A DNA stretch of 64,000 nt, from positions 1 to 64,000 of the forward strand of contig NZ_NMUM01000005.1 in NCBI RefSeq assembly GCF_002812805.1. The letters are read 5' to 3'. A model generated the notes under the pieces. That model was not told the origin of the DNA and did no database searches. It saw nothing but the letters and a program-made list of their open reading frames with translations. The stretch's first letter is position 1. Each line of letters begins with the position of its first letter. The stretch comes from Microbacterium lacus. GTDB lineage: Bacteria; Actinomycetota; Actinomycetes; Actinomycetales; Microbacteriaceae. This document shows positions 1 to 64,000 of this stretch, piece after piece. The position numbers and the translations under genes were made by a program.

Positions 1-1414
1 GGTGGCGTCCGGCAAGGTGGTGTACGGATCGGGTGACCGTGTCGCTGCGGACGTAGCGACGGTCACCGCGTGATCCTTCGAGAGAACTCTTCACATCCAT
101 CTCGAAAGGACCCCGACGATGACCGTCTCACCCCACGATATCGACCCTGCCCGCTTCCTCGAAGACCACCTCGCGCAGGCGTCTCCCGATCTGCTGCGGG
201 AGATGCTCGGCACGTTCATCAACCAGCTGCTATCCGCGGACGCGGACCAGATCTGCGGCGCCGCTTACGGCACGATCAGCGACGACAGGGTGAACCGTCG
301 CAACGGTTACCGCCACCGCGACTTCGACACCCGCGCCGGGACCATCGACGTGAAGATCCCCAAGCTCCGGCAGGGCACCTACTTCCCGGAGTGGCTGCTG
401 GAACGCCGCCGCCGCGCGGAGGCCGCACTGACCACCGTGGTCGCGACCAGCTACCTCCTCGGCGTGTCCACCCGTCGGATGGATGACCTGGTGAAGACCC
501 TCGGGATCACCGGGCTGTCGAAGTCGCAGGTGTCGGAGATGGCGCGCGACCTTGACGAGCAGGTGACCGCGTTCCGCACCCGGCCGTTGGACGCCGGCCC
601 GTACTCGTTCGTCGCCGCCGACGCGCTCACCATGAAGGTCCGCGAGGGCGGCCGGGTCGTGAAGGTCGCGGTGCTGGTCGCGACCGGCGTGAACGCCGAC
701 GGCTACCGCGAGATCCTCGGTCTGCAAGTCAACTCGACCGAAGACGGCGCCGGCTGGCTGACGTTCTGGCGCGACCTCGTCGCGAGAGGCCTGACCGGCG
801 TGAAGCTCGTCACGTCCGACGCACACGCAGGTCTGGTCGCAGCGATCGGCGCGACCGTCGGCGGGTCCTGGCAGAGGTGCAGAACCCACTACGCGGCGAA
901 CCTGATGAGCGTGACCCCAAAGTCCTCGTGGCCATGGGTGAAGACCCTGCTGGGCACGGTTTTCGACCAGCCCGACGCGGAGTCCGTGCACGCCCAGTTC
1001 GACCGCGTCCTGGACGCGCTCGAGCACAAGCTCCCCAGGTCGTTCGAGCACCTCGAGGCCGCACGTGAGGAGATCCTCGCGTTCACCGCGTTCCCGAAGA
1101 GCATCTGGCGGCAGATCTGGTCCAACAATCCGAACGAACGCCTCAACCGGGAGATCCGCCGCCGCACCGACGTCGTGGGCATCTTCCCGAACCGCGACGC
1201 GATCATCCGGCTCGTCGGCGCCGTCCTCGCCGAGCAACACGACGAGTGGGCCGAGCAACGCCGCTACCTCGGCCTCGACGCCCTCGCCGCCGCACGCCGC
1301 GTCGGCGAACCCACCACAGAGGAGGTGATCGAACCCGACCTTCGGGCCCTCACAGCCTGACCTCGACACGAGGGATCACACGATCACCGATACACCACGT
1401 CCCAGGACTTGACC
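1..1414 (+). mobile_element. IS256-family insertion sequence (left end at window edge)
   Basis: The element carries one transposase gene. Its ends form an imperfect inverted repeat. The left end begins GGTGGCGTCC and has GTGGTGTA at 17-24. The right end, read on the minus strand from 1414, begins GGTCAAGTCC and has GTGGTGTA at the same offset, followed by further matches. The left end coincides with base 1, so the upstream target duplication cannot be seen. The 8 bases after the right end are CCAGTGGA (1415-1422), which should also lie just before base 1 if the insertion is intact. IS256 elements usually make 8-9 bp duplications. Confidence 0.8.
119..1360 (+). CDS. IS256-family transposase (mutator type)
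   Basis: A 413-residue DDE transposase, full length for the family. The candidate catalytic triad is visible: D168 in VAADALTMKV, D234 in VTSDAHAG and E340 in NNPNERLNRE. The second aspartate is followed by a WQRCRTHYAANL segment with the conserved C/H residues of IS256 transposases. The chosen ATG follows a GAAAGGA ribosome-binding site about 9 nt away. It catalyses cut-and-copy movement of the surrounding element. No frameshift or internal stop is seen, so it is probably active or recently active. It differs clearly from the second IS256 transposase at 27307-28575, so the two are not copies of one element. Confidence 0.95.
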   Translation: MTVSPHDIDPARFLEDHLAQASPDLLREMLGTFINQLLSADADQICGAAYGTISDDRVNRRNGYRHRDFDTRAGTIDVKIPKLRQGTYFPEWLLERRRRAEAALTTVVATSYLLGVSTRRMDDLVKTLGITGLSKSQVSEMARDLDEQVTAFRTRPLDAGPYSFVAADALTMKVREGGRVVKVAVLVATGVNADGYREILGLQVNSTEDGAGWLTFWRDLVARGLTGVKLVTSDAHAGLVAAIGATVGGSWQRCRTHYAANLMSVTPKSSWPWVKTLLGTVFDQPDAESVHAQFDRVLDALEHKLPRSFEHLEAAREEILAFTAFPKSIWRQIWSNNPNERLNREIRRRTDVVGIFPNRDAIIRLVGAVLAEQHDEWAEQRRYLGLDALAAARRVGEPTTEEVIEPDLRALTA

Positions 1415-1445
1415 CCAGTGGACAGATCCAACGGCGTGTCGGGAG

Positions 1446-1518
1446 TCCGCGCGGCAGGATTCGAACCTGCAACAACCGGATTAGAAGGCCGGCGCTCTAT
1501 CCATTGAGCTACACGCGG
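1446..1518 (-). tRNA. tRNA-Arg (anticodon TCT)
   Basis: Read on the minus strand, this 73-nt sequence folds as a tRNA. The acceptor stem CCGCGTG pairs with CGCGCGG (one T-G pair). The D arm contains TAGCTCAATGG, the anticodon loop CTTCTAA presents TCT, and the T arm is GCAGG-TTCGAAT-CCTGC, with an A discriminator. CCA is not encoded. It decodes AGA, and AGG by wobble, which are rare codons in such a high-GC genome. Confidence 0.93.
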
Positions 1519-1525
1519 AGGAGGT

Positions 1526-1563
1526 GGGCCCCGTCAGGTCCTGTCGCCATCTTGTCGGGGCCC
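1526..1563 (-). terminator. GC-rich hairpin between tRNA-Arg and the small gene upstream of it
   Basis: GGGCCCCG (1526-1533) and CGGGGCCC (1556-1563) form an 8-bp perfect stem. It lies just past the stop codon of the minus-strand gene at 1598-1933 and before the tRNA. It can end transcription of that gene, although there is no clear T-tract. Confidence 0.45.
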
Positions 1564-1597
1564 ATGCGTGATTTGGTTGTCACGCAGCAATTTGCCG

Positions 1598-1933
1598 TCA
1601 CGTGCGAGCATCACCACGCTCGAGGGCGTCAGCCGCGGCAAGGAAGTCCGCGGCGAACTGCCTGAGCGACTCGGGGGTGACAACGATCTCGTCTTTGAAG
1701 AAGAGGATTGTCTCGCCGCCATCATTCCGCGTCACACGCCCGTTTACCCCTTCCGCCGCGGCCCCAATCTCGACGGCGCCCTGCAGGAGGTCATAAGCGA
1801 TAGCCATGGTCCCGTCCGTTTCGAACTGAACATCGATGTGATTGCACCATGCCGGCGCGTTCGCGACGACCTCAGGACGGTAGGCAAGATCTTCGTCGGT
1901 CCACCCCTCAGGGCGGAGGATCGTGGTTGTCAT
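1598..1933 (-). CDS. hypothetical protein, 111 aa
   Basis: Not recognised. The start is placed at the ATG at 1933 because AAAGGAAC lies about 10 nt upstream; an in-frame ATG at 1993 has no such signal. The product is acidic, soluble and without cysteine motifs, beginning MTTTILRPEGWTDEDLAYRP. It contains a patch like a small substrate- or nucleic-acid-modulating domain (TILFFKDEIVVTPESLRQFA), but no function can be assigned. It stands alone between a hairpin and the small-gene operon of the integrase segment, so it may be cargo of that segment. Confidence 0.6.
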   Translation of the reverse strand: MTTTILRPEGWTDEDLAYRPEVVANAPAWCNHIDVQFETDGTMAIAYDLLQGAVEIGAAAEGVNGRVTRNDGGETILFFKDEIVVTPESLRQFAADFLAAADALERGDART

Positions 1934-2058
1934 GACTGTTTGTTCCTTTCGAGACTGGCCCTCGTCACGTAAGTCAACGGCGAGGGCTTCCATATCTTGA
2001 TTGCGAAGACGACAGGCCAGTCGACTTCATGGCCTTCTGCTTGTCGCGACGGACCGCA

Positions 2059-2388
2059 TCAGCAGACCTCCACGCGGCGTGCTAGGTCCGGTCGGCCTGC
2101 CCGAAAACATGCCCTCTGTACAGCGGAAGGCGACATGCGGAGCGCGTTACACACTGCGTTTGGAGCCTCACCGAGCGACAGGAAGAACTCCAGTTCCTCC
2201 ATGACTTCCGACGATGCGTGCTTCGCCTGGGGCTTCGCGTCGATCGTCGCGATGTTTCCGCCGTAGAACCACGCCCGAGCCAAATCGCGCGTAGGGAAGC
2301 GGCGCTCCGTGAGACGACCATCGATTCGGAACTGCACCCGCCATGTCACGTTCCCGCTCGGATGCGTCCGCGGAGTGATGCTCACCAT
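2059..2388 (-). CDS. hypothetical protein of the integrase segment, 109 aa
   Basis: Not recognised. The N-terminal part (VSITPRTHPSGNVTWRVQFR) resembles the three-stranded AP2-like arm-binding fold found at the start of tyrosine integrases. The C-terminal half (LSLGEAPNAVCNALRMSPSA) reads as a helix-turn-helix-like segment. The start at 2388 overlaps the stop of the upstream gene as TGATG, so translation is probably coupled. These features suggest a small DNA-binding protein, possibly an excisionase or regulator, but this is inference. Confidence 0.6.
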   Translation of the reverse strand: MVSITPRTHPSGNVTWRVQFRIDGRLTERRFPTRDLARAWFYGGNIATIDAKPQAKHASSEVMEELEFFLSLGEAPNAVCNALRMSPSAVQRACFRAGRPDLARRVEVC

Positions 2389-2660
2389 CAGCCAGCCACC
2401 CGCCTGAATGCCACCCATTCGGCGATCATGCGGTCGATCTCGTCACGCAACTCGATGAACGAATCGACGGACCCGTCGTCGTCGGTCCAGACCTCCTCAA
2501 CTCCGACGTGCCAATACATGCGCGGGACACCGCCTTCGACGTCCAGGTTGATCGTCTCGTAATCACCGATCTCGATCTTCTTCTGGTGCCACTCAGGGAA
2601 GCCAGCGTCTTCCTCCGGGTCGTGATCGCGAGTGCACCACGAGACCACGCAGGCGCTCAT
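2388..2660 (-). CDS. small Cys/His-containing hypothetical protein, 90 aa
   Basis: The N-terminus has the pattern C-x4-C-x3-H (SACVVSWCTRDHD), followed by an acidic body ending in a helical segment. This resembles the DUF6907-type proteins common on actinobacterial mobile DNA, where the CxxWC...H part looks metal-binding; that assignment is from memory of the family pattern. The start codon overlaps the upstream stop as ATGA, with GGAAGG about 7 nt before it. It is the middle gene of a three-gene coupled operon. Confidence 0.65.
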   Translation of the reverse strand: MSACVVSWCTRDHDPEEDAGFPEWHQKKIEIGDYETINLDVEGGVPRMYWHVGVEEVWTDDDGSVDSFIELRDEIDRMIAEWVAFRRVAG

Positions 2661-3211
2661 GCTGCGGCCTTCCGGTCTGCGGCGAGAATGCGCAGCGCGA
2701 TGGCTTCGATGTAGTCGTCATTCTGCGACAGCTGATCCACTCGCCCGGATCGGACGTGATCCGCGAGGTCCTGGGCGAGCCGCATTCGCTCTTCGCCTCG
2801 TCGTTTCATCTCGGCTGCGCGAGCGCGGGTGACCTCCACGAAGCAGGCTTCGAACACGTCCTCGATGTCTGCGTCGGCGTGTGCGACTTCTGCGAGAAAC
2901 CTAAACGTCCTGAGATCACCCGACCATTTGCGCGGGTTCTTGTCGTATGTAGTTTGGGTGAGGCGTTCGAGCCGTCGCATTGTTCGCGGGCCCTGCTCGC
3001 GGTGGTCCCGGCAATGATGCGTGAGGCACCTGTTCAATTCTCTGGCGTCGAGCTCGTCCGCCCGCCAAAGGTTTGCGAGCCACCATGCGTGCCACCACGC
3101 GTGGTAGCGCTCGCCCATGTCTTCGTATGTGAGTTCAGCGCGTATCCGGGCTTCCTGTAGCTGCATTGCGGCGAGACTGCGTCCTCGTACGGCGGGTGAC
3201 ATGATGGTCAT
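2657..3211 (-). CDS. hypothetical protein, 184 aa, first gene of small operon
   Basis: Not recognised. A GAGGAAGA ribosome-binding site precedes the ATG at 3211. The protein is basic and predominantly helical, with a tryptophan-rich stretch (YHAWWHAWWLANLWRADELD) and a C-terminal charged helix containing LAQDLADHVRSGRVDQLSQN. There is no signal peptide or membrane segment. It overlaps the next gene by four bases and sits directly downstream of the integrase gene on the same strand, after a hairpin. It is probably a mobile-element gene. Confidence 0.65.
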   Translation of the reverse strand: MTIMSPAVRGRSLAAMQLQEARIRAELTYEDMGERYHAWWHAWWLANLWRADELDARELNRCLTHHCRDHREQGPRTMRRLERLTQTTYDKNPRKWSGDLRTFRFLAEVAHADADIEDVFEACFVEVTRARAAEMKRRGEERMRLAQDLADHVRSGRVDQLSQNDDYIEAIALRILAADRKAAA

Positions 3212-3245
3212 GGTCGTCTTCTTCCTCGATGGTTGTGATGATCTG

Positions 3246-3273
3246 CCCCCGCCGAGTGCCAGCTCGGAGGGGG
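3246..3273 (-). terminator. hairpin downstream of integrase gene
   Basis: CCCCCGCCGAG pairs with CTCGGAGGGGG across a 6-nt loop with one mismatch. It lies between the integrase stop (3304) and the next minus-strand start (3211). A pyrimidine-rich run (CTCTTTCTT) follows it on the plus strand, so it may work better in that direction. Confidence 0.45.
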
Positions 3274-3303
3274 CTCTTTCTTGCCCTCGGATGAGGGAAG
3301 TAT

Positions 3304-4473
3304 TTACGCGAGTTCGGACATGCGTTTCGCGAGTTCTTCGTCACGGCCTGCCGTGTGCTGATAGCGCATCGCCGCGACGACGGTGGAGTGCCCGAGCCGG
3401 GCCTGCAATTCCTTCAGCGTTGCGCCAGCGAGAGCGGCTCTGGTTGCTCCGTAGTGTCGAAGCGCGTGCCATGGCATGTCAGAACGCCCTGCGGCCGCTC
3501 GGGCCGGCGCCCAGTGCTTATAGAACGCAGACTGCGCGAGGTGCCCAGTCCCGTCGGCCGAAGGGAAGAGGAGCGCGTCAGCGGAGCGCCCAACGTGTTC
3601 GCGTAGGTGGGTTTCCACGATCTCGTTGACGTGCGGCGGCAAAACGATGGTCCGAACTCCCGCTTCGGACTTTGTCGCGCCGACGATGAACCCCTGCCCG
3701 GAAACGTGAGTGACTGCGCGCGAGACGTTGACCGCGATTGCGCGGGTCGTTCCCTCGTCTGCCAGGATCTCGATGTCTCTGCGGCGTAGTTCGGTGAGCT
3801 CACCGAAGCGGACGCCTGACCATGCCGCGATCGCAACCGCCGCCTTGTATCGAGGCGCGATCGCGTCCATGATCTGCTGGAGTTCCTGAGCGGTGGGTGG
3901 CTCGATCTTCCTGCCCGTAGACGCTGAAGCGGCTCCGCGAATCTGGCAGGGGTTTGTCTTTACGCGTCCGTCATTCACGGCGGTGGTCATGATCGACTTG
4001 AGAAGCTCATAGGCGCGCGCGGCCTGAGTCTTGGTTCCGGCTGTGACAATGCTCGAGTACCAAGTTCGGACTTGTTCGGGGGAGATGCTCGTTAGTCGCA
4101 CTTCGGCGAACGGCTTCAGCGACCCATTGATGAGGCGTCGATACTCGGCCGCGGTGCGGGGGCGGAGGTGATCGCCATGACGGTTAGTCCGGGTCGATAC
4201 CCAGTCCTCCGCGTACTCCGCGAACGTCACACCGCGTCCCAGCTTGGACTGCTCCGCACGAACGGTGTCCATCGAGGACCACGACCCGTCGAGGATCCGG
4301 CCCTGCTGGATCGCGAGCCACCCACGCGCGTCCGTCATCGTGTCGAACGTTTGGGGAGCGTTGTGGCGTTCCCCATCGGGCCCGACATAGGAGGCCTGGT
4401 AGCGCCCGGAGGACCGCTGTCGGATCGCGCCGAAGGATTCACGGCGCTTGCGCCGCTTACTTGCTACGGCCAT
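3304..4473 (-). CDS. phage-type tyrosine integrase
   Basis: A 389-residue site-specific recombinase of full family length. An N-terminal arm-binding region (residues about 14-60, with RYQASYVGPDGERH) is followed by a SAM-like core-binding domain (about 80-190) and the catalytic domain. Catalytic residues are visible: R222 in SGVRFGE, H336 and R339 in WHALRH, H362 in LGHS and nucleophile Y371 in MRYQH. It would integrate and excise the element it belongs to. The gene start overlaps the end of the upstream 146-aa gene by 17 bases, so the two are probably co-translated. No matching attachment-site pair could be identified. Confidence 0.95.
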   Translation of the reverse strand: MAVASKRRKRRESFGAIRQRSSGRYQASYVGPDGERHNAPQTFDTMTDARGWLAIQQGRILDGSWSSMDTVRAEQSKLGRGVTFAEYAEDWVSTRTNRHGDHLRPRTAAEYRRLINGSLKPFAEVRLTSISPEQVRTWYSSIVTAGTKTQAARAYELLKSIMTTAVNDGRVKTNPCQIRGAASASTGRKIEPPTAQELQQIMDAIAPRYKAAVAIAAWSGVRFGELTELRRRDIEILADEGTTRAIAVNVSRAVTHVSGQGFIVGATKSEAGVRTIVLPPHVNEIVETHLREHVGRSADALLFPSADGTGHLAQSAFYKHWAPARAAAGRSDMPWHALRHYGATRAALAGATLKELQARLGHSTVVAAMRYQHTAGRDEELAKRMSELA

Positions 4474-4897
4474 CGGAAGCCCGGTCGACGCTTACCCACT
4501 CGTGTCTTTCGATCGGGCGCTCGATAACCCGCCACTTGGATGCCCCGCCCGCCGCGGCGAGCGTAGTGAGTGCGCGCTCAGAGCTGCCATGCTTCCGCGC
4601 CCACTCGCCCCACGTATGGACCTCGTGGCGCGGCAAGCTGACCGTGATGCGTACCTGCGCCTTCGAATCGCCGGATGCGTAGCGCAGCCCGCTTGACACG
4701 GATCCCAATAGTTCCGGATCCGTCGTAAGCCAAACCACGTCCGGGCCGGCGTGAGCCTTCTCGAACGACACGTTCGACTCAGTGAGGCGGATAACACCGC
4801 TCTGAAGGATGCTGGGCATGTGACTCTCGTGGGTGTAGTGGTAGACAATCACTCTCGCCGCGGGGTTACCGCGGGGGACCTTCTTCTTTCGGGTCAT
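4457..4897 (-). CDS. unrecognised 146-aa protein co-transcribed with integrase (possible ADP-ribosyltransferase-like fold)
   Basis: The start at 4897 is fixed by AGGAGG 8 nt upstream. The protein opens with a basic tail, then VYHYTHESHMPSILQSGVIR and later VWLTTDPELLG. The combination YH-[YF]-T ... LPSIL-x-x-G-[VL] followed by a W/L-T-T strand resembles DarT/DUF4433- and KptA-type ADP-ribosyltransferase folds. This is pattern recognition only; no catalytic glutamate can be placed with confidence. It precedes and overlaps the integrase gene, so it may be a defence, toxin or establishment factor of the element. Tandem 10-bp repeats lie just upstream of its ribosome-binding site. Confidence 0.7.
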   Translation of the reverse strand: MTRKKKVPRGNPAARVIVYHYTHESHMPSILQSGVIRLTESNVSFEKAHAGPDVVWLTTDPELLGSVSSGLRYASGDSKAQVRITVSLPRHEVHTWGEWARKHGSSERALTTLAAAGGASKWRVIERPIERHEWVSVDRASDGRSK

Positions 4898-4910
4898 CAA
4901 CCTGCCTCCT

Positions 4911-5000
4911 GGGCAATACCGGGCAATATCTCGTGTCCCGTTGTGTCCTTCAACGTCTCCCAGTGACCTTAACATTCTCTTGCGAGATCCGCGCAATACC
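4911..5000. repeat. 10-bp direct repeats upstream of the integrase operon
   Basis: GGGCAATACC (4911-4920) is followed at once by GGGCAATATC (4921-4930), and a third copy GCGCAATACC lies at 4991-5000. The first two immediately precede the ribosome-binding site of the 146-aa gene. They could be operator sites for a repressor or arm-type integrase sites. Confidence 0.5.
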
Positions 5001-5076
5001 GCGCCAAAAACGCGTGAAGTCAACGATCTGCCCAGTAGTCTGGATACAGTTTCGATCCCAGTATCGCGCACTCCAG

Positions 5077-5101
5077 AAAACCCCGGTTCAGCCGGGGTTT
5101 T
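5077..5101. terminator. bidirectional intrinsic terminator
   Basis: AAAACCCCGG and CCGGGGTTTT flank a 5-nt loop, giving an 8-10 bp stem with A and T runs on either side. This is a classic factor-independent terminator usable in both directions, separating the integrase segment from the transporter gene. Confidence 0.85.
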
Positions 5102-5243
5102 CGTTTTCCATGCACATGTGGCCGCTACCGGCCGGAGTCGTCGAGCTGTCACAAACTGCTCTATCGAGGCCGAAGATACGACGTTTCGTGACAGGTCGAC
5201 GCCGGAGTCGGACGAAAGCCGAGCGGGGTGGTGATGCGGCCGG

Positions 5244-6395
5244 TTAGCGGAGGGCGAGCGGGATGACTGCGAGCCCCACGATGACCGGCGCGCCCACCAG
5301 GCCGAGCACGACGTAGCGGCGCCAGGGCACGTCCACCCCGAGCGCGTGCAGTCGCTGGTGCCAGAGCAAGGTCGCGAGTGACGCCCACGGCGTGATCAAC
5401 GGACCGGCGTTGACGCCGATCAAGAGCGCGGCAAGGCGCACGGGGGATCCGGCGGCGGACTCGAGCGCGAGATACGCGGGCAGGTTGTTGATGACGTTCG
5501 CCCCGAGCATCCCGATGCCAGCGACCCGCCAGAGCGAGAACAAGTCCTCGCCGGTACCCGTCAGCGCGCCGAAAACCGCCGCCGAGCCCAACGCCTCGAT
5601 GGCACCGACGGTCAGGAACAGACCTGAGGCGAACAGCACGAGCTGCCATGGCACGAGTCCCACCCGCATCGTCCGCGGCGATCGCCACAAAAAGATCGCG
5701 CTGAGAACGACGGCTGCCGCGACCGCCGGAATCCAGGGCTCGAGTCCCGAGACCAGCAGGGGAAGTAACACGGCGACGACGATTCCTGCCGTGATCAAGA
5801 GTGGACGATCGTGAACGCGGGGTGGGGGAGCATCGCCGTACCGTCCACGGAGGCCTCGGAAGAAGCACAGACCCAACAGCACGACGGATGCGACGATCGC
5901 AACCAGAGCCGAAGGTCCGAGAAGCGCGACGAAGGTGACCGTGTCGGCCTCGCCCAGCCGGTGCACGGCCAGCAGGTTGGTGAGGTTCGAGACCGGCAGG
6001 ACGAGCGAAGCGGTATTCGCCAACCACACCGTTGCAAAAGCGAACGGCAGGGGATCCAGGCGCCGCGCACGGGCGATCGAAATGATGACCGGGGTCAGCA
6101 GCACCGCCGTCGTGTCGAGTGACAGGAACGCGGTTGCGACGACGGCGAGCGCAACGACGAGGAACCAGAGCACCCACGTCCGCCCCCGACCGAGGCGCGC
6201 GAGGACGGATGCCGCGATATCGAATACTCCGGCGATGGAAGCTAGTTCGGCGACTACCGTGACGGCCATCACGAACAGCAGGATCGGCCACACACGGTCG
6301 AAGATCTCGAACGCGTCTGAGGCAGGCAGCACACCGGTCATGACGGCCACGGCACCGACGCCGAGCAAGACGGCGCCGATGATCGCGAGCTTCAC
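5244..6395 (-). CDS. ArsB/SLC13-family (ion transporter superfamily) membrane protein
   Basis: A 383-residue integral membrane protein with about ten hydrophobic segments covering almost the whole length. Motifs such as LSLDTTAVLLTPV (about residue 95) and ANVINNLPAYLAL (about residue 285) are the paired N-x-x-P/T-hairpin signatures of the ArsB/NhaD/SLC13 group. It probably exports arsenite or exchanges an anion or sodium, but no arsenical-resistance genes (arsR, arsC) are nearby, so the substrate is open. The GTG start at 6395 lies 6 nt after CAAGAT on the minus strand, so the message may be leaderless. Confidence 0.8.
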   Translation of the reverse strand: MKLAIIGAVLLGVGAVAVMTGVLPASDAFEIFDRVWPILLFVMAVTVVAELASIAGVFDIAASVLARLGRGRTWVLWFLVVALAVVATAFLSLDTTAVLLTPVIISIARARRLDPLPFAFATVWLANTASLVLPVSNLTNLLAVHRLGEADTVTFVALLGPSALVAIVASVVLLGLCFFRGLRGRYGDAPPPRVHDRPLLITAGIVVAVLLPLLVSGLEPWIPAVAAAVVLSAIFLWRSPRTMRVGLVPWQLVLFASGLFLTVGAIEALGSAAVFGALTGTGEDLFSLWRVAGIGMLGANVINNLPAYLALESAAGSPVRLAALLIGVNAGPLITPWASLATLLWHQRLHALGVDVPWRRYVVLGLVGAPVIVGLAVIPLALR

Positions 6396-6516
6396 AGGTC
6401 CATCTTGCTGCCTCGGCGAAACGGAGGCGTCCCGCCCCGCGTCGGATCTTTACCGCGTCGGCGTCGAACGATAGCTTGTGGTCGTTCACGCATCCGAACC
6501 CGAATAGAGGATGACC

Positions 6517-7602
6517 ATGGCCCACAACCTTCCCGACACCGTCGCCTTTCGCGACAGCCTTGCCGTATCCCAGAAAGAGAACATGGCCGCGCTCGGCCTC
6601 GGCGATACCGTCGCGGTCTGGGAGGACGGATACCGCGCCGCAGCGACCGCGGACAGCACCTTCGAGTGGTGGTACTTCGACTGCCAGCTCGACGACGGCT
6701 CCACGCTCGTCGTGACCTTCTCGAACAAGCCGCACACCGACCCATCCGGTCCGCTCACGCCGACGCTGCTCGTGATCCGACAGCTTCCGGACGGCACGCG
6801 CCGCCACCTTGCGCCGTCGTTCCCGGCCGACCAGTTCAGTGCCGCGACCGACCGCTGCGACGTGCGGATCGGCAAGAGCTCCGTGACCGGTGACCTCGAC
6901 ACCTACGACATGCACCTCGAGGTCGAAGACATCGTCGCCGATGTGACGATCACCCGGGCGGCGCCGTCATGGCGGCCCGGCGCCGGGATCACCTACTTCG
7001 ACTCGAAGCGCACCCACTACCTCGCCTGGGTTGTCCCGGTGCCCTATGGCACGGTGACCGCCCGCATCACCGAGGGCGGCACGACGACTGAGACGACGGG
7101 GAGCGCCTACCACGACCACAACTGGGGCAACCACCTCATGGGGTCGTTCCTCGACCACTGGTTCTGGGGCCGTGCCCACGTCGGCGAGTACACGATCGTG
7201 TACGTGCGGATGACGACGAAGGGCCTGCTGGGGCTCGGCGAGATGAACATCCCGACCTTTTTTCTCGCGAAGGGCGACACCGTCATCACGGACGACCTGC
7301 TGCCGTTGCGCTTGGTGACGAGCGGGGATGTCCCGGGCCCTGGACACCAGTCGTACCCCGAGCGACTCGAGTGGACGTGGGAGAGCGATCGCGGCCGCAT
7401 CGCGATGACCGTGACGAACCCGACTCTCATCGAGTCGCTCGACATGTCCGTGCCCCGACACGGTCTCTCGGCGCTGCTGCACGCGGGGGCGCATCCGATG
7501 TATTACGACTTCAACGCCGACCTGGATCTGGAGATCGATCTGGTCGACCTGAAAGACCACGTCACGGGACGGACGCTGTACGAGAAGATGATGTTCCGCT
7601 GA
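6517..7602 (+). CDS. AttH/CrtC-like (lipocalin-type, hydroxyneurosporene-synthase-related) protein
   Basis: 361 residues with the family hallmarks EWWYFD (50-55) and HDHNWG (199-204). The fold is a pair of calycin-like beta barrels, found in carotenoid 1,2-hydratases and AttH-type proteins. No carotenoid genes are in view, so hydratase activity is not claimed; binding or modifying a hydrophobic substrate is the reasonable inference. The start is the ATG at 6517, 6 nt after GAGG; the ATG at 6511 touches the ribosome-binding site. A TAGCTT -10-like box at 6472-6477 gives a short leader. No signal peptide is visible. Confidence 0.75.
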   Translation: MAHNLPDTVAFRDSLAVSQKENMAALGLGDTVAVWEDGYRAAATADSTFEWWYFDCQLDDGSTLVVTFSNKPHTDPSGPLTPTLLVIRQLPDGTRRHLAPSFPADQFSAATDRCDVRIGKSSVTGDLDTYDMHLEVEDIVADVTITRAAPSWRPGAGITYFDSKRTHYLAWVVPVPYGTVTARITEGGTTTETTGSAYHDHNWGNHLMGSFLDHWFWGRAHVGEYTIVYVRMTTKGLLGLGEMNIPTFFLAKGDTVITDDLLPLRLVTSGDVPGPGHQSYPERLEWTWESDRGRIAMTVTNPTLIESLDMSVPRHGLSALLHAGAHPMYYDFNADLDLEIDLVDLKDHVTGRTLYEKMMFR

Positions 7603-7677
7603 GTCACTTCTCGCTCGGCTGACCGAGCCGTCGGTCCGTGTAGAGGCTCGTCCGCGGAACGGAGTCTTTCGGGCCGG

Positions 7678-7683
7678 TAGAAT
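7678..7683 (+). promoter_or_regulatory. -10 box TAGAAT upstream of thrS
   Basis: TAGAAT is followed by 6 nt and then the ATG of a 20-codon open frame at 7690, so a transcript would start at or next to that ATG. A second -10-like box, TAGCCT (7784-7789), lies 27 nt before the thrS start. Confidence 0.5.
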
Positions 7684-7689
7684 CGCGGG

Positions 7690-7752
7690 ATGGAATTCCA
7701 CGCCGCTGCCCGCGTCCGCGCGCACCGCGACGGGCGAACGCGGAACGCCTGA
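7690..7752 (+). CDS. possible leaderless 20-aa upstream peptide
   Basis: ATG to TGA encodes MEFHAAARVRAHRDGRTRNA. It starts exactly 6 nt after a TAGAAT hexamer, the geometry of a leaderless transcript. Five of its codons are arginine and only one is threonine, so it does not look like a threonine attenuator for thrS. The evidence is positional only. Confidence 0.25.
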   Translation: MEFHAAARVRAHRDGRTRNA

Positions 7753-7816
7753 GCGGGCGGGACGCGCGGCGTCCGAAGCTGAGTAGCCTGGAATCCGAGC
7801 CACCTGGAGAGTTCCC

Positions 7817-9862
7817 GTGACCGACGCCGTCCCCTCGATCGACGACGCCCCTTCTACCGACGTGTCCTATCCCGCCGACGGCTTCGCGCTGTTCCCCGAC
7901 CGATCGGTCGTGGCGCTTCGCGTCAACGGTGAGCTGAAGGACCTCGCGACGCAGGTATCGGAGACGGACGCCGTCGAGCCCGTCAGGATCGACAGCCCCG
8001 ACGGTCTGTCGATCCTGCGTCACTCGACGGCTCACGTGCTCGCTCAGGCGGTGCAGCGCATCGACCCGCAGGCGAACCTCGGCATCGGTCCGCCGATCGA
8101 GGACGGCTTCTACTACGACTTCGGCGTAGCCGAGCCGTTCACCCCCGAGAAGATCAAGGCCATCACGAAAGAGATGCAGCGCATCGTTCGTGAGAGTCAG
8201 CGCTTCGTGCGTCGCGTGGTGACGGATGACGAGGCTCGGGCGGAACTCGCATCGGAACCGTTCAAGCTCGAACTGATCGACCTGAAGAGCGCTTCGACAA
8301 GCTCAGCGACCGGGGGGCTCGCCGCTGACGGCGCGAGCGTCGAGGTCGGTGCCGGCGAGCTGACGATCTACGACAACGTCGACCGCGATGGCGTGACCGT
8401 CTGGAAGGACCTCTGCCGCGGCCCCCACGTGCCGGGCACCCGCATGGTCGGGAACGGCTGGGAGCTCACCCGCATCGCTGCGGCGTACTGGCGGGGGAGC
8501 GAGAAGAACCCGCAGCTGCAGCGCATCTACGGCACCGCGTGGCCGACCAAGGACGAGCTTCGCTCCTATCAGGAGCGCCTGGCCGAGGCCGCGAAGCGCG
8601 ACCACCGCAAGCTCGGCAAAGAGCTCGACCTGTTCTCGTTCCCCGACGAGATCGGCTCGGGCCTGTCGGTGTGGCACCCGAAGGGCGGCATCATCCGGGG
8701 CGAGATGGAACAGCACGCCCGGCGCCGACACATCGCGGGCGGGTACACCTACGTGTACACCCCGCACATCTCCAAGCAGGACCTGTTTTTGCAGTCCAAC
8801 CACCTCGTGACGTACCGCGAGGGCATGTTCCCGCCGATCCGCATGGACGAGGAGCGTGACGACGAGGGTCAGGTGACCAAGCAGGGCACCGACTACTACC
8901 TCAAGCCCATGAATTGCCCGATGCACATCCTGATCTACAAGGAGCGTGCGCGGAGCTACCGCGACCTGCCCATGCGCCTGGCCGAGAACGGAACGGTCTA
9001 CCGCAATGAGCTCTCGGGCGCGCTGCACGGGCTGACCCGCGTACGGGGCTTCACCCAAGACGACTCGCACCTTTTCGTGACTCCCGAGCAGCTCGAGTCC
9101 GAAGTGACCCGCGTGCTCGATTTCGTCATCTCGATGCTGCGGGACTTCGGTCTCGATGACTTCGAACTCGAGCTGTCGATGCGCGATGACGAGAGCTCGA
9201 AGTGGATCGGCACCGAGGAGTTCTGGGACTACTCGACGAACGCGCTGCGAAACGTCGCCCTCGCAAGTGGGCTCAAGCTGACCGAGGTTCCCGGTGAGGC
9301 GGCGTTCTACGGCCCCAAGATCGACCTCAAGACGAAGGATGCGATCGGCCGCACCTGGCAGCTTTCGACCGTCCAGGTCGATCCCAACCTGCCCGACCGC
9401 TTCGACCTGGAGTACACCGGGCCCGATGGCGAAAAGCACCGTCCGATCATGATTCACCGGGCACTGTTCGGATCGATCGAGCGTTTCTTCGCGATCCTGC
9501 TCGAGCACTACGCCGGCGCCTTCCCGCTCTGGCTGTCGCCGGTGCAGGTCGTCGGCATCCCTGTCGCCGAGGATTATGCGCCGTATCTCGAAGACGTGAT
9601 CGCCCGACTGCGCGAGAGGGACGTGCGCGCCGAGGTCGACAATTCGGACGACCGGATGCAGAAGAAGATCCGCACGCACACGACCGCAAAGGTCCCGGTG
9701 CAGTTGATCGTCGGCGAAGCGGATCGCGCGGGCGGCACCGTCTCGTTCCGCTTCCGTGACGGCACCCAGACGAACGGTGTGCCGGTGGATGAGGCGATCG
9801 AGCGGATCGTCGCGGCCATCGCTTCGCACGTGCAGGTGTCTACGGCCGAGGACCTCGCGTGA
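7817..9862 (+). CDS. thrS: threonyl-tRNA synthetase
   Basis: A 681-residue class II synthetase: TGS domain (about 15-75), tRNA second-additional editing domain with [11 protein letters not shown] (about 200), catalytic core with NCPMHILIY, and C-terminal anticodon-binding domain ending near residue 665. It charges tRNA-Thr in the cytoplasm. The GTG start follows CTGGAGAG. Residues about 159-180 ([15 protein letters not shown]) interrupt a normally short loop of the editing domain and are encoded by a REP-like repeat (8291-8312). The reading frame is kept, so this appears to be a tolerated insertion. The stop overlaps the next gene by four bases. Confidence 0.97.
8291..8312 (+). repeat. REP-like hairpin unit inside thrS
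   Basis: GCTTCGACAAGCTCAGCGAC carries the loop TCGACAAGCTC shared with repeats at 39857, 39902, 50957, 56134 and 56181. Here the flanking stem is degenerate (GCT/AGC only). It is translated within the editing domain of ThrRS. Confidence 0.75.
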
Positions 9863-10419
9863 CGGATCCCTTCTCGGGCGCAGGCGAGCCGGAGCTGATT
9901 GCGGCATCCGAGCTCGCGGGCGTGCCCGATGAGTTCCAGCGGCTCTGGACCCCGCACCGGATGGCATACATCCAAGCGGGCCCTGAGCCCCTGCGCCTCG
10001 ATTGCCCGTTTGACGCCGCACCCCAGATGAGCGACGAAGACGGGCTCATCGTCGCTCGCGGCAAGACCGCCTACGTTCTGCTGAACCTGTTCCCGTACAA
10101 CTCCGGTCACCTCCTGGTGTGCCCGTACCGTCACGTCGGTCTCTACGACGAGGCGACTCGTGAAGAGGTCGACGAGATCGCCGCGCTCACGCAGACCGGT
10201 ATGCGGGTGCTGCGAGAGGTGTCGAAGTGCGACGGCTTCAACATCGGCATGAATCAGGGCCGCGTCGCGGGAGCCGGCGTCGAGGGGCACCTGCACCAGC
10301 ACATCGTTCCGCGGTGGGCGACGGATGCGAACTTCTTCCCGATCATCGCGCGCACGAAGGCGCTTCCGCAGTTGCTCGGCGACGTACGCCGGGCGATCGC
10401 GGATGCCTGGAGTATTTGA
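9859..10419 (+). CDS. HIT-family hydrolase/AP4A phosphorylase-like protein
   Basis: 186 residues with the histidine triad H144-x-H146-x-H148 in [11 protein letters not shown]. The upstream segment [18 protein letters not shown] is the typical HIT strand pair. These enzymes cleave dinucleoside polyphosphates or nucleotide-phosphate esters such as Ap4A, which aminoacyl-tRNA synthetases make. That fits the ATG... start overlapping the thrS stop by four bases: the gene starts GTG at 9859 and thrS ends at 9862. This thrS-HIT pairing is common in actinobacteria. Confidence 0.92.
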
Positions 10420-10494
10420 CTCCTCCACAGGACGACCGCGCGGTCACATTTCCTTTCCTGGAGCCACGCAGCTCCCAGGGCGAGCATTGCTCCG

Positions 10495-10500
10495 TAGCGT
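10495..10500 (+). promoter_or_regulatory. -10 box TAGCGT of leaderless hypothetical gene
   Basis: TAGCGT is followed by GTGCGA and then ATG at 10507, placing the expected transcription start at the start codon. No ribosome-binding site is present, consistent with leaderless translation. Confidence 0.5.
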
Positions 10501-10506
10501 GTGCGA

Positions 10507-10971
10507 ATGATCATCGACTCAGGTTGGGACTTTCTTTCGCTCGCTCGGCTGCGCTGGCCGGATGATCTCGGAAGCGGTGATCGTCAGTTTGTCGTGTTCG
10601 GCGACCACCATTGGTGGTTCTACGGGGTGGCCGACGTCTTCGGTGATCGGTGGGCCCACCCCGAAGAGTGGGTCGACGAGGTGTTGAACACTGTCGACTC
10701 GGACATGGTGCGCTACCTTGCCGTTGTGCTTGAGTCGGTGAACACATCGCTCGACTATTCGCTCGACGCCTATCCGTTTGATCGGATGCTTCGCGCCAAA
10801 GCGGCTGAACGCGGGCTGCACCACATGGGCTGCTATTTCATCGGCAACGAGTACTGGTCAGCTACCGGGCCGATGAAGACATTCGCCACCTACGTTGGTT
10901 CCGAGCAGTACCCGACTGTCACGGTTGAGGTAGCAACCACGACTCCCGGTTCGAGCGCCATGCATGCATAA
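10507..10971 (+). CDS. hypothetical protein, 154 aa, upstream of VapBC-type pair
   Basis: Not recognised. It starts at ATG 10507, six bases after a TAGCGT -10 box; a GTG two codons earlier is possible. The protein is rich in aromatic residues (FGDHHWWFYGVADVFGDRWA) and acidic, without signal peptide or membrane span. Its 3' end runs into the operator palindrome of the toxin-antitoxin pair downstream. Base composition looks lower in GC than its neighbours, suggesting it arrived with the toxin-antitoxin pair. It could be an immunity-type or SMI1-like small protein, but I cannot show that. Confidence 0.6.
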   Translation: MIIDSGWDFLSLARLRWPDDLGSGDRQFVVFGDHHWWFYGVADVFGDRWAHPEEWVDEVLNTVDSDMVRYLAVVLESVNTSLDYSLDAYPFDRMLRAKAAERGLHHMGCYFIGNEYWSATGPMKTFATYVGSEQYPTVTVEVATTTPGSSAMHA

Positions 10972-10982
10972 TGCAAGCATGG
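10958..10982 (+). promoter_or_regulatory. operator palindrome with embedded -10 and antitoxin start codon
   Basis: A 25-bp near-perfect palindrome runs from CCATGC (10958) to GCATGG (10982), with mismatches only at the centre and one symmetric position. The hexamer CATAAT (10967-10972) lies at its centre and is followed by 6 nt and the antitoxin ATG (10979). A bound antitoxin dimer would cover both the -10 box and the start of a leaderless message, which suits autoregulation. Confidence 0.7.
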
Positions 10983-11206
10983 CCAACGTGTTGATCCGAG
11001 ATCTGCCCGAGTCCGTTCATCGCGAGTTGACCCTTCGCGCCTCTGAACGGGGCCAGTCTCTGCAGCAGTTCCTGACGGGAGAGCTGGTGCGACTCGCGGA
11101 AACACCAACTCTGGAATCGGTTTTCACTCGGATATCTGCGCGAACGACCGGCAAGGTCGGCCTGCAGCAGGCGGTAGACGATCTCACGGCTGGACGCGCA
11201 GATTGA
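10979..11206 (+). CDS. FitA/VapB-type antitoxin
   Basis: A 75-residue protein opening MANVLIRDLPESVHRELTLR, the ribbon-helix-helix N-terminus of FitA-like antitoxins. The C-terminal half (about 45-75) is the acidic, flexible segment expected to wrap the toxin. It should bind the palindrome that contains its own start codon and repress the operon with the toxin. The start at 10979 is favoured over an in-frame ATG at 10964 because that one is upstream of the -10 box. The stop overlaps the toxin start as TTGA. Confidence 0.88.
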   Translation: MANVLIRDLPESVHRELTLRASERGQSLQQFLTGELVRLAETPTLESVFTRISARTTGKVGLQQAVDDLTAGRAD

Positions 11207-11607
11207 TCGTCGTCGATGCGAGTGTGTTGGCCAATGCTCTCGCCGACGATTCGGATGACGGGGAACGAGCACGCGCCCGCCTCCTCTCCGAAAACCGACT
11301 TGTCGCGCCGGAACTCATCGATGTGGAAGTGGCATCGGTTTTTCGTCGAAGGTGGCTTGCGGGCGATCTCGACGAGGAACGCCTCGCTCTGGCGATCGAA
11401 GATCTCGCCGCTGTTGGGATCGAACGGATGCCGATGCGCCAGCTCATGAGCCGAGTGATCGACCTGAGACGCAATGTCACCCCGTACGATGCCGTCTACG
11501 TCGCCCTCGCCGAGGTGCTCGGTTGTTCGTTGCTCACCGCGGATCAACGACTCGCGCTCGCTCCCGGGCCCCGGTGTGAAATCGAGGCGCTCACCTCGCG
11601 GCGGTGA
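11203..11607 (+). CDS. VapC-type PIN-domain ribonuclease toxin
   Basis: 134 residues with the PIN acidic set D5 (VVDASVL), E42 (LIDVEVASVF), D96 (TPYDAVYVALAE) and D114 (LLTADQRLA). PIN toxins cut specific tRNA or rRNA sites when freed from antitoxin. It starts at TTG 11203, overlapping the antitoxin stop by four bases, so the pair is coupled. The gene ends 8 bp from the convergent pyridoxal kinase gene. The pair plus the preceding hypothetical gene interrupts an otherwise housekeeping neighbourhood. Confidence 0.9.
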   Translation: MIVVDASVLANALADDSDDGERARARLLSENRLVAPELIDVEVASVFRRRWLAGDLDEERLALAIEDLAAVGIERMPMRQLMSRVIDLRRNVTPYDAVYVALAEVLGCSLLTADQRLALAPGPRCEIEALTSRR

Positions 11608-11615
11608 AATCGACG

Positions 11616-12467
11616 TCAGCGGACGCGGGTGACCTCGAACTGCAGCCGCGGGTTTGCGTAGAACTCCTGCGACTCGACGAGCTGCAGCTCGCGCTCGCCC
11701 GACTCGTGGGTGCGCTGCAGCAGGTCGAAGACGCTTGACACCGTGCGTGCGAGCGCGTCAGCCGCGTCGTCGGTGCGGAGGTAGTGCGCCGTGAACAGCG
11801 CGGCCGTCACATCGCCCGAGCCGTTTGCCTTCATCGGGAGCAGCGGGGTCTGGACGATCCAGGCACCGAAGTCGTTCACGACGAGCATCTCGATCGTGCC
11901 GGGCTCGCGATCGGGGCGCTCGACGCTCGTCACGAGGACCGTGCGCGGTCCCATCGCGCGAGCAAGGTCCGCCGCATCGAGGGTTGATTCCAGCGTGTCC
12001 GGTTCCGTACCGGTCAAGAATCCCAGCTCGAACTGGTTCGGCGTGATGAGGTCGGCAGCAGGAACGACGCGCTCACGCAGCAACACGGGAATCGCCGGGG
12101 CGACGAAGCATCCGGACTTCGCGTTTCCCATCACCGGGTCGCACGCGTACATCGCGTCGGGATTCGCGGCCTTCACGCGCGCCACGGCGTCGAGGATCAC
12201 GTCGCCGATGCCCTCGCCGCCCTGGTAGCCCGACAGCACGGCGTCGATCTGCGGGAAGACTCCGCGTTCTTCGATGCCGAGGATCACGTCGCGCACGTCG
12301 TCGGGGCTGATCAGCGGCCCGCGCCATGCGCCGTAGCCGGTGTGGTTGGAGAAGTTCACCGTGTAGACGGGCAAAACCTCCACTCCGATGCGTTGCAGGG
12401 GGAACACTGCGGCGGAGTTGCCGACGTGACCGTAGGCGACGGCGGACTGGATGGAGAGCACCTTCAT
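11616..12467 (-). CDS. pdxY: pyridoxal kinase
   Basis: A 283-residue ribokinase-superfamily enzyme that phosphorylates pyridoxal to PLP in the salvage pathway. Signature segments include the start MKVLSIQSAVAYGHVGNSA, YTVNFSNHTGYG for substrate binding, CDPVMGN, and GSGDVTAALF with the catalytic aspartate near residue 223. The ATG at 12467 is 7 nt beyond the stop of the PdxR-type regulator, so both belong to one minus-strand operon. Salvage and de novo synthesis of vitamin B6 are therefore adjacent. Confidence 0.92.
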   Translation of the reverse strand: MKVLSIQSAVAYGHVGNSAAVFPLQRIGVEVLPVYTVNFSNHTGYGAWRGPLISPDDVRDVILGIEERGVFPQIDAVLSGYQGGEGIGDVILDAVARVKAANPDAMYACDPVMGNAKSGCFVAPAIPVLLRERVVPAADLITPNQFELGFLTGTEPDTLESTLDAADLARAMGPRTVLVTSVERPDREPGTIEMLVVNDFGAWIVQTPLLPMKANGSGDVTAALFTAHYLRTDDAADALARTVSSVFDLLQRTHESGERELQLVESQEFYANPRLQFEVTRVR

Positions 12468-12474
12468 CGGACGA

Positions 12475-13806
12475 TCATCCCATTTCATCGTTGTCGGAGA
12501 GCTCGCGTACGGCCGCGCCGAGGTCGGCTGCCAGTCGTTGAGCGTCCTCATCGGGCAGGTCGTGCACGGTGAGACGCAGGTGCCGTGCGGCCGCCGGATC
12601 GCCCAGCACGAACTCGTCGCCGGTGCGGACGAGCCATCCGCGCTCCTGCATTCCCGCCGCGACGCGTGCTGCCGGCATCGGTAACGGCACCCAGAGGTTA
12701 AGGCCGTCCGTGTCTGCGCAGGAGAGGCCGACGGCCCTCAGCCGGTGCGCGAACGCGGCGTTCCGCTCGGCATAGTGCGACGCTGCCGCGGTGATGGTCT
12801 CGCGTGCCTTCTCATCCGTCACGAGTGACAGGACCAGACGCTGCAGCAGATGACTGACCCATGTGGTGCCGGGACTCAACCGCAGCGCGAGACGATCGGC
12901 GGTGTGCGGGTCTGACGCGACGATCGCGAGACACATGTCGGGCCCGAGGAACTTCGACACCGAGCGGACGAGCGCAAAGCGCCGATGCTCTGGCCCGACC
13001 AGCGAGTGGAAGGGCTGGTTCGAGAGCAGGGAGAAATGATCATCCTCGATGATCAGGACGTACGGATGCTCGGCGAGCACCGCGCGCAGCTGTTCCGCGC
13101 GCTCGGCGCTGAGGCTCGCGCCGGTCGGGTTCTGCGCGCGGGGTGTGCAGACCACGGCGCGCACGCCCTGCTCGAGCGCAGCGCGAAGGCCCTCGACCGT
13201 CATCCCCTGGTCATCCATCGGCACGGGCACGGCGCGGTAGCCGCCGAGCCGCACCGTATGGATGCTTGCCAGGAAGCACGGGTCCTCGAGCGCCACGGCG
13301 TCATCGCGGGTCAGCGCCTGCGCCAAGATGCGCTCGACCGCGTCCACCGCACCACTCGTGACGGTCAACCGGTGCGGACGATCACCGAGGTCGCCACGCA
13401 TCCAGGCGCCGCCCCATGCCGCAAGGCCTGGATCGATCACGGGCTCGCCGTAGAGGACCGGACGCCCGGCCATCGCGGACAGTGCCGCGGACGGATCGGG
13501 GATGAAGCGCGGATCGGGATTGCCCGTGCCGACATCACGTAGCGAGCCGCGCTCGGCGAACCCCTCCTGCGCGACGGGGGATCGTTCGACGACACGTGTG
13601 CCCGCGCGACCCCGCGTGATGATCAGACCCGCGCCGGCGAGCTGGCGATAGGCGGCCATGACCGTGTTGCGATTGACGCCGAGCTCATCGGCGAGCGTCC
13701 GCACGGGCGGGAGCAGGTCGCCCGGTGCGAGGTCCGAGCGCTCGAGCAGGGCGCGAACACTGTCGGCGATCTCGGTTGCCGAGCCGCCACTGATCCGTTG
13801 TGTCAC
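12475..13806 (-). CDS. pdxR: MocR/PdxR-type transcriptional regulator
   Basis: An N-terminal GntR winged helix ([20 protein letters not shown] ... [20 protein letters not shown], about residues 8-70) is fused to a fold-type I aminotransferase-like domain, which binds PLP as an effector. I place the start at GTG 13806, 6 nt after GAGG, giving 443 aa. An upstream in-frame ATG at 13845 lies inside a likely -10 box (TAGCAT on the minus strand, 13849-13844) and so cannot be translated from that promoter. It is divergent from pdxS-pdxT with 110 bp between, the standard arrangement for activation of PLP synthesis. Confidence 0.88.
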
Positions 13807-13843
13807 CTGCATCCTCTGTTCGAGCATCGACCGTATCAAGCTC

Positions 13844-13868
13844 ATGCTATCTTTTGGCCTATGCCAAA
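13844..13868. promoter_or_regulatory. pdxR promoter with PdxR-type operator
   Basis: TTTGGC (13853-13858) and GCCAAA (13863-13868) form a perfect inverted repeat with a 4-bp spacer, in the middle of the pdxR/pdxS divergent region. On the minus strand it lies directly upstream of the TAGCAT -10 box for pdxR, where the -35 would be. A regulator bound here could repress itself and activate pdxS. Confidence 0.5.
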
Positions 13869-13916
13869 GCGGGCGGTACCCGATCCGTCCGGTTGCACAG
13901 CGAAAGGATCCCCCCT

Positions 13917-14807
13917 GTGACCTCTCCCACCACCGGTTCGTCACGCGTCAAGCGCGGCCTCGCCGAGATGCTCAAGGGTGGCGTCATCATGGACGTCGTC
14001 AACGTCGAGCAGGCGAAGATCGCCGAGGATGCGGGAGCGGTCGCCGTCATGGCACTCGAGCGCGTACCGGCCGACATTCGCGCCCAGGGCGGCGTGTCGC
14101 GCATGAGCGACCCGGACATGATCGACAGCATCATCGCCGCGGTCTCCATCCCGGTCATGGCGAAGGCCCGCATCGGGCACTTCGTCGAGGCGCAGGTCCT
14201 GCAGCAGCTGGGCGTCGACTACATCGACGAATCCGAGGTGCTCTCACCCGCCGACTATGTCAACCACATCGACAAGTGGGGCTACACCGTTCCCTTCGTC
14301 TGCGGTGCGACGAACCTCGGCGAGGCGCTCCGTCGCATCACCGAGGGTGCCGCGATGATCCGCTCGAAGGGCGAGGCCGGCACGGGCGACGTCTCGGAGG
14401 CAACCAAGCACATCCGCACGATCTCGGGCGAGATCAACCGCCTGCGTGCCATGACGAAGGACGAACTGTACGTCGCGGCCAAGGAGCTGCAGGCGCCATA
14501 CGACCTCGTCGCCGAGGTAGCCGAGACCGGCAAGCTGCCCGTCGTGCTGTTTGTCGCCGGTGGGGTCGCAACACCCGCCGACGCGGCGATGATGATGCAG
14601 CTCGGTGCGGACGGCGTATTCGTCGGGTCCGGCATCTTCAAGTCCGGCAACCCGGCGGAGCGAGCGGCCGCGATCGTGAAGGCGACGACGTTCTACGACG
14701 ACGCACAGGTCATCGCGGATGTCTCGCGCGGGCTGGGTGAAGCCATGGTCGGGATCAACGTGTCCGACCTGCCGGCCCCGCACCGTCTCGCCGAGCGCGG
14801 CTGGTAG
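13917..14807 (+). CDS. pdxS: pyridoxal 5'-phosphate synthase, PdxS subunit
   Basis: 296 residues forming the (beta/alpha)8 synthase subunit that makes PLP from ribose 5-phosphate, glyceraldehyde 3-phosphate and ammonia. Visible motifs are [17 protein letters not shown], the Schiff-base lysine K83 in [12 protein letters not shown] and the second lysine in [10 protein letters not shown]. The GTG start follows AAAGGA about 9 nt upstream. The glutaminase partner pdxT follows after 10 bp. It is divergent from pdxR, which probably controls it. Confidence 0.97.
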
Positions 14808-14817
14808 AACCTCGTTC

Positions 14818-15414
14818 ATGGGCGGTCGTCTTCGCGTCGGCGTGCTGGCGATCCAGGGTGACGTACGCGAGCATGCGCGGGTGCTGACTGACCTCGGAGC
14901 CGAGGTGCAGCTCGTGCGCCGGCCGGTCGAGCTCTCTTCCGTCGACGGACTCGTGCTGCCCGGCGGCGAGTCGAGCGCGATCGACAAGCTTTCGCGGGCG
15001 TTCGGGATGCAGCATCCGATCCGTGACGCGATAGCCGCCGGGATGCCGATGTATGGGACGTGTGCCGGTCTGATCCTGCTCGCCGACCGCATCACGGACG
15101 GCATCGTCGGGCAAGAGACGTTCGGGGGTCTCGACGTGACGGTGCGCCGGAACGCGTTCGGTGGGCAGACGGAGTCGTTCGAGACGGACCTCGATGTGCC
15201 GGCGCTGGGCGACCCGCCCGTGCACGCCGTCTTCATCCGCGCACCGCTTGTCGAACAGTGCGGTCCGGATGTCGAATCACTGGCGACGCTCGACGACGGC
15301 CGTGTTGTCGCGGTCCGCCAGCGCGCACTGATCGGCACCGCTTTTCACCCCGAGGTGACGGGTGAACACCGCTTTCACCAGCTTTTCCTCGAAAGCGTGC
15401 GCGCCACGGCCTGA
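14818..15414 (+). CDS. pdxT: pyridoxal 5'-phosphate synthase, PdxT glutaminase subunit
   Basis: A 198-residue class I glutamine amidotransferase supplying ammonia to PdxS. The triad is C82 in YGTCAGL, H177 and E179 in FHPE; LPGGESSAI is the usual oxyanion strand. The ATG at 14818 begins the family N-terminus GGRLRVGVLAIQGDVREH. TAGAAC (14805-14810) overlaps the pdxS stop and lies 7 nt before this ATG, so an additional leaderless transcript is possible besides the pdxS read-through message. Confidence 0.96.
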   Translation: MGGRLRVGVLAIQGDVREHARVLTDLGAEVQLVRRPVELSSVDGLVLPGGESSAIDKLSRAFGMQHPIRDAIAAGMPMYGTCAGLILLADRITDGIVGQETFGGLDVTVRRNAFGGQTESFETDLDVPALGDPPVHAVFIRAPLVEQCGPDVESLATLDDGRVVAVRQRALIGTAFHPEVTGEHRFHQLFLESVRATA

Positions 15415-15435
15415 GCGGATGTCGGGGACCGAGGT

Positions 15436-15441
15436 TAGGGT
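15436..15441 (+). promoter_or_regulatory. -10 box TAGGGT, leaderless geometry
   Basis: TAGGGT is separated by 6 nt from the GTG start at 15448. Confidence 0.45.
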
Positions 15442-15447
15442 GACGAC

Positions 15448-15972
15448 GTGACCGAATGGGTGGCGTTGCTACGCGGGGTGAACGTCGGTGGGATCTCGAT
15501 CCGCAGCGTCGATCTGCGAGAGCTTCTGACGCGGATGGGCCTCGAGGACGTGCGCACCTTTCTCGCCAGCGGCAACGCGGCGTTCCGGTCGGCGCGATCG
15601 CACGAAGATCTGAAGCCGGCGATCGAGGCCGCGCTCGGGGAACGATTCGGCTACGACGCCTGGATCGTCCTGGTTGGACGCTCGGATATCGAAGCGGCCA
15701 TCGCATCCTTTCCGTTCGACGCGGACGACGGCACACGACAGCCCTGGGTGATCTTCTGCGTCGATGACGCGACACGCGACGAGCTGACGGATGCCGCGGC
15801 GTCCCTGAAATCCCACGCCGATCCTGTCGCGCCCGGCCCCGGAGTCGTCTATTGGTGCCCAGCCAAGGGCAGCTCCACGGACACTCCGTTCGCGAAGGTG
15901 ATCGCCCGGACCACCTACAAGGCCAGGACGACGAACCGCAATCTGCGAACGCTGCAGAAGATCGTCGCCTAA
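15448..15972 (+). CDS. DUF1697 family protein
   Basis: 174 residues opening with WVALLRGVNVGGISIRSVDL and containing TFLASGNAAFRS and a C-terminal TTYKARTTNRNLRTLQKI, all characteristic of DUF1697. The function of the family is unknown; its ferredoxin-like fold and basic C-terminus hint at nucleic-acid binding, which is inference only. The start is the leaderless-type GTG at 15448. It is an orphan between pdxT and yebC. Confidence 0.85.
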   Translation: MTEWVALLRGVNVGGISIRSVDLRELLTRMGLEDVRTFLASGNAAFRSARSHEDLKPAIEAALGERFGYDAWIVLVGRSDIEAAIASFPFDADDGTRQPWVIFCVDDATRDELTDAAASLKSHADPVAPGPGVVYWCPAKGSSTDTPFAKVIARTTYKARTTNRNLRTLQKIVA

Positions 15973-16015
15973 CCCTCGACCGCCGCGGCGTTCGGTGCGA
16001 GATCGGTCGCCGTCG

Positions 16016-16021
16016 TAAACT
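16016..16021 (+). promoter_or_regulatory. -10 box TAAACT of yebC
   Basis: TAAACT, a common actinobacterial -10 form, is followed by GGATGA and the yebC ATG at 16028, so the message is probably leaderless. Confidence 0.5.
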
Positions 16022-16027
16022 GGATGA

Positions 16028-16786
16028 ATGTCCGGCCATTCCAAGTGGGCCACGACCAAGCACAAGAAGGCGATCATCGATTCGCGCCGTGCCAAGTCGT
16101 TCGCCAAACTCATCAAGAACATCGAAGTCGCCGCCAAGATGGGCGGCGCCGACATGTCGGGCAACCCGACACTGGTCGACGCGGTCCAGAAGGCGAAGAA
16201 GACTTCTGTCCCGAACGACAACATCGACCGCGCCATCAAGCGTGGCGCGGGTCTCACCGGCGAGTCGATCGAGTACACGACGATCATGTACGAGGGCTAC
16301 GCCCCGAACGGCGTCGCGCTGCTGATCGAGTGTCTGACCGACAACAAGAACCGTGCGGCGGCCGAAGTGCGCACAGCCATGACGCGCAACGGCGGCACCA
16401 TGGCCGACCCGGGCAGCGTCGCGTACAACTTCCACCGCAAGGGCGTCATCGTCGTCTCGTCCGAGAGCGCGAGCGAGGACGACGTGATGCTCGCCGTTCT
16501 CGACGCCGGCGCGGAAGAGATCGAGCCGCACGGCGATGGTTTCGGTGTCATCACCGAGGCCACCGACCTCGTGAAGGTCCGCTCCGCGTTGCAGGACGCC
16601 GGGATCGACTACGAATCGGCCGATGTCGAGTTCGTGCCGAGCCTCAAGGTCGAGGTCGACGCGGACACCGCACGCAAGGTGTTCCGCCTGATCGATGCGC
16701 TGGAAGACAGCGACGACGTGCAGAACGTCTACTCGAATTTCGATCTGACCGCCGAGGTGCAGGCCGAGCTCGAGAACGACGAGTAG
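16028..16786 (+). CDS. yebC: YebC/PmpR family protein (TACO1-like)
   Basis: 252 residues starting [20 protein letters not shown], the invariant YebC N-terminus; three domains follow, with [13 protein letters not shown] near residue 60. Members act as transcription regulators and, in recent work on bacterial homologues, as ribosome-associated factors easing translation of proline stretches. It sits just before ruvCAB, the usual actinobacterial position. An in-frame-shifted ATG at 16024 is rejected because of the exact conserved N-terminus. Confidence 0.96.
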
Positions 16787-16833
16787 GGCGCGCCTCGGCG
16801 CCAGCGTCGGCCCGCACGCCTAGCGTGGGGGGA

Positions 16834-17409
16834 GTGCGCACCCGATCCCTCCGCGTGCTCGGCATCGACCCCGGGCTGACACGCTGCGGCGTGGGCGTCG
16901 TGGATGTCGCACCGGACCGATCGGGTCGACTCGTCCACGTCGGCGTCATCCGATCGTCGCCGGATATGCCGTTGCCGGAGCGCCTCGCCGTCATCGCCGC
17001 GGGGATCCGGGCGGTGCTCGTCGAGCACAGCCCCGATGTCGTGGCCGTCGAACGCGTTTTCGCCCAGCACAACGTGCGGACGGTGATGGGTACGGCGCAG
17101 GCGAGTGGAGTTGCCCTGCTGTTGGCCGCCGAGCATGGTCTGCCCGCCGAGACCCATACGCCGAGCGAGGTCAAGGCCGCGATCACGGGGTACGGCTCGG
17201 CCGACAAGCGTCAGGTCCAGACGATGGTCGCGCGGGTGCTGCGGCTGGATGCCCTTCCGCAGCCGGCGGACGCGGCGGATGCCTTGGCCCTGGCTCTCTG
17301 TCATGCGTGGCGTTCCGGCGGCGCGGTTGCTGGGCCGGGTACGACGCCGTTGACACCCGCCCAGCGTGCATGGGCCGACGCAGAACGCCTCGTCCGCCCA
17401 TCCCGTTAG
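16834..17409 (+). CDS. ruvC: Holliday junction resolvase RuvC
   Basis: 191 residues of the RNase H-like resolvase that cuts Holliday junctions after RuvAB migration. Motifs: [14 protein letters not shown] with catalytic D12, [12 protein letters not shown] with the second acidic residue, and the C-terminal [16 protein letters not shown] with the last two aspartates. The start at GTG 16834 comes directly after a G-run; TAGCGT at 16821-16826 lies 7 nt before it, so it may be leaderless. A hairpin at 17421-17441 separates it from ruvA. Confidence 0.96.
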
Positions 17410-17420
17410 CCGTCGGTCGA

Positions 17421-17441
17421 CAGCACCTGTCTCGGGTGCTG
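17421..17441 (+). terminator. hairpin between ruvC and ruvA
   Basis: CAGCACC (17421-17427) pairs with GGTGCTG (17435-17441) over a 7-nt loop. It lacks a T-tract, so it may attenuate rather than end ruvC transcription. Confidence 0.35.
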
Positions 17442-17449
17442 CGTGTCGC

Positions 17450-17481
17450 TCGAACATACCTACGATGATCCGAACTAAGAT
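17450..17481 (+). promoter_or_regulatory. ruvA promoter with SOS-box-like site
   Basis: TCGAACATACCTACGA (17450-17465) matches the actinobacterial LexA box TCGAAC-N4-GTTCGA at 10 of 12 half-site positions. It covers the -35 area of a promoter whose -10 is TAAGAT (17476-17481), six bases before the ruvA ATG. DNA-damage control of ruvAB is expected from related species. Confidence 0.5.
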
Positions 17482-17487
17482 CTCCAC

Positions 17488-18108
17488 ATGATCTCGTCAC
17501 TGCGCGGCGTCGTGCTGCATGCCGCTGTTGACTCCGTTGTGATCGAGGTCGGCGGTGTGGGCCTGAGCGTCGCGGTTCCCGTCGATGTCGCGCGCACGGC
17601 TCACGCGGGCCAGACCCTCGCGCTGCACACGAGCCTGATCGTCCGCGAGGATTCGCTGTCGCTCTTCGGATTCGAGTCGCGGGAAGAGCTCGAGCTGTTC
17701 TCGCTGCTCCTGCAGGTCACCGGTGTCGGCCCGAAATCCGCTCTCGGCGTCCTGTCACAGCTGACCGCCGAGCGCATTGCCGAAGCCGTGCATGCGGAAG
17801 ACGACGCCCCCTTCCGGAAGGTCTCGGGCATCGGCCCCAAGACTGCCAAGCTCATCGTCCTGCAGTTGTCGGGCAAGATCGCGCCCGTCGCGTCGCGTTT
17901 GCCCGCATTCTCGGCACCCAGTTCGGACGTCTTGACCCAGGTTGCACAGGCACTCGTCGGGCTCGGCTGGCAGGAGCGTGTCGCCACCGAGGCCGTCACC
18001 ACGGCCGCCGAAGAGGCAACGGAAGCCGATCGTGCGAGCGTGTCGGCGCTTCTGCGCGTGACGCTCGCCGCACTCGGACCCGCACGCCAGGGGAGTACCC
18101 GTGGCTGA
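17488..18108 (+). CDS. ruvA: Holliday junction branch migration protein RuvA
   Basis: 206 residues: N-terminal OB fold ([20 protein letters not shown]), two helix-hairpin-helix motifs ([17 protein letters not shown] and [19 protein letters not shown], about residues 72-128), and a C-terminal RuvB-contacting domain. The tetramer holds the Holliday junction for the RuvB motor. The gene overlaps ruvB by 8 bp. It probably has its own damage-responsive, leaderless promoter. Confidence 0.97.
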
Positions 18109-19144
18109 CGCTGCATCGGGCGACGACGCGTTCCGCGAGGTCGACCCGGTGGCCGAAGAATCCGAACTCGCCATCGAGGGCGCCCTGAGGCCCGGGTCGC
18201 TAGCCGATTTCGTCGGCCAGCCGAAGGTGCGCGGTCAGCTGCAGCTCCTGCTCGATGCCGCGCGCATGCAGCAGCGTCCAGCCGACCACATCCTGCTGTC
18301 GGGCCCGCCCGGTCTCGGTAAGACGACGCTGGCCATGATCGTCGCGCACGAGAGCCAGCGGCCACTCCGCCTCTCGAGCGGCCCCGCGATTCAACACGCC
18401 GGCGATCTGGCTGCTCTGTTGTCGAGCCTGACACCCGGCGAGGTCCTCTTCATCGACGAGATCCATCGGATGGCTCGGTCTGCGGAAGAGATGCTCTACC
18501 TCGCCATGGAGGATTTCCGGATCGACATCATGGTCGGGAAGGGTGCCGGAGCCACGAGCATCCCGTTGGATCTGGCGCCGTTCACCCTGGTGGGCGCAAC
18601 GACACGGTCGGGCTTGTTGCCGAACCCCCTCCGGGATCGGTTCGGCTTCACCGGACATCTTGAGTTCTATGAGGCCTCGGACCTCGAACGCGTCATCGGG
18701 CGTTCGTCGAGCATGCTGGGCGTCGACCTCAGCCCCGAGGCTCGGGCAGAGATCGCGCTGCGTTCGCGCGGGACACCCCGAATCGCGAACAGGCTGCTGC
18801 GGCGCGTGCGCGACTTCATGCTGGTGCACTCGGAAGAGGGCGACCTCGCCGCGGTGCGGTCCGCTCTCGAGCTGTACGATGTGGACTCGATCGGTCTTGA
18901 TCGTCTCGACCGCGCCGTGCTCGATGCTCTCGTCTTCCGCTTCGGCGGCGGGCCCGTCGGTCTCAGCACTTTGGCCATCGCGGTCGGGGAAGAATCCGAG
19001 ACCGTCGAAAGCGTCGTCGAGCCCTATCTCGTTCGCATCGGCTTCCTCGGCAGGACACCCCGGGGTCGTGTCGCGACACCCGCGGCCTACGCCCATCTCG
19101 GTGCACCGCAGTCGCAGGGCGCGCTCAGACTCGATGACCTATAA
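18101..19144 (+). CDS. ruvB: Holliday junction DNA helicase RuvB
   Basis: 347 residues, an AAA+ motor. Walker A is [11 protein letters not shown] (about residue 68), Walker B is FIDEIHR, sensor I is [10 protein letters not shown], and a C-terminal winged helix contains [13 protein letters not shown]. It drives branch migration with RuvA. The GTG start overlaps the ruvA stop. The final codons contain a perfect TATAAT used by the next transcription unit. Confidence 0.98.
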
Positions 19145-19145
19145 T
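19140..19145 (+). promoter_or_regulatory. consensus -10 box TATAAT for yajC-secD-secF
   Basis: A perfect TATAAT overlaps the ruvB stop codon. The expected transcription start near 19152 leaves a 5' leader of about 68 nt before yajC. Confidence 0.5.
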
Positions 19146-19219
19146 CGCTGAAGGCTTACGCGCCTCTCTTGCCGTATGCCCTCAATCGCGCCGTGCGCCC
19201 CCGAAAGGCACCTTTCTTC

Positions 19220-19666
19220 ATGGACATCCTGCTCATCGTCGTCCTGGTCGGCTTGCTCGGCTTCATGTTCTGGAATTCGCGTCGACGGATGCAGCGGGCC
19301 AAGGTCGAGCAGGCTGAGAAGGCGCGTCAGACGATCCCCGGCGCCGAGGTCCTGCTGCAGGGCGGCCTGTACGGCACGATCGTCGAGTTCGACCCCGAGA
19401 ACCTCGACCAGCCTGCTCTGATCGAGATCGCCCCCGGCGTCGAGATCAAGGTGCACAGCCAGGCGATCCTGCGCGTCGTCGACCCGGCCGAGGGCGTTGT
19501 CTCCGAAGACGAGTTCATCGAAGCCGAAGCTTCCGAGGCCGAGTACATCGCGGGCGTTGCAGACGGCGAGATCTCGTCGCTGAGCGACGACCACAAGGCC
19601 GAGCTGCGTGCCCAGGCCGAGTCCGACCAGCGCGCGGCGGAGCGTAAGAACAACCCCGAGGCCTGA
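19220..19666 (+). CDS. yajC: preprotein translocase accessory subunit YajC
   Basis: 148 residues: a single N-terminal membrane span (MDILLIVVLVGLLGFMFWNS) followed by the YajC cytoplasmic domain with QTIPGAEVLLQGGLYGTIVE and an acidic C-terminal tail. It joins SecDF in the Sec holotranslocon. The ATG at 19220 follows GAAAGG; longer in-frame starts would put charged residues before the span. It begins the yajC-secD-secF unit. Confidence 0.92.
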   Translation: MDILLIVVLVGLLGFMFWNSRRRMQRAKVEQAEKARQTIPGAEVLLQGGLYGTIVEFDPENLDQPALIEIAPGVEIKVHSQAILRVVDPAEGVVSEDEFIEAEASEAEYIAGVADGEISSLSDDHKAELRAQAESDQRAAERKNNPEA

Positions 19667-19712
19667 CCTGCCCCGCGTGGCCCCCTTTTTTCTTCGAGAA
19701 AGCTGAGCCCTG

Positions 19713-21431
19713 GTGGCGACTTCTTCACCTGTCCGCCATGCCTGGCGGGCCTTGATCGGCCTGCTGGCGATCATCGGCATCCTGTTCGGCGTCAACGCGC
19801 TCGGCGTGTACGTGTTCCAACAGAGCACCTGGGCGCCCGAGCTTGCGCTCGATCTGCAGGGCGGTACGCAGATCATCCTCGAGGCGCAGACCGAGGATGG
19901 CGCCGCGCCGTCCAGCGAGCAGCTCGAGCAGGCTGTCACGATCATGCGCCAGCGCGTGGATGCCTCGGGTGTCGGTGAGGCCGATGTTGCGACCGAGGGC
20001 GGGCGCAACATCGTCGTGCAGATTCCGGGCACAGCCGACGAAGAAACACGCGAGCGTATCCAGGCGAGCGCGCAGCTTCAGCTGCGCCCCGTCATCTACA
20101 CCGGGAGCCCGGCCACCGAGTTCGTCGGCGAGGACGGCGAAGCGACGCCGTATCCGACTCCGGACCCGTCGCTCGAGGCCACGCCCACCGCAGAGCCATC
20201 GAACGCCAGCGACCCCAACTGGGTCACGCCCGCATTGCAGGCCGAGTTCCTGGCGTACAACTGCGCCGACGAGAACAACGACCCCGCGAACGCCCCGGCC
20301 GACCAGCCGCTCATCACGTGCGAGACGGACGGCAGCGTCAAGTACATCCTCGGACCCGTCGAGATCGATGGCACGGCCATCGACGATGCGACGTTCGGTC
20401 TCGACACGACCAACAACCAGTGGTCGGTTCAGCTCACGCTGGACGCCGAAGGCACCGAAATCTTCGGTGAGGTCAGCCAGCGGCTGTACGGTGCGACCGC
20501 ACCCCTGAACCAGTTCGCGTTCGTGCTCGACGGCGATGTCATCTCGGCGCCGTCGATGAACGGCCTGATCCTCGACGGCCGCCCGAGCATCACCGGAAAC
20601 TTCGATCAGGAGAGCTCGCAGGCCCTCGCGGATCAGCTGAAGTACGGTGCACTGCCGCTGAGCTTCACGGTCGTCAGCTCCGACACCATCTCGGCGACCC
20701 TCGGTTCGCAGCAGCTACAGATCGGCCTGATCGCGGGCCTCATCGGCCTGGCTCTCGTCGCCCTGTACTCCCTGATCTCGTACCGAGCACTCGGCTTCGT
20801 CATCATCGCCTCGCTCATCGTGATGGGCGTGCTGACCTACGTGATGCTCTGCATCCTGTCGTGGCGCATGGGCTTCCGTCTGTCGCTCGCCGGTGTCGCG
20901 GGGTTGATCGTCACCATCGGGTTCACGGCCGACTCGTTCATCGTGTACTTCGAGCGAATACGCGACGAGCTGCGCGACGGCAAGAGCATCACGGGTGCCG
21001 TCGAGGATGGCTGGGCGCGAGCCAAACGCACGATCTACATCTCGAAGTCGATCAACATCCTGGCCGCCGTCGTGCTGTACATCCTGGCCGACGCCACGGT
21101 CAAGGGCTTCGCCTTCACGCTCGGCCTCACCACCCTGATCGACATTTTGATCTTCGTGATCTTCACGCACCCGGTCATGCAGCTGCTTGCCCGCACGCGC
21201 TTCTTCGGCCAGGGGCATCCGCTCTCCGGCCTCGATCCGACGGCGCTGGGCGCGGTCTACCACAGCCGCTCCGAGTTCCGCGCGCCGGTGGTAAGCGAGG
21301 GCACGAAGGCCAAGCGTCTCGCGCGTTCACGTGGTGAGGCGGAGCGACGACAGACGATCGCGGAACGCAAGCAGGCGGAGATCGCCGCCTCGTTCAAACC
21401 CGCTCCGAAGAACCCGGGAGGGAACGACTGA
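19713..21431 (+). CDS. secD: protein translocase subunit SecD
   Basis: 572 residues: a first membrane span (about 10-32), a large extracytoplasmic P1 region starting with the LDLQGGTQIIL signature, then five spans in the C-terminal half. SecD uses the proton gradient to help pull proteins out of SecYEG. P1 contains a Pro/Thr/Glu-rich insert (about residues 148-172, PYPTPDPSLEATPTAEPS) that is common in actinobacterial SecD. The GTG start at 19713 lacks a strong ribosome-binding site. The stop overlaps the secF start as TGATG. Confidence 0.96.
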   Translation: MATSSPVRHAWRALIGLLAIIGILFGVNALGVYVFQQSTWAPELALDLQGGTQIILEAQTEDGAAPSSEQLEQAVTIMRQRVDASGVGEADVATEGGRNIVVQIPGTADEETRERIQASAQLQLRPVIYTGSPATEFVGEDGEATPYPTPDPSLEATPTAEPSNASDPNWVTPALQAEFLAYNCADENNDPANAPADQPLITCETDGSVKYILGPVEIDGTAIDDATFGLDTTNNQWSVQLTLDAEGTEIFGEVSQRLYGATAPLNQFAFVLDGDVISAPSMNGLILDGRPSITGNFDQESSQALADQLKYGALPLSFTVVSSDTISATLGSQQLQIGLIAGLIGLALVALYSLISYRALGFVIIASLIVMGVLTYVMLCILSWRMGFRLSLAGVAGLIVTIGFTADSFIVYFERIRDELRDGKSITGAVEDGWARAKRTIYISKSINILAAVVLYILADATVKGFAFTLGLTTLIDILIFVIFTHPVMQLLARTRFFGQGHPLSGLDPTALGAVYHSRSEFRAPVVSEGTKAKRLARSRGEAERRQTIAERKQAEIAASFKPAPKNPGGND

Positions 21432-22420
21432 TGCGCTCCATGAGCCAGTTCGGCAACGACCTCTACACGGGCAAACTCTCCGTACCCTTCGTCCCGCGAC
21501 GTCGACTGTGGTTCATCGTCGCGATCGTGTTGGTGATCGGCTCGGCGCTGGGCCTGCTGGTCAAGCCCCCGCAGTTCTCCATCGAGTTCACCGGTGGGTC
21601 GCAGTTCACGGTCTCGGGCCTCGAGGCGCCCGACCAGCTCATCGCGACGGACGCCGTGCACACGGTCGTCCCCGAGGCGACGACGAAAGTCACCACGATC
21701 GGTGGCACGGCCATCCGCGTTCAGACGGACCAGATGAGCGCGGACGACACGCTTGCGGTGAGCGCTGCCCTTGCGACGGCCTACGACGTGCCGACTGAAG
21801 AGGTCACGACATCGTTCATCGGCCCGACGTGGGGTCAGGACGTCACGCGACAGTCCCTCTGGGGGCTCGCGATCTTCCTCGCGCTGACCTTCCTGATCAT
21901 GGCGATCTACTTCCGCACGTGGAAGATGTCCGCCGCCGCGATCATCGGGCTCGTTGACGTGCTCATCATCACGGTCGGTGTCTACGCACTGGCCGGTTTC
22001 GAGATATCGCCCGCGGCGGTGATCGGATTCCTCACGATTCTGGGTTATTCGCTCTACGACACCACGGTCGTGTTCGACAAGATTCGAGAGAACACGACGG
22101 AGGACGGCCTCACCACGGGGCGCACGTTCGGCGAGTCCGTCAACCTGGCCGTCAACCAGACCCTGGTGCGCTCGATCAACACGTCCATCGTTGCGGTCCT
22201 GCCGGTTGCGGCGATTCTCTTCATCGGTGCGCTGTGGCTGGGCGCCGACACGCTCAGCGACATCTCACTCTCGATCACCGTGGGCATCGTCGTCGCGGCG
22301 TACTCGACACTGTTCGTCGCCGCGCCCCTGTACTCGCTGTTCCGCGAGGGCGAGCCGCAGCTGCGTGAGCGCGACGAGCGCGTCCGCGCGGCCCGGGAAC
22401 TCGCCGCGGTGGACAGCTGA
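21431..22420 (+). CDS. secF: protein translocase subunit SecF
   Basis: 329 residues with six membrane spans and the SecF signature FSIEFTGGSQFTV in the first periplasmic loop; the motif GYSLYDTTVVFDKIREN lies in the fourth span/loop region. It pairs with SecD. Start at ATG 21431, overlapping the secD stop by one base; an ATG at 21440 is the alternative. The rel gene follows after about 100 bp with its own promoter. Confidence 0.97.
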   Translation: MRSMSQFGNDLYTGKLSVPFVPRRRLWFIVAIVLVIGSALGLLVKPPQFSIEFTGGSQFTVSGLEAPDQLIATDAVHTVVPEATTKVTTIGGTAIRVQTDQMSADDTLAVSAALATAYDVPTEEVTTSFIGPTWGQDVTRQSLWGLAIFLALTFLIMAIYFRTWKMSAAAIIGLVDVLIITVGVYALAGFEISPAAVIGFLTILGYSLYDTTVVFDKIRENTTEDGLTTGRTFGESVNLAVNQTLVRSINTSIVAVLPVAAILFIGALWLGADTLSDISLSITVGIVVAAYSTLFVAAPLYSLFREGEPQLRERDERVRAARELAAVDS

Positions 22421-22460
22421 GCACCACACCGATGCCGCCGAGCCGTCCCGCGCGCGGGCG

Positions 22461-22466
22461 TAGGAT
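22461..22466 (+). promoter_or_regulatory. -10 box TAGGAT of the rel gene
   Basis: TAGGAT lies 57 nt before the rel ATG, giving a leader of about 50 nt that contains a GGGGGAGGG ribosome-binding site. Confidence 0.4.
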
Positions 22467-22523
22467 GGTCCGATCCAGCGGGGTGGTGCCACACCGCTTT
22501 ATCGAGGCGGGGGAGGGCACGGT

Positions 22524-24779
22524 ATGACCGAAATCCTGCCCACGGCGCCGCAGACTTCGAGCCTTCGACGGCTGGTTCCCCGGATCTTTTCGCGTTCGAC
22601 ACGTCGCGGCGGGGTCGAACACCTCATCCGCACCGTGCGTGCCAACCACCCCAAGGGTGACTTCGCCCTGATCGAGCGCGCATACGTCGTCGCTGAGCGC
22701 GCGCATCAGGGCCAGCTGCGCCAGAGCGGCGAGCCCTACATCACGCATCCGGTTGCGGTGTCGCAGATCCTCGCCGAGCTCGGCCTCGGACCGAAGGCGA
22801 TCGCTGCCGCGCTCCTGCACGACACCGTCGAAGACACCGCGTACAGCCTCGATCAGCTCTCGGCCGACTTCGGCGACGAAGTCTCGATGCTCGTCGACGG
22901 TGTCACCAAGCTCGACAAGGTCAAGTACGGCGATGCGGCGCAGGCCGAGACCGTCCGCAAGATGATTGTGGCGATGTCCAAGGACATCCGGGTGCTCGTC
23001 ATCAAGCTGGCCGACCGCCTGCACAACGCGCGCACCTGGGGTTTCGTGCCGCCCGCGAAGGCGCACAAGAAGGCCACCGAGACCCTCGAGATCTACGCCC
23101 CGCTGGCGCACCGGCTCGGTATACAGGCAATCAAGGCCGAACTCGAAGACTTGTCGTTCGCGGTGCTGCATCCCAAGCTCTACGCCGAGATCGAAAGCCT
23201 CGTCAAGCAGCGCACACCACAGCGCGAAGAGTACGTCGACAACGTCATCGGCTCGGTCGAGGAAGACCTGCGAGAACTGCGGATCCGCGGAAGGGTCGCG
23301 GGACGCCCGAAGCAGCTCTATTCGGTGTACCAGAAGATGGTCGTTCGCGGACGTGAGTTCGACGACATCTACGATCTGATCGGCATCCGCGTCCTCGTCT
23401 CGACGGTGCGGGACTGCTACGCGGTGCTCGGTGCCATCCACGCGCGCTGGACGCCGATCCCGGGGCGCTTCAAGGACTACATCGCGACCCCGAAATTCAA
23501 TCTCTACCAGTCGCTCCACACGACCGTTATCGGTCCGGGTGGCCGCACGGTCGAGATCCAGATCCGTACCAACGAGATGCACCAGCAGGCCGAATACGGT
23601 GTTGCGGCGCACTGGAAGTACAAGGAGCGCATCAACGGGGGCAAGGCCGATCCGAAGGCCCAGGACGCCGATATGGCGTGGCTCGCTCATATCTCGGACT
23701 GGCAAGCCGAAACCGCCGATCCGGGCGAGTTCCTCGACTCCCTGCGCTACGAGATCGGTGCGAAAGAGGTCTACGTCTTCACACCGAAGGGTCGCGTCAT
23801 CGGTCTGCCGGCCGAGGCGACCCCGGTCGACTTCGCCTACGCCGTGCACACCGAGGTCGGTCACCGCACCATGGGGGCCAAGGTGAACGGGCGCCTCGTG
23901 CCCCTCGACTCCTCCCTGTCGTCCGGTGATGTCGTCGAGGTGTTCACATCCAAGAACCCCGATGCCGGGCCGAGCCAGGACTGGCTGAGCTTCGTCAAGA
24001 GCACCCGTGCGCGCAACAAGATCCGCGGATGGTTCACGAAGGAGCGCCGCGAAGAGGCTGTCGAGCAGGGCAAGGAAGCCATCGCCCGCGCGATGCGGCG
24101 GCAGAACCTGCCCCTGCAACGCCTGATGAACCAGGATTCGTTCGGCGAAGTCGCGCACCAGCTGCGTTATGAGGATGTCTCGGCGCTCTACGCCGCCGTC
24201 GGCGAGGGGCACGTCTCGACGCAGTCCGTCATCGAGAAGGTCACGGCCCTCGTCGCGACCGAGGAAGACACTTCGACCGGTCCCGTCGAACTTCCGCACC
24301 TGGGTCGGCCGCGCACGCCGCGGTCGAACGACACGGGTGTTCTCGTGCGCGGTGCCGCCGACATCCTGGTCAAACTGGCCAAGTGCTGCACGCCGGTGCC
24401 TGGCGACGACATCGTCGGTTTCGTGACGCGGGGCAGTGGAGTCTCGGTGCACCGTACCGACTGCCCCAACGTCGACGCGCTGACCGCGGATCCCGACCGC
24501 ATGATCGAGGTCTCGTGGGCGCCTACGCCCAAGGGCATCTTCCTGGTGCAGATCCAGGTCGAGGCACTGGATCGTTCGGGTCTGCTCTCGGACGTGACGC
24601 GCGTGCTGACTGAGCATCACGTCAACATCCTGTCGGCGACGGTCGCGACCACCCACGAGCGGCTCGCGCTCAGCAAATTCGTCTTCGAGATGGGCGACAT
24701 CGTGCACCTCGATCGTGTGCTGAATGCCGTGCGCCGGATCGACGCCGTCTACGACGTCTACCGCGTCACGACCGGTTGA
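22524..24779 (+). CDS. rel: bifunctional (p)ppGpp synthetase/hydrolase (RelA/SpoT homologue)
   Basis: 751 residues: HD hydrolase domain (about 50-200, with THPVAVSQILAEL and AALLHDTVEDT), synthetase domain (about 240-360, with YNLYQSLHTTVIG), TGS domain (about 410-470, VYVFTPKGRVIGLPAEATPV), zinc-finger-like segment with KCCTPVPGDDIVG, and C-terminal ACT domain. Both catalytic halves look intact, so it should both make and degrade (p)ppGpp in response to amino-acid starvation. Its 3' end overlaps the convergent gene by 22 bp. Confidence 0.97.
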   Translation: MTEILPTAPQTSSLRRLVPRIFSRSTRRGGVEHLIRTVRANHPKGDFALIERAYVVAERAHQGQLRQSGEPYITHPVAVSQILAELGLGPKAIAAALLHDTVEDTAYSLDQLSADFGDEVSMLVDGVTKLDKVKYGDAAQAETVRKMIVAMSKDIRVLVIKLADRLHNARTWGFVPPAKAHKKATETLEIYAPLAHRLGIQAIKAELEDLSFAVLHPKLYAEIESLVKQRTPQREEYVDNVIGSVEEDLRELRIRGRVAGRPKQLYSVYQKMVVRGREFDDIYDLIGIRVLVSTVRDCYAVLGAIHARWTPIPGRFKDYIATPKFNLYQSLHTTVIGPGGRTVEIQIRTNEMHQQAEYGVAAHWKYKERINGGKADPKAQDADMAWLAHISDWQAETADPGEFLDSLRYEIGAKEVYVFTPKGRVIGLPAEATPVDFAYAVHTEVGHRTMGAKVNGRLVPLDSSLSSGDVVEVFTSKNPDAGPSQDWLSFVKSTRARNKIRGWFTKERREEAVEQGKEAIARAMRRQNLPLQRLMNQDSFGEVAHQLRYEDVSALYAAVGEGHVSTQSVIEKVTALVATEEDTSTGPVELPHLGRPRTPRSNDTGVLVRGAADILVKLAKCCTPVPGDDIVGFVTRGSGVSVHRTDCPNVDALTADPDRMIEVSWAPTPKGIFLVQIQVEALDRSGLLSDVTRVLTEHHVNILSATVATTHERLALSKFVFEMGDIVHLDRVLNAVRRIDAVYDVYRVTTG

Positions 24780-25360
24780 CGAGGCAGATTAGCCGCCTGC
24801 TCACGGATCCCCTCGAGGTGAGCGGCGATTTCCCGCCGCGCGTGCTTCGAACCCGGAAGACGCTTGACGGTATCCATTCGTGTGATCGCCTCCCGAGGAT
24901 CTACCAGGCCTGCCTCGATCAGCGCGACGACGACGGAGGTGGCGCGCTCGCGATGTTCGGGCTCGCGGATGCGCCGGGCAACATCGATCAAGGTGCGTAG
25001 CGGTGACGTGACGAGCACGCCCTCGACATCCGCCACGTCTTGCTCTTCGACGCCCACGTCGTGGAAGATCGCCCGCCGGTCGATGAGGTTTCCAACTCGA
25101 TGCGCGGCGCCGCGCATGACGCTGTGCCGCGACGGTGGGTCGGGGAGGACGCCGTAGACCCAGGCGGCACTCCACAGGCCGACGACGAGGCGGGACCCGC
25201 AGATCGACCGCAACGAGGCTGCGCGCGTGGCTGTGCTCTCGATGGCGTCCGCCGGCATGTATCCCTCGCCGATTTCGACGACGTCGCCGTCGAGCCGTGC
25301 GGCCGAGAGTTCGGCTACCGAGAGCCGCTCACCGGGAAGGTAGATCAGAGGCCAGAGCAT
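24758..25360 (-). CDS. AbiEi-antitoxin-like hypothetical protein, 200 aa
   Basis: I start it at ATG 25360 (MLWPLIYLPGERLSVAEL). The central region RLVVGLWSAAWVYGVLPD and the segment GVLVTSPLRTLIDVARR match the pattern of the many actinobacterial proteins annotated as AbiEi-family antitoxin-like. No partner nucleotidyltransferase (AbiEii) is next to it, so it is not evidence of a toxin-antitoxin system. The last 22 bp overlap the rel gene tail to tail. No clear ribosome-binding site is visible. Confidence 0.65.
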   Translation of the reverse strand: MLWPLIYLPGERLSVAELSAARLDGDVVEIGEGYMPADAIESTATRAASLRSICGSRLVVGLWSAAWVYGVLPDPPSRHSVMRGAAHRVGNLIDRRAIFHDVGVEEQDVADVEGVLVTSPLRTLIDVARRIREPEHRERATSVVVALIEAGLVDPREAITRMDTVKRLPGSKHARREIAAHLEGIREQAANLPRQPVVTR

Positions 25361-25434
25361 GCGATCGATTGAATCGCACGCCCCGTGTGCCCACGGCTGA
25401 CGCGGGCATATCTGTGGACAAGCTCTGCCCGGCT

Positions 25435-26703
25435 CTACCCGTCGACGACCTTGAGCCACGCGCGGCGCGTGTCGAGGTCAGCGGAGATCCGCTTCACGGC
25501 CGAGCTGTCACCCTTCGCGGTCGCGGCGGCAAGTTCGGCCTCGAGCTTGTCGATGGCGTCGGCGAGCTGACGTGCCATGTCGCCCGCGCGGGCCTTCGTC
25601 TCGGGGTTGTTGCGCTTCCAGTCGACCTCTTCGCGGGCCTTGAGGGCCTGCTCGATCTTGCGCATCGCGTCGTCGAGGGAGCGATCGCGCTCACGCGGCG
25701 ATACGCGCCCGATCTCGTCCCAGCGGCGCTGAATCGAGGCCAGGAGGGAACGCGCGGCCGTCAGGTCGCGCTCGTCGGCAACCGCCGCGGCCTCTTCGAG
25801 CAGGGCCTGCTTGGCCTCGATCTTGGGCTCGGACTCGGCGACCTCCGCGGCCTCCTTCTCGGCGCGCGTGGCGTACAGCGCGTCGCCCGCGGCCTTGAAC
25901 TTCGCCCAGAGCGAGTCATCCACCTTCTTGCCGGCCCGGCCGGCGGCCTTCCACTCATCCAGCAGAGCGCGGTACAGCGGAATGCCGTCTTCGCCCTTGG
26001 GGAGGAGTGCCTCGGCACGTTCGACCAGGCGAGCCTTGCGGTCGCGGGCGCCCTTGTGGGTCTCGTCCAGCTCGGCGAAGAATTCGCGTCGGTGCTTCTC
26101 GACCGTGGCACGGGCGTCGCGGAATCGCTTCCACAGCTCCTGCGATTCGCGTTTGGGCAGGCGCGGTCCGTTCTGCTGGTGCGCCTGCCAGGACTCGAAC
26201 AAGTCGTTCAGCTCCTGCGTCGCCTGCTTCCACTGCACGGACTTGGGATCGCGCGCGGCGAGGGCCTCGGCCTTCACGACCAGCTCGGTGCGCTCCACGA
26301 CGGCGGCGTTGACCGCCTCCTTGGCAGCGGCGGCTTCCGTGGCGGTGGCGGCGCTCAGCGTCTCGAGGATGGCATCAACACGACCCATGAGGTTCGCGAG
26401 GTTCCCGACCGCCGAGGCGCCGTCGATTTCGGCGCGCAGGTGCTTGGCCGCGGTGGTCAGGTCGGATGCAGAAGCCCCGCCGCCACGCTGACGCTGCTCC
26501 AGCAGGCGGACCTTGTCGGCCAGGTCGCTGAACTTACGGGCGAAGTAGGCGAGCGCCTCGTCGGGGGTGCCGTCGGGATACTGACCGACGACGCGCCAGC
26601 TGTCGGTGCCGTCTACGGCAGAGACCTCGCGGACGGAGACGGTGCCGTCGTCGTCGACGCGGCCCCACGCCAGGTCGGGGGCGGAAGCAGGCTCGGGGGA
26701 CAC
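25435..26703 (-). CDS. DUF349 domain protein
   Basis: 422 residues, almost wholly charged alpha helix: repeated DUF349 units such as WKQATQELNDLFESWQAHQQ and WAKFKAAGDALYATRAEKEA with the pattern W-x(n)-L...W-[RK]-x-F. The N-terminal 60 residues are a small beta segment (AWGRVDDDGTVSVREV). The function of DUF349 is not known. The GTG start follows AGAGGTG. A TAGGCT -10-like box lies upstream on the minus strand. It is a conserved neighbour of rel in this group of organisms, by memory. Confidence 0.85.
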   Translation of the reverse strand: MSPEPASAPDLAWGRVDDDGTVSVREVSAVDGTDSWRVVGQYPDGTPDEALAYFARKFSDLADKVRLLEQRQRGGGASASDLTTAAKHLRAEIDGASAVGNLANLMGRVDAILETLSAATATEAAAAKEAVNAAVVERTELVVKAEALAARDPKSVQWKQATQELNDLFESWQAHQQNGPRLPKRESQELWKRFRDARATVEKHRREFFAELDETHKGARDRKARLVERAEALLPKGEDGIPLYRALLDEWKAAGRAGKKVDDSLWAKFKAAGDALYATRAEKEAAEVAESEPKIEAKQALLEEAAAVADERDLTAARSLLASIQRRWDEIGRVSPRERDRSLDDAMRKIEQALKAREEVDWKRNNPETKARAGDMARQLADAIDKLEAELAAATAKGDSSAVKRISADLDTRRAWLKVVDG

Positions 26704-26764
26704 GGTGCACCTCTTGCTGTGGGGGGCGGAAACTCCCCCAGCCTAGTACGACGCTCCGTGCGGG

Positions 26765-27031
26765 CTAGGGGGTGGTCGTCGGGCCGGGAACCGGATCGGA
26801 CGACACGCTGGGCGTCGGGGAGGGCGAGATCTCGGTGACAGGGGCGCCGGGGCCGGCCCCGTAGTACGCGAACTGACCGCCGATGGCGGCGAGGATGACG
26901 ATGCCGCCGACCACCGACGCCACGATCGTGTCGCGCCGGCGACGCGTGAGTTGCGACGCGCGCAACTCCAGGCGTGCCTGGTAGACGCGTGCTCGCTCGC
27001 GCTCTGCGCGGTCTTTATCCGGCTTGGCCAT
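26765..27031 (-). CDS. small single-span membrane protein, 88 aa
   Basis: A basic N-terminus (about 38 residues, rich in Arg/Glu) is followed by one membrane span (DTIVASVVGGIVILAAIGGQ) and an extracytoplasmic Ser/Pro/Thr tail ending GPTTTP. It resembles the N-terminal anchor of actinobacterial cyclophilin-type isomerases lacking the enzyme domain, so it may be an independent small membrane protein or a decayed remnant. AGGAGC lies 6 nt before the ATG. Confidence 0.7.
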   Translation of the reverse strand: MAKPDKDRAERERARVYQARLELRASQLTRRRRDTIVASVVGGIVILAAIGGQFAYYGAGPGAPVTEISPSPTPSVSSDPVPGPTTTP

Positions 27032-27107
27032 CCGTTGCTCCTGTGGTCGATCGCCTGAACTCTACGCAGGAGCGCTATGGGCGACCAAACTGGCACCCGA
27101 GCCCCCG

Positions 27108-27165
27108 CGAGTGGACGCAACATGCCGTGTCGTATGGATGTGGAACGGCATGTTGCGTCCACTCG
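27108..27165. repeat. large perfect inverted repeat (21-bp arms)
   Basis: The arm at 27108-27128 (beginning CGAGTGGACGCAACATGCC) is repeated exactly in reverse complement at 27145-27165, with a 16-nt loop. There is no T-tract. The arms lie 26 bp from the left end of the IS256 element. It may be a mobile palindromic repeat or a strong terminator. Confidence 0.85.
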
Positions 27166-27182
27166 GTAGAAGGGGTGGAGTG

Positions 27183-27190
27183 ATGAAGGT
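27183..27190. repeat. target-site duplication, left copy
   Basis: ATGAAGGT, identical to 28629-28636, flanks the IS256 element on its left. Confidence 0.9.
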
Positions 27191-28628
27191 GGGTGCGTCT
27201 CGTAGCTTGGTGTCAATTCCTGCGGGGTTCTCGTCGTCGTTGACGTAGGAGGGCCATCGTGGGATGACCAGTTGTTTCCGCCAAGAAGCAAAGAAGAGAT
27301 CCCACGATGACCCAGAATCAGTCTGCCTTGACGACCCTGATCGCAGAAGTCCTCGCCGATCCTGACCTCGCCCATTCCGACGTGTTCCGTCGGATGCTGC
27401 AGGCGGGGCTGCAGGACCTTGTTGACGCGGAAGCGACCGCGAAGATCGGCGCGGCCCGTTACGAACGCACGGCGGAGCGCACCACGCGTCGCAACGGTGC
27501 TCGCGCGAAGACGCTCGCCACGCCCGCGGGGGAGGTCGACATTCAGATTCCGAAGCTGCGGGAGGGGTCGTTCTTCCCGAGCCTGCTCAGCCCACGCCGC
27601 CGTGTCGACAAGGCGCTCTACGCGGTGATCTGCCAGGCCTGGATCGACGGAGTCTCCACCCGCAAGGTCGACCAGCTCGTCCGCGCGCTGGGCAACGACA
27701 CCGGCATCAGCCGGTCCACCGTCTCCCGCATCTGCTCCGAGATCGATGAGGTGGTGCACGAGTTTCTGCACCGCCGGCTCGATCACACCTGGTTCCCGTA
27801 CCTGTTCCTGGACGCCACCTACCTCGACGTGCGCCACCGTGGCCGGGTTCTCTCCCAAGCCCTCATCGTCGCGACCGGGGTCAGCGGCGACGGCCGTCGG
27901 GAGATCCTCGGGATGGCTCTCGGCGACGCGGAGACGACGGACTTCTGGACCGAGTTCCTCCGCTCCCTCCGCGACCGCGGTCTGAAAGTCTCCACCGACA
28001 CAGACCCGCTCGGCGTGACCCTCGTCACGTCCGACGCTCACGCCGGCATCAAAGCCGCCGTCAAAGCGATCCTCCCCGGATCGGGCTGGCAGAGATGCCG
28101 CGTCCACTTCGCTCGTAACGTCACCCAGAAGCTCGGATCGGCACGCTCCAAGCCCGTCAACGCGCTGATCTCGACGATCTTCGCGCAGACCACCCCCGAG
28201 GCCGTGATCGCCCAGTATCACCAGGTCTCCACGTCCCTCCGCGGGTCGTTCCCGGAGATCGCAGACATGCTCAATGCTGCCGAAGCAGACCTCACCGGAT
28301 TCGCGCCGCTCCCGCGTGAGCATTGGCAGAAGGTCTGGTCCAACAACCCGATCGAGCGCCTCAACCGTGAGATCAAACGCCGCGCCGACGTCGTGCAGAT
28401 CTTCCCCGACCGCGACTCCGTCACCCGCCTCATCGGCGCCGTCCTGCAGGAGCAGCACGAGGAATGGCAATACGGTGAACGCCGCTACCTCTCCGACATC
28501 TCCATGCGCAAACTCGTCCACACACTCCAAGACCACGCCGAGCCTGAGCGCCCCGACCTGTTCCTCACCGCCTGACCCTCACCCATCAAGGAAGCAGCCG
28601 GATTGACACCACAACACGGGACTTGACC
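27191..28628 (+). mobile_element. complete IS256-family insertion sequence, 1438 bp
   Basis: The element is bounded by imperfect inverted repeats: the left end begins GGGTGCGTCTCGT with TTGGTGTCAAT at 27207, and the right end read inward begins GGTCAAGTCCCGT with GTGGTGTCAAT at the same offset. It is flanked by a perfect 8-bp duplication ATGAAGGT. One intact transposase gene fills it. The insertion point is intergenic, about 50 bp upstream of the rarA -10 box. Confidence 0.93.
27307..28575 (+). CDS. IS256-family transposase
   Basis: 422 residues with the DDE triad D169 (FLDATYLDV), D243 (VTSDAHAG) and E350 (NNPIERLNRE); the C/H segment WQRCRVHFARNV follows the second D. It is full length and uninterrupted. 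The ATG follows AAGAGAT. It is only distantly similar to the transposase at 119-1360, yet both elements end in the same outer 10 bases. Confidence 0.95.
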   Translation: MTQNQSALTTLIAEVLADPDLAHSDVFRRMLQAGLQDLVDAEATAKIGAARYERTAERTTRRNGARAKTLATPAGEVDIQIPKLREGSFFPSLLSPRRRVDKALYAVICQAWIDGVSTRKVDQLVRALGNDTGISRSTVSRICSEIDEVVHEFLHRRLDHTWFPYLFLDATYLDVRHRGRVLSQALIVATGVSGDGRREILGMALGDAETTDFWTEFLRSLRDRGLKVSTDTDPLGVTLVTSDAHAGIKAAVKAILPGSGWQRCRVHFARNVTQKLGSARSKPVNALISTIFAQTTPEAVIAQYHQVSTSLRGSFPEIADMLNAAEADLTGFAPLPREHWQKVWSNNPIERLNREIKRRADVVQIFPDRDSVTRLIGAVLQEQHEEWQYGERRYLSDISMRKLVHTLQDHAEPERPDLFLTA

Positions 28629-28636
28629 ATGAAGGT
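28629..28636. repeat. target-site duplication, right copy
   Basis: ATGAAGGT directly follows the right end of the IS256 element. Confidence 0.9.
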
Positions 28637-28676
28637 CGGGGGATGACGAGTGAGTCGCCATGTAGGAGGCCGCGAC

Positions 28677-28682
28677 TAGCCT
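28677..28682 (+). promoter_or_regulatory. -10 box TAGCCT of rarA, leaderless geometry
   Basis: TAGCCT is followed by GGGACG and the GTG start at 28689. The IS inserted upstream did not reach this box or its expected -35 position. Confidence 0.5.
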
Positions 28683-28688
28683 GGGACG

Positions 28689-30068
28689 GTGACGGGTACG
28701 CAAGCGCTGTTCCAGGGGTCGACACCCCTGGCGGTCCGCATGCGTCCGTCTTCCCTCGACGAGATCGCGGGCCAGGAGCACCTGCTGCGGCCCGGTTCGC
28801 CTCTCGTCGCGCTGGCAGACCCGAATCGGGCGTCGACCGGCGCCGTTTCGGTGATCCTGTGGGGCCCGCCGGGTACCGGCAAGACGACGCTCGCGCAGGC
28901 GATCGCGCGGTCGTCGGGTCGTCGCTTCGTCGAGCTGTCCGCGGTGACCGCCGGTGTGAAGGATGTTCGCGAGGTCATGCAAGAGGCGCTCACGCAGCGC
29001 GATCTGTATGGAACCTCGACCATCCTGTTCCTGGATGAGATCCACCGCTTCACCAAGGCGCAGCAAGATGCGTTGTTGCCCGGCGTCGAGAACGGCTGGG
29101 TTGTACTCATCGCCGCGACGACCGAGAACCCGTCGTTCTCGGTCGTGTCGCCTCTGCTTTCGCGCTCGCTCCTGCTCACTCTCCGCCCGCTGTCGGACGA
29201 GGAGTTGGGATCGCTGCTCGATCGGGCGGTGACCGATGCTCGGGGCCTGGCCGGGGCGGTCGCTGTCGATCCGGCCGCACGCGCTGCGCTCGTCCGACTG
29301 TCATCCGGCGATGCGCGGCGTGCACTGACCGCGCTCGAGGCCGCGGCGTCGATGGTGGGCGCGGTTCGTGACGTGCGGACGGATGACGAGCTCGATGTCG
29401 ACGGTGGGGAAGACGATGACGGCGATCTGCCCGTCATCACCGACGACGTCGTCGCGCAGGCCGTAGACCGGGCCCTGCTGCGGTACGACCGACAGGGCGA
29501 CGAGCACTACGACGTCATCAGCGCATTCATCAAATCCATCCGCGGATCGGATGTGGATGCCTCGCTGCACTACCTGGCCCGCATGATCGAGGCGGGGGAG
29601 GACCCGCGGTTCATCGCGCGGCGTCTGATCATCTCTGCGGCCGAAGACATCGGGCTCGCAGACCCACAAGCCCTGCCGATGGCGGTGGCTGCTGCCGACG
29701 CGGTTCAGTTCATCGGCATGCCCGAGGGGCGCATTCCGCTCGCCGAGGCGACCGCGTATCTGGCGACCGCTGCGAAGTCCAACGCGGCCTACGTGGCGAT
29801 CGACAAGGCCATCGCCGATGTTCGCGGCGGACGTGCTGGCACCGTGCCTCTGCATTTGCGCGACGCGCACTACGCGGGAGCCAAGCGGCTCGGACATGGC
29901 AAGGGATACGTCTACCCGCACGACACGGAGGTCGGTGTCGCCACACAGCAGTACCTGCCCGACCCCTTGCGCGGCGTCCGCTATTACGAGCCGACCCCAC
30001 GGGGGGCGGAACGAGACATCCGGACCCGCCTCGACAAGATCCGCCGAATCCTGGGCTCAGAAGACTGA
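28689..30068 (+). CDS. rarA: replication-associated recombination protein A (AAA+ ATPase)
   Basis: 459 residues, RarA/MgsA/WRNIP1 family. Walker A is [14 protein letters not shown] (about residue 58), Walker B is [10 protein letters not shown], sensor 1 is [10 protein letters not shown], and the C-terminal tetramerisation part contains [22 protein letters not shown]. It acts at stalled replication forks. An acidic insert ([15 protein letters not shown], about residues 235-250) lies between the ATPase and C-terminal domains. The start is a leaderless-type GTG; the IS256 element ends 60 bp upstream. Confidence 0.95.
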
Positions 30069-30075
30069 CGTGCTA

Positions 30076-30237
30076 GGATCTTCCCTGGCCTAGTTTCTGT
30101 CGAGCGTGCGGCTGCGCGAGAAGAAGCGACGGGTGTCGTCCTGTAGCCGGACGCCCCTGGCACACCCCTCTTCACTTCCCTCGGTCCGCTGCGCGCGAGC
30201 CGGGGTATTCCACGTTCGTACGTCCCGAAAGGTAAAC
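30076..30237 (+). promoter_or_regulatory. rpsD promoter and long 5' leader
   Basis: TAGGAT at 30076-30081 is the likely -10, so the leader is about 150 nt, long for this genome. It is GC-rich and can fold. Ribosomal protein S4 often represses its own mRNA through a structured leader, so an autoregulatory element is possible but not shown. Confidence 0.4.
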
Positions 30238-30867
30238 GTGTCCACTAAGTCACGGACCCGCAGCAAGACCCGCCTGTCCCGCGCGCTCGGCATCGCCCTC
30301 ACTCCGAAGGCCGCCAAGTTCCTCGAGAAGCGTCCCTACGCCCCGGGCGAGCACGGCCGCTCCAAGCGCAAGCAGGACAGCGACTACGCCGTCCGCCTCC
30401 GGGAGAAGCAGCGTCTTCGCGCCCAGTACGGCATCCGCGAGGCGCAGATGCGCAACACGTTCAACGAGGCACGCCGCCAGTCCGGCCTGACCGGTGAGAA
30501 CCTGGTCGAGCTGCTCGAGCAGCGTCTCGACGCGCTCGTCGTGCGCTCGGGCTTCGCCCGCACCACGGCGCAGGCCCGCCAGCTCGTCGTGCACCGTCAC
30601 ATCCTGGTCGACGGCCAGCTCGTCGACCGCCCGTCCTTCCGCGTGAAGCCGGGTCAGATGATCCACGTCAAGCCCAAGAGCGAGGGCACCGAGCCGTTCC
30701 AGGTCGCTGCCGCCGGTGGCCACGCCGACGTTCTGCCCCCGGTTCCGGGCTACCTCGAGGTCGACCTGTCGACGCTCCAGGCCCGCCTGGTCCGTCGCCC
30801 GAAGCGTGCCGAGGTTCCGGTCACGTGCGAGGTCCAGCTCGTCGTCGAGTACTACGCGGCGCGCTGA
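30238..30867 (+). CDS. rpsD: 30S ribosomal protein S4
   Basis: 209 residues with the S4 N-terminus (SRTRSKTRLSRALGIALTPK), EKRPYAPGEHG, and the S4 RNA-binding domain RLDALVVRSGFARTTAQARQ near residue 100. It nucleates assembly of the small-subunit body. No zinc-binding cysteines are present, so it is the C-minus form. The GTG start follows GAAAGG. It stands as a single-gene unit, not in the rpoA operon, as is common in this lineage. Confidence 0.97.
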   Translation: MSTKSRTRSKTRLSRALGIALTPKAAKFLEKRPYAPGEHGRSKRKQDSDYAVRLREKQRLRAQYGIREAQMRNTFNEARRQSGLTGENLVELLEQRLDALVVRSGFARTTAQARQLVVHRHILVDGQLVDRPSFRVKPGQMIHVKPKSEGTEPFQVAAAGGHADVLPPVPGYLEVDLSTLQARLVRRPKRAEVPVTCEVQLVVEYYAAR

Positions 30868-30881
30868 GCACAGCGATTCAC

Positions 30882-30920
30882 CGAAGGGCGTCCGATCCGC
30901 GAGGATCTGGGCGCCCTTCG
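30882..30920 (+). terminator. terminator hairpin after rpsD
   Basis: CGAAGGGCG (30882-30890) pairs with CGCCCTTCG (30912-30920); an inner stem GATCC/GGATC extends it. There is no T-run, as is usual for actinobacterial terminators. Confidence 0.65.
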
Positions 30921-30983
30921 TCGTCGGACACTACGATGGACGGATGCCGCGCGTGCGGTTCATGAGTGCGAGGAAGTGGTGAC

Positions 30984-31313
30984 ATGAAGAGCCTGCTCTG
31001 GTTCCTGATCGGTATCGTCGGCGGTTTCGCCGCTGCCCACGTGATCAACAAGAATCCGACCGGCCACGAGGTCCTCGCCGAGGTCGACGCGCGCATCGGT
31101 GAGTTCACCGATCGCATCGGCGAGGCGTACCGGGGTCAAGAGGCGAAGCTCGACGATTTCGTCAGCGGAGCACGGGATGTTGCGGCCGGCGCCGTATCCG
31201 CCGTCTCGGATGCTGCCGCTTCCACGAAGGCCGCCGCTTCGGACGCGGTCTCGGATGCGGCCGAGACCGTCTCGGACGCCGTGACCGACACCGCCGAGTC
31301 GGCCAAGGACTGA
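30984..31313 (+). CDS. small YtxH-like membrane-anchored protein, 109 aa
   Basis: One N-terminal membrane span (MKSLLWFLIGIVGGFAAAHV) is followed by an acidic stretch and an Ala/Ser/Asp-rich helical tail with repeats of the type SDAAxTVSDAV. This layout resembles YtxH/general-stress proteins, whose function is unclear. The ATG at 30984 follows GAGGAAG. It lies between rpsD and alaS. Confidence 0.75.
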   Translation: MKSLLWFLIGIVGGFAAAHVINKNPTGHEVLAEVDARIGEFTDRIGEAYRGQEAKLDDFVSGARDVAAGAVSAVSDAAASTKAAASDAVSDAAETVSDAVTDTAESAKD

Positions 31314-31388
31314 CCCCAACCGTTTTCGCGGCCGCCCTCGCCGGGTGGCCGGTTACTCACGCGCTTACCCCTGCGAGGAATCCCGCTC

Positions 31389-34055
31389 ATGAAGACCGCC
31401 GAGATCGCTCAGCGTTACCTCGACTATTTCGAGAAGAACGGTCACGTGATCGTGCCGAGCGCCTCGCTCGTCACGGACGACCCAGCGCTGCTGTTCACGG
31501 TCGCCGGCATGGTTCCGTTCATCCCGTACCTGAGTGGTGATGTTCCGGCCCCGTACAAGCGCGCCGCCGACGTACAGAAGTGCATCCGCACGCTCGATAT
31601 CGAAGAGGTCGGTCACACACCGCGGCACGGCACCTTCTTCCAGATGCTCGGCAACTGGTCGTTCGGCGATTACTTCAAGGAAGGCGCGATCCGCTTCGCG
31701 TGGGAACTGCTCACGACTCCGGATGCCGAAGGTGGCCTGGGATTCGATCCGAAGGACCTGTGGGTCACGGTCTACGAAGAAGACGACGAGGCCCACGACC
31801 TCTGGCGCTCGTTGACGGATCTGCCGGAGGAGCGCATCCAGCGCCTCGGCAAAGACACGAATTACTGGTCGACGGGCCTTCCGGGCCCCGCCGGTCCGTG
31901 TTCCGAGATCTTCTTCGACCGTGGTCCCGCGTACGGCATCGATGGCGGGCCCGCCACGGACGACGATCGCTACGTCGAGATCTGGAACCTCGTCTTCATG
32001 CAGTACGAGATCACCAACGTGCAGTCGAAGTACGTCTTCGACATCGTCGGAGAGCTGCCGAACAAGAACATCGACACCGGCATGGGGCTCGAGCGCGTCG
32101 CGTTCATCAAGCAGGGCGTCGACAACATGTACGAGACGGACCAGGTGCGTCCCGTTCTCGACCGGGCCGTCGCGCTCTCGGGCCGCACGTACGGGGCGGA
32201 TCACCAGGACGACATCCGCTTCCGCGTCGTGGCCGATCACGTGCGCTCGTCGCTCATGCTGCTCTCGGACGGCGTGACCCCCTCGAACGAGGGCCGGGGC
32301 TACATCCTTCGCCGCCTCATGCGTCGAGCGATTCGTTCCATGCGCCTGCTGGGTGTGGACGGTCCGACATTCGCGGAGCTGTTCGCCGAGTCCCGCGACG
32401 CCATGAAGGAGTCGTACCCGATCGTCGCGACGGATTACCCGCGCATCGAGCAGTACGCCCTCGCGGAAGAGGCGACGTTCCTGCGAACGCTCGCTGCGGG
32501 TTCGAGCCTGCTGGATGACTCGGTCGTTCAGATGAAGGATGCCGGGGGCACGACGATCTCCGGATCCGAGGCGTTCCTGCTGCACGACACCTACGGGTTC
32601 CCCATCGACCTGACTCTGGAGATCGCCCAGGAAGCGGGCCTGTCGGTCGACCGCGACGCCTTCGACGCCCTCATGCTCGAGCAGCGCACCCGTGCAAAGG
32701 CAGACGCGAAGTCGCGCAAGCGGCAACTCGCCGACACGAGCATCTATCGCGAGATGCGAGCGCTCGGAGAAACCGCGTTCACGGGCTACACGGATCTCGA
32801 GACGGAGTCGCGCGTGCTCGGGCTCTTGGTCGACGGTCTTCCCGCAGACCGCGCCAGCGCGGGCCAGATCGCCGAGGTGTTTCTTGCCGAGACGGCGCTC
32901 TACGCCGAGTCGGGTGGGCAGGTTGCCGACAAGGGTGTGATCGTCGGTCCAGGCTACGAGCTCGAGGTCCTGGACGTTCAGCGGCCCGTGCCCGGCCTCA
33001 TCAGCCACACGGTCGAGGTGACGACGGGTGAGGTCGGTGTCGGCCAGCCCGCGACCACTGTCGTCGATGCCCTCAACCGACGCGCGGCGCAGCAGGCGCA
33101 CTCCGCGACGCACCTGATCCACGCGGCCCTGCGGGACACCCTCGGGTCGTCGGCGACGCAGACCGGATCGCTCAACCGTGCCGGCTACCTCCGTTTCGAC
33201 TTCGCGTGGGGGCAGGCGCTGTCCGACGCGACCAAGTCTGAGATCGAAGAGATCGCCAACAACGCGGTGCGCGACAACCTCGAAGTGTCGACCCGCGTTC
33301 TTTCGCTCGATGAGGCGAAAGCTGCCGGAGCGCAGGCGCTCTTCGGCGAGAAGTACGGCGACGTCGTGCGCATGGTCGACATCGGGGGGCCCTGGTCCCG
33401 CGAGCTCTGCGGTGGTACCCACGTGTCCACGAGCGCACAGATCGGCCTCATCAACCTCGTCGGGGAGCAGTCCGTCGGCGCATCCAACCGTCGCGTCGAG
33501 GCCCTCGTCGGTCTGGACGCGTTCCGGGAACTGGCGGCGGAGCGCGCGATCGTGTCTCAGCTCACGTCGACGCTCAAGACGCCGCGCGACCAGCTACCCG
33601 CCCGCATCGCTGAGCTCACCGCGAGCCTCAAGGCGGCCGAGAAGAAGGTTGCGGCGTTCGAGACCCGCGCTCTCCGCGATCGCGTCCCGGCGCTCGCTCA
33701 GACGGCTTCGGCTGTCTCCGGCACCGCGCTCGTGGCCGAGTCCGTTGGAGCGGTGGCGTCGCAGGACGACCTCCGGCAACTCGTCACGGCCGTGCGTGAT
33801 CGCCTGGGCACGGAGCCCGCGGTCGTCGCGCTCGGGGGCACCATAGACGGTCGTGCTGTCGTGATCGTGGCGACGAACGAGGCCGCCCGCACCGCGGGGG
33901 CGAAGGCGGGTGCCCTCGCGAAGGGTGCCGCTGCTGCTCTCGGCGGCGGTGGCGGCGGTCGTGACGACGTCGCGCAGGGCGGGGGCACGGATCCCGCGGC
34001 CATCCCGGCGGGTCTCGCCGCTGTCCGCTCTGCTCTCGAGGCGCTCACCGCGTGA
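31389..34055 (+). CDS. alaS: alanyl-tRNA synthetase
   Basis: 888 residues: class II catalytic domain (about 1-250, with HTPRHGTFFQMLGNWSFGDY), tRNA-recognition domain, editing domain with HSATHLIHAAL and CGGTHVST (the H-x3-H and C-x3-H zinc set), and C-terminal DHHA1 domain ending in a glycine-rich GGGGGGRDDVAQGGG segment. It charges tRNA-Ala and clears Ser/Gly mischarging. GCGAGGAAT precedes the ATG. It heads the alaS-ruvX-mltG-aro cluster, with ruvX overlapping its stop. Confidence 0.98.
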   Translation: MKTAEIAQRYLDYFEKNGHVIVPSASLVTDDPALLFTVAGMVPFIPYLSGDVPAPYKRAADVQKCIRTLDIEEVGHTPRHGTFFQMLGNWSFGDYFKEGAIRFAWELLTTPDAEGGLGFDPKDLWVTVYEEDDEAHDLWRSLTDLPEERIQRLGKDTNYWSTGLPGPAGPCSEIFFDRGPAYGIDGGPATDDDRYVEIWNLVFMQYEITNVQSKYVFDIVGELPNKNIDTGMGLERVAFIKQGVDNMYETDQVRPVLDRAVALSGRTYGADHQDDIRFRVVADHVRSSLMLLSDGVTPSNEGRGYILRRLMRRAIRSMRLLGVDGPTFAELFAESRDAMKESYPIVATDYPRIEQYALAEEATFLRTLAAGSSLLDDSVVQMKDAGGTTISGSEAFLLHDTYGFPIDLTLEIAQEAGLSVDRDAFDALMLEQRTRAKADAKSRKRQLADTSIYREMRALGETAFTGYTDLETESRVLGLLVDGLPADRASAGQIAEVFLAETALYAESGGQVADKGVIVGPGYELEVLDVQRPVPGLISHTVEVTTGEVGVGQPATTVVDALNRRAAQQAHSATHLIHAALRDTLGSSATQTGSLNRAGYLRFDFAWGQALSDATKSEIEEIANNAVRDNLEVSTRVLSLDEAKAAGAQALFGEKYGDVVRMVDIGGPWSRELCGGTHVSTSAQIGLINLVGEQSVGASNRRVEALVGLDAFRELAAERAIVSQLTSTLKTPRDQLPARIAELTASLKAAEKKVAAFETRALRDRVPALAQTASAVSGTALVAESVGAVASQDDLRQLVTAVRDRLGTEPAVVALGGTIDGRAVVIVATNEAARTAGAKAGALAKGAAAALGGGGGGRDDVAQGGGTDPAAIPAGLAAVRSALEALTA

Positions 34056-34519
34056 GCAGCTTCCGACCGGGCGTGCGACTCGGAATCGACGTCGGCATGG
34101 CCCGAGTCGGTGTTGCGCGCTGTGACCGTGACGGCCTGCTTGCGACGCCGGTCGAAACCGTCCCGCGGGCGAGCGGTGATCCTATTGCGCGGGTCGTCGA
34201 GATCGCACGCGAACTCGACGCGGTCGAGATCGTGGTGGGCCTGCCGATCAGCCTCGCCGGACGGGAGACGGCGTCGACCGCCGACGCTCGCGAGTTCGCG
34301 GGGGCGGTGGCCCAGGCATCCGCTTTACCCGTCAGGCTGCTCGACGAACGCCTGACGACCGTGACGGCCAACGATGCCCTCCGCCGTTCCGGGCGCTCCC
34401 AGCGAGGTTCACGTAGCATTGTGGACCAGGTCGCCGCGGTCGTGCTCCTGCAGCAAGCTCTCGATGTCGAGAAGCGAACGGGGCTTCCGGCCGGTCAACC
34501 CGTCCTGCCCGAGGAGTAG
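34052..34519 (+). CDS. ruvX: RuvX/YqgF family Holliday-junction resolvase-like protein
   Basis: 155 residues, RNase H-like fold: LGIDVGMARVGVARCD at the start, VGLPISLAG, LDERLTTVTA and a final VDQVAAVVLLQQ with the catalytic acidic residue. Members act in rRNA 5'-end maturation and possibly junction resolution. The GTG start overlaps the alaS stop as GTGA. Confidence 0.93.
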   Translation: MSSFRPGVRLGIDVGMARVGVARCDRDGLLATPVETVPRASGDPIARVVEIARELDAVEIVVGLPISLAGRETASTADAREFAGAVAQASALPVRLLDERLTTVTANDALRRSGRSQRGSRSIVDQVAAVVLLQQALDVEKRTGLPAGQPVLPEE

Positions 34520-34522
34520 TTG

Positions 34523-36163
34523 ATGTCCGACGACAAGCGTCCCGACGAGCATTCCGGTGATGACCGGCTCGCCGACCTGTTCGGGCGTCTGCCCGATCCG
34601 CGCAGACGCGCGGTCGACGACTCCGCGGCCCCGGCCGAGGAGAAGCCCACTACTCCACCGCTGCCGGCGTCCTCTGCCGAGGACGCCGCTGCGCGTCAGG
34701 TCCCGCTTTCGCGCCGTGAGTTGCGCCAGCGCGCGACGGGTGAGAGCCCCACGGTCGCGTCACCTGCCAGTCAGGGACAGGATGCTCCGGCACCTGCGCC
34801 GTCCACGCCGCCTGCACCAGCTGCGCCGACCGCAGCATCCGTGACACCCGACCCCACCCCCGAACCCCGAGCGACGCCCCGTGCGCCGAGCGCGGCGGAG
34901 GTGATCCCGGGCGGTGTCGCCGCGGGCGCTGCGGCGGGCTCGCAGCCGCAGCGGCGTCGCTCGGCCACGCCCACGCTCGAGGATGTCTCGCCCGAGGGTC
35001 GCGCGACGTCGACTCCGACGCTCGACGAGCTGTTCGCCGAGGAGAAACGTATCGTCCCGTCCAAGAAGGAGAAGCGCCGCAACCGTCGCATCGGCGGGTG
35101 GATCGCGCTCGGCGTGGTCGTTCTGCTGTTCGGCGGCATCGGGCTCGGTGTCGTGTGGGCGTGGAGCAACTACGAGGGCCCCATCCGTGCCCTCATGGGA
35201 TGGGAAGAGCCGCGCGACTACGAGGATGGCATCGCTGAGGGCGAGGCCCTCGTCACGATCTCCTCCGGCGACGGGGGACAGGCGATCTCGCAGAGTCTCT
35301 TCAACGCCGGCGTGACAAAAACCCCCGGCGCGTTCTATTCGTGGTTGCTCGAACTCGATGCGGTGCCCACCTTTTATCCCGGTGTGTACACGCTGCAGCA
35401 GAAGATGACGTCGGCCGCCGCTCTCGCAGCGCTCGAGAACCCCGAGAACAAGCTCGAGAACTCTGCACTCGTCCGCGAAGGATTGACGGTGGAGCAGACC
35501 CTGCCGATTCTGGCGGAGGGCATCGGCCTGCCGATCGAGGACTTCCAGGCCGCCATCGCAGATCCCGCTGCCTACGGCGTGGCCGCGTCGAGTCTCGAGG
35601 GGTGGTTGTTCCCGGCGCTGTACGAGTTCGATCCGGGAATCACCGCGACGCAGGTCATTCAGCGGATGGTGGACCGCACCGTGACCTCGCTGGATACCGC
35701 GGGCGTTCCCGTCGACGATCGCCAGCGCATCCTCACGATCGCCTCGATCATCCAGCGCGAGGCACGCGAGACCGATGACTTCTACAAGGTCTCTCGCGTG
35801 ATACAGAACCGCCTGCTGCCCGATAACCCCGAGACGTTCGGCAAGCTCCAGATGGACTCGACGGCGCAGTACGGCTACGGCGAGATGCACGACGGAACGG
35901 TGAGCTCGTCGGCAGAGGCCCTCGAAGACGACAATCCCTGGAACACGTACGTGGTCGAAGGGTTGCCGGTCGGACCGATCGCGAACCCGGGCGATGTCGC
36001 CATCGACGCGGCGATGAAACCGGTGGAAGGCACCTGGCTCTATTTCGTGACGGTCAATCTCGACACCGGCGAGACCGTGTTCACCGACACGTATGACGAG
36101 CACCTGCAGGCTGTCGATCAGTGGCAGCAGTGGTGCGCAGACAACCCCGACGGCGGTTGTTGA
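34523..36163 (+). CDS. mltG: endolytic murein transglycosylase MltG
   Basis: 546 residues from the ATG at 34523. A long disordered Pro/Ala-rich cytoplasmic region (about 1-185) precedes a membrane span (about 190-212, GGWIALGVVVLLFGGIGLGV), a LysM-like part and the YceG domain. The catalytic glutamate lies in SIIQREARETDDF (about residue 412); FGKLQMDSTAQYGYG and NTYVVEGLPVGPIANPG are family motifs. It cuts nascent peptidoglycan strands outside the membrane. aroE begins 2 bp after its stop. Confidence 0.94.
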   Translation: MSDDKRPDEHSGDDRLADLFGRLPDPRRRAVDDSAAPAEEKPTTPPLPASSAEDAAARQVPLSRRELRQRATGESPTVASPASQGQDAPAPAPSTPPAPAAPTAASVTPDPTPEPRATPRAPSAAEVIPGGVAAGAAAGSQPQRRRSATPTLEDVSPEGRATSTPTLDELFAEEKRIVPSKKEKRRNRRIGGWIALGVVVLLFGGIGLGVVWAWSNYEGPIRALMGWEEPRDYEDGIAEGEALVTISSGDGGQAISQSLFNAGVTKTPGAFYSWLLELDAVPTFYPGVYTLQQKMTSAAALAALENPENKLENSALVREGLTVEQTLPILAEGIGLPIEDFQAAIADPAAYGVAASSLEGWLFPALYEFDPGITATQVIQRMVDRTVTSLDTAGVPVDDRQRILTIASIIQREARETDDFYKVSRVIQNRLLPDNPETFGKLQMDSTAQYGYGEMHDGTVSSSAEALEDDNPWNTYVVEGLPVGPIANPGDVAIDAAMKPVEGTWLYFVTVNLDTGETVFTDTYDEHLQAVDQWQQWCADNPDGGC

Positions 36164-36164
36164 C

Positions 36165-37013
36165 GTGACGGAGGTGCCGGGCCCCGCGGCTCTCGCCGTG
36201 TGGGGCAGCCCCGTCGCGCACAGTCGCTCGCCCGAGCTGCATGCGGCCGCATATGGCGTGCTCGATCTTCCCTGGAGTTACACCCGACGCGAGGTCGACG
36301 CGGAGGGGTTCGACGCTGCTCTGGCGGGCCTGGGACCGGAATGGCGCGGCCTCTCCCTGACGATGCCTCTCAAGGAGCGTGCCTTCGCGGCTGCGTCTCG
36401 TCGCGATCGGCGCGCCGAACTCACCGGCGCCGTGAACACCCTCCGACTGGGCCCCGACGCCGGACCGCACGGCGTTAACACGGACGTCGGGGGGCTGGTG
36501 GGCGCCTTGCGTGAGCTCAGCGTTTCGGCGCCGGATGTTGCACGCCTGATCGGCGCGGGGGCCACTGCATCCTCCGCGATCGTCGCGCTCGGAGAGCTCG
36601 GCACGCGACGCGTGGATGTCTGCGCCCGTCGTCTCGTATCGATTGCGCCGCTCGTCGATCTGGGCGACCGGATCGGCGTCGACGTGCATCCGTATCCCCT
36701 CGGGACGCCCCCGCACGCCGCCGCGGACGTGACCATCAGCACCCTGCCGGGCGGCACGGTGCTCGCGCCCGAACTCGTCGCGTCGGTGGCGGATGCGGGC
36801 GGCTCGCTTCTCGATGTTGCGTACAGCCCCTGGCCATCGGCTCTGGCCGAGGCATGGTCGACAGGCGGGGCCCGCGTGATGTCGGGACTCCCGATGCTGC
36901 TCCACCAGGCGCTGTTGCAGGTGCGCTTCTTCGTCTCGGGCGATGTCGAGGCCTCGTTGCCGGACGAGCACGCGGTGTTCGCCGCGATGCACTCCGCGCT
37001 CATGGGAGACTAG
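36165..37013 (+). CDS. aroE: shikimate dehydrogenase (NADP+)
   Basis: 282 residues: [19 protein letters not shown] at the N-terminus binds shikimate; catalytic K70 (SLTMPLKE) and D107 (NTDVGG) are present; the nucleotide loop is GAGATASSA, slightly off the common GAGGAA form. It reduces 3-dehydroshikimate to shikimate. The GTG start at 36165 matches the family N-terminus; longer frames overlap mltG deeply. It is the first of five successive aro genes. Confidence 0.93.
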
Positions 37014-37017
37014 GAGG

Positions 37018-38247
37018 ATGCTCCGCGTCCTCACCGCCGGCGAATCGCACGGCCCCGAACTGATCGCCATCATGGAGGGTCTGCCCTCCGGCGTGCCCGT
37101 CTCATCCGAGGCGATCCAGGCCGACCTGCAACGCCGCAAGCTCGGCTACGGCCGCGGCTCGCGCATGAAGTTCGAGCAGGACGAGCTCACGATCTCGGCC
37201 GGTGTTCGCCACGGCCTGAGCCTGGGCAGCCCGATCGCGCTTCGCGTCGGCAATACCGAATGGCCCAAGTGGGTCGAGGTCATGAGCGCCGAACCGGTCG
37301 AGTTGACCGAGAAGTCTCGTGGACGAAGTGCGGCTCTCACGCGTCCGCGCCCGGGCCACGCCGATCTTGTCGGCATGCAGAAGTACGACTTCGACGAGGC
37401 CCGACCGATCCTCGAGCGCGCAAGCGCCCGTGAGACGGCAGCCCGCGTCGCTCTCGGCGCGGTCGCGCGCGCGTTCCTGGCCGAGCTCGGCATCCGTCTG
37501 GTCAGCCACACCCTCTCGATCGGTACCGTGCATGTGCCGGATGGTGCCGCGCTACCCACGCCGGACGACGTGGACGCGCTCGACGCCGACGACCTGCGGT
37601 GCTTCGACGCCGAGACCTCGACGCGCATGGTCGCCGAGGTCGACGCCGCGCGCAAGGACGGCGACACTCTGGGCGGGATCGTCGAGGTGCTCGCCTACGG
37701 CCTGCCGCCGGGACTCGGGTCTCACGTGCACTGGGATCGACGGCTCGATGGCAAGCTCGCCCAGGCACTCATGAGCATCCAGGCGATCAAGGGCGTCGAA
37801 GTCGGCGACGGCTTCCTCACCACGACGCGCCGGGGCTCGGCCGCCCATGACGAGTTGTTCGCCACGACCGACGGCATATCGCGATCGACCGATCGGGCGG
37901 GCGGAACCGAAGGCGGCATGTCGACCGGCACCGTGCTGCGTGTCAGCGCCGGCATGAAGCCCATCGCGACCGTGCCCCACGCGCTTCGCACGGTCGACGT
38001 CGCGACGGGTGACACGGCATCCGCGCACCACCAGCGCTCGGACGTCTGTGCTGTCCCGGCCGCGGGGGTCGTGGCCGAGGCGATGGTCGCCATCGTGCTC
38101 GCCGACGCCGTGCTCGAGAAGTTCGGCGGCGACAGCGTCGGCGAGACGCGTCGCAACCTCGACAGCTACCTCGCGGCTATCCCCGAGACGCTGCGCACGA
38201 CGCCCGCGTCCGAGGCGGCACTCGTCGAGCATGAACTCTTCGGCTGA
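37018..38247 (+). CDS. aroC: chorismate synthase
   Basis: 409 residues opening [20 protein letters not shown], with family motifs [16 protein letters not shown] and RRGSAAHDE. It converts EPSP to chorismate with reduced FMN. The conserved N-terminus fixes the start at 37018, even though AGGAGG touches the ATG; GGGAGA 8 nt upstream may serve as the ribosome-binding site. It overlaps aroK by 17 bp. Confidence 0.97.
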
Positions 38248-38749
38248 CGCCCGGGCCATCGTCTTCATCGGCCCGATGGGTGCGGGCAAGACGAGCATCG
38301 GGCGCCGCGTCGCCCGCGCACTGCATCTTCCGTTCGTCGACACCGACCGCGTGATCGTCCGCGATCACGGTCCCATTCCGGAGATCTTCACGATCCAGGG
38401 CGAGCCACGCTTCCGCGCGCTCGAGCGCGAGGCCGTGGCGGAGTCCCTCGGACACGGCGGGGTCATCTCACTGGGCGGGGGAGCGGTGCTCGATGCAGAC
38501 ACGCGGGCAGCGCTCGCGCCGCACCGCGTCGTGTACCTCACCGTTTCGCCCGAGACCGTTGCCTCGCGCATCCGCGACGCCAACCGGCCGCTTGTTGCGG
38601 GCGACGATCCGGTCGGCGCTTGGGAGCGGATCTACGCGGAGCGCCGCCCTCTCTACGAAGAGGTCGCCGACGTGACCTTCGACACATCCTCCGGGCCGAT
38701 CACGCATGTCGCGACGGCCGTCCTGGACTGGCTGAAAGCAGACGAATGA
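38231..38749 (+). CDS. aroK: shikimate kinase
   Basis: 172 residues: P-loop [15 protein letters not shown] (about 14-28), shikimate-binding DTDRVI and the GGGAV loop, lid region with [12 protein letters not shown]. It phosphorylates shikimate at O3. The start at 38231 lies inside the 3' end of aroC; the stop overlaps aroB as ATGA, indicating coupled translation. Confidence 0.95.
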
Positions 38750-39831
38750 ACGACGTCACCACTATCACCGTCACCGGCGAGTCCAGCTACGACATCACGG
38801 TGGGCCGCGGCATCCTCGACCGTGTGGGCGCCGCGCTCGCGCCGACCGTCCGCAAGGTCCTCGTCGTGCACCCGCCGACGCTCGGAGCGCGCGCGGGTGA
38901 GCTGCGTCAGCAACTGATGGACGAGGGCGGTCGGGAAGTGTTGCTCGCCGAGATTCCGGATGCCGAGCAGGGCAAGCGCGTCGAGGTCGCGGCGTTCTGC
39001 TGGCAGATCATGGGCCAGGCCGACTTCACACGAACCGACGCGGTTGTCGGCTTCGGAGGCGGGGCCGTGACCGACCTGGCGGGCTTCGTCGCCGCGACCT
39101 GGCTGCGCGGCGTCGACCTGGTGCAGGTGCCGACGACCGTGCTCGGCATGGTCGATGCGGCCATCGGAGGCAAGACCGGCATCAACACGGCCGAGGGCAA
39201 GAACCTGGTGGGAGCGTTCTGGGCCCCGCGCGCCGTGATCTGCGACCTGGACCTGCTCGAATCGCTGCCGAAGAACGAGGCCGTCGCCGGGTTCGCCGAG
39301 GTCGTCAAGGCCGGCTTCATCTGGCACCCGCAGATCCTTGACGCGATCGAGGCAGACCCCACCGCGGCAACGGATGTCACGAGCCCCGTCTTCCGCGAGT
39401 GCGTCGAACTCGCGATCGGGATGAAGGCCCGTGTCGTGAGCGAGGACTTCCACGAGTCTGGCCTGCGCGAGGTCCTGAACTACGGTCACACACTCGGCCA
39501 CGCGATCGAGCACGCAGAACGCTATCGCTGGCGCCACGGCGCCGCGATCTCGGTCGGTATGGTCTTCGCGGCCGAACTGTCACGCCTGGCGGGACGCTTG
39601 CCGGATGCGGCGGCTGCGCGTCACCGCGACGTCCTGGAACTCCTCGGGCTTCCCACCACCTACCGGGCGGGAGCGTGGCCGACTCTGCTCGCGTCGATGC
39701 AGCGCGATAAGAAGAGCCGCGCCGGGCTGTTGCGCTTCATCGTTCTGGACGACATCGCCCGCCCCACCGTCTTGCAGGCGCCGGATGACTCGCTCCTGTT
39801 CGCCGCGTACCAGGAGGTCGCGGGCGGCTGA
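38746..39831 (+). CDS. aroB: 3-dehydroquinate synthase
   Basis: 361 residues: NAD-binding GFGGGAVTDLAGFVAATW, metal-binding region VPTTVLGMVDAAIGGKTGIN and FAEVVKAGFIW, with the metal-ligand histidines in LNYGHTLGHAIEH. It cyclises DAHP to dehydroquinate, the second shikimate step. The gene is the last of the overlapped aro run; a pair of REP-like hairpins follows before aroQ. Confidence 0.97.
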   Translation: MNDVTTITVTGESSYDITVGRGILDRVGAALAPTVRKVLVVHPPTLGARAGELRQQLMDEGGREVLLAEIPDAEQGKRVEVAAFCWQIMGQADFTRTDAVVGFGGGAVTDLAGFVAATWLRGVDLVQVPTTVLGMVDAAIGGKTGINTAEGKNLVGAFWAPRAVICDLDLLESLPKNEAVAGFAEVVKAGFIWHPQILDAIEADPTAATDVTSPVFRECVELAIGMKARVVSEDFHESGLREVLNYGHTLGHAIEHAERYRWRHGAAISVGMVFAAELSRLAGRLPDAAAARHRDVLELLGLPTTYRAGAWPTLLASMQRDKKSRAGLLRFIVLDDIARPTVLQAPDDSLLFAAYQEVAGG

Positions 39832-39856
39832 GCTGCGGTCGCCGAGCTGGAATCTC

Positions 39857-39928
39857 GGTCGCTGAGCCTGTCGAAGCGACCCGTTGTGCGAATGTTCCGG
39901 TGCTCCCTTCGACAGGCTCAGGGAGCGT
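39857..39928. repeat. inverted pair of REP-like hairpins between aroB and aroQ
   Basis: The first unit (39857-39880) has stem GGTCGCT/AGCGACC around the loop GAGCCTGTCGA. The second unit (39902-39926), in opposite orientation, has stem GCTCCCT/AGGGAGC around TCGACAGGCTC. The loop is constant and the stem differs with matched changes, as in other units in this window. Confidence 0.8.
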
Positions 39929-39935
39929 AGGGCGC

Positions 39936-39941
39936 TAGTTT
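39936..39941 (+). promoter_or_regulatory. -10 box TAGTTT of aroQ
   Basis: TAGTTT is 7 nt before the aroQ ATG, so the transcript is probably leaderless. It follows directly after a REP-like pair. Confidence 0.45.
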
Positions 39942-39948
39942 GGTGAGC

Positions 39949-40407
39949 ATGACCGTGCCCCGCCGCATCCTGCTCGTCAACGGCCCGAACCTGAACCTGC
40001 TCGGCACGCGCGAGCCCGGAATTTACGGCAGTGCAACCCTCGCCGATGTTGAGCGAATCACGTCCGACGCCGCCTCGGCGCACGGGCTCGAGGTGCGCGC
40101 GGTCCAGAGCAATCATGAGGGCGTGTTGATCGACGCGATCCATGCGGCACGCGAAGATTGCGCCGGCATCGTCATCAACCCCGGAGGGCTCACACACACA
40201 TCGGTCGTTCTGCGTGATGCGCTCTCCGGTGTCTCGCTGCCGGTCGCCGAGGTCCACATCTCGAACGTGTACGAGCGCGAGGAGTTCCGCCATCACTCGT
40301 ACGTCCACGATGTCGCCGTGGTCCATGTGATCGGCGAAGGTGTCGACGGATACGCGAAGGCCGTGCGTCTGCTGATCCCCGTGATCACGGGCGCGGCGGA
40401 CGGCTGA
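39949..40407 (+). CDS. aroQ: type II 3-dehydroquinate dehydratase
   Basis: 152 residues: RRILLVNGPNLNLLGTREPG with the catalytic tyrosine in the following GIYG, INPGGLTHTSVVLRDAL, and VHISNVYEREEFRHHS with the catalytic histidine. It removes water from dehydroquinate, the step between AroB and AroE. The ATG at 39949 matches the family start. It is separated from aroB by repeats and has its own promoter. Confidence 0.96.
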   Translation: MTVPRRILLVNGPNLNLLGTREPGIYGSATLADVERITSDAASAHGLEVRAVQSNHEGVLIDAIHAAREDCAGIVINPGGLTHTSVVLRDALSGVSLPVAEVHISNVYEREEFRHHSYVHDVAVVHVIGEGVDGYAKAVRLLIPVITGAADG

Positions 40408-40421
40408 GCGGAGTCATCCCG

Positions 40422-40427
40422 TAGAAT
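40422..40427 (+). promoter_or_regulatory. -10 box TAGAAT of efp
   Basis: TAGAAT gives a predicted start near 40434 and a leader of about 88 nt. The leader contains a degenerate REP-like sequence (CTTCGACACAGTCAGCGACC). Confidence 0.4.
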
Positions 40428-40521
40428 CGAACGTCGGCTCGCTTCGACACAGTCAGCGACCGCTCCTTCTTCGCTCCGCGAGCACGAGCCGCGCCCCACA
40501 CACGAACGGAATCCTTGGAAC

Positions 40522-41082
40522 ATGGCATCCACCGCAGACATCAAGAACGGCGTCGTCCTCAGCATCGACGGACAGCTGTGGAACGTCATCGAGTTCCAGC
40601 ACGTCAAGCCCGGCAAGGGCGGCGCTTTCGTCCGCACCAAGCTGAAGAACGTCGTCTCGGGTAAGACCGTCGACCGCACCTACAACGCGGGCGCGAAGAT
40701 CGAGATCGAGAACGTCGACCGCCGCGACTTCACGTACCTGTACAACGACGGCGACAACTTCGTCTTCATGGATACCGCCGACTACGACCAGCTCACGGTC
40801 GCGGCCGCGACCGTCGGCGAGGCGAAGAACTTCCTGCTCGAGAACCAGCAGGTGCAGATCGCGCTGAACAACGGCAACCCGCTCTACGTCGAGCTGCCGG
40901 CCTCCGTCATCCTCGAGATCACGTACACCGAGCCCGGGCTGCAGGGCGATCGTTCGTCGGCCGGCACCAAGTCCGCCACGGTCGAGACCGGGTACGAGAT
41001 CCAGGTGCCCCTGTTCCTCGAGACCGGCACCAAGGTCAAGGTCGACACCCGCACGGGTGACTACCTCGGCCGCGTGAGCTGA
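40522..41082 (+). CDS. efp: translation elongation factor P
   Basis: 186 residues in three beta-barrel domains. The tip loop [17 protein letters not shown] places lysine 32 at the site that enters the peptidyl-transferase centre. EF-P relieves stalling at polyproline. No EpmA/EpmB-type modification genes are in view, and actinobacterial EF-P is generally thought to work unmodified at this lysine. nusB follows after 4 bp. Confidence 0.97.
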
Positions 41083-41086
41083 CCGA

Positions 41087-41497
41087 GTGAGCGCTCGAAC
41101 CAAGGCGCGCAAGCGCGCCCTCGACATCCTCTTCCAGGCGGATGTACGTGGTGACGAACCCGGTGTGATCCTGGCGGCCGAGGCGCAGCGCGCCGCGAGC
41201 GAACCCGCCCGCGAGGCATCCTGGCTCTACGCGCGCGAGATCGTCGACGGCGTGATCGACCACCACGAAGAGATCGACGAGCTGATCGCGACGCACAGCA
41301 AGGACTGGAAGATCGAGCGGATGCCCGCGGTCGACCGTGCCCTGCTGCGCATGGGCGTGTGGGAGCTGTTGCACAACGATGAGGTGCCGACCGCGGTCGT
41401 GATCGACGAGGCCGTGGAGCTTGCGAAGGAGTTCTCGACGGATGACTCCGGCTCGTTCGTGCACGGAGTGCTCGCGCGCGTCTCTCGCTCTGCCTGA
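41087..41497 (+). CDS. nusB: transcription antitermination factor NusB
   Basis: 136 residues, all-helical: ARKRALDILFQADVRG at the start, then [20 protein letters not shown] and PTAVVIDEAVELAKEFSTDD, the usual NusB signatures. With NusE it binds boxA RNA in rRNA antitermination. The GTG start lies 4 bp after the efp stop, so the pair is probably one transcript. Confidence 0.95.
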   Translation: MSARTKARKRALDILFQADVRGDEPGVILAAEAQRAASEPAREASWLYAREIVDGVIDHHEEIDELIATHSKDWKIERMPAVDRALLRMGVWELLHNDEVPTAVVIDEAVELAKEFSTDDSGSFVHGVLARVSRSA

Positions 41498-41506
41498 ATG
41501 GACCCT

Positions 41507-41591
41507 CGCTCGTTGAGCGAGCGGAGCGAGTCGAAACGTTAGAGCCGCGCGGGCATTTCGTCTCGTCGCTGCGCTCCTCGCTCAATGACCG
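41507..41591. repeat. inverted pair of a second repeat family
   Basis: CGTTGAGCGAGCGGAGCGAG (within 41507-41538, ending TCGAAACG) reappears in reverse complement with small changes at 41559-41591 (CTCGTCGCTGCGCTCCTCGC). This pair sits between nusB and the SNF2 gene and may terminate the efp-nusB transcript. Confidence 0.65.
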
Positions 41592-41609
41592 AGGGGCCGG
41601 ACTGCGAGG

Positions 41610-44555
41610 ATGGACAGTGTGGATTCCAGCTGGCGCGGTCTCATCGAGGTTGCCGACGTCGCCCCGGGCATCCCGCTCGCGCTCGGCGTAGAGCTGCGCC
41701 AGCGCACGCCGTACCGGCCGGATGACTGGGCCCCGCGGCGGGTCGAGAGCGTGCATCCGCGCGCGCTCCTGGGTCGTCGCGATGATCTGTCGCTCGGCGT
41801 CCGCCCGCTCATGCGGAGCGAGAGCACGGGCATGTGGATCAAAGGCCAGGTCTCGTGGGACTCCGTACGACGGCCCGGTTTCGGCTTCGACCCCACGCAT
41901 GCCCGGTGGTTCTCCGACCTCGCGACCCTCCTTTTGGGGGTTCGGACCGTCGGCCCCTTCGCCGACCCGGGCGAGTGGCTGACACTCGACGCGGTCGAAT
42001 CGAGCCTGCTCTGGCCGCACCTGCGCTCGGCGCGCATCGCCGGGATTCCTCTCGTCTCAACGAGCGAGCACCAGAGCGTTGCGCTCGGATACGAGGCGAC
42101 CGCGGCAATCGACGTGACGGATGCCGGTGAGGCGCTGCGTCTCCGAACGCACGTCACGGTCGACGGCGTGCCGATCGAGGATGCGGTCATCCGCCCCGTC
42201 GGTCACATCGGAATCTACGTCGCCACCCTGGACCGCGACCCCCTCCCGATCCTGCTCGCTCCGTGCAAGCTTCCGGACGCCGCCCGATCCCTCCTCAGCC
42301 ACGACGAGGGGCTGCTGATTCCCGCGGAGGAGCGCGAAGAGTTTCTCGCAGACGGCCTGCCCCGACTCGTCCGCCGCGCACGCGTCACCGCTGCGCGAGG
42401 CATCACGCTTCCCGCTCCGCCACAGCCGACGGCGGTCGTCACGGCGTCCTTCGGTGACGACGACGTGGAGTACCGCATCGAATGGTCCTATCCGGGTGTC
42501 ACCCGACTTGCCTACGACTCCGGGTCGCACCCCGATCGTGACCCCGCGGCCGAAGCCGAGATCGGATCGGGCCTCGAGACCGTCTGGCGAGAGACATCCG
42601 ATGCGCCATTCGCGCCCACGGGACGGCTGAGCGACACGGATGCTGCGGAGTTCGCCACGCGCATCCTGCCCGGCTGGGGTGCGCTCGCGCGGGTGCGCGT
42701 GGAGGGCAATGCTCCCCGGCGCGTCTACACCGAGCTGACCGGTGAACCCGCGATCAGTGTCAGCACGCTCGAGACCGACGACCCCGACTGGTTCGAACTC
42801 GGTGTGCTCGTCTCGATCGACGGTCGCGCGGTGCCGTTCGGCCCGCTGTTCCGCGCCCTCGTGCGAGGTCGCAAGAAGATGCTTCTCTCGGACGGGGCGT
42901 ATTTCTCGCTCGCGCATCCCGCGCTTCAGCGCCTGCGCGACCTGATCGACGAAGCCGGAGAGCTGGCGGAGTGGGAGACCGCGCCTCGCATCAACCGGCA
43001 CCAGACCGACCTGTGGAGTGAGTTCGAAGACCTCGCCGACCAGTCCGAACCGGCGACCGCGTGGCGCGAACTCGCCGCGGGCCTGCGCGGCACCGAAACC
43101 GTGCCGCACACGCCTCCACCGACCGGGCTCGAAGCGACGCTACGGACCTACCAGCAGGCGGGTTTCGACTGGCTGGCGTTTCTCTGGCGCAATCGCCTCG
43201 GCGGAATCCTCGGCGACGACATGGGGCTCGGCAAGACCGTGCAGCTCTTGGCACTGGCCGCCCACATCCGCGACCAGGGCGAACGGCGGCCGCTGCTCGT
43301 CGTGGCGCCCACCTCGGTGGTCGGATTGTGGTCTGCCGAGGCGGCGCGGTTCACTCCCGGCCTCCGGGTACGGCTGATCGAAGAAACCAGCACCAAGCGT
43401 GGTTCGTCGCTCATCGAGACGACAACGGATGCAGATATCGTCGTGACCTCGTATGCGCTCGTCCGCCTGGACCGAGAAGAGTTCGAGCGGGTCGGCTGGT
43501 CGGTCGTCATCCTCGATGAGGCGCAGTTCGTGAAGAACCCGCGCACACAGCTTCACCGCGCCGTGGGAGCGCTGCGAGCGGACGCGGTGTTCGCCGCGAC
43601 GGGAACACCGCTCGAGAACGGTCTGACCGACCTGTGGTCTCTGCTTTCCCTCACCGCGCCCGGTTTGTTCCCCTCCGCTCCGCGCTTCAGCGAGGCGTAT
43701 GTGAAACCCATCGAGCAGGGCAAGGTGCCGGAGAACGCGGAAGGTGGCCCATTCCGCGCGGCGAGGCTCGCGCGGTTGCGTCGCCGCATCCGTCCGCTGC
43801 TTCTCCGTCGTACGAAAGCGTTGGTCGCACCCGAGCTACCCGAGAAGCAGGAACTCGAGCTTCGCGTCGCACTCGACCCTGAGCACCGCGAGCTCTACGA
43901 TCTGACCTTGCAGCGCGAACGGCAGAAGGTCATGGGACTGCTGCAGGATCTGGACCGGAACCGATTCATCGTGTTCCGCTCGCTCACACTGTTGCGGATG
44001 CTGAGCCTGTCGCCCGCGCTGATCAGTCCCCAGAACGCGCACATTCCCGCGAGCAAACTGGACGCGTTGCTCGATCGCCTCGTCGAGGTCGCCGCTGAGG
44101 GGCACAGGGCGCTCGTGTTCAGCCAGTTCACGTCTTTCCTTCGGCTCGCGGCGGACCGCCTGGATGCCGCGGGGATCGCGCACGCCTACCTCGACGGATC
44201 GACCCGCAATCGCACCGAGGTGGTCGAGGGGTTCCGGCAGGGCGATGCGCCCGCGTTCCTGATCAGTCTCAAGGCCGGCGGTTTCGGACTCACCCTCACG
44301 GAGGCCGACTACGTGTTCGTGCTCGACCCGTGGTGGAATCCCGCGGCGGAAGCACAGGCAGTGGATCGCGCCCATCGCATCGGTCAGGAGCGACACGTGA
44401 TCGTGTACCGGCTGATCGCGGCGGACACGATCGAAGAGAAGGTGCTCGCCCTGCAAAGGCGCAAGGCACGGCTCTTCGATGCCGTCGTGGACGACGATGC
44501 CCTGTTCGCGCAGGACCTCACGGCAGACGACATCCGCTCGCTGCTGGACGGGTGA
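41610..44555 (+). CDS. SNF2-family DNA helicase/ATPase
   Basis: 981 residues. The N-terminal half (about 1-490) is a lineage-specific region without recognisable domains or SWIM zinc finger. The C-terminal half is an SNF2 motor: motif I GDDMGLGKT (535-543), motif II DEAQ (636-639), SLKAGGFGLTLTEAD and motif VI HRIGQE (922-927). Bacterial members are implicated in remodelling protein-DNA or RNA polymerase complexes, but roles are mostly unknown. The start may be ATG 41610 or GTG 41619, the latter better spaced from GAGG. It is an orphan, without restriction or methylase genes nearby. Confidence 0.92.
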   Translation: MDSVDSSWRGLIEVADVAPGIPLALGVELRQRTPYRPDDWAPRRVESVHPRALLGRRDDLSLGVRPLMRSESTGMWIKGQVSWDSVRRPGFGFDPTHARWFSDLATLLLGVRTVGPFADPGEWLTLDAVESSLLWPHLRSARIAGIPLVSTSEHQSVALGYEATAAIDVTDAGEALRLRTHVTVDGVPIEDAVIRPVGHIGIYVATLDRDPLPILLAPCKLPDAARSLLSHDEGLLIPAEEREEFLADGLPRLVRRARVTAARGITLPAPPQPTAVVTASFGDDDVEYRIEWSYPGVTRLAYDSGSHPDRDPAAEAEIGSGLETVWRETSDAPFAPTGRLSDTDAAEFATRILPGWGALARVRVEGNAPRRVYTELTGEPAISVSTLETDDPDWFELGVLVSIDGRAVPFGPLFRALVRGRKKMLLSDGAYFSLAHPALQRLRDLIDEAGELAEWETAPRINRHQTDLWSEFEDLADQSEPATAWRELAAGLRGTETVPHTPPPTGLEATLRTYQQAGFDWLAFLWRNRLGGILGDDMGLGKTVQLLALAAHIRDQGERRPLLVVAPTSVVGLWSAEAARFTPGLRVRLIEETSTKRGSSLIETTTDADIVVTSYALVRLDREEFERVGWSVVILDEAQFVKNPRTQLHRAVGALRADAVFAATGTPLENGLTDLWSLLSLTAPGLFPSAPRFSEAYVKPIEQGKVPENAEGGPFRAARLARLRRRIRPLLLRRTKALVAPELPEKQELELRVALDPEHRELYDLTLQRERQKVMGLLQDLDRNRFIVFRSLTLLRMLSLSPALISPQNAHIPASKLDALLDRLVEVAAEGHRALVFSQFTSFLRLAADRLDAAGIAHAYLDGSTRNRTEVVEGFRQGDAPAFLISLKAGGFGLTLTEADYVFVLDPWWNPAAEAQAVDRAHRIGQERHVIVYRLIAADTIEEKVLALQRRKARLFDAVVDDDALFAQDLTADDIRSLLDG

Positions 44556-44623
44556 GCGGGGCCTCTTTCTCACGGCGCTCGTTTCTCACGGCGCTGTTCA
44601 CCCGGGTCCCAGGAGCCCGCGCG

Positions 44624-44629
44624 TAGACT
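44624..44629 (+). promoter_or_regulatory. -10 box TAGACT of the MBL-Rieske gene
   Basis: TAGACT predicts a start near 44636 and a short leader containing GGAGAGGGA before the ATG at 44659. Confidence 0.4.
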
Positions 44630-44658
44630 CGAGGGCTGTTGGAGAGGGAAGGGCACAC

Positions 44659-46251
44659 ATGCGCATCACGGGCCTCGGCCACGCCGGAATGTTCATCGAA
44701 ACGCTCGGGGGATCGATCCTCTGCGACCCGGTGATCGGCCCGAGCTTCTTCGGCTCGTGGTTCCCGTTCCCCGACAACCGGGCGCTCGACTGGGAGCGTT
44801 TCGGTGCCGCGGACTTCCTGTACATCTCGCACCGGCATCGCGATCACTTCGATCCGCGGATGCTCGAGCGATATGTCCGCAAGGACATCACCGTGCTGTT
44901 GCCGGACTATCCCACCGACGATCTCGAGAACGACCTGCGAGCACTCGGTTACGACAACATCGTCTACACACCGAACGGCGAGACTCTGAAGTTCGGCGAG
45001 CTGAAAGTCATGGTGACGCCGCTCCGTGCCCCGAGCGACGGGCCCATCGGCGACTCGTCGCTGAGCGTCGACGACGGCACCGCCAGCATCCTGAACCAGA
45101 ACGACTCGCACCCGCTCGACCTCGACAAGCTGCTGTCGTTCTCGAAGCCCGAGGCCTACTTCACCCAGGTGTCGGGTGCGATCTGGTGGCCGATGGTCTA
45201 CGACCTGCCACAGGACTCGAAGGTGCACTTCGCCCAGCTCAAGCGCGACGCGCAGAACAAGCGCGCCATGTATTACATCGAGAAGGTAGACGCGCCGCAC
45301 GTGTTCCCCATGGCGGGGCCGCCGATGTTCCTGCGCGAAGAGCTGTTCCGCTACAACGGGTGGGGCGAGCAGGACGACTCGATCTTCACGGACTCGCGCC
45401 AGTTCCTCGAGCACATGGCAGAGGTTCGTCCGGAGCAGAACGGGTACCTTTTCATCCCGGGGACTCAGGTCGATCTGAACAACGGCGAGCTCGAAGTCAC
45501 TCAGACGCTCTACAGCGATGCCGAGATCGAGCACATGTACGGCGAGAAGTGGGAGTACCTGGCCGAGCAGCGAGACTCCCGACAGGACGAAGTGCGAGCG
45601 GAGGAGGCGTCCCGCGCTCCCGTACTGCCGCCCGACGAGATGCTCGCTGAGATCAAGGGCTGGTGGGAGCCGCTGCTGCGCCGCGCCCGGACCATCCGCG
45701 ACGGGGTGGGCGGCAACGTGCGGTTCCGCATCGGCGACCTCGACATGGTGGTGGACTTCCCGAAGGCGAAGGTTCGCGAATACGCGGGCGAAGAGTGTAT
45801 CTACTGGTACACGATCCCCGCCGACCTGGTGTCGACCAACATCCGTGATCACGAGATCGATTGGTCAAACTCGATCTTCCTGTCGATGCAGTTCGAGGTC
45901 GGTCGGAGCGGCAAGTTCAACGAGTTCCTGACCACGTTCCTCAAGTGCCTCTCGCGCGACCGTATTGAGTATGTCGAGAACTGGTACGCGGAGCAGTCGG
46001 ACCAGACCGAGGACGTCCAGCTCGGCGATTGGGTCGTGCAGCGCCGCTGCCCGCACCTGAGGGCAGATCTGACGAAGACGGGCAAGATCGAGGACGGCGT
46101 GCTGACCTGCAGCCTGCACGACTGGAAGTGGGACCTCACGTCGGGCCGGTGCCTGACATCGCAGGGGCATCCGATCCGGGCACACGAGACTCCCGACGCG
46201 ACGGATGCGGTCGACGCCGACGCCGACGCATCCGCTCCCGCCACCGTCTGA
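44659..46251 (+). CDS. metallo-beta-lactamase-fold protein with C-terminal Rieske [2Fe-2S] domain
   Basis: 530 residues. An N-terminal UlaG-like MBL domain carries H58-x-H60-x-D62-H63 (SHRHRDHFD). A long central region without recognised domains (about 220-440) follows, with WWPMVYDLPQDSK and MQFEVGRSGKFNEFL. The C-terminus is a Rieske domain with C464-x-H466 and C484-x2-H487 (RRCPHLRADL ... CSLHDWKWD). The closest named architecture I know is CMP-Neu5Ac hydroxylase, which has the Rieske domain first and the MBL part second. An oxygenase or redox enzyme role is inferred; no ferredoxin or reductase gene is adjacent. A Asp/Ala-rich tail ends it. Confidence 0.88.
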   Translation: MRITGLGHAGMFIETLGGSILCDPVIGPSFFGSWFPFPDNRALDWERFGAADFLYISHRHRDHFDPRMLERYVRKDITVLLPDYPTDDLENDLRALGYDNIVYTPNGETLKFGELKVMVTPLRAPSDGPIGDSSLSVDDGTASILNQNDSHPLDLDKLLSFSKPEAYFTQVSGAIWWPMVYDLPQDSKVHFAQLKRDAQNKRAMYYIEKVDAPHVFPMAGPPMFLREELFRYNGWGEQDDSIFTDSRQFLEHMAEVRPEQNGYLFIPGTQVDLNNGELEVTQTLYSDAEIEHMYGEKWEYLAEQRDSRQDEVRAEEASRAPVLPPDEMLAEIKGWWEPLLRRARTIRDGVGGNVRFRIGDLDMVVDFPKAKVREYAGEECIYWYTIPADLVSTNIRDHEIDWSNSIFLSMQFEVGRSGKFNEFLTTFLKCLSRDRIEYVENWYAEQSDQTEDVQLGDWVVQRRCPHLRADLTKTGKIEDGVLTCSLHDWKWDLTSGRCLTSQGHPIRAHETPDATDAVDADADASAPATV

Positions 46252-46264
46252 CGCTCTCATCTCA

Positions 46265-46334
46265 GCGAAACACCCCTTTTGCGGCGAAACACCCCACGAC
46301 ACAGGGTGTCTCGGCGCACGTTGGGTGTTTCGGC
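46265..46334. repeat. cluster of GCGAAACACCCC words in direct and inverted orientation
   Basis: GCGAAACACCCC occurs at 46265-46276 and 46284-46295. Inverted relatives follow at about 46303-46314 (GGGTGTCTCGGC) and 46323-46334 (GGGTGTTTCGGC). They can form alternative hairpins between the MBL-Rieske gene and the pyr promoter, probably acting as a terminator or repetitive palindromic element. Confidence 0.65.
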
Positions 46335-46387
46335 GTCCGGACGGGCGGGAGTGCGGCGAAGCGGGATGGCGGATGTGTGAGGTCCGG

Positions 46388-46448
46388 TAGGGTGAGAAGG
46401 CACAGCAACCTTTAACACCGTCCTGTGAGGCGGAGAAGGGAGCGGCAC
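46388..46448 (+). promoter_or_regulatory. pyr promoter and PyrR-binding mRNA leader
   Basis: TAGGGT (46388-46393) is the likely -10, so the RNA starts near 46400. The leader contains CGTCCTGTGAGGCGGAGAAG (46419-46438), which follows the known PyrR-binding loop pattern (TCC-x-G-x-GAGG-C-x-GAGAAGG). The same purine run is the ribosome-binding site of pyrR. Bound PyrR with UMP would therefore block translation, as in mycobacteria. Confidence 0.7.
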
Positions 46449-46979
46449 ATGAGCACGAGAACCGTGCTGCACGAGGCCGACATCGCACGAGCCCTGACCA
46501 GGATCTCCCACGAGATCCTCGAGTCCAACAAGGGTGGCGATGGGTTGATCCTTCTGGGGATCCCCACACGCGGTGTGACCCTCGCCCATCGCATCGGGAC
46601 CCTGGTCTCGGAGTTCAGCGGCACGACCGTCCCGGTCGGCGCGCTCGACGTCACGATGTACCGCGACGATCTCGCACGCAATCCCACGCGCACCCCGCAG
46701 CCCACGTCGATCCCCGCGGGAGGTATCGACGGGAAGACGGTCGTCCTGGTGGACGACGTGCTGTTCTCCGGCCGCAGCATCCGGGCCGCCCTCGACGCGC
46801 TGCAGGACATCGGACGGCCCGCCGCGGTTCGCCTCGCGACCCTGATCGATCGGGGCCACCGCGAGCTACCGATCCGGCCCGACTTCGTCGGCAAGAACCT
46901 GCCGAGCTCGCGGGAGGAACGCGTCAACGTGCGTCTCGCCGAAACCGACGGCATCGAAGAGGTGACGGTCGGATCATGA
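46449..46979 (+). CDS. pyrR: bifunctional pyr operon regulator/uracil phosphoribosyltransferase PyrR
   Basis: 176 residues, PRTase fold: PRPP loop [14 protein letters not shown] (98-111), early segment [24 protein letters not shown]. It senses UMP and binds the operon leader, and can make UMP from uracil. The ATG at 46449 is preceded by the GGAGAAGGGAG site that overlaps the PyrR-binding loop. Its stop overlaps pyrB as ATGA. Confidence 0.96.
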
Positions 46980-47998
46980 GGCACCTGCTCGACACCCAGA
47001 CACTCGACCGCGCGTTGGCTCTCGAGATCCTCGACGTCGCCGAGGACATGGCCGACACGCAGCGCCGCGAGATCAAGAAGCTGCCGACGCTCCGCGGCAA
47101 GACGATCGTCAACCTCTTCTTCGAGGACTCGACCCGCACGCGCATCTCGTTCGAGGCGGCCGCCAAGCGTCTGAGCGCCGACGTCATCAACTTCGCCGCA
47201 AAGGGTTCGAGCGTGTCGAAGGGCGAGAGCCTGCAGGACACGGCCCAGACCCTGCAGGCGATGGGCGCCGACGCGGTCGTCATCCGGCACGGTGCATCCG
47301 GGGCTCCGCGCACGCTCGCCTCGAGCGGCTGGATCACGGCGGGTGTCGTGAACGCCGGCGACGGCACGCACGAGCACCCCACGCAGGCCCTTCTCGACGC
47401 CTTCACGATTCGCAAGCGCACCTTCGGCGCCGACAGCCGCGGCCGTGATCTCGCTGGTGTGAAGGTCACGATCGTGGGGGACGTCCTGCACTCGCGGGTC
47501 GCCCGCTCGAACGTGTGGCTGCTCTCGAGGCTCGGCGCCGACGTCACACTTGTCGCCCCGCCGACACTCGTGCCGCAGGATGTCTCTGCCTGGCCCGCCC
47601 GCATCGTGTACGACCTCGACGAGGCGATTGCCGAGGGTCCCGACGCACTCATGATGTTGCGGATTCAGCTCGAGCGGATGGGTGCGGCATTTTTTCCCAC
47701 GGAGCGGGAATATTCCCGGCGCTGGGGTCTCGACCCGCGGCGCCTGGCGTCCCTGCCCGCCGATACGATGGTGATGCATCCCGGACCCATGAATCGCGGT
47801 CTCGAAATCTCGGCGGCCGCCGCCGATTCGCCCCGCTCGACTGTTCTCGAGCAGGTCTCGAACGGTGTGTCCGTGCGGATGGCGGTGCTGTACCTGCTGC
47901 TCGCGGGCGAGCGTCCCGGCCTGGACGAGCAGCTAACGAACGGCGGCACCAAAGCCGGCATCATGACTGCCGGCGTGACAAACGAGGAGGAGAGATGA
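46976..47998 (+). CDS. pyrB: aspartate carbamoyltransferase catalytic subunit
   Basis: 340 residues: carbamoyl-phosphate site [13 protein letters not shown] (STRTR at 52-56), [14 protein letters not shown] and the aspartate-binding [12 protein letters not shown]. It makes carbamoyl aspartate. No pyrI regulatory subunit is present, as expected here. Translationally coupled to pyrR and pyrC through four-base overlaps. Confidence 0.98.
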
Positions 47999-49311
47999 GC
48001 GAAGTTCTCCTCATCGCCGGTGCCCGCATCGAGGGCGGATCCGCCGTCGACCTGATCGTCGAAGACGGTCGCATCGCCGAGGTCGGCGCGGGGCTGAGCC
48101 GCGCGGGCGCGACACGGATCGACGCGGACGGGCTGGTTGCTTTGCCGGGCCTCGTCGACCTCCACACACACCTGCGTGAACCCGGATACGAGGCATCCGA
48201 AACGATCCTGACGGGAACGCGTGCCGCGGCTTCGGGTGGCTTCACGGCCGTATTCGCGATGCCGAACACGTCGCCCGTGGCCGACACCGCCGGCGTCGTC
48301 GAGCAGGAACTCGCGCTCGGCGAGGCAGCGGGCTACGCGACGGTGCAGCCGATCGGCGCCGTCACCGTGGGGCAGAAGGGTGAGCGACTCGCCGAGCTCG
48401 GAGCCATGGCCGACTCTCGCGCCCGCGTCCGCGTCTTCAGCGACGACGGCTTCTGCGTGTGGGACCCGCTGATCATGCGGCGCGCCCTCGAATACGTCAA
48501 GGCATTCGGGGGAGTGATCGCGCAGCACGCGCAGGACCCTCGCCTCACCGAGGGCGCCCAGATGAACGAGGGGTCGGTCTCTGCCGAGCTCGGGCTGACC
48601 GGATGGCCCGCCGTTGCCGAGGAATCGATCATCGCGCGCGACGTTCTCCTGGCCGAACACGTCGGCTCTCGCCTGCACGTCTGCCACCTCTCCACCGCGG
48701 GGTCGGTCGACATCATCCGCTGGGCGAAGAAGCGGGGCATCAACGTCACGGCCGAGGTCACGCCGCATCACCTGTTGCTGACGGACGAACTCGTGCGCGG
48801 CTACGACGCCCGGTACAAGGTCAATCCGCCGCTCCGCCGCGAAGAGGACGTGCTCGCGGTGCGCGAGGGCCTCGCGGACGGCACGATCGACATCGTCGCG
48901 ACCGACCACGCCCCGCACCCCGCCGAGAACAAGAGCTGCGAGTGGGCAGCCGCCGCGAACGGCATGGTGGGCCTTGAGAGCGCCCTGCGGGTCGTGCACG
49001 CGTCGATGGTCGAAACCGGGCTGCTCGGCTGGGCCGACGTCGCCCGGGTCATGTCCTACGCCCCCGCACGCATCGGGATGCTCCCCGCGCACGGCACGCC
49101 GCTCGCGGTCGGACAGCCTGCCGAGCTGACGCTGTATGACCCCGACGTGCGCGAAGTGTTCGGTGCATCCGATCTGCACGGTCTGAGCTCGAACTCGCCC
49201 TACCTCGGCCAGCCCTTGCCGGGGCGCGTGCTCTGGACGATCCACCGCGGTCACCCCACATTCGCCGACGGCAAGCTCGTCGCCGATCTCGCACAGGAGG
49301 TTCGCGCATGA
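47995..49311 (+). CDS. pyrC: dihydroorotase
   Basis: 438 residues, amidohydrolase: metal ligands H57 and H59 in [10 protein letters not shown], later histidines in VTPHHLLL and catalytic aspartate in VATDHAPHP (about 304). It closes carbamoyl aspartate to dihydroorotate. The ATG at 47995 overlaps the pyrB stop; the family N-terminus is short as expected for type I enzymes. Confidence 0.96.
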
Positions 49312-49829
49312 CTCTCGGCGCAGCAATGGCCATCATCATCGGCTTCGGCGTTCTGGTGCTCGTGGGCATCGCATGGGGCTGGTCGCGCCGGGTCCGACGC
49401 GACCGCGGTCTCGTCGCGCCGACAGACGTGCCCGAGGGTTTCGTCCCCGAGGCATCCTTCTCCGGCTTCTATGTCGCCACGACGCGCCACGAGAAGCCGC
49501 TCGATCGCCTGGCCATCCGCCACCTCCGATACCGGGGACGCGTCGGGATCGAGATCTCGTCGGCGGGCGTTCTGCTCGCGATCACGGGCGAGGCTCTCGT
49601 TTTTCTCGCGGCATCCCGGATCGTCGGTGTCGATCGCGCAACGTGGACCATCGACCGGGTCGTCGAGCGCGACGGGCTCGTCCGCCTCGCCTGGCGCGTC
49701 GATGCCGAAACGATCGCCGACTCTTATGTCCGAATGACGGGTGACGCGCCCGGCAACACCTCCGGTGAGTTGCTCGCCGCGGTCACCCGCATCCTTCCCC
49801 AGCCCACCCCGACAGGGAAAGCCGAATGA
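49308..49829 (+). CDS. membrane-anchored protein of the actinobacterial pyr operon, 173 aa
   Basis: An N-terminal membrane span ([20 protein letters not shown]) is followed by a cytoplasmic beta-rich domain (about 40-165) with [18 protein letters not shown] and [14 protein letters not shown], often described as PH-like in actinobacteria. The gene is embedded between pyrC and carA with four-base overlaps on both sides, so it is made with the pathway enzymes. Its role is unknown; a membrane scaffold or regulator of pyrimidine synthesis is a guess from context. Confidence 0.8.
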
Positions 49830-51001
49830 TCTCGCATCTCACGAAAGACCCCGCCGTTCTCGTTCTCGAAGACGGCACCCGCCACGCCGGACGGGCCTAT
49901 GGCGCCCGCGGCACGACCCTCGGCGAAGTCGTCTTCGCCACCGGCATGACCGGCTACCAGGAGACGCTCACCGACCCTTCGTACGCCGGGCAGATCGTCT
50001 TGCAGACGGCCCCGCACATCGGCAACACCGGCATGAACGACGAAGACCCCGAGTCCCGCCGCATCTGGGTGGCGGGGTACATCGTGCGCGACCCCTCGCG
50101 CGTGGTGTCGAACTGGCGAGCGGATGAATCGCTCGACGACGCTCTCGTGAACGACAAAATCGTGGGCATCAGCGGAATCGACACGCGCTCGGTGACCCGC
50201 CACATCCGCTCCGCCGGCAGCATGCGCGGCGGGATCTTCTCAGGTCCGGATGCGGCGCTCGACGCCGACGAGCAGCTCCGCATCGTGCGCGAGGCCCCCG
50301 CCATGTCGGGTCGGAACCTGTCGGCCGAGGTCTCGGTCTCGGAAGTCGAGGTGTACCCGGCCACGGCCGAGCGCATCGGTAACCTCGCGGTGCTCGACCT
50401 GGGTGTGAAGAGCGCGACGATCCACAACCTCGCCGCCCGCGGGTTCGACGTCCACGTGCTGCCGCAGCACGTCACGATCGAGGAGCTCCGTGCGCTCGAC
50501 CCTGTGGCGGTGTTCTACTCCAATGGCCCGGGCGATCCCGCGGCATCCGATCAGCACGTCGAACTGCTCCGCGCCGTGCTCGATGACCGCACGCCGTTCT
50601 TCGGAATCTGCTTCGGCAATCAGCTGCTCGGGCGGGCCCTCGGACTCGGCACGTACAAGCTGCCGTTCGGTCACCGCGGTATCAACCAACCGGTGCTCGA
50701 CAAGTCCACGGGGCGCGTAGAGATCACCTCGCAGAACCACGGCTTTGCGGTCGAGGCGCCGGTCGACAGCGTCTTCGACAGCCCCCAGGGGTACGGCCGT
50801 GTCGAGGTCAGCCACGTCGGGCTGAACGACCAGGTGGTCGAGGGCCTGCGTGCCCTCGACATCCCTGCCTTCAGCGTGCAATATCACCCCGAGGCTGCCG
50901 CGGGCCCGCACGACTCCAACTACCTCTTCGACAGGTTCCGCGACATGGTGCTCGCGGCCCTTCGACAAGCTCAGGGACCGGATATTGAGGATGAAAACTG
51001 A
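49826..51001 (+). CDS. carA: carbamoyl-phosphate synthase small subunit (glutaminase)
   Basis: 391 residues: N-terminal CarA domain, then class I amidotransferase domain with nucleophile C262 ([12 protein letters not shown]), H354 and E356 (SVQYHPEAA). It feeds ammonia to CarB. The last residues ([12 protein letters not shown], from about 379) are encoded by a REP-like unit at 50957-50980 and replace the usual end of the protein. The stop overlaps carB as TGATG. Confidence 0.97.
50957..50980 (+). repeat. REP-like hairpin unit at the 3' end of carA
   Basis: GGCCCTTCGACAAGCTCAGG plus GACC carries the loop TCGACAAGCTC with stem CCCT/AGGG. It is translated as part of the CarA C-terminus. Confidence 0.75.
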
Positions 51002-54000
51002 TGCCTAAGCGCGACGACATCAAGAGCGTCCTGGTCATCGGGTCCGGCCCGATCGTGATCGGCCAGGCCTGCGAATTCGACTACTCGGGCACCCAGGCGT
51101 GCCGCGTGCTGCGGGAGGAGGGCGTCCGCGTCATCCTCGTCAACTCCAACCCCGCGACGATCATGACCGACCCCGACTTCGCTGACGCGACCTATATCGA
51201 ACCGATCACCTGGCAGGTCATCGAGACGATCATCGCGAAGGAGCGGCCGGATGCGATCCTGCCGACGCTCGGCGGCCAGACGGCGCTCAACGCGGCCATC
51301 CAGCTCGACGAGCACGGGGTCCTCGAGAAGTACGACGTCGAGCTGATCGGTGCGAATCTCGAGGCCATCAACAAGGGCGAGGATCGCCAGATCTTCAAGC
51401 AGCTGGTGTTGGACTCCGGCGCCGATGTCGCCGACAGCCGCATCTGCCACACCATGGACGAGGTCCTCGCGGGCGCGGCCGAGCTCGGATACCCGCTGGT
51501 CGTGCGTCCGAGCTTCACGATGGGCGGACTCGGTTCAGGGTTCGCCTACGACGAACGCGACCTGCGTCGTATCGCCGGCGCCGGCCTCCGCGACTCGCCG
51601 ACGACCGAGGTGCTGCTCGAGGAGTCGATTCTCGGGTGGAAGGAATACGAACTCGAGCTCATGCGCGACACCGCCGACAACACGGTCGTCGTCTGCTCGA
51701 TCGAGAACGTCGACCCGGTCGGCGTGCACACAGGCGACTCGATCACGGTCGCGCCGGCACTCACGCTGACCGACCGCGAGTACCAGAAGATGCGCGACAT
51801 CGGCATCGACATCATTCGCGCGGTCGGCGTCGACACCGGTGGCTGCAACATCCAGTTCGCGGTCGATCCCTCGAACGGCCGCATCATCGTCATCGAGATG
51901 AACCCGCGTGTCTCGCGCTCGTCGGCGCTGGCATCGAAGGCGACGGGCTTCCCGATCGCGAAGATCGCAGCGAAGCTCGCTCTCGGGTACCGGCTGGATG
52001 AGATCCCGAACGACATCACCAAGGTCACGCCCGCGAGCTTCGAGCCGACGCTCGACTACGTCGTCGTGAAGGTCCCGCGCTTCAACTTCGAGAAGTTCCC
52101 CGCGGCCGACACCACGCTGACAACCACCATGAAGTCGGTCGGCGAGGCGATGGCGATCGGCCGCAACTACGCGACAGCCCTGCAGAAGGCGCTGCGTTCG
52201 CTCGAGAAGCGCGGGTCGAGCTTCCACTGGGGCGACGAACCGCGGACGAAGGACGAGCTCGTCGAGGTGTCGAAGACGCCGACGGATGGTCGGATCGTCG
52301 TCGTCCAGCAGGCGCTGCGCGCCGGCGCCAGCGTCCCCGAGATGTTCGAGGCGACGGGCATCGACCCGTGGTTCCTCGACCAGATCGTCCTCATCAACGA
52401 GGTCGCCGACTTCGTCCGCGACGCCGCGGAGCTGGACGCGGAAACGCTTCTGCTCGCGAAGGACCACGGATTCTCCGACGTCCAGATCGGTCAGTTGCGT
52501 GGCCTTCCCGAGGTCGAGGTTCGCGGCATCCGTCACGCCCTCTCGATCCGCCCGGTCTACAAGACGGTCGACACCTGCGCCGGGGAGTTCCCGGCACTGA
52601 CGCCTTACCACTACTCGAGCTACGACTTCGAGACCGAGGTCACGCCGTCCGACCGCCAGAAGATCGTGATCATCGGATCGGGCCCCAACCGCATCGGTCA
52701 GGGGGTCGAGTTCGACTACTCCTGCGTGCACGCGTCGTTCGCACTGTCGGACGCGGGTTACGAGACGATCATGGTCAACTGCAACCCGGAGACGGTCTCG
52801 ACCGACTACGACACGTCGGACCGCCTCTACTTCGAGCCGCTCACGCTCGAGGATGTGCTCGAGGTGCTGTACGCCGAAGCCGCGTCGGGTGAGATCTTCG
52901 GCGTCGTGTGCCAGCTCGGCGGGCAGACGCCGCTCGGACTCGCGAAGGGCATCGAAGAGGCCGGCTACCGCATCCTCGGCACGAGCCCCGCGGCCATCGA
53001 CCTCGCCGAAGAGCGCCAGCTGTTCAGCGAGATCCTCGACACCGCAGGCCTCGTGGCGCCCCGCCACGGCACGGCGACGGATGCCGAGGGTGCTGTGGCG
53101 GTCGCGGAAGACATCGGATATCCCGTTCTCGTCCGTCCGAGCTTCGTGCTCGGCGGTCGCGGCATGGAGATCGTTTACGACACCCCGAGCCTGTACGACT
53201 ACTTCGTGCGGACCGCGGGTGAGGTCATCATCGGCCCCGGCATGCCGCTGCTGGTCGACCGCTTCCTGGACGACGCGGTCGAGATCGATGTCGACGCCCT
53301 TTACGACGGCACCGAGCTGTACATCGGTGGCGTCATGGAGCACATCGAAGAGGCCGGTATCCACTCGGGCGACTCGGCGTGCACGCTGCCTCCGATCTCG
53401 CTCGGACGTTCGGAGATCGACCGGGTGCGCACCGCGACGCTCGCGATCGCCGAGGGCGTCGGTGTGCGCGGATTGCTGAACGTTCAGTTCGCGATCAGCG
53501 CGGGCATCCTCTACGTCATCGAGGCGAACCCGCGCGCGAGCCGCACGGTGCCGTTCGTGTCGAAGGCGCTCGGAATTCCGCTGGCCAAGGCCGCAGCGCG
53601 GATCATGTCCGGGTCGACGATCGACGAGCTGAAGACCGAAGGCCTGCTGCCGCCGTCCGATGGTTCGCGGGTTCCGCTCGACTCCCCGGTTTCGGTCAAG
53701 GAGGCCGTGCTGCCCTTCAAGCGGTTCCGCACGAAGGACGGGCAGACGGTCGACTCCGTGCTCGGGCCCGAGATGCGCTCGACCGGCGAGGTCATGGGAA
53801 TCGACAAGGACTTCCCGACCGCGTTCGCCAAGAGCCAGGCAGCCGCGTACGGCGGGATGCCGCTGTCGGGCACCGTCTTCATCTCGGTCGCCGACTCGGA
53901 CAAGCGTGCGGTTATCCTGCCCGCGCACCGGCTGCAGGAGCTCGGCTTCACGCTCGTCGCGACAGAGGGCACGGCCGAGATCCTGGCGCGAAACGGCATC

Positions 54001-54288
54001 AACGTCCGCATCGTGAACAAGTACAGCGAGACGCAAGCCTCCGGCGCACGGAACATCGTCGACCTGATCAATGACGGCGAGATCGACATCATCGTGAACA
54101 CGCCGAGCGGGCGGTCCGCCCGCGCCGACGGCTACGAGATCCGCGCCGCGGCCGTGGCCGCCGACAAGGCCCTCTTCACGACGATCGCCGTTCTGGGTGC
54201 CGCAGTGAGCGCCATGGACGCCGTGCGTCAGGGCTTCGACGTCAGGAGCCTGCAGGAGTACGCGGCGGACCGGGCGGCACGCGGGTGA
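51001..54288 (+). CDS. carB: carbamoyl-phosphate synthase large subunit
   Basis: 1095 residues: two duplicated ATP-grasp synthetase halves (each starting with an [18 protein letters not shown] / [17 protein letters not shown] motif, near residues 15 and 558) and a C-terminal MGS-like allosteric domain (about 940-1080) that binds UMP or other effectors. Makes carbamoyl phosphate for pyrimidines and arginine. Full length, with normal motifs. Overlaps carA by one base and pyrF by four. Confidence 0.98.
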
Positions 54289-55166
54289 GCGCAGGCCCGG
54301 CGTTCGGCGATCGCGTGCGCGCGGCGTTCGGCGAGCACGGACGCCTGTGCGTCGGTATCGATCCGCACGAGCAGCTGCTCGCGGACTGGGGGCTGGATGT
54401 CTCGGCCGACGGCGTACGGACGTTCGGGCTGCGTGTCGTCGAAGCCGCCGAGGGGCACTGCGGGATCGTCAAGCCTCAGGTGTCGTTCTTCGAGCGGTTC
54501 GGCTCGGCCGGATTTGCGGCGCTCGAGGACGTGCTCGCGGCGGCCCGAGGTGCGGGCCTGCTCGTGATCGCGGACGCCAAACGCGGCGACATCGGATCGA
54601 CCATGGACGCGTACGCGCGCGCCTGGCTGACCCCCGGCTCGCCGCTCGAGGCCGACGCCGTGACCCTCAGCCCGTACCTGGGCGTCGGCTCCCTCGAGGA
54701 CACGCTGCGCTACGCCGTCGCGCACGGCAAGGGCGCGTTCGTGCTGGCGGCGACGAGCAACCCCGAGGCATCCGGTCTGCAGAGCGCTCGGATGATGCCG
54801 GAGGCCGACGACACCGCGGAGCCTTCTCGGACCGTGGCCGGCGCGATCGCGGCGGAGGTGGCGGCCTTCAATGCCGTCACGACGCAGGTGGGTTCGTGGG
54901 GGAGCATCGGTCTGGTGATCGGTGCGACCGTGAACCCCGCCGAGCGGGGAGTTCCCGTTGATCTCGAGCCGGTCGCGCCGATCCTGGCGCCCGGCTTCGG
55001 ACACCAGGGCGCACGGTCGGAGGATCGTGAAATGATCTTCGGACGCCTCGCACCCGCGGTGATCGTGGCCGAGAGCCGCAGCATCCTTGCTGCGGGACCG
55101 GTACGCACCGATTTGGCGCGGGCGATGGATGACAGACGACGCACGGAGGAGATCATCGGTGACTGA
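54285..55166 (+). CDS. pyrF: orotidine 5'-phosphate decarboxylase
   Basis: 293 residues, the longer mycobacterial-type (class 2) OMP decarboxylase. The catalytic signature [10 protein letters not shown] begins at D97, with K99; [11 protein letters not shown] is the substrate strand. It produces UMP, the end product sensed by PyrR. GTG start overlaps the carB stop. pyrD and pyrE are not in this cluster. Confidence 0.95.
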
Positions 55167-56112
55167 CGCGGCGGCAGGGGACGAGCGACGCCCGGAGGAA
55201 CAACGGGTCGTTGAACGACGCGGAGGCACCCCACCCGAGGTGGACCGCGCCGCTGCATCCCGACGCGCCATCGCGGCACGGCGCGAACGCGCGGCGCTCA
55301 AACGCGACGTCACGACCCGCGTCATCACACCCCAAGAGCTGCTTCGACGGGCATGGGCTGCACCGGAGTCCGCTGCGGCGGCCATGCGTGCACCCGACTT
55401 TCTGACGTCGATCCCCGCTATCGGTGAAGGGAAACGCGATCGCATCCTGGCGCAGCTGAGCATCTCGCCGGTCAAGCGACTCGGGGGACTGGGTACCCGC
55501 CAGCGCAAGGACCTCAGCGCCTTCCTCGATGAGCGACTTCCCGAACCCGTGCCGCGTCCCGGACGCAGCCGGCTCATTGTCCTGGCAGGCCCGACGGCAG
55601 TGGGCAAGGGCACGGTCGCCGCGCATATCCAGGAACATCACCCCGACATCCTGCTCTCGGTGTCGGCGACGACACGTCCGCCGCGTCCCGGCGAAGAGGA
55701 TGGCAAGCATTACTTCTTCGTGGACGACGCCGAGTTCGACCGGATGGTCGAGGCCGAGGAGCTTCTCGAGCACGCGACCGTGCACAACCAGTACCGGTAC
55801 GGCACGCCCCGCGAGCCGATCGAGCGTGCTCTCAATGACGGTCGCACCGTGTTGCTCGAGATCGACCTGCAGGGCGCGCGTCAGGTGAGGCGCAGCATGC
55901 CCGACGCCATGTTGGTATTCCTCTTGCCCCCCAGCTGGGACGAGCTGGTCAACCGCCTGGTGGGTCGTGGCACGGAGAACTCCGAAGAGCGTGCCCGTCG
56001 CCTGAAGACGGCGAAGCGCGAGTTGGCCGCGCAGCCCGAGTTCGACTACCTCGTGGTCAACGAGAACGTCGCGGCGGCGGCAGACGAGGTCGCGGCCCTC
56101 GCCCAGAGTTGA
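55159..56112 (+). CDS. gmk: guanylate kinase with N-terminal mIHF-like domain
   Basis: 317 residues, about 110 longer than ordinary Gmk. Residues about 40-124 match actinobacterial integration host factor (mIHF): a basic helix ([11 protein letters not shown]) followed by a helix-two-turn-helix-type segment [20 protein letters not shown] and [13 protein letters not shown]. Residues about 138-317 are guanylate kinase: P-loop GPTAVGKG (144-151), [32 protein letters not shown]. In mycobacteria mihF and gmk are separate neighbours; here one frame joins them. The GTG at 55159 overlaps the pyrF stop by 8 bp. Confidence 0.92.
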
Positions 56113-56133
56113 TCGGTGGTCACGTCGACCGCC

Positions 56134-56208
56134 GCTCCCTGAGCTTGTCGAAGGGAGCAGTCCGGGCGCGGGGCACGACGGGTCACTTCGACAGGCTCAG
56201 TGACCGCG
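56134..56208. repeat. inverted pair of REP-like hairpins after gmk
   Basis: Unit one (56134-56159) has stem GCTCCCT/AGGGAGC around the loop GAGCTTGTCGA. Unit two (56181-56205), opposite orientation, has stem GGTCACT/AGTGACC around TCGACAGGCTC. The pair may terminate the pyr-gmk transcript. Confidence 0.8.
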
Positions 56209-56214
56209 GCGCGG

Positions 56215-56220
56215 TATAGC
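56215..56220 (+). promoter_or_regulatory. -10-like box TATAGC upstream of the sulfur block
   Basis: TATAGC lies 74 nt before the first gene of the ABC operon, immediately after the REP-like pair. No riboswitch could be recognised in the leader. Confidence 0.3.
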
Positions 56221-56293
56221 ACGCATCCGCGTTCGATTTCGGAAAGTTACGACCCGATGTGCCCTTTGTTGCGCGGTCGTCCACGATGATGAC

Positions 56294-57166
56294 GTGCCCG
56301 CAACCGTTCTCGACCTCGCTGAGGCGCGCCTGACCGAAACCGCCTCGCGGACGGAGGGCGTGCTGCTCGAAGGTGTCTCCCGTGCGTTCCCGACGGCGCG
56401 CGGCTCGCGAGAGGTCCTTCGGGGCGTAGACCTCGACGTTCGCCACGGCGAGATCGTGGCGATCGTCGGTCCGTCCGGATGCGGCAAGTCCACCCTTCTG
56501 CGGATGCTCGGGGGACTGGACGCTCCGACGAGCGGTTCGATCCGCGTCGGTGGCGCGCCGGTGACCGACACGGACGCTCGGACCGCCGTCGCCTTTCAAG
56601 AACCTCGCCTCTTGGCCTGGCGTACTCTCGCGCAGAACGTCCAGCTCGGGCTGCCGCGGAGCACGCGCGGCGAAAACAAGCGAGAGGGCGGCGAGCGGGT
56701 ACGCCAACTGCTGGAGCTCGTCGGGTTGTCTCACGCCGCCGATCAGAAGCCGCGCGAGGTCTCGGGCGGGATGGCGCAGCGCGCGTCGCTCGCTCGCGCG
56801 CTGGCACGCAACCCCGAGGTCCTGCTCCTGGATGAGCCCTTCGGAGCGCTCGACGCGCTGACGCGGCTGCGTATGCAGGATCTGCTTCTCGACATCCATG
56901 CGGCGCAGCCGACGACGGTCATCCTTGTCACGCACGACGTCGAAGAGGCACTGTTCCTGGCCGACCGCGTGCTCCTGCTGCGCTCGCTCGACACGACCTC
57001 GAACACCGATGCATCCGTCGGTTCCATCGCCCGCACGATCGTCGTTCCGGGGGACCGTCCCCGCGACCGCGCCGACCACGCGCTCACAGAGTTGCGCGCC
57101 GAGCTCCTGCAAGGACTCGGCGTCGACACCCATCACCACCACAACCACTCCGAGGAGACCCGATGA
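56294..57166 (+). CDS. nitrate/sulfonate/taurine-type ABC transporter, ATP-binding subunit
   Basis: 290 residues. Walker A GPSGCGKST (59-67), signature VSGGMAQR (156-163) and Walker B VLLLDEPFGALDA, in the SsuB/TauB style with FGALDALTR. It ends in an unusual His-rich tail (THHHHNHSEETR). The GTG start at 56294 has no obvious ribosome-binding site. First gene of a tightly packed operon; the stop overlaps the next gene by four bases. Confidence 0.9.
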   Translation: MPATVLDLAEARLTETASRTEGVLLEGVSRAFPTARGSREVLRGVDLDVRHGEIVAIVGPSGCGKSTLLRMLGGLDAPTSGSIRVGGAPVTDTDARTAVAFQEPRLLAWRTLAQNVQLGLPRSTRGENKREGGERVRQLLELVGLSHAADQKPREVSGGMAQRASLARALARNPEVLLLDEPFGALDALTRLRMQDLLLDIHAAQPTTVILVTHDVEEALFLADRVLLLRSLDTTSNTDASVGSIARTIVVPGDRPRDRADHALTELRAELLQGLGVDTHHHHNHSEETR

Positions 57167-58200
57167 GTACCACCATCCGCCGCACCGTTCCCGCGATTCT
57201 CGTGGCCGGCGCGATGATGATGCTCGCCACGGGTTGCGTCGCGGGCGAGAACGCCGCCGCGGCCGATGCGAACGCATCGGGTGAAGCGCAGGAGTGGTCG
57301 ACCGACACCCTCTCGATCGACTTCGCCACCTACAACCCGCTCAGCCTGATCATCAAGGATCAGGGTCTGCTCGAAGAGGCACTGGGCGACAGCGTCACGG
57401 TCGAGTGGGTTCAGTCCGCCGGCTCCAACAAGGCGAACGAGTTCCTGCGCGCCGGATCGATCGACGTCGGATCGACCGCCGGTTCCGCCGCGCTGCTGGC
57501 ACGTGCCAACGGATCGCCCATCCAGGTCATCGACATCTACTCGCAGCCCGAGTGGTCCGCGATCGTCGTGCCCGCCGACAGCGACATCACCTCGGTCGCG
57601 GACCTCGCAGGCAAGTCCGTCGCGGCGACCGCGGGTACCGACCCCTACTTCTTCCTGCTCCAGGCGCTCGAGACCGAGGGCTTGACGGTCGACGACATCG
57701 AGGTGCAGAACCTGCAGCACGCCGATGGACGCTCGGCCCTCGAGGCAGGCTCCGTTGACGCCTGGGCCGGCCTTGACCCGATCATGGCCGCGGCCGAGGT
57801 CGAGTCCGGAGCGCAGTTGATCTACCGCAACGTCGACTTCAACTCGTACGGCTTCCTCAACGCCACGGAGGAGTTCATCACCGAGCACGCCGACGTCGCG
57901 CAGGTCGTCGTCGACGCGTACGAAGAGGCACGTGCCTGGGCGCTCGAGAACCCCGAAGAGACCGCGGCGCTCCTCGCCGAGGTTGCCGGCATCGACGTCG
58001 AGGTTGCGAACACCGTGATCCAGGAGCGCTCGAACCTCGATGTCAGCGGCGTGCCCGGCGAGGCGCAGCTCGCCGTGCTCGAGGTCATCGCGCCCGTGCT
58101 GGTCGCGTCGGACGCGGTCCAGGGCGGCGAGGACGCGATCAACGCAGCACTCGACACGATCATCAACGCCACGTTCGCCGAAAAGGCCACCGAGGGCTGA
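57163..58200 (+). CDS. sulfonate-type ABC transporter substrate-binding lipoprotein
   Basis: 345 residues. A type II signal peptide (MSTTIRRTVPAILVAGAMMM) leads to the lipobox LATGC with C25 as the lipidated residue. The mature part is an NMT1/SsuA-like two-lobe domain with GSIDVGSTAGSAALLA and SVAATAGTDPYF. Substrates of this class are alkanesulfonates, taurine or similar; which one is open. Stop and next start overlap as TGATG. Confidence 0.9.
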   Translation: MSTTIRRTVPAILVAGAMMMLATGCVAGENAAAADANASGEAQEWSTDTLSIDFATYNPLSLIIKDQGLLEEALGDSVTVEWVQSAGSNKANEFLRAGSIDVGSTAGSAALLARANGSPIQVIDIYSQPEWSAIVVPADSDITSVADLAGKSVAATAGTDPYFFLLQALETEGLTVDDIEVQNLQHADGRSALEAGSVDAWAGLDPIMAAAEVESGAQLIYRNVDFNSYGFLNATEEFITEHADVAQVVVDAYEEARAWALENPEETAALLAEVAGIDVEVANTVIQERSNLDVSGVPGEAQLAVLEVIAPVLVASDAVQGGEDAINAALDTIINATFAEKATEG

Positions 58201-59066
58201 TGACCGTTCCAGCAACCAGCACGACCGCGAGCCCGGATGCCACTGTGCGTCCGGGCCTCGCGGCGCGTCCGGGCCTCGCGGCGCTTTCGGGCTCCGCAAC
58301 GCGCTCGTTCTGGGACCGCCGTGCCGTGCGGATCGTCGGCGGGATCGTCGTGCCGCTCGTCATCCTGGGCATCTGGCAGGCGGTGACCGTCTCGGGCCTC
58401 ATCCCTCCCTATCGGCTGCCAGCCCCAGCAACGGTCGTTCAGGCCGGGCTTCAGCTGGCCGACAGCGGTGACCTGTGGATCCACATCGCGATCTCGGTTC
58501 AGCGTGTCCTGCTCGGCTTCGCCATCGGCTCGGTGATCGGGCTGGCGGGCGCCGCGATCGTGGGACTGACGAAGGCCGGCGACGTCCTCCTGAGCCCGAT
58601 CCTCGCCGCTTTCCGGGCGATCCCGTCGCTCGCGCTTGTTCCGCTTCTGCTGCTGTGGATGGGTATCGGCGAAGACTCCAAGGTCACGTTGATCGCGATC
58701 GGTGCCTTCTTCCCCGTCTTCACGACGGTGAGCGTTGCGCTCCGCCAGGTGGACCCGCACTCGGTCGAGATGGCGCGTTCGTTCAGTCTGCGCGGCTTCG
58801 CGTTGTTCCGCACCGTGCAGCTGCCGTCCGTCGTTCCCTCGATCATGTCCGGCTTGCGGCTCGCGCTGGCGCAGAGCTGGCTGTTCCTCGTCGCGGCAGA
58901 ACTCATCGCGGCGTCGATGGGTCTGGGCTGGCTCCTCACGGACTCGCAGTCCACCGGACGCGTGGACCGCATCCTGCTCGCGATCGTCCTCCTTGCGCTG
59001 CTCGGAACACTGACCAACGGCATCCTGAGTCTCGTGCAGAAGTACCTGCTGCGACGGTGGATCTGA
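58200..59066 (+). CDS. sulfonate-type ABC transporter permease
   Basis: 288 residues with about six membrane spans and the EAA-type coupling loop MARSFSLRGFALFRTVQLPS. The cytoplasmic N-terminus contains an 18-bp tandem duplication (58248-58283) giving RPGLAARPGLAA. It should form the channel with the preceding ATPase. The next gene starts 2 bp after its stop. Confidence 0.92.
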   Translation: MTVPATSTTASPDATVRPGLAARPGLAALSGSATRSFWDRRAVRIVGGIVVPLVILGIWQAVTVSGLIPPYRLPAPATVVQAGLQLADSGDLWIHIAISVQRVLLGFAIGSVIGLAGAAIVGLTKAGDVLLSPILAAFRAIPSLALVPLLLLWMGIGEDSKVTLIAIGAFFPVFTTVSVALRQVDPHSVEMARSFSLRGFALFRTVQLPSVVPSIMSGLRLALAQSWLFLVAAELIAASMGLGWLLTDSQSTGRVDRILLAIVLLALLGTLTNGILSLVQKYLLRRWI

Positions 59067-59067
59067 C

Positions 59068-61131
59068 GTGAGTGCAACGACTCCCGTCACGGACGGGGCG
59101 GTCGCCGAAGCGCGCCTGCCGGAGAGACAACTGCCGGAGACACGGCTCGTCGAGACGCGCGAGTACCCCGCACCGGCGGCATTCGCCGCGCAGGCGAACG
59201 TCACCGTCGGGGCATACGCGGATGCTTCGGCCAACCCCGTCGCGTTCTGGGAGGGTGCCGCTTCCCGGCTGGAATGGGCTGAACCCTGGCACAGCGCACA
59301 CGAATGGGAGCCGCCCGTGCGTGACGCGTCGGGCGAGCTCTCGGTCCCGGCGGCGCGCTGGTTCGTCGGGGGGCGCCTGAATGTCGCCGCGAACTGTGTC
59401 GACCGCCATGTCGCCGCCGGGCGCGGCCAGAAGGTCGCCCTGCACTTCGAGGGCGAACCGGGGGACCGCACGACGGTCACGTACGCCGACCTGCAGCGTC
59501 GGGTGTCGCAGGCCGCGAACGCCCTGCTCGCGCTCGGTATCGAGCCGGGCGACCGCGTGGTCGTCTATCTTCCTGTCCTCGTCGAGACCGTCGTCATCGC
59601 CCTCGCCTGCGCACGGATCGGTGCGGTCCACTCGCTCGTCTTCGGGGGGTTCTCGGCCGAGGCGGTGCGGTTCCGCGTCGAAGATACGAAGGCCAAGCTT
59701 CTCGTCACGAGCGACGGACAGTACCGACGTGGCGCGGCCGTGCGGGTAAAGCACGCAGCCGACGAAGCCGTCGCGGGCCTCGATCACGTCGAGCACGTCT
59801 TGGTCGTGCGCCGCACCGGGCAGGATGTTCCCTGGACCGAGGGTCGCGATGTGTGGTGGCACGACGTCGTTGACACCGCGTCGGATCAGCACGAGCCGCA
59901 GGCGTTCGACGCGGAGCATCCGCTCTTCATCATCTACACCTCGGGTACGACGGGTAAACCGAAGGGCCTCGTGCACACGAGCGGCGGCTACCTGACCCAC
60001 GCGAGTTGGGCGCACTGGGCGCACTTCGACGCCAAGCCCGACGACGTGCACTGGTGCACCGCCGACCTCGCCTGGGTGACCGCACACACGTACGAGATCT
60101 ACGGTCCGCTCTCGAACGGGCTCACGCAGGTGATCTACGAGGGAACGCCGGATGCGCCGACGCGCGAGCGTCATCTGGAGATCATCGAGCGCTACGGCGT
60201 CACGGTGTACTACACGTCGCCCACCCTGATCCGCACCTTCATGACGTGGTTCGGCGACACCCTCCCCGCGGGGCACGATCTGTCGACCCTGCGTCTGTTG
60301 GGCACGGTTGGCGAGGCGATCAACCCCGCCGCCTGGGTGTGGTTCCGCGAGACCTTCGGCCGCGGCGAGCTGCCGATCGTCGACACCTGGTGGCAGTCCG
60401 AGACCGGCGCTGCGATGATCGCGCCCCTTCCGGGGGTGACGACGCTCAAGCCGGGCTCGGCATCCATCGGTCTGCCGGGTATCGATGTGGCCGTTGTGGA
60501 CGAAGACGGAGCGGATGTCGCACCCGGCCGCTCGGGGACGCTCGTCGTCCGCCGACCGTGGCCCGGAATGGCGCGGACGGTATGGGGCAACCCGCAGCGC
60601 TATCGCGACTCGTACTGGGCGCAGTACGCGGGCAAGGGCGAACACGGCGGCTTCTACGTCGCCGGAGATGGCGCGACGATCGACGCCGACGGCTACGTCT
60701 GGATTCTCGGGCGCCTGGACGACGTGCTGAACGTGTCGGGCCACCGGATGTCGACCATCGAGATCGAATCGGCGCTGGTGTCACACCCGACCGTGGGGGA
60801 GGCGGGGGTGACCGCGGTCACCGACCTCGTCACCGGGCACGCTGTTGCCGCGTTCGTCGTCGCTTCCGGGGCTGAGGGGCTGTCTGCTGCGGACCTGCGA
60901 GCACACGTCGCACGAGAGATCGGCCCCATCGCCAAGCCCAAGCACCTGTTGGTGGTTCCCGAGCTGCCCAAGACGCGGTCCGGCAAGATCCTGCGCCGCC
61001 TGCTCGCGCAGCTGTGGGAGGCTGAACAGGACCGCCGGGCCGGTCGTGAACCGGGAGCCCTGGGCGACACCACCTCGTTGCAGAACCCCTGGGCCGTCGA
61101 CGACATCGCCACAGCCCTCGCCTCGGCGTGA
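59068..61131 (+). CDS. acsA: acetyl-CoA synthetase (AMP-forming)
   Basis: 687 residues. AMP-binding motif YTSGTTGKPKGLVH (about 291-304), acetate-pocket motif DTWWQSETGAAM, and C-terminal KTRSGKILRR with the catalytic, acetylatable lysine. The tryptophan motif favours acetate or propionate over longer acids. Genome context is unusual: it is in the middle of a sulfonate-uptake/methionine operon, so it may recycle the acetate released by the next enzyme. GTG start. Confidence 0.92.
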   Translation: MSATTPVTDGAVAEARLPERQLPETRLVETREYPAPAAFAAQANVTVGAYADASANPVAFWEGAASRLEWAEPWHSAHEWEPPVRDASGELSVPAARWFVGGRLNVAANCVDRHVAAGRGQKVALHFEGEPGDRTTVTYADLQRRVSQAANALLALGIEPGDRVVVYLPVLVETVVIALACARIGAVHSLVFGGFSAEAVRFRVEDTKAKLLVTSDGQYRRGAAVRVKHAADEAVAGLDHVEHVLVVRRTGQDVPWTEGRDVWWHDVVDTASDQHEPQAFDAEHPLFIIYTSGTTGKPKGLVHTSGGYLTHASWAHWAHFDAKPDDVHWCTADLAWVTAHTYEIYGPLSNGLTQVIYEGTPDAPTRERHLEIIERYGVTVYYTSPTLIRTFMTWFGDTLPAGHDLSTLRLLGTVGEAINPAAWVWFRETFGRGELPIVDTWWQSETGAAMIAPLPGVTTLKPGSASIGLPGIDVAVVDEDGADVAPGRSGTLVVRRPWPGMARTVWGNPQRYRDSYWAQYAGKGEHGGFYVAGDGATIDADGYVWILGRLDDVLNVSGHRMSTIEIESALVSHPTVGEAGVTAVTDLVTGHAVAAFVVASGAEGLSAADLRAHVAREIGPIAKPKHLLVVPELPKTRSGKILRRLLAQLWEAEQDRRAGREPGALGDTTSLQNPWAVDDIATALASA

Positions 61132-61160
61132 GCCGCAGAGAACCACACCTGAGAGAAGAC

Positions 61161-62498
61161 ATGACCGAAGATCACCGGTTCGGATTCCGTACGCGTGCCC
61201 TCCACGCGGGGGCCACGCCCGACGCTTCCACGGGTGCCCGCGCAGTGCCGATCTACCAGACGTCGTCGTTCGTCTTCGATGACGCGACGGATGCGGCGAA
61301 CCTGTTCGCCCTGCAGAAGTACGGCAACATCTACTCGCGTATCGGTAACCCGACCGTCGCTGCCCTCGAGGAGCGCCTCGCCTCGCTCGAGGGTGGCATC
61401 GGCGCGGTGGCCACGGCATCCGGAATGAGCGCCGAGTTCATCACGTTCGCCGCGCTGGTCGGACACGGTGACCACGTCGTCGCGTCGGGCCAGCTGTACG
61501 GCGGCACCGTGACGCAGCTCGACGTGACACTCCGCCGGTTCGGCGTCGAGACGACGTTCGTGCCCTCGAGCGACCCGGCCGACTATGCCGCGGCGATCCG
61601 GCCCGAGACGAAGGTTCTGTACGTCGAGACGATCGGCAACCCCTCGGGCGAGATCGCCGATATCGAGGGACTGGCCGAGGTTGCGCACGCGGCCGGCATC
61701 CCGCTGGTCGTCGACTCGACGCTCGCGACGCCCTACCTCGCGCGCCCGCTCGAGCATGGCGCCGATATCGTGATCCACTCGGTCACGAAGTTTCTCGGCG
61801 GCCACGGCACGACGCTCGGCGGAGTCGTGATCGAGAAGGGCACGTTCGACTGGGGCAACGGCAAGTTCCCGCAGATGATCGAGCCGGTCGCCTCCTACGG
61901 CGGCATCAGCTGGTGGGACAACTTCGGTGAGTACGGATTCCTCACCAAGCTCCGCTCCGAGCAGCTCCGCGACATCGGTCCCGCGCTCAGCCCGCACTCC
62001 GCCTTCCTGTTGCTGCAGGGCGTCGAGACCCTGCCCCAGCGCATCGACGCGCACCTGTCCAACGCGCGAATCGTCGCTGAGTGGCTCGACAGCGACCCGC
62101 GCGTGTCGTTCGTGACGTGGGCCGGACTCGAGGAGCACCCCCACCGCGATCGCGCGGCGAAGTACCTGCCGCTCGGACCGGGCTCGGTTTTCGCCTTCGG
62201 CGTGCGACCCTCGGGCGAATTCGCCTCGGATGAGGAACGTCTCGTCGCGGCCCGAGCGGCGGGGGAGTCCGTCATCGACGCCCTGCGCCTGGCCTCACAC
62301 CTGGCGAACATCGGCGATGCACGCACCCTCGTCATCCACCCGGCCTCGACCACGCACCAGCAGTTGAGCGCGGCGCAACTGGTCGACGCGGGCGTTCCCG
62401 CCGATCTGATCCGCATCTCGGTGGGGCTGGAGGATCCCGAAGACATCCTGTGGGACCTCGATCAGGCCCTCACGGCCGCGACGGGGGTGCAGCGATGA
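61161..62498 (+). CDS. metY: O-acetylhomoserine sulfhydrylase (aminocarboxypropyltransferase)
   Basis: 445 residues, Cys/Met-metabolism PLP enzyme. PLP lysine in [12 protein letters not shown], phosphate-binding [14 protein letters not shown], and the MetY-type insert [20 protein letters not shown] typical of the ~430-residue direct sulfhydrylases. It joins sulfide with O-acetylhomoserine to give homocysteine and acetate. I prefer ATG 61161 (after GAGAGAAG); GTG 61128, overlapping acsA, is possible. The stop overlaps the next gene as ATGA. Confidence 0.93.
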
Positions 62499-63079
62499 GC
62501 GCCTCGTGCGAACTGCCGCAGCAGCCGGTGGCGCCCGCGCCCGAGAACGGAGCGGCGTGCGCTCTTCCCGGCGCCGTCGTCGCGGGCGCGCCGGAGCGCA
62601 CCTGGGCCCCGCCCGGGTCACAGGATCGCTACGAGATCCTGCGAAAGGCGAAATCGGTCGCCATCGTCGGCGCATCCGAGAACCCCGCGCGCGCGAGCTT
62701 CTTCGTCGCCACGTATCTGCTCGGCAGCTCGCCCTACGACGTGTACTTCGTCAACCCGCGGGCGAAGAACATCCTGGGTCGCCCCGTGTATGCCTCGCTG
62801 GCCGACCTGCCCGTCGTTCCGGACATCGTCGACGTGTTCCGCCGACACGATGATCTGCCCGGAGTCGCGCAAGAGGCAGTGGATGTCGGTGCCGCGGCGC
62901 TGTGGCTGCAGCTCGGTTCGTGGAACGAGGATGCGGCGGCGATCGCCGAGGCCGCGGGGCTGTCGGTCGTGATGGATCGTTGCATCAAGATCGAGCACGC
63001 GCGCTTCCACGGCGGGCTGCACCTTGCCGGTTTCGACACCGGCGTGATCAGCTCGAAACGCCAGTTGCTGTCGCGCTGA
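62495..63079 (+). CDS. CoA-binding domain protein (YccU-like)
   Basis: 194 residues. A proline/alanine-rich N-terminus (about 1-40) precedes a Rossmann-type CoA-binding domain: VAIVGASENPARASFFVATY, VYFVNPRAKNILGRPVYAS, VDVFRRHDD, ALWLQLGSWNEDAA and VVMDRCIKIEH. The family resembles the CoA-binding part of succinyl-CoA ligase alpha; biochemical function is not established. It is coupled to metY by a four-base overlap and ends the sulfur block. Confidence 0.88.
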   Translation: MSASCELPQQPVAPAPENGAACALPGAVVAGAPERTWAPPGSQDRYEILRKAKSVAIVGASENPARASFFVATYLLGSSPYDVYFVNPRAKNILGRPVYASLADLPVVPDIVDVFRRHDDLPGVAQEAVDVGAAALWLQLGSWNEDAAAIAEAAGLSVVMDRCIKIEHARFHGGLHLAGFDTGVISSKRQLLSR

Positions 63080-63102
63080 AGCTCGCGGGCGCGCCGCTCG
63101 CG

Positions 63103-63108
63103 TAGAAT
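63103..63108 (+). promoter_or_regulatory. -10 box TAGAAT upstream of rpoZ
   Basis: TAGAAT is 6 nt before an ATG (63115) that opens a 14-codon frame. A second -10-like box, TAGCAT (63157-63162), overlaps that frame's stop and lies 26 nt before rpoZ. Confidence 0.45.
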
Positions 63109-63114
63109 GAACGG

Positions 63115-63159
63115 ATGCGTGCGCTCTGGCGTGCGCTCACAGACTTCCGGAGGCGCTAG
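63115..63159 (+). CDS. possible leaderless 14-aa upstream peptide
   Basis: ATG to TAG encodes [14 protein letters not shown], 6 nt downstream of a TAGAAT box. The same geometry is seen before thrS. The evidence is positional only; it may be chance. Confidence 0.25.
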
Positions 63160-63188
63160 CATCCGGGCCCCGATCGAGAGGATCCGCC

Positions 63189-63464
63189 ATGGCTGGAACG
63201 AGCGAAGGCATCATCGACCCGTCACTAGACGCGCTGCTGCAGAAGAAGGATGCCGAGGGCGCCCCGATCTCCAAGTACCAGCTCGTGATCTACGCAGCCA
63301 AGCGCGCGCGTCAGATCAACGACTACTACTCGGACCTGCACGAGGGCAACCTGTTCGACAACGTGGGCCCCCTGGTCGACTCGTCTGTCGAAGACAAGCC
63401 GCTCACGATCGCGATGCACGAAATCAACGAAGACAAGCTGCGCCTGCGCGGCACCGAGGCCTAA
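63189..63464 (+). CDS. rpoZ: DNA-directed RNA polymerase omega subunit
   Basis: 91 residues: [20 protein letters not shown] is the omega signature, and the C-terminal [20 protein letters not shown] is the expected end. Omega helps assemble RNA polymerase. GAGAGGATC precedes the ATG. In related genomes rpoZ commonly follows gmk directly; here about 7 kb separates them. Confidence 0.95.
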
Positions 63465-63480
63465 AGACTCGGAAGAAATT

Positions 63481-63526
63481 GCCGCCGCCCGCCGCGACCT
63501 CTGATGGTCTGGGGCGGGCGGCGGTT
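63481..63526 (+). terminator. intrinsic terminator after rpoZ
   Basis: CCGCCGCCCGCC (63482-63493) pairs perfectly with GGCGGGCGGCGG (63513-63524), followed by TTT. The 12-bp stem is very stable. Confidence 0.8.
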
Positions 63527-63592
63527 TCAATGTCGGCGGTCCCCGCCATACTGGGCCGCACACTGGTGCGTGAGCACCCGACTGGAGCACCC

Positions 63593-64000
63593 ATGAGCGA
63601 TCTGCGACTGTTCACCTCCGAATCCGTGACCGAGGGACACCCCGACAAGATCTGCGACCAGATCAGCGACAGCATCCTCGACGCGATCCTGACGGAAGAT
63701 CCGGTCGGGCGCGTCGCGGTCGAAACGCTCGTCACGACGGGTCTCGTTCACGTCGCGGGTGAGGTGTCGACCTCGGCGTACGTCGAGATCCCCGCGATCG
63801 TCCGTCAGGTCGTGAACCGCATCGGGTACACCTCGAGCGAGACCGGCTTCGACGGCGATTCGTGTGGTGTGAGCGTGTCGATCGGCGCGCAGTCATCTGA
63901 CATCGCGGCGGGAGTCAACAAGGCGTTCGAACAGCGCGAACAGCGATCGGCCGATCCGCGCGACGAGCAGGGCGCGGGCGACCAGGGCATCATGTTCGGT
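63593..64000 (+). CDS. metK: S-adenosylmethionine synthetase, 5' part
   Basis: 136 residues are present before the window ends. [20 protein letters not shown] is the canonical MetK start, followed by [16 protein letters not shown] and GDQGIMFG, the conserved GAGDQG-x-MFGYA segment cut after FG. It makes SAM from methionine and ATP. GGAG lies 6 nt before the ATG, and CATACT (63549-63554) is a possible -10. Truncated by the window edge, not by mutation. Confidence 0.97.

Follow-up and report, generated by a model that had tools for sequence, protein, structure and literature searches.

The gene at 44659-46251 on the forward strand of the window (the whole stretch of 64,000 nucleotides of Microbacterium lacus DNA analysed here) very probably encodes an orthologous NamH, a UDP-N-acetylmuramate hydroxylase in which UDP-MurNAc would be hydroxylated at a probable di-iron MBL site supplied with electrons by the Rieske cluster. 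The protein belongs to the Rv3818 domain family, and its domain order, the invariance of its named residues and its distribution across genomes were each observed directly. It is an ordinary gene of the genus Microbacterium rather than an unexplained new enzyme, and likely the cause of a known chemotaxonomic trait: N-glycolylated murein, a chemotaxonomic marker of Microbacterium, now has a candidate gene behind it.

Rv3818 of Mycobacterium tuberculosis is namH and encodes the hydroxylase responsible for N-glycolylmuramic acid (PMC6194230); the enzyme converts UDP-MurNAc to UDP-MurNGlyc by hydroxylation, and its loss leaves M. smegmatis hypersusceptible to β-lactams and lysozyme (PMC5964476). 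A published description gives NamH a UlaG domain at the N-terminus and a Rieske domain at the C-terminus, with Rv3818 as the M. tuberculosis orthologue (PMC10050696), and namH is said to be absent from the genus Corynebacterium (PMC6194230). N-glycolylated mureins were present in the Microbacterium strains tested, and this acyl type is regarded as characteristic of Microbacterium (PMC10757982). One whole-word search of a limited set of papers, which is no proof of absence, gave a single paper naming both Microbacterium and namH, the latter once and in a reference title, and no link between the two; literature searches on acyl types in Microbacteriaceae and on a combination of MBL, Rieske and SCP2 domains returned nothing relevant and no instance, respectively.

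The preliminary description had placed an MBL fold and a C-terminal Rieske centre in one 530-residue chain. Both stand: the open reading frame carries Pfam domains at either end, and the motifs named at the time (H58/H60/D62/H63 and C464, H466, C484, H487) are all correct in the sequence (Table 1). Lactamase_B_2 (residues 20-130, E=2.4e-6, 27.7 bits against a cut-off of 27) and Lactamase_B_3 (residues 2-118, E=9.7e-6, 26.1 bits against 24) lie just above their cut-offs; the Rieske domain matches at residues 459-501 (E=6.3e-9). The middle 200 residues had been reported to match nothing. Residues 328-445 are a named Pfam family, PF25451 (“Rv3818-like, SCP2-like domain”), matched over 119 of 119 profile positions at E=7.9e-47 and 158.8 bits against a curated cut-off of 28.2. 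Most of the supposedly uncharacterized middle outside this domain appears, on the predicted model, to belong to the MBL fold, which extends from residue 1 to about residue 273-323 in most of the structural alignments. The domain order is thus MBL (residues 1 to ~300), SCP2-like (328-445) and Rieske (459-501), a combination that we regard as unusual. An NCBIfam scan of the protein gave sub-threshold matches only. The tie to Rv3818 runs through the Pfam model PF25451, which stands in for the mycobacterial sequence in place of a direct alignment. Since NamH/Rv3818 is a characterized enzyme with this architecture, UlaG-type domain and C-terminal Rieske domain included (PMC10050696), the gene can no longer be called new or the least explained complete gene of the window.

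Table 1. Positions of namH and of its domains and motifs in the window
Feature	Position	Strand	Basis
namH, UDP-N-acetylmuramate hydroxylase orthologue, 530 aa	44659..46251 (44659-46248 + stop)	+	ORF from ATG; PF25451 match; full-length relatives
N-terminal MBL-fold domain, ~residues 1-300, UlaG/CmlA-like, presumed oxygen-activating metal site	44659..45558	+	Pfam and model alignments; boundary approximate
HxHxDH motif, H58-H63	44830..44847	+	Sequence; same in 125/125 distinct sequences
DGPxGD motif, D127-D132, in region of CmlA GEHGD motif	45037..45054	+	D127, G128, G131, D132 each 125/125; profile alignment
N148-D149; D149 pairs with CmlA Asp	45100..45105	+	125/125; profile alignment
SCP2-like domain, residues 328-445, PF25451 SCP2_Rv3818	45640..45993	+	Pfam; AF2 model of 296-530
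C-terminal Rieske [2Fe-2S] domain, ligands C464, H466, C484, H487	46033..46161	+	Pfam 459-501; ligands 125/125; model

Conservation was read from an alignment of 125 distinct sequences including that of the window (138 prior to the merging of duplicates, with L001, L040 and L056 already excluded): 98 of the Microbacterium group, among them L093, L098 and L122, four of other Microbacteriaceae, and 23 distant relatives that align over their full length at 38-46% identity to the window protein. H58, H60, D62, H63, C464, H466, C484 and H487 are each identical in all 125, as are H8, D23, D65, D127, D132, N148, D149, Q170, N233, D245, D366, D401 and C498. Because this identity extends through 125 of 125 distinct sequences, the distant ones included, the motifs are not chance. 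The MBL and Rieske ligands, whose conservation among homologues had been proposed as a check, are kept throughout. In residues 1-325 the sole invariant histidines of all rows are H8, H58, H60 and H63, and residues 123-132 contain no His.

The genes matched around namH in the window are aro genes, efp, nusB, an SNF2-type gene and pyr genes (names given by eye), consistent with the earlier remark that no redox partner lies nearby. The promoter of its own that had also been claimed is not supported: a scan of 44400-46500 found no consensus promoter, and the gap to the upstream gene is just 103 bp. The same interval holds two terminator-like matches against 0.8 expected. An inverted repeat at 46266-46332, between namH and pyrR (29 nt, 79% complementary, 9 nt between arms), is made of GAAACACCC/GGGTGTTTC-like units and was not flagged as a T-tailed terminator. 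The one Rfam match in the window at the gathering threshold is a tRNA at 1446-1518.

The wider locus was followed in 80 named loci, the best 80 of 235 confirmed matches (240 pattern matches). By title 77 are Microbacterium; the others are L093 (Microbacteriaceae), L098 (Actinomycetales) and L122 (Planococcus sp. APC 4015). The L122 namH is 85% identical to that of the window, and the assembly is probably a mislabelled or contaminated Microbacterium. Among these best 80, namH is followed by pyrR within the flank in 67 (gap 86-4230 bp, median 851), and in the other 13 the flank (5 kb long in 12 of them, 1.7 kb in L098) contains no pyrR match; SNF2 has no match within the flank in 18 (16 + 1 + 1). 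In L058, minus-strand ORFs at 6641-11439, resembling a carotenoid pathway by eye, lie between namH and the end of the flank. Where namH is missing, nusB is the next matched gene before pyrR in G015, G026 and G509, and SNF2 in G032; the contig of G030 ends too soon for the pyrR neighbourhood to be read. Across 20 regions from other families, an all-against-all comparison of ORFs of at least 100 aa, excluding namH and overlapping frames, found no family shared by more than six. A cluster whose longest member is DnaK-like by eye lies near namH in five of these regions (L140, L146, L150, L151 and L154). In two relatives of genus g26, namH adjoins PF01553 acyltransferase genes, a setting like that of Rv3814c-Rv3816c next to Rv3818.

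Within the genus, namH is present in 31 of the 35 members searched, that of the window included. At E <= 1e-10, 30 of these 31 have a single match; G023 (83% complete, 500 contigs) has two adjacent namH fragments. The members without a match are G015, G026, G030 (77% complete) and G032. Beyond the genus the gene is sparse: 14 of 299 genomes of the family, in 3 of 85 genera sampled, match at E <= 1e-30, which leaves 82 genera without; five of the six same-genus rows listed in that search match, G509 being the sixth. Of 23 genomes from other families of the order, none matched at E <= 1e-10. In the phylum, PF25451 occurs in 26 of 296 genomes, spread over 18 of 198 genera, and in none of 14 control genomes, the control lists including Corynebacterium glutamicum. 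From the 26 phylum loci one truncated protein of 149 residues (L056) was dropped; the other 25, among which L040 is the window itself and L045 another genus member, encode proteins of 512-538 residues.

A four-protein tree of 37 rows, drawing on 30 of the 54 named loci that have all four genes and leaving out G030, groups G032, G509 and G026 (99/92) and leaves them outside a 32-row clade (100/98) containing the window, the 30 named loci and G015. The simplest reading would be one gain of namH at or near the base of this clade and at least one later loss, in G015, whose position nested among namH bearers suggests that its lack is secondary. G015, G032, G509 and G026, all without namH, should have N-acetyl murein. 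In a tree of NamH itself (41 rows; the root was drawn at the midpoint only, and long branches are a caveat there), the 18 Microbacteriaceae rows form one group (100/100) with nine class relatives beside it (branch 96/98); support for f22 plus f23, the clade closest to it, is weak (85/47). Two small-genome genera of the same family, g228 and g262, carry NamH proteins 63-67% identical to that of the window. None of nine other window genes tested was found in their loci (L164-L167, 10.7-17 kb each), so namH occupies a different chromosomal place there. With one copy of NamH in most members, and with natural lineages that lack it, the genus Microbacterium is convenient for studying the enzyme.

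Several positions separate the Microbacteriaceae from the distant relatives. Position 151 (45109-45111) is His in 102 of 102 Microbacteriaceae and Arg in 23 of 23 distant rows; position 167 (45157-45159) is Tyr in all 102 against His in 22 of 23; position 244 is Thr in Microbacteriaceae against Pro in all 23; position 282 (45502-45504) is Gln (100) or Asn (2) against His in all 23; and position 488 (within 46114-46125, residues 486-489) is Asp in all 102 against Gly in all 23. Of these conserved positions, 151, 167, 282 and 488 may lie near the metal centres. Position 488 adjoins the Rieske ligand H487, and an Asp beside this last Rieske His might shift the cluster potential; the changes at 151, 167 and 282 possibly reflect a rebuilt metal or substrate site. 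Judged from these residues, the Microbacteriaceae enzyme may hold its metal site differently from the mycobacterial one.

Because of the changes at 151, 167, 282 and 488, confidence in the NamH reading is slightly lowered, and it becomes somewhat likelier that a NamH-related hydroxylase with the same Rieske/MBL chemistry has shifted in Microbacteriaceae to another N-acetylated sugar nucleotide, such as UDP-GlcNAc or a surface-glycan precursor. The four positions differ between the 102 Microbacteriaceae and all or nearly all of the 23 distant rows, and namH sits among aro, nusB and pyr genes, not among mur genes. However, Microbacterium murein is itself glycolylated (PMC10757982), so that some enzyme must do this, and a second NamH-like protein was not found in the genus members at E <= 1e-10. 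Such a shift of substrate is therefore considered improbable, and hydroxylation of UDP-MurNAc by NamH is preferred.

The fold was compared with solved structures at two levels. In a profile search built from 25 sequences, the MBL part matched the di-iron monooxygenase FrsH (8a90, E=1.9e-10) and CmlA (4jo0, E=1.9e-5), with MBL hydrolases ranking behind them (NAPE-PLD the best at 0.0015, a UPF0173 hydrolase at 0.0069), and the C-terminus matched Rieske oxygenases and ferredoxins; no solved structure of NamH was found in the sequence and profile searches. The AF2 model of the whole chain is of middling confidence (mean pLDDT 71.4). Foldseek with this model ranked CmlA and FrsH first (3.4e-9 and 7.3e-9) and an isothiocyanate hydrolase third (8.2e-9). 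By Z-score, the best row is a hydrolase, 3rpc (Z 19.4, rmsd 3.0, 227 aligned), beside CmlA 5kik (Z 17.6, rmsd 3.2, 227 aligned), FrsH 8a90 (Z 17.2, rmsd 2.9, 226 aligned), and UPF0173-type hydrolases and RNase J (Z 17.7-18.2). On this model, hydrolases tie with or exceed CmlA and FrsH in Z.

A model of residues 296-530 reached a better pLDDT of 78.6. In it, residues ~324-428 align best with sterol carrier protein 2 (3bdq: Z 8.2, rmsd 3.0, 98 aligned) and residues ~446-517 with a Rieske ferredoxin (4nbc: Z 6.7, rmsd 3.1, 70 aligned); the methyltransferase SpnK, not called SCP2, gives Z 6.5 (rmsd 3.9, 116 aligned), and all Foldseek rows lie above E=0.001. The SCP2 and Rieske Z-scores are near the range of chance similarity and were counted only together with the Pfam matches; the SCP2 scores, though modest, are trusted because Pfam agrees.

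A further alternative is an MBL hydrolase of the UlaG/UPF0173/NAPE-PLD type whose Rieske cluster serves as a redox sensor and not as an electron donor. Hydrolase chains such as 3rpc fit the model no less well than oxygenase chains, and the name UlaG has been given to the domain in print (PMC10050696). Yet the best profile matches are di-iron oxygenases, invariant His in residues 1-325 is limited to the four residues listed above, and the characterized orthologue is a hydroxylase (PMC5964476), which together make a hydrolase very improbable. The new oxygenase or sensor family of the preliminary description, in line with the NCBIfam result and the unusual domain combination, is hardly tenable now that the middle domain proves to be named after Rv3818, a characterized enzyme with the same layout: oxygenase was a good guess, NamH being a hydroxylase, whereas new does not hold, and no support was found for a sensor. 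Counted against NamH itself were the identity of only 38-46% to distant relatives, the 4 of 35 genus members without the gene, the fold scores of hydrolases equal to those of CmlA and FrsH, and the weak support for the nearest NamH clade.

For the substrate in M. lacus, the metal, the path of the electrons and the role of the SCP2-like domain, we infer the following scheme. NamH, with O2, would hydroxylate UDP-MurNAc at the methyl carbon of its N-acetyl group, and the resulting UDP-N-glycolylmuramic acid would enter peptidoglycan to give the N-glycolylated murein of Microbacterium. An external NAD(P)H-dependent reductase or a ferredoxin would reduce the C-terminal Rieske cluster, from which single electrons would travel to the MBL domain and its di-iron (or iron) site. 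This site, held by H58, H60, D62, H63 and D149 and probably by D127 and/or D132, would activate O2 and insert one oxygen atom. The acidic residues of the DGPxGD motif are candidate metal ligands, and the SCP2-like domain may contribute to the substrate pocket or to the interface joining the two metal centres.

The genome-wide search for a redox partner covered Reductase_C and Fer2. Reductase_C (PF14759) occurs in 9 of 20 genus members searched and has no match in the genome of the window; Fer2 (PF00111) occurs in 16 of 20, the only match in the window's genome being partial (positions 1-56 of the 77 in the profile, E=2.2e-8). The namH-bearing G008 has no Fer2 match, and of four genus members without namH three lack both families and G509 has both. 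This distribution among members with and without namH indicates that neither family is an obligatory partner, and the lack of Reductase_C with a single partial Fer2 match makes a dedicated reductase/ferredoxin pair of the Rieske-oxygenase type unlikely in the window's genome. The excerpted literature names no electron donor of NamH.

Taken jointly, these features can tentatively be read as marking NamH as a mechanistic class of its own: a di-iron N-acetyl hydroxylase of MBL fold, fed by a Rieske cluster, with DGPxGD in place of the third-ligand His of MBL enzymes and an SCP2-like domain bridging both metal centres. Within this class the Microbacteriaceae variant would have been rebuilt: it would have lost the His that other NamH proteins carry at 282 (and 167), would have a new His151 two positions beyond D149 and an Asp next to the last Rieske His, and would use a donor other than the usual Rieske-oxygenase reductase. 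We consider this composite reading possible but less likely than not.

Known systems resemble parts of this design to differing degrees. In a Rieske non-haem iron oxygenase, the alpha subunit has a C-terminal helix-grip catalytic domain with a 2-His-1-carboxylate iron site; in the window protein the Rieske domain itself is C-terminal, and no Pfam match to a helix-grip domain was found, a missing match not being proof. UlaG/UPF0173 di-zinc hydrolases conserve a third and a sixth His as metal ligands; here H151 is fixed only in Microbacteriaceae and H282 only in the distant rows, the ligand equivalence in this comparison not being structure-based. Sec-alkylsulfatases such as SdsA1 are MBL enzymes, hydrolases without a Rieske domain. 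They share the SCP2-like part, to which 4axh (Z 6.7, rmsd 3.0, 96 aligned) and 2cfu (Z 5.9, rmsd 3.7, 102 aligned) align in the model, and gave no match in sequence and profile searches with the window protein.

CmlA and FrsH (4jo0, 8a90) have the closest solved MBL domains by profile and are the first two Foldseek rows, with the match limited to the MBL part. Their GH and HxHxDH motifs align with the window protein, and for CmlA so does the later Asp paired with D149, which we expect to be the bridging ligand. Opposite the Glu of the CmlA GEHGD motif, taken here as E377 (the one changed in PDB 5kil), stands A124, a position occupied by Ala or Ser; the acidic ligand must therefore differ, and may be D127 or D132.

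CMP-Neu5Ac hydroxylase (CMAH) has an N-terminal Rieske domain followed by an MBL domain, and the reversed order in the MBL-SCP2-Rieske chain of the window sets the two apart. They share the MBL fold, a Rieske domain and, for NamH, the chemistry. CMAH, a protein of the MBL fold, acts on a sugar nucleotide by hydroxylating its acetyl methyl (PMC4819959), and the likening to it made at the outset was apt, since NamH likewise turns acetyl into glycolyl on a sugar nucleotide.

The closest likeness is to mycobacterial NamH (M. tuberculosis Rv3818, M. smegmatis namH). NamH relatives of other families differ at residues 151, 167, 282 and 488, as well as in overall identity, and the locus differs too, with nusB-SNF2-namH-pyrR in the window against acyltransferase neighbours in genus g26. 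The N-terminal UlaG/MBL domain, the Rv3818-like SCP2 domain and the C-terminal Rieske domain are the same, the relatives are similar in length, and the genus Microbacterium, too, has N-glycolylated murein.
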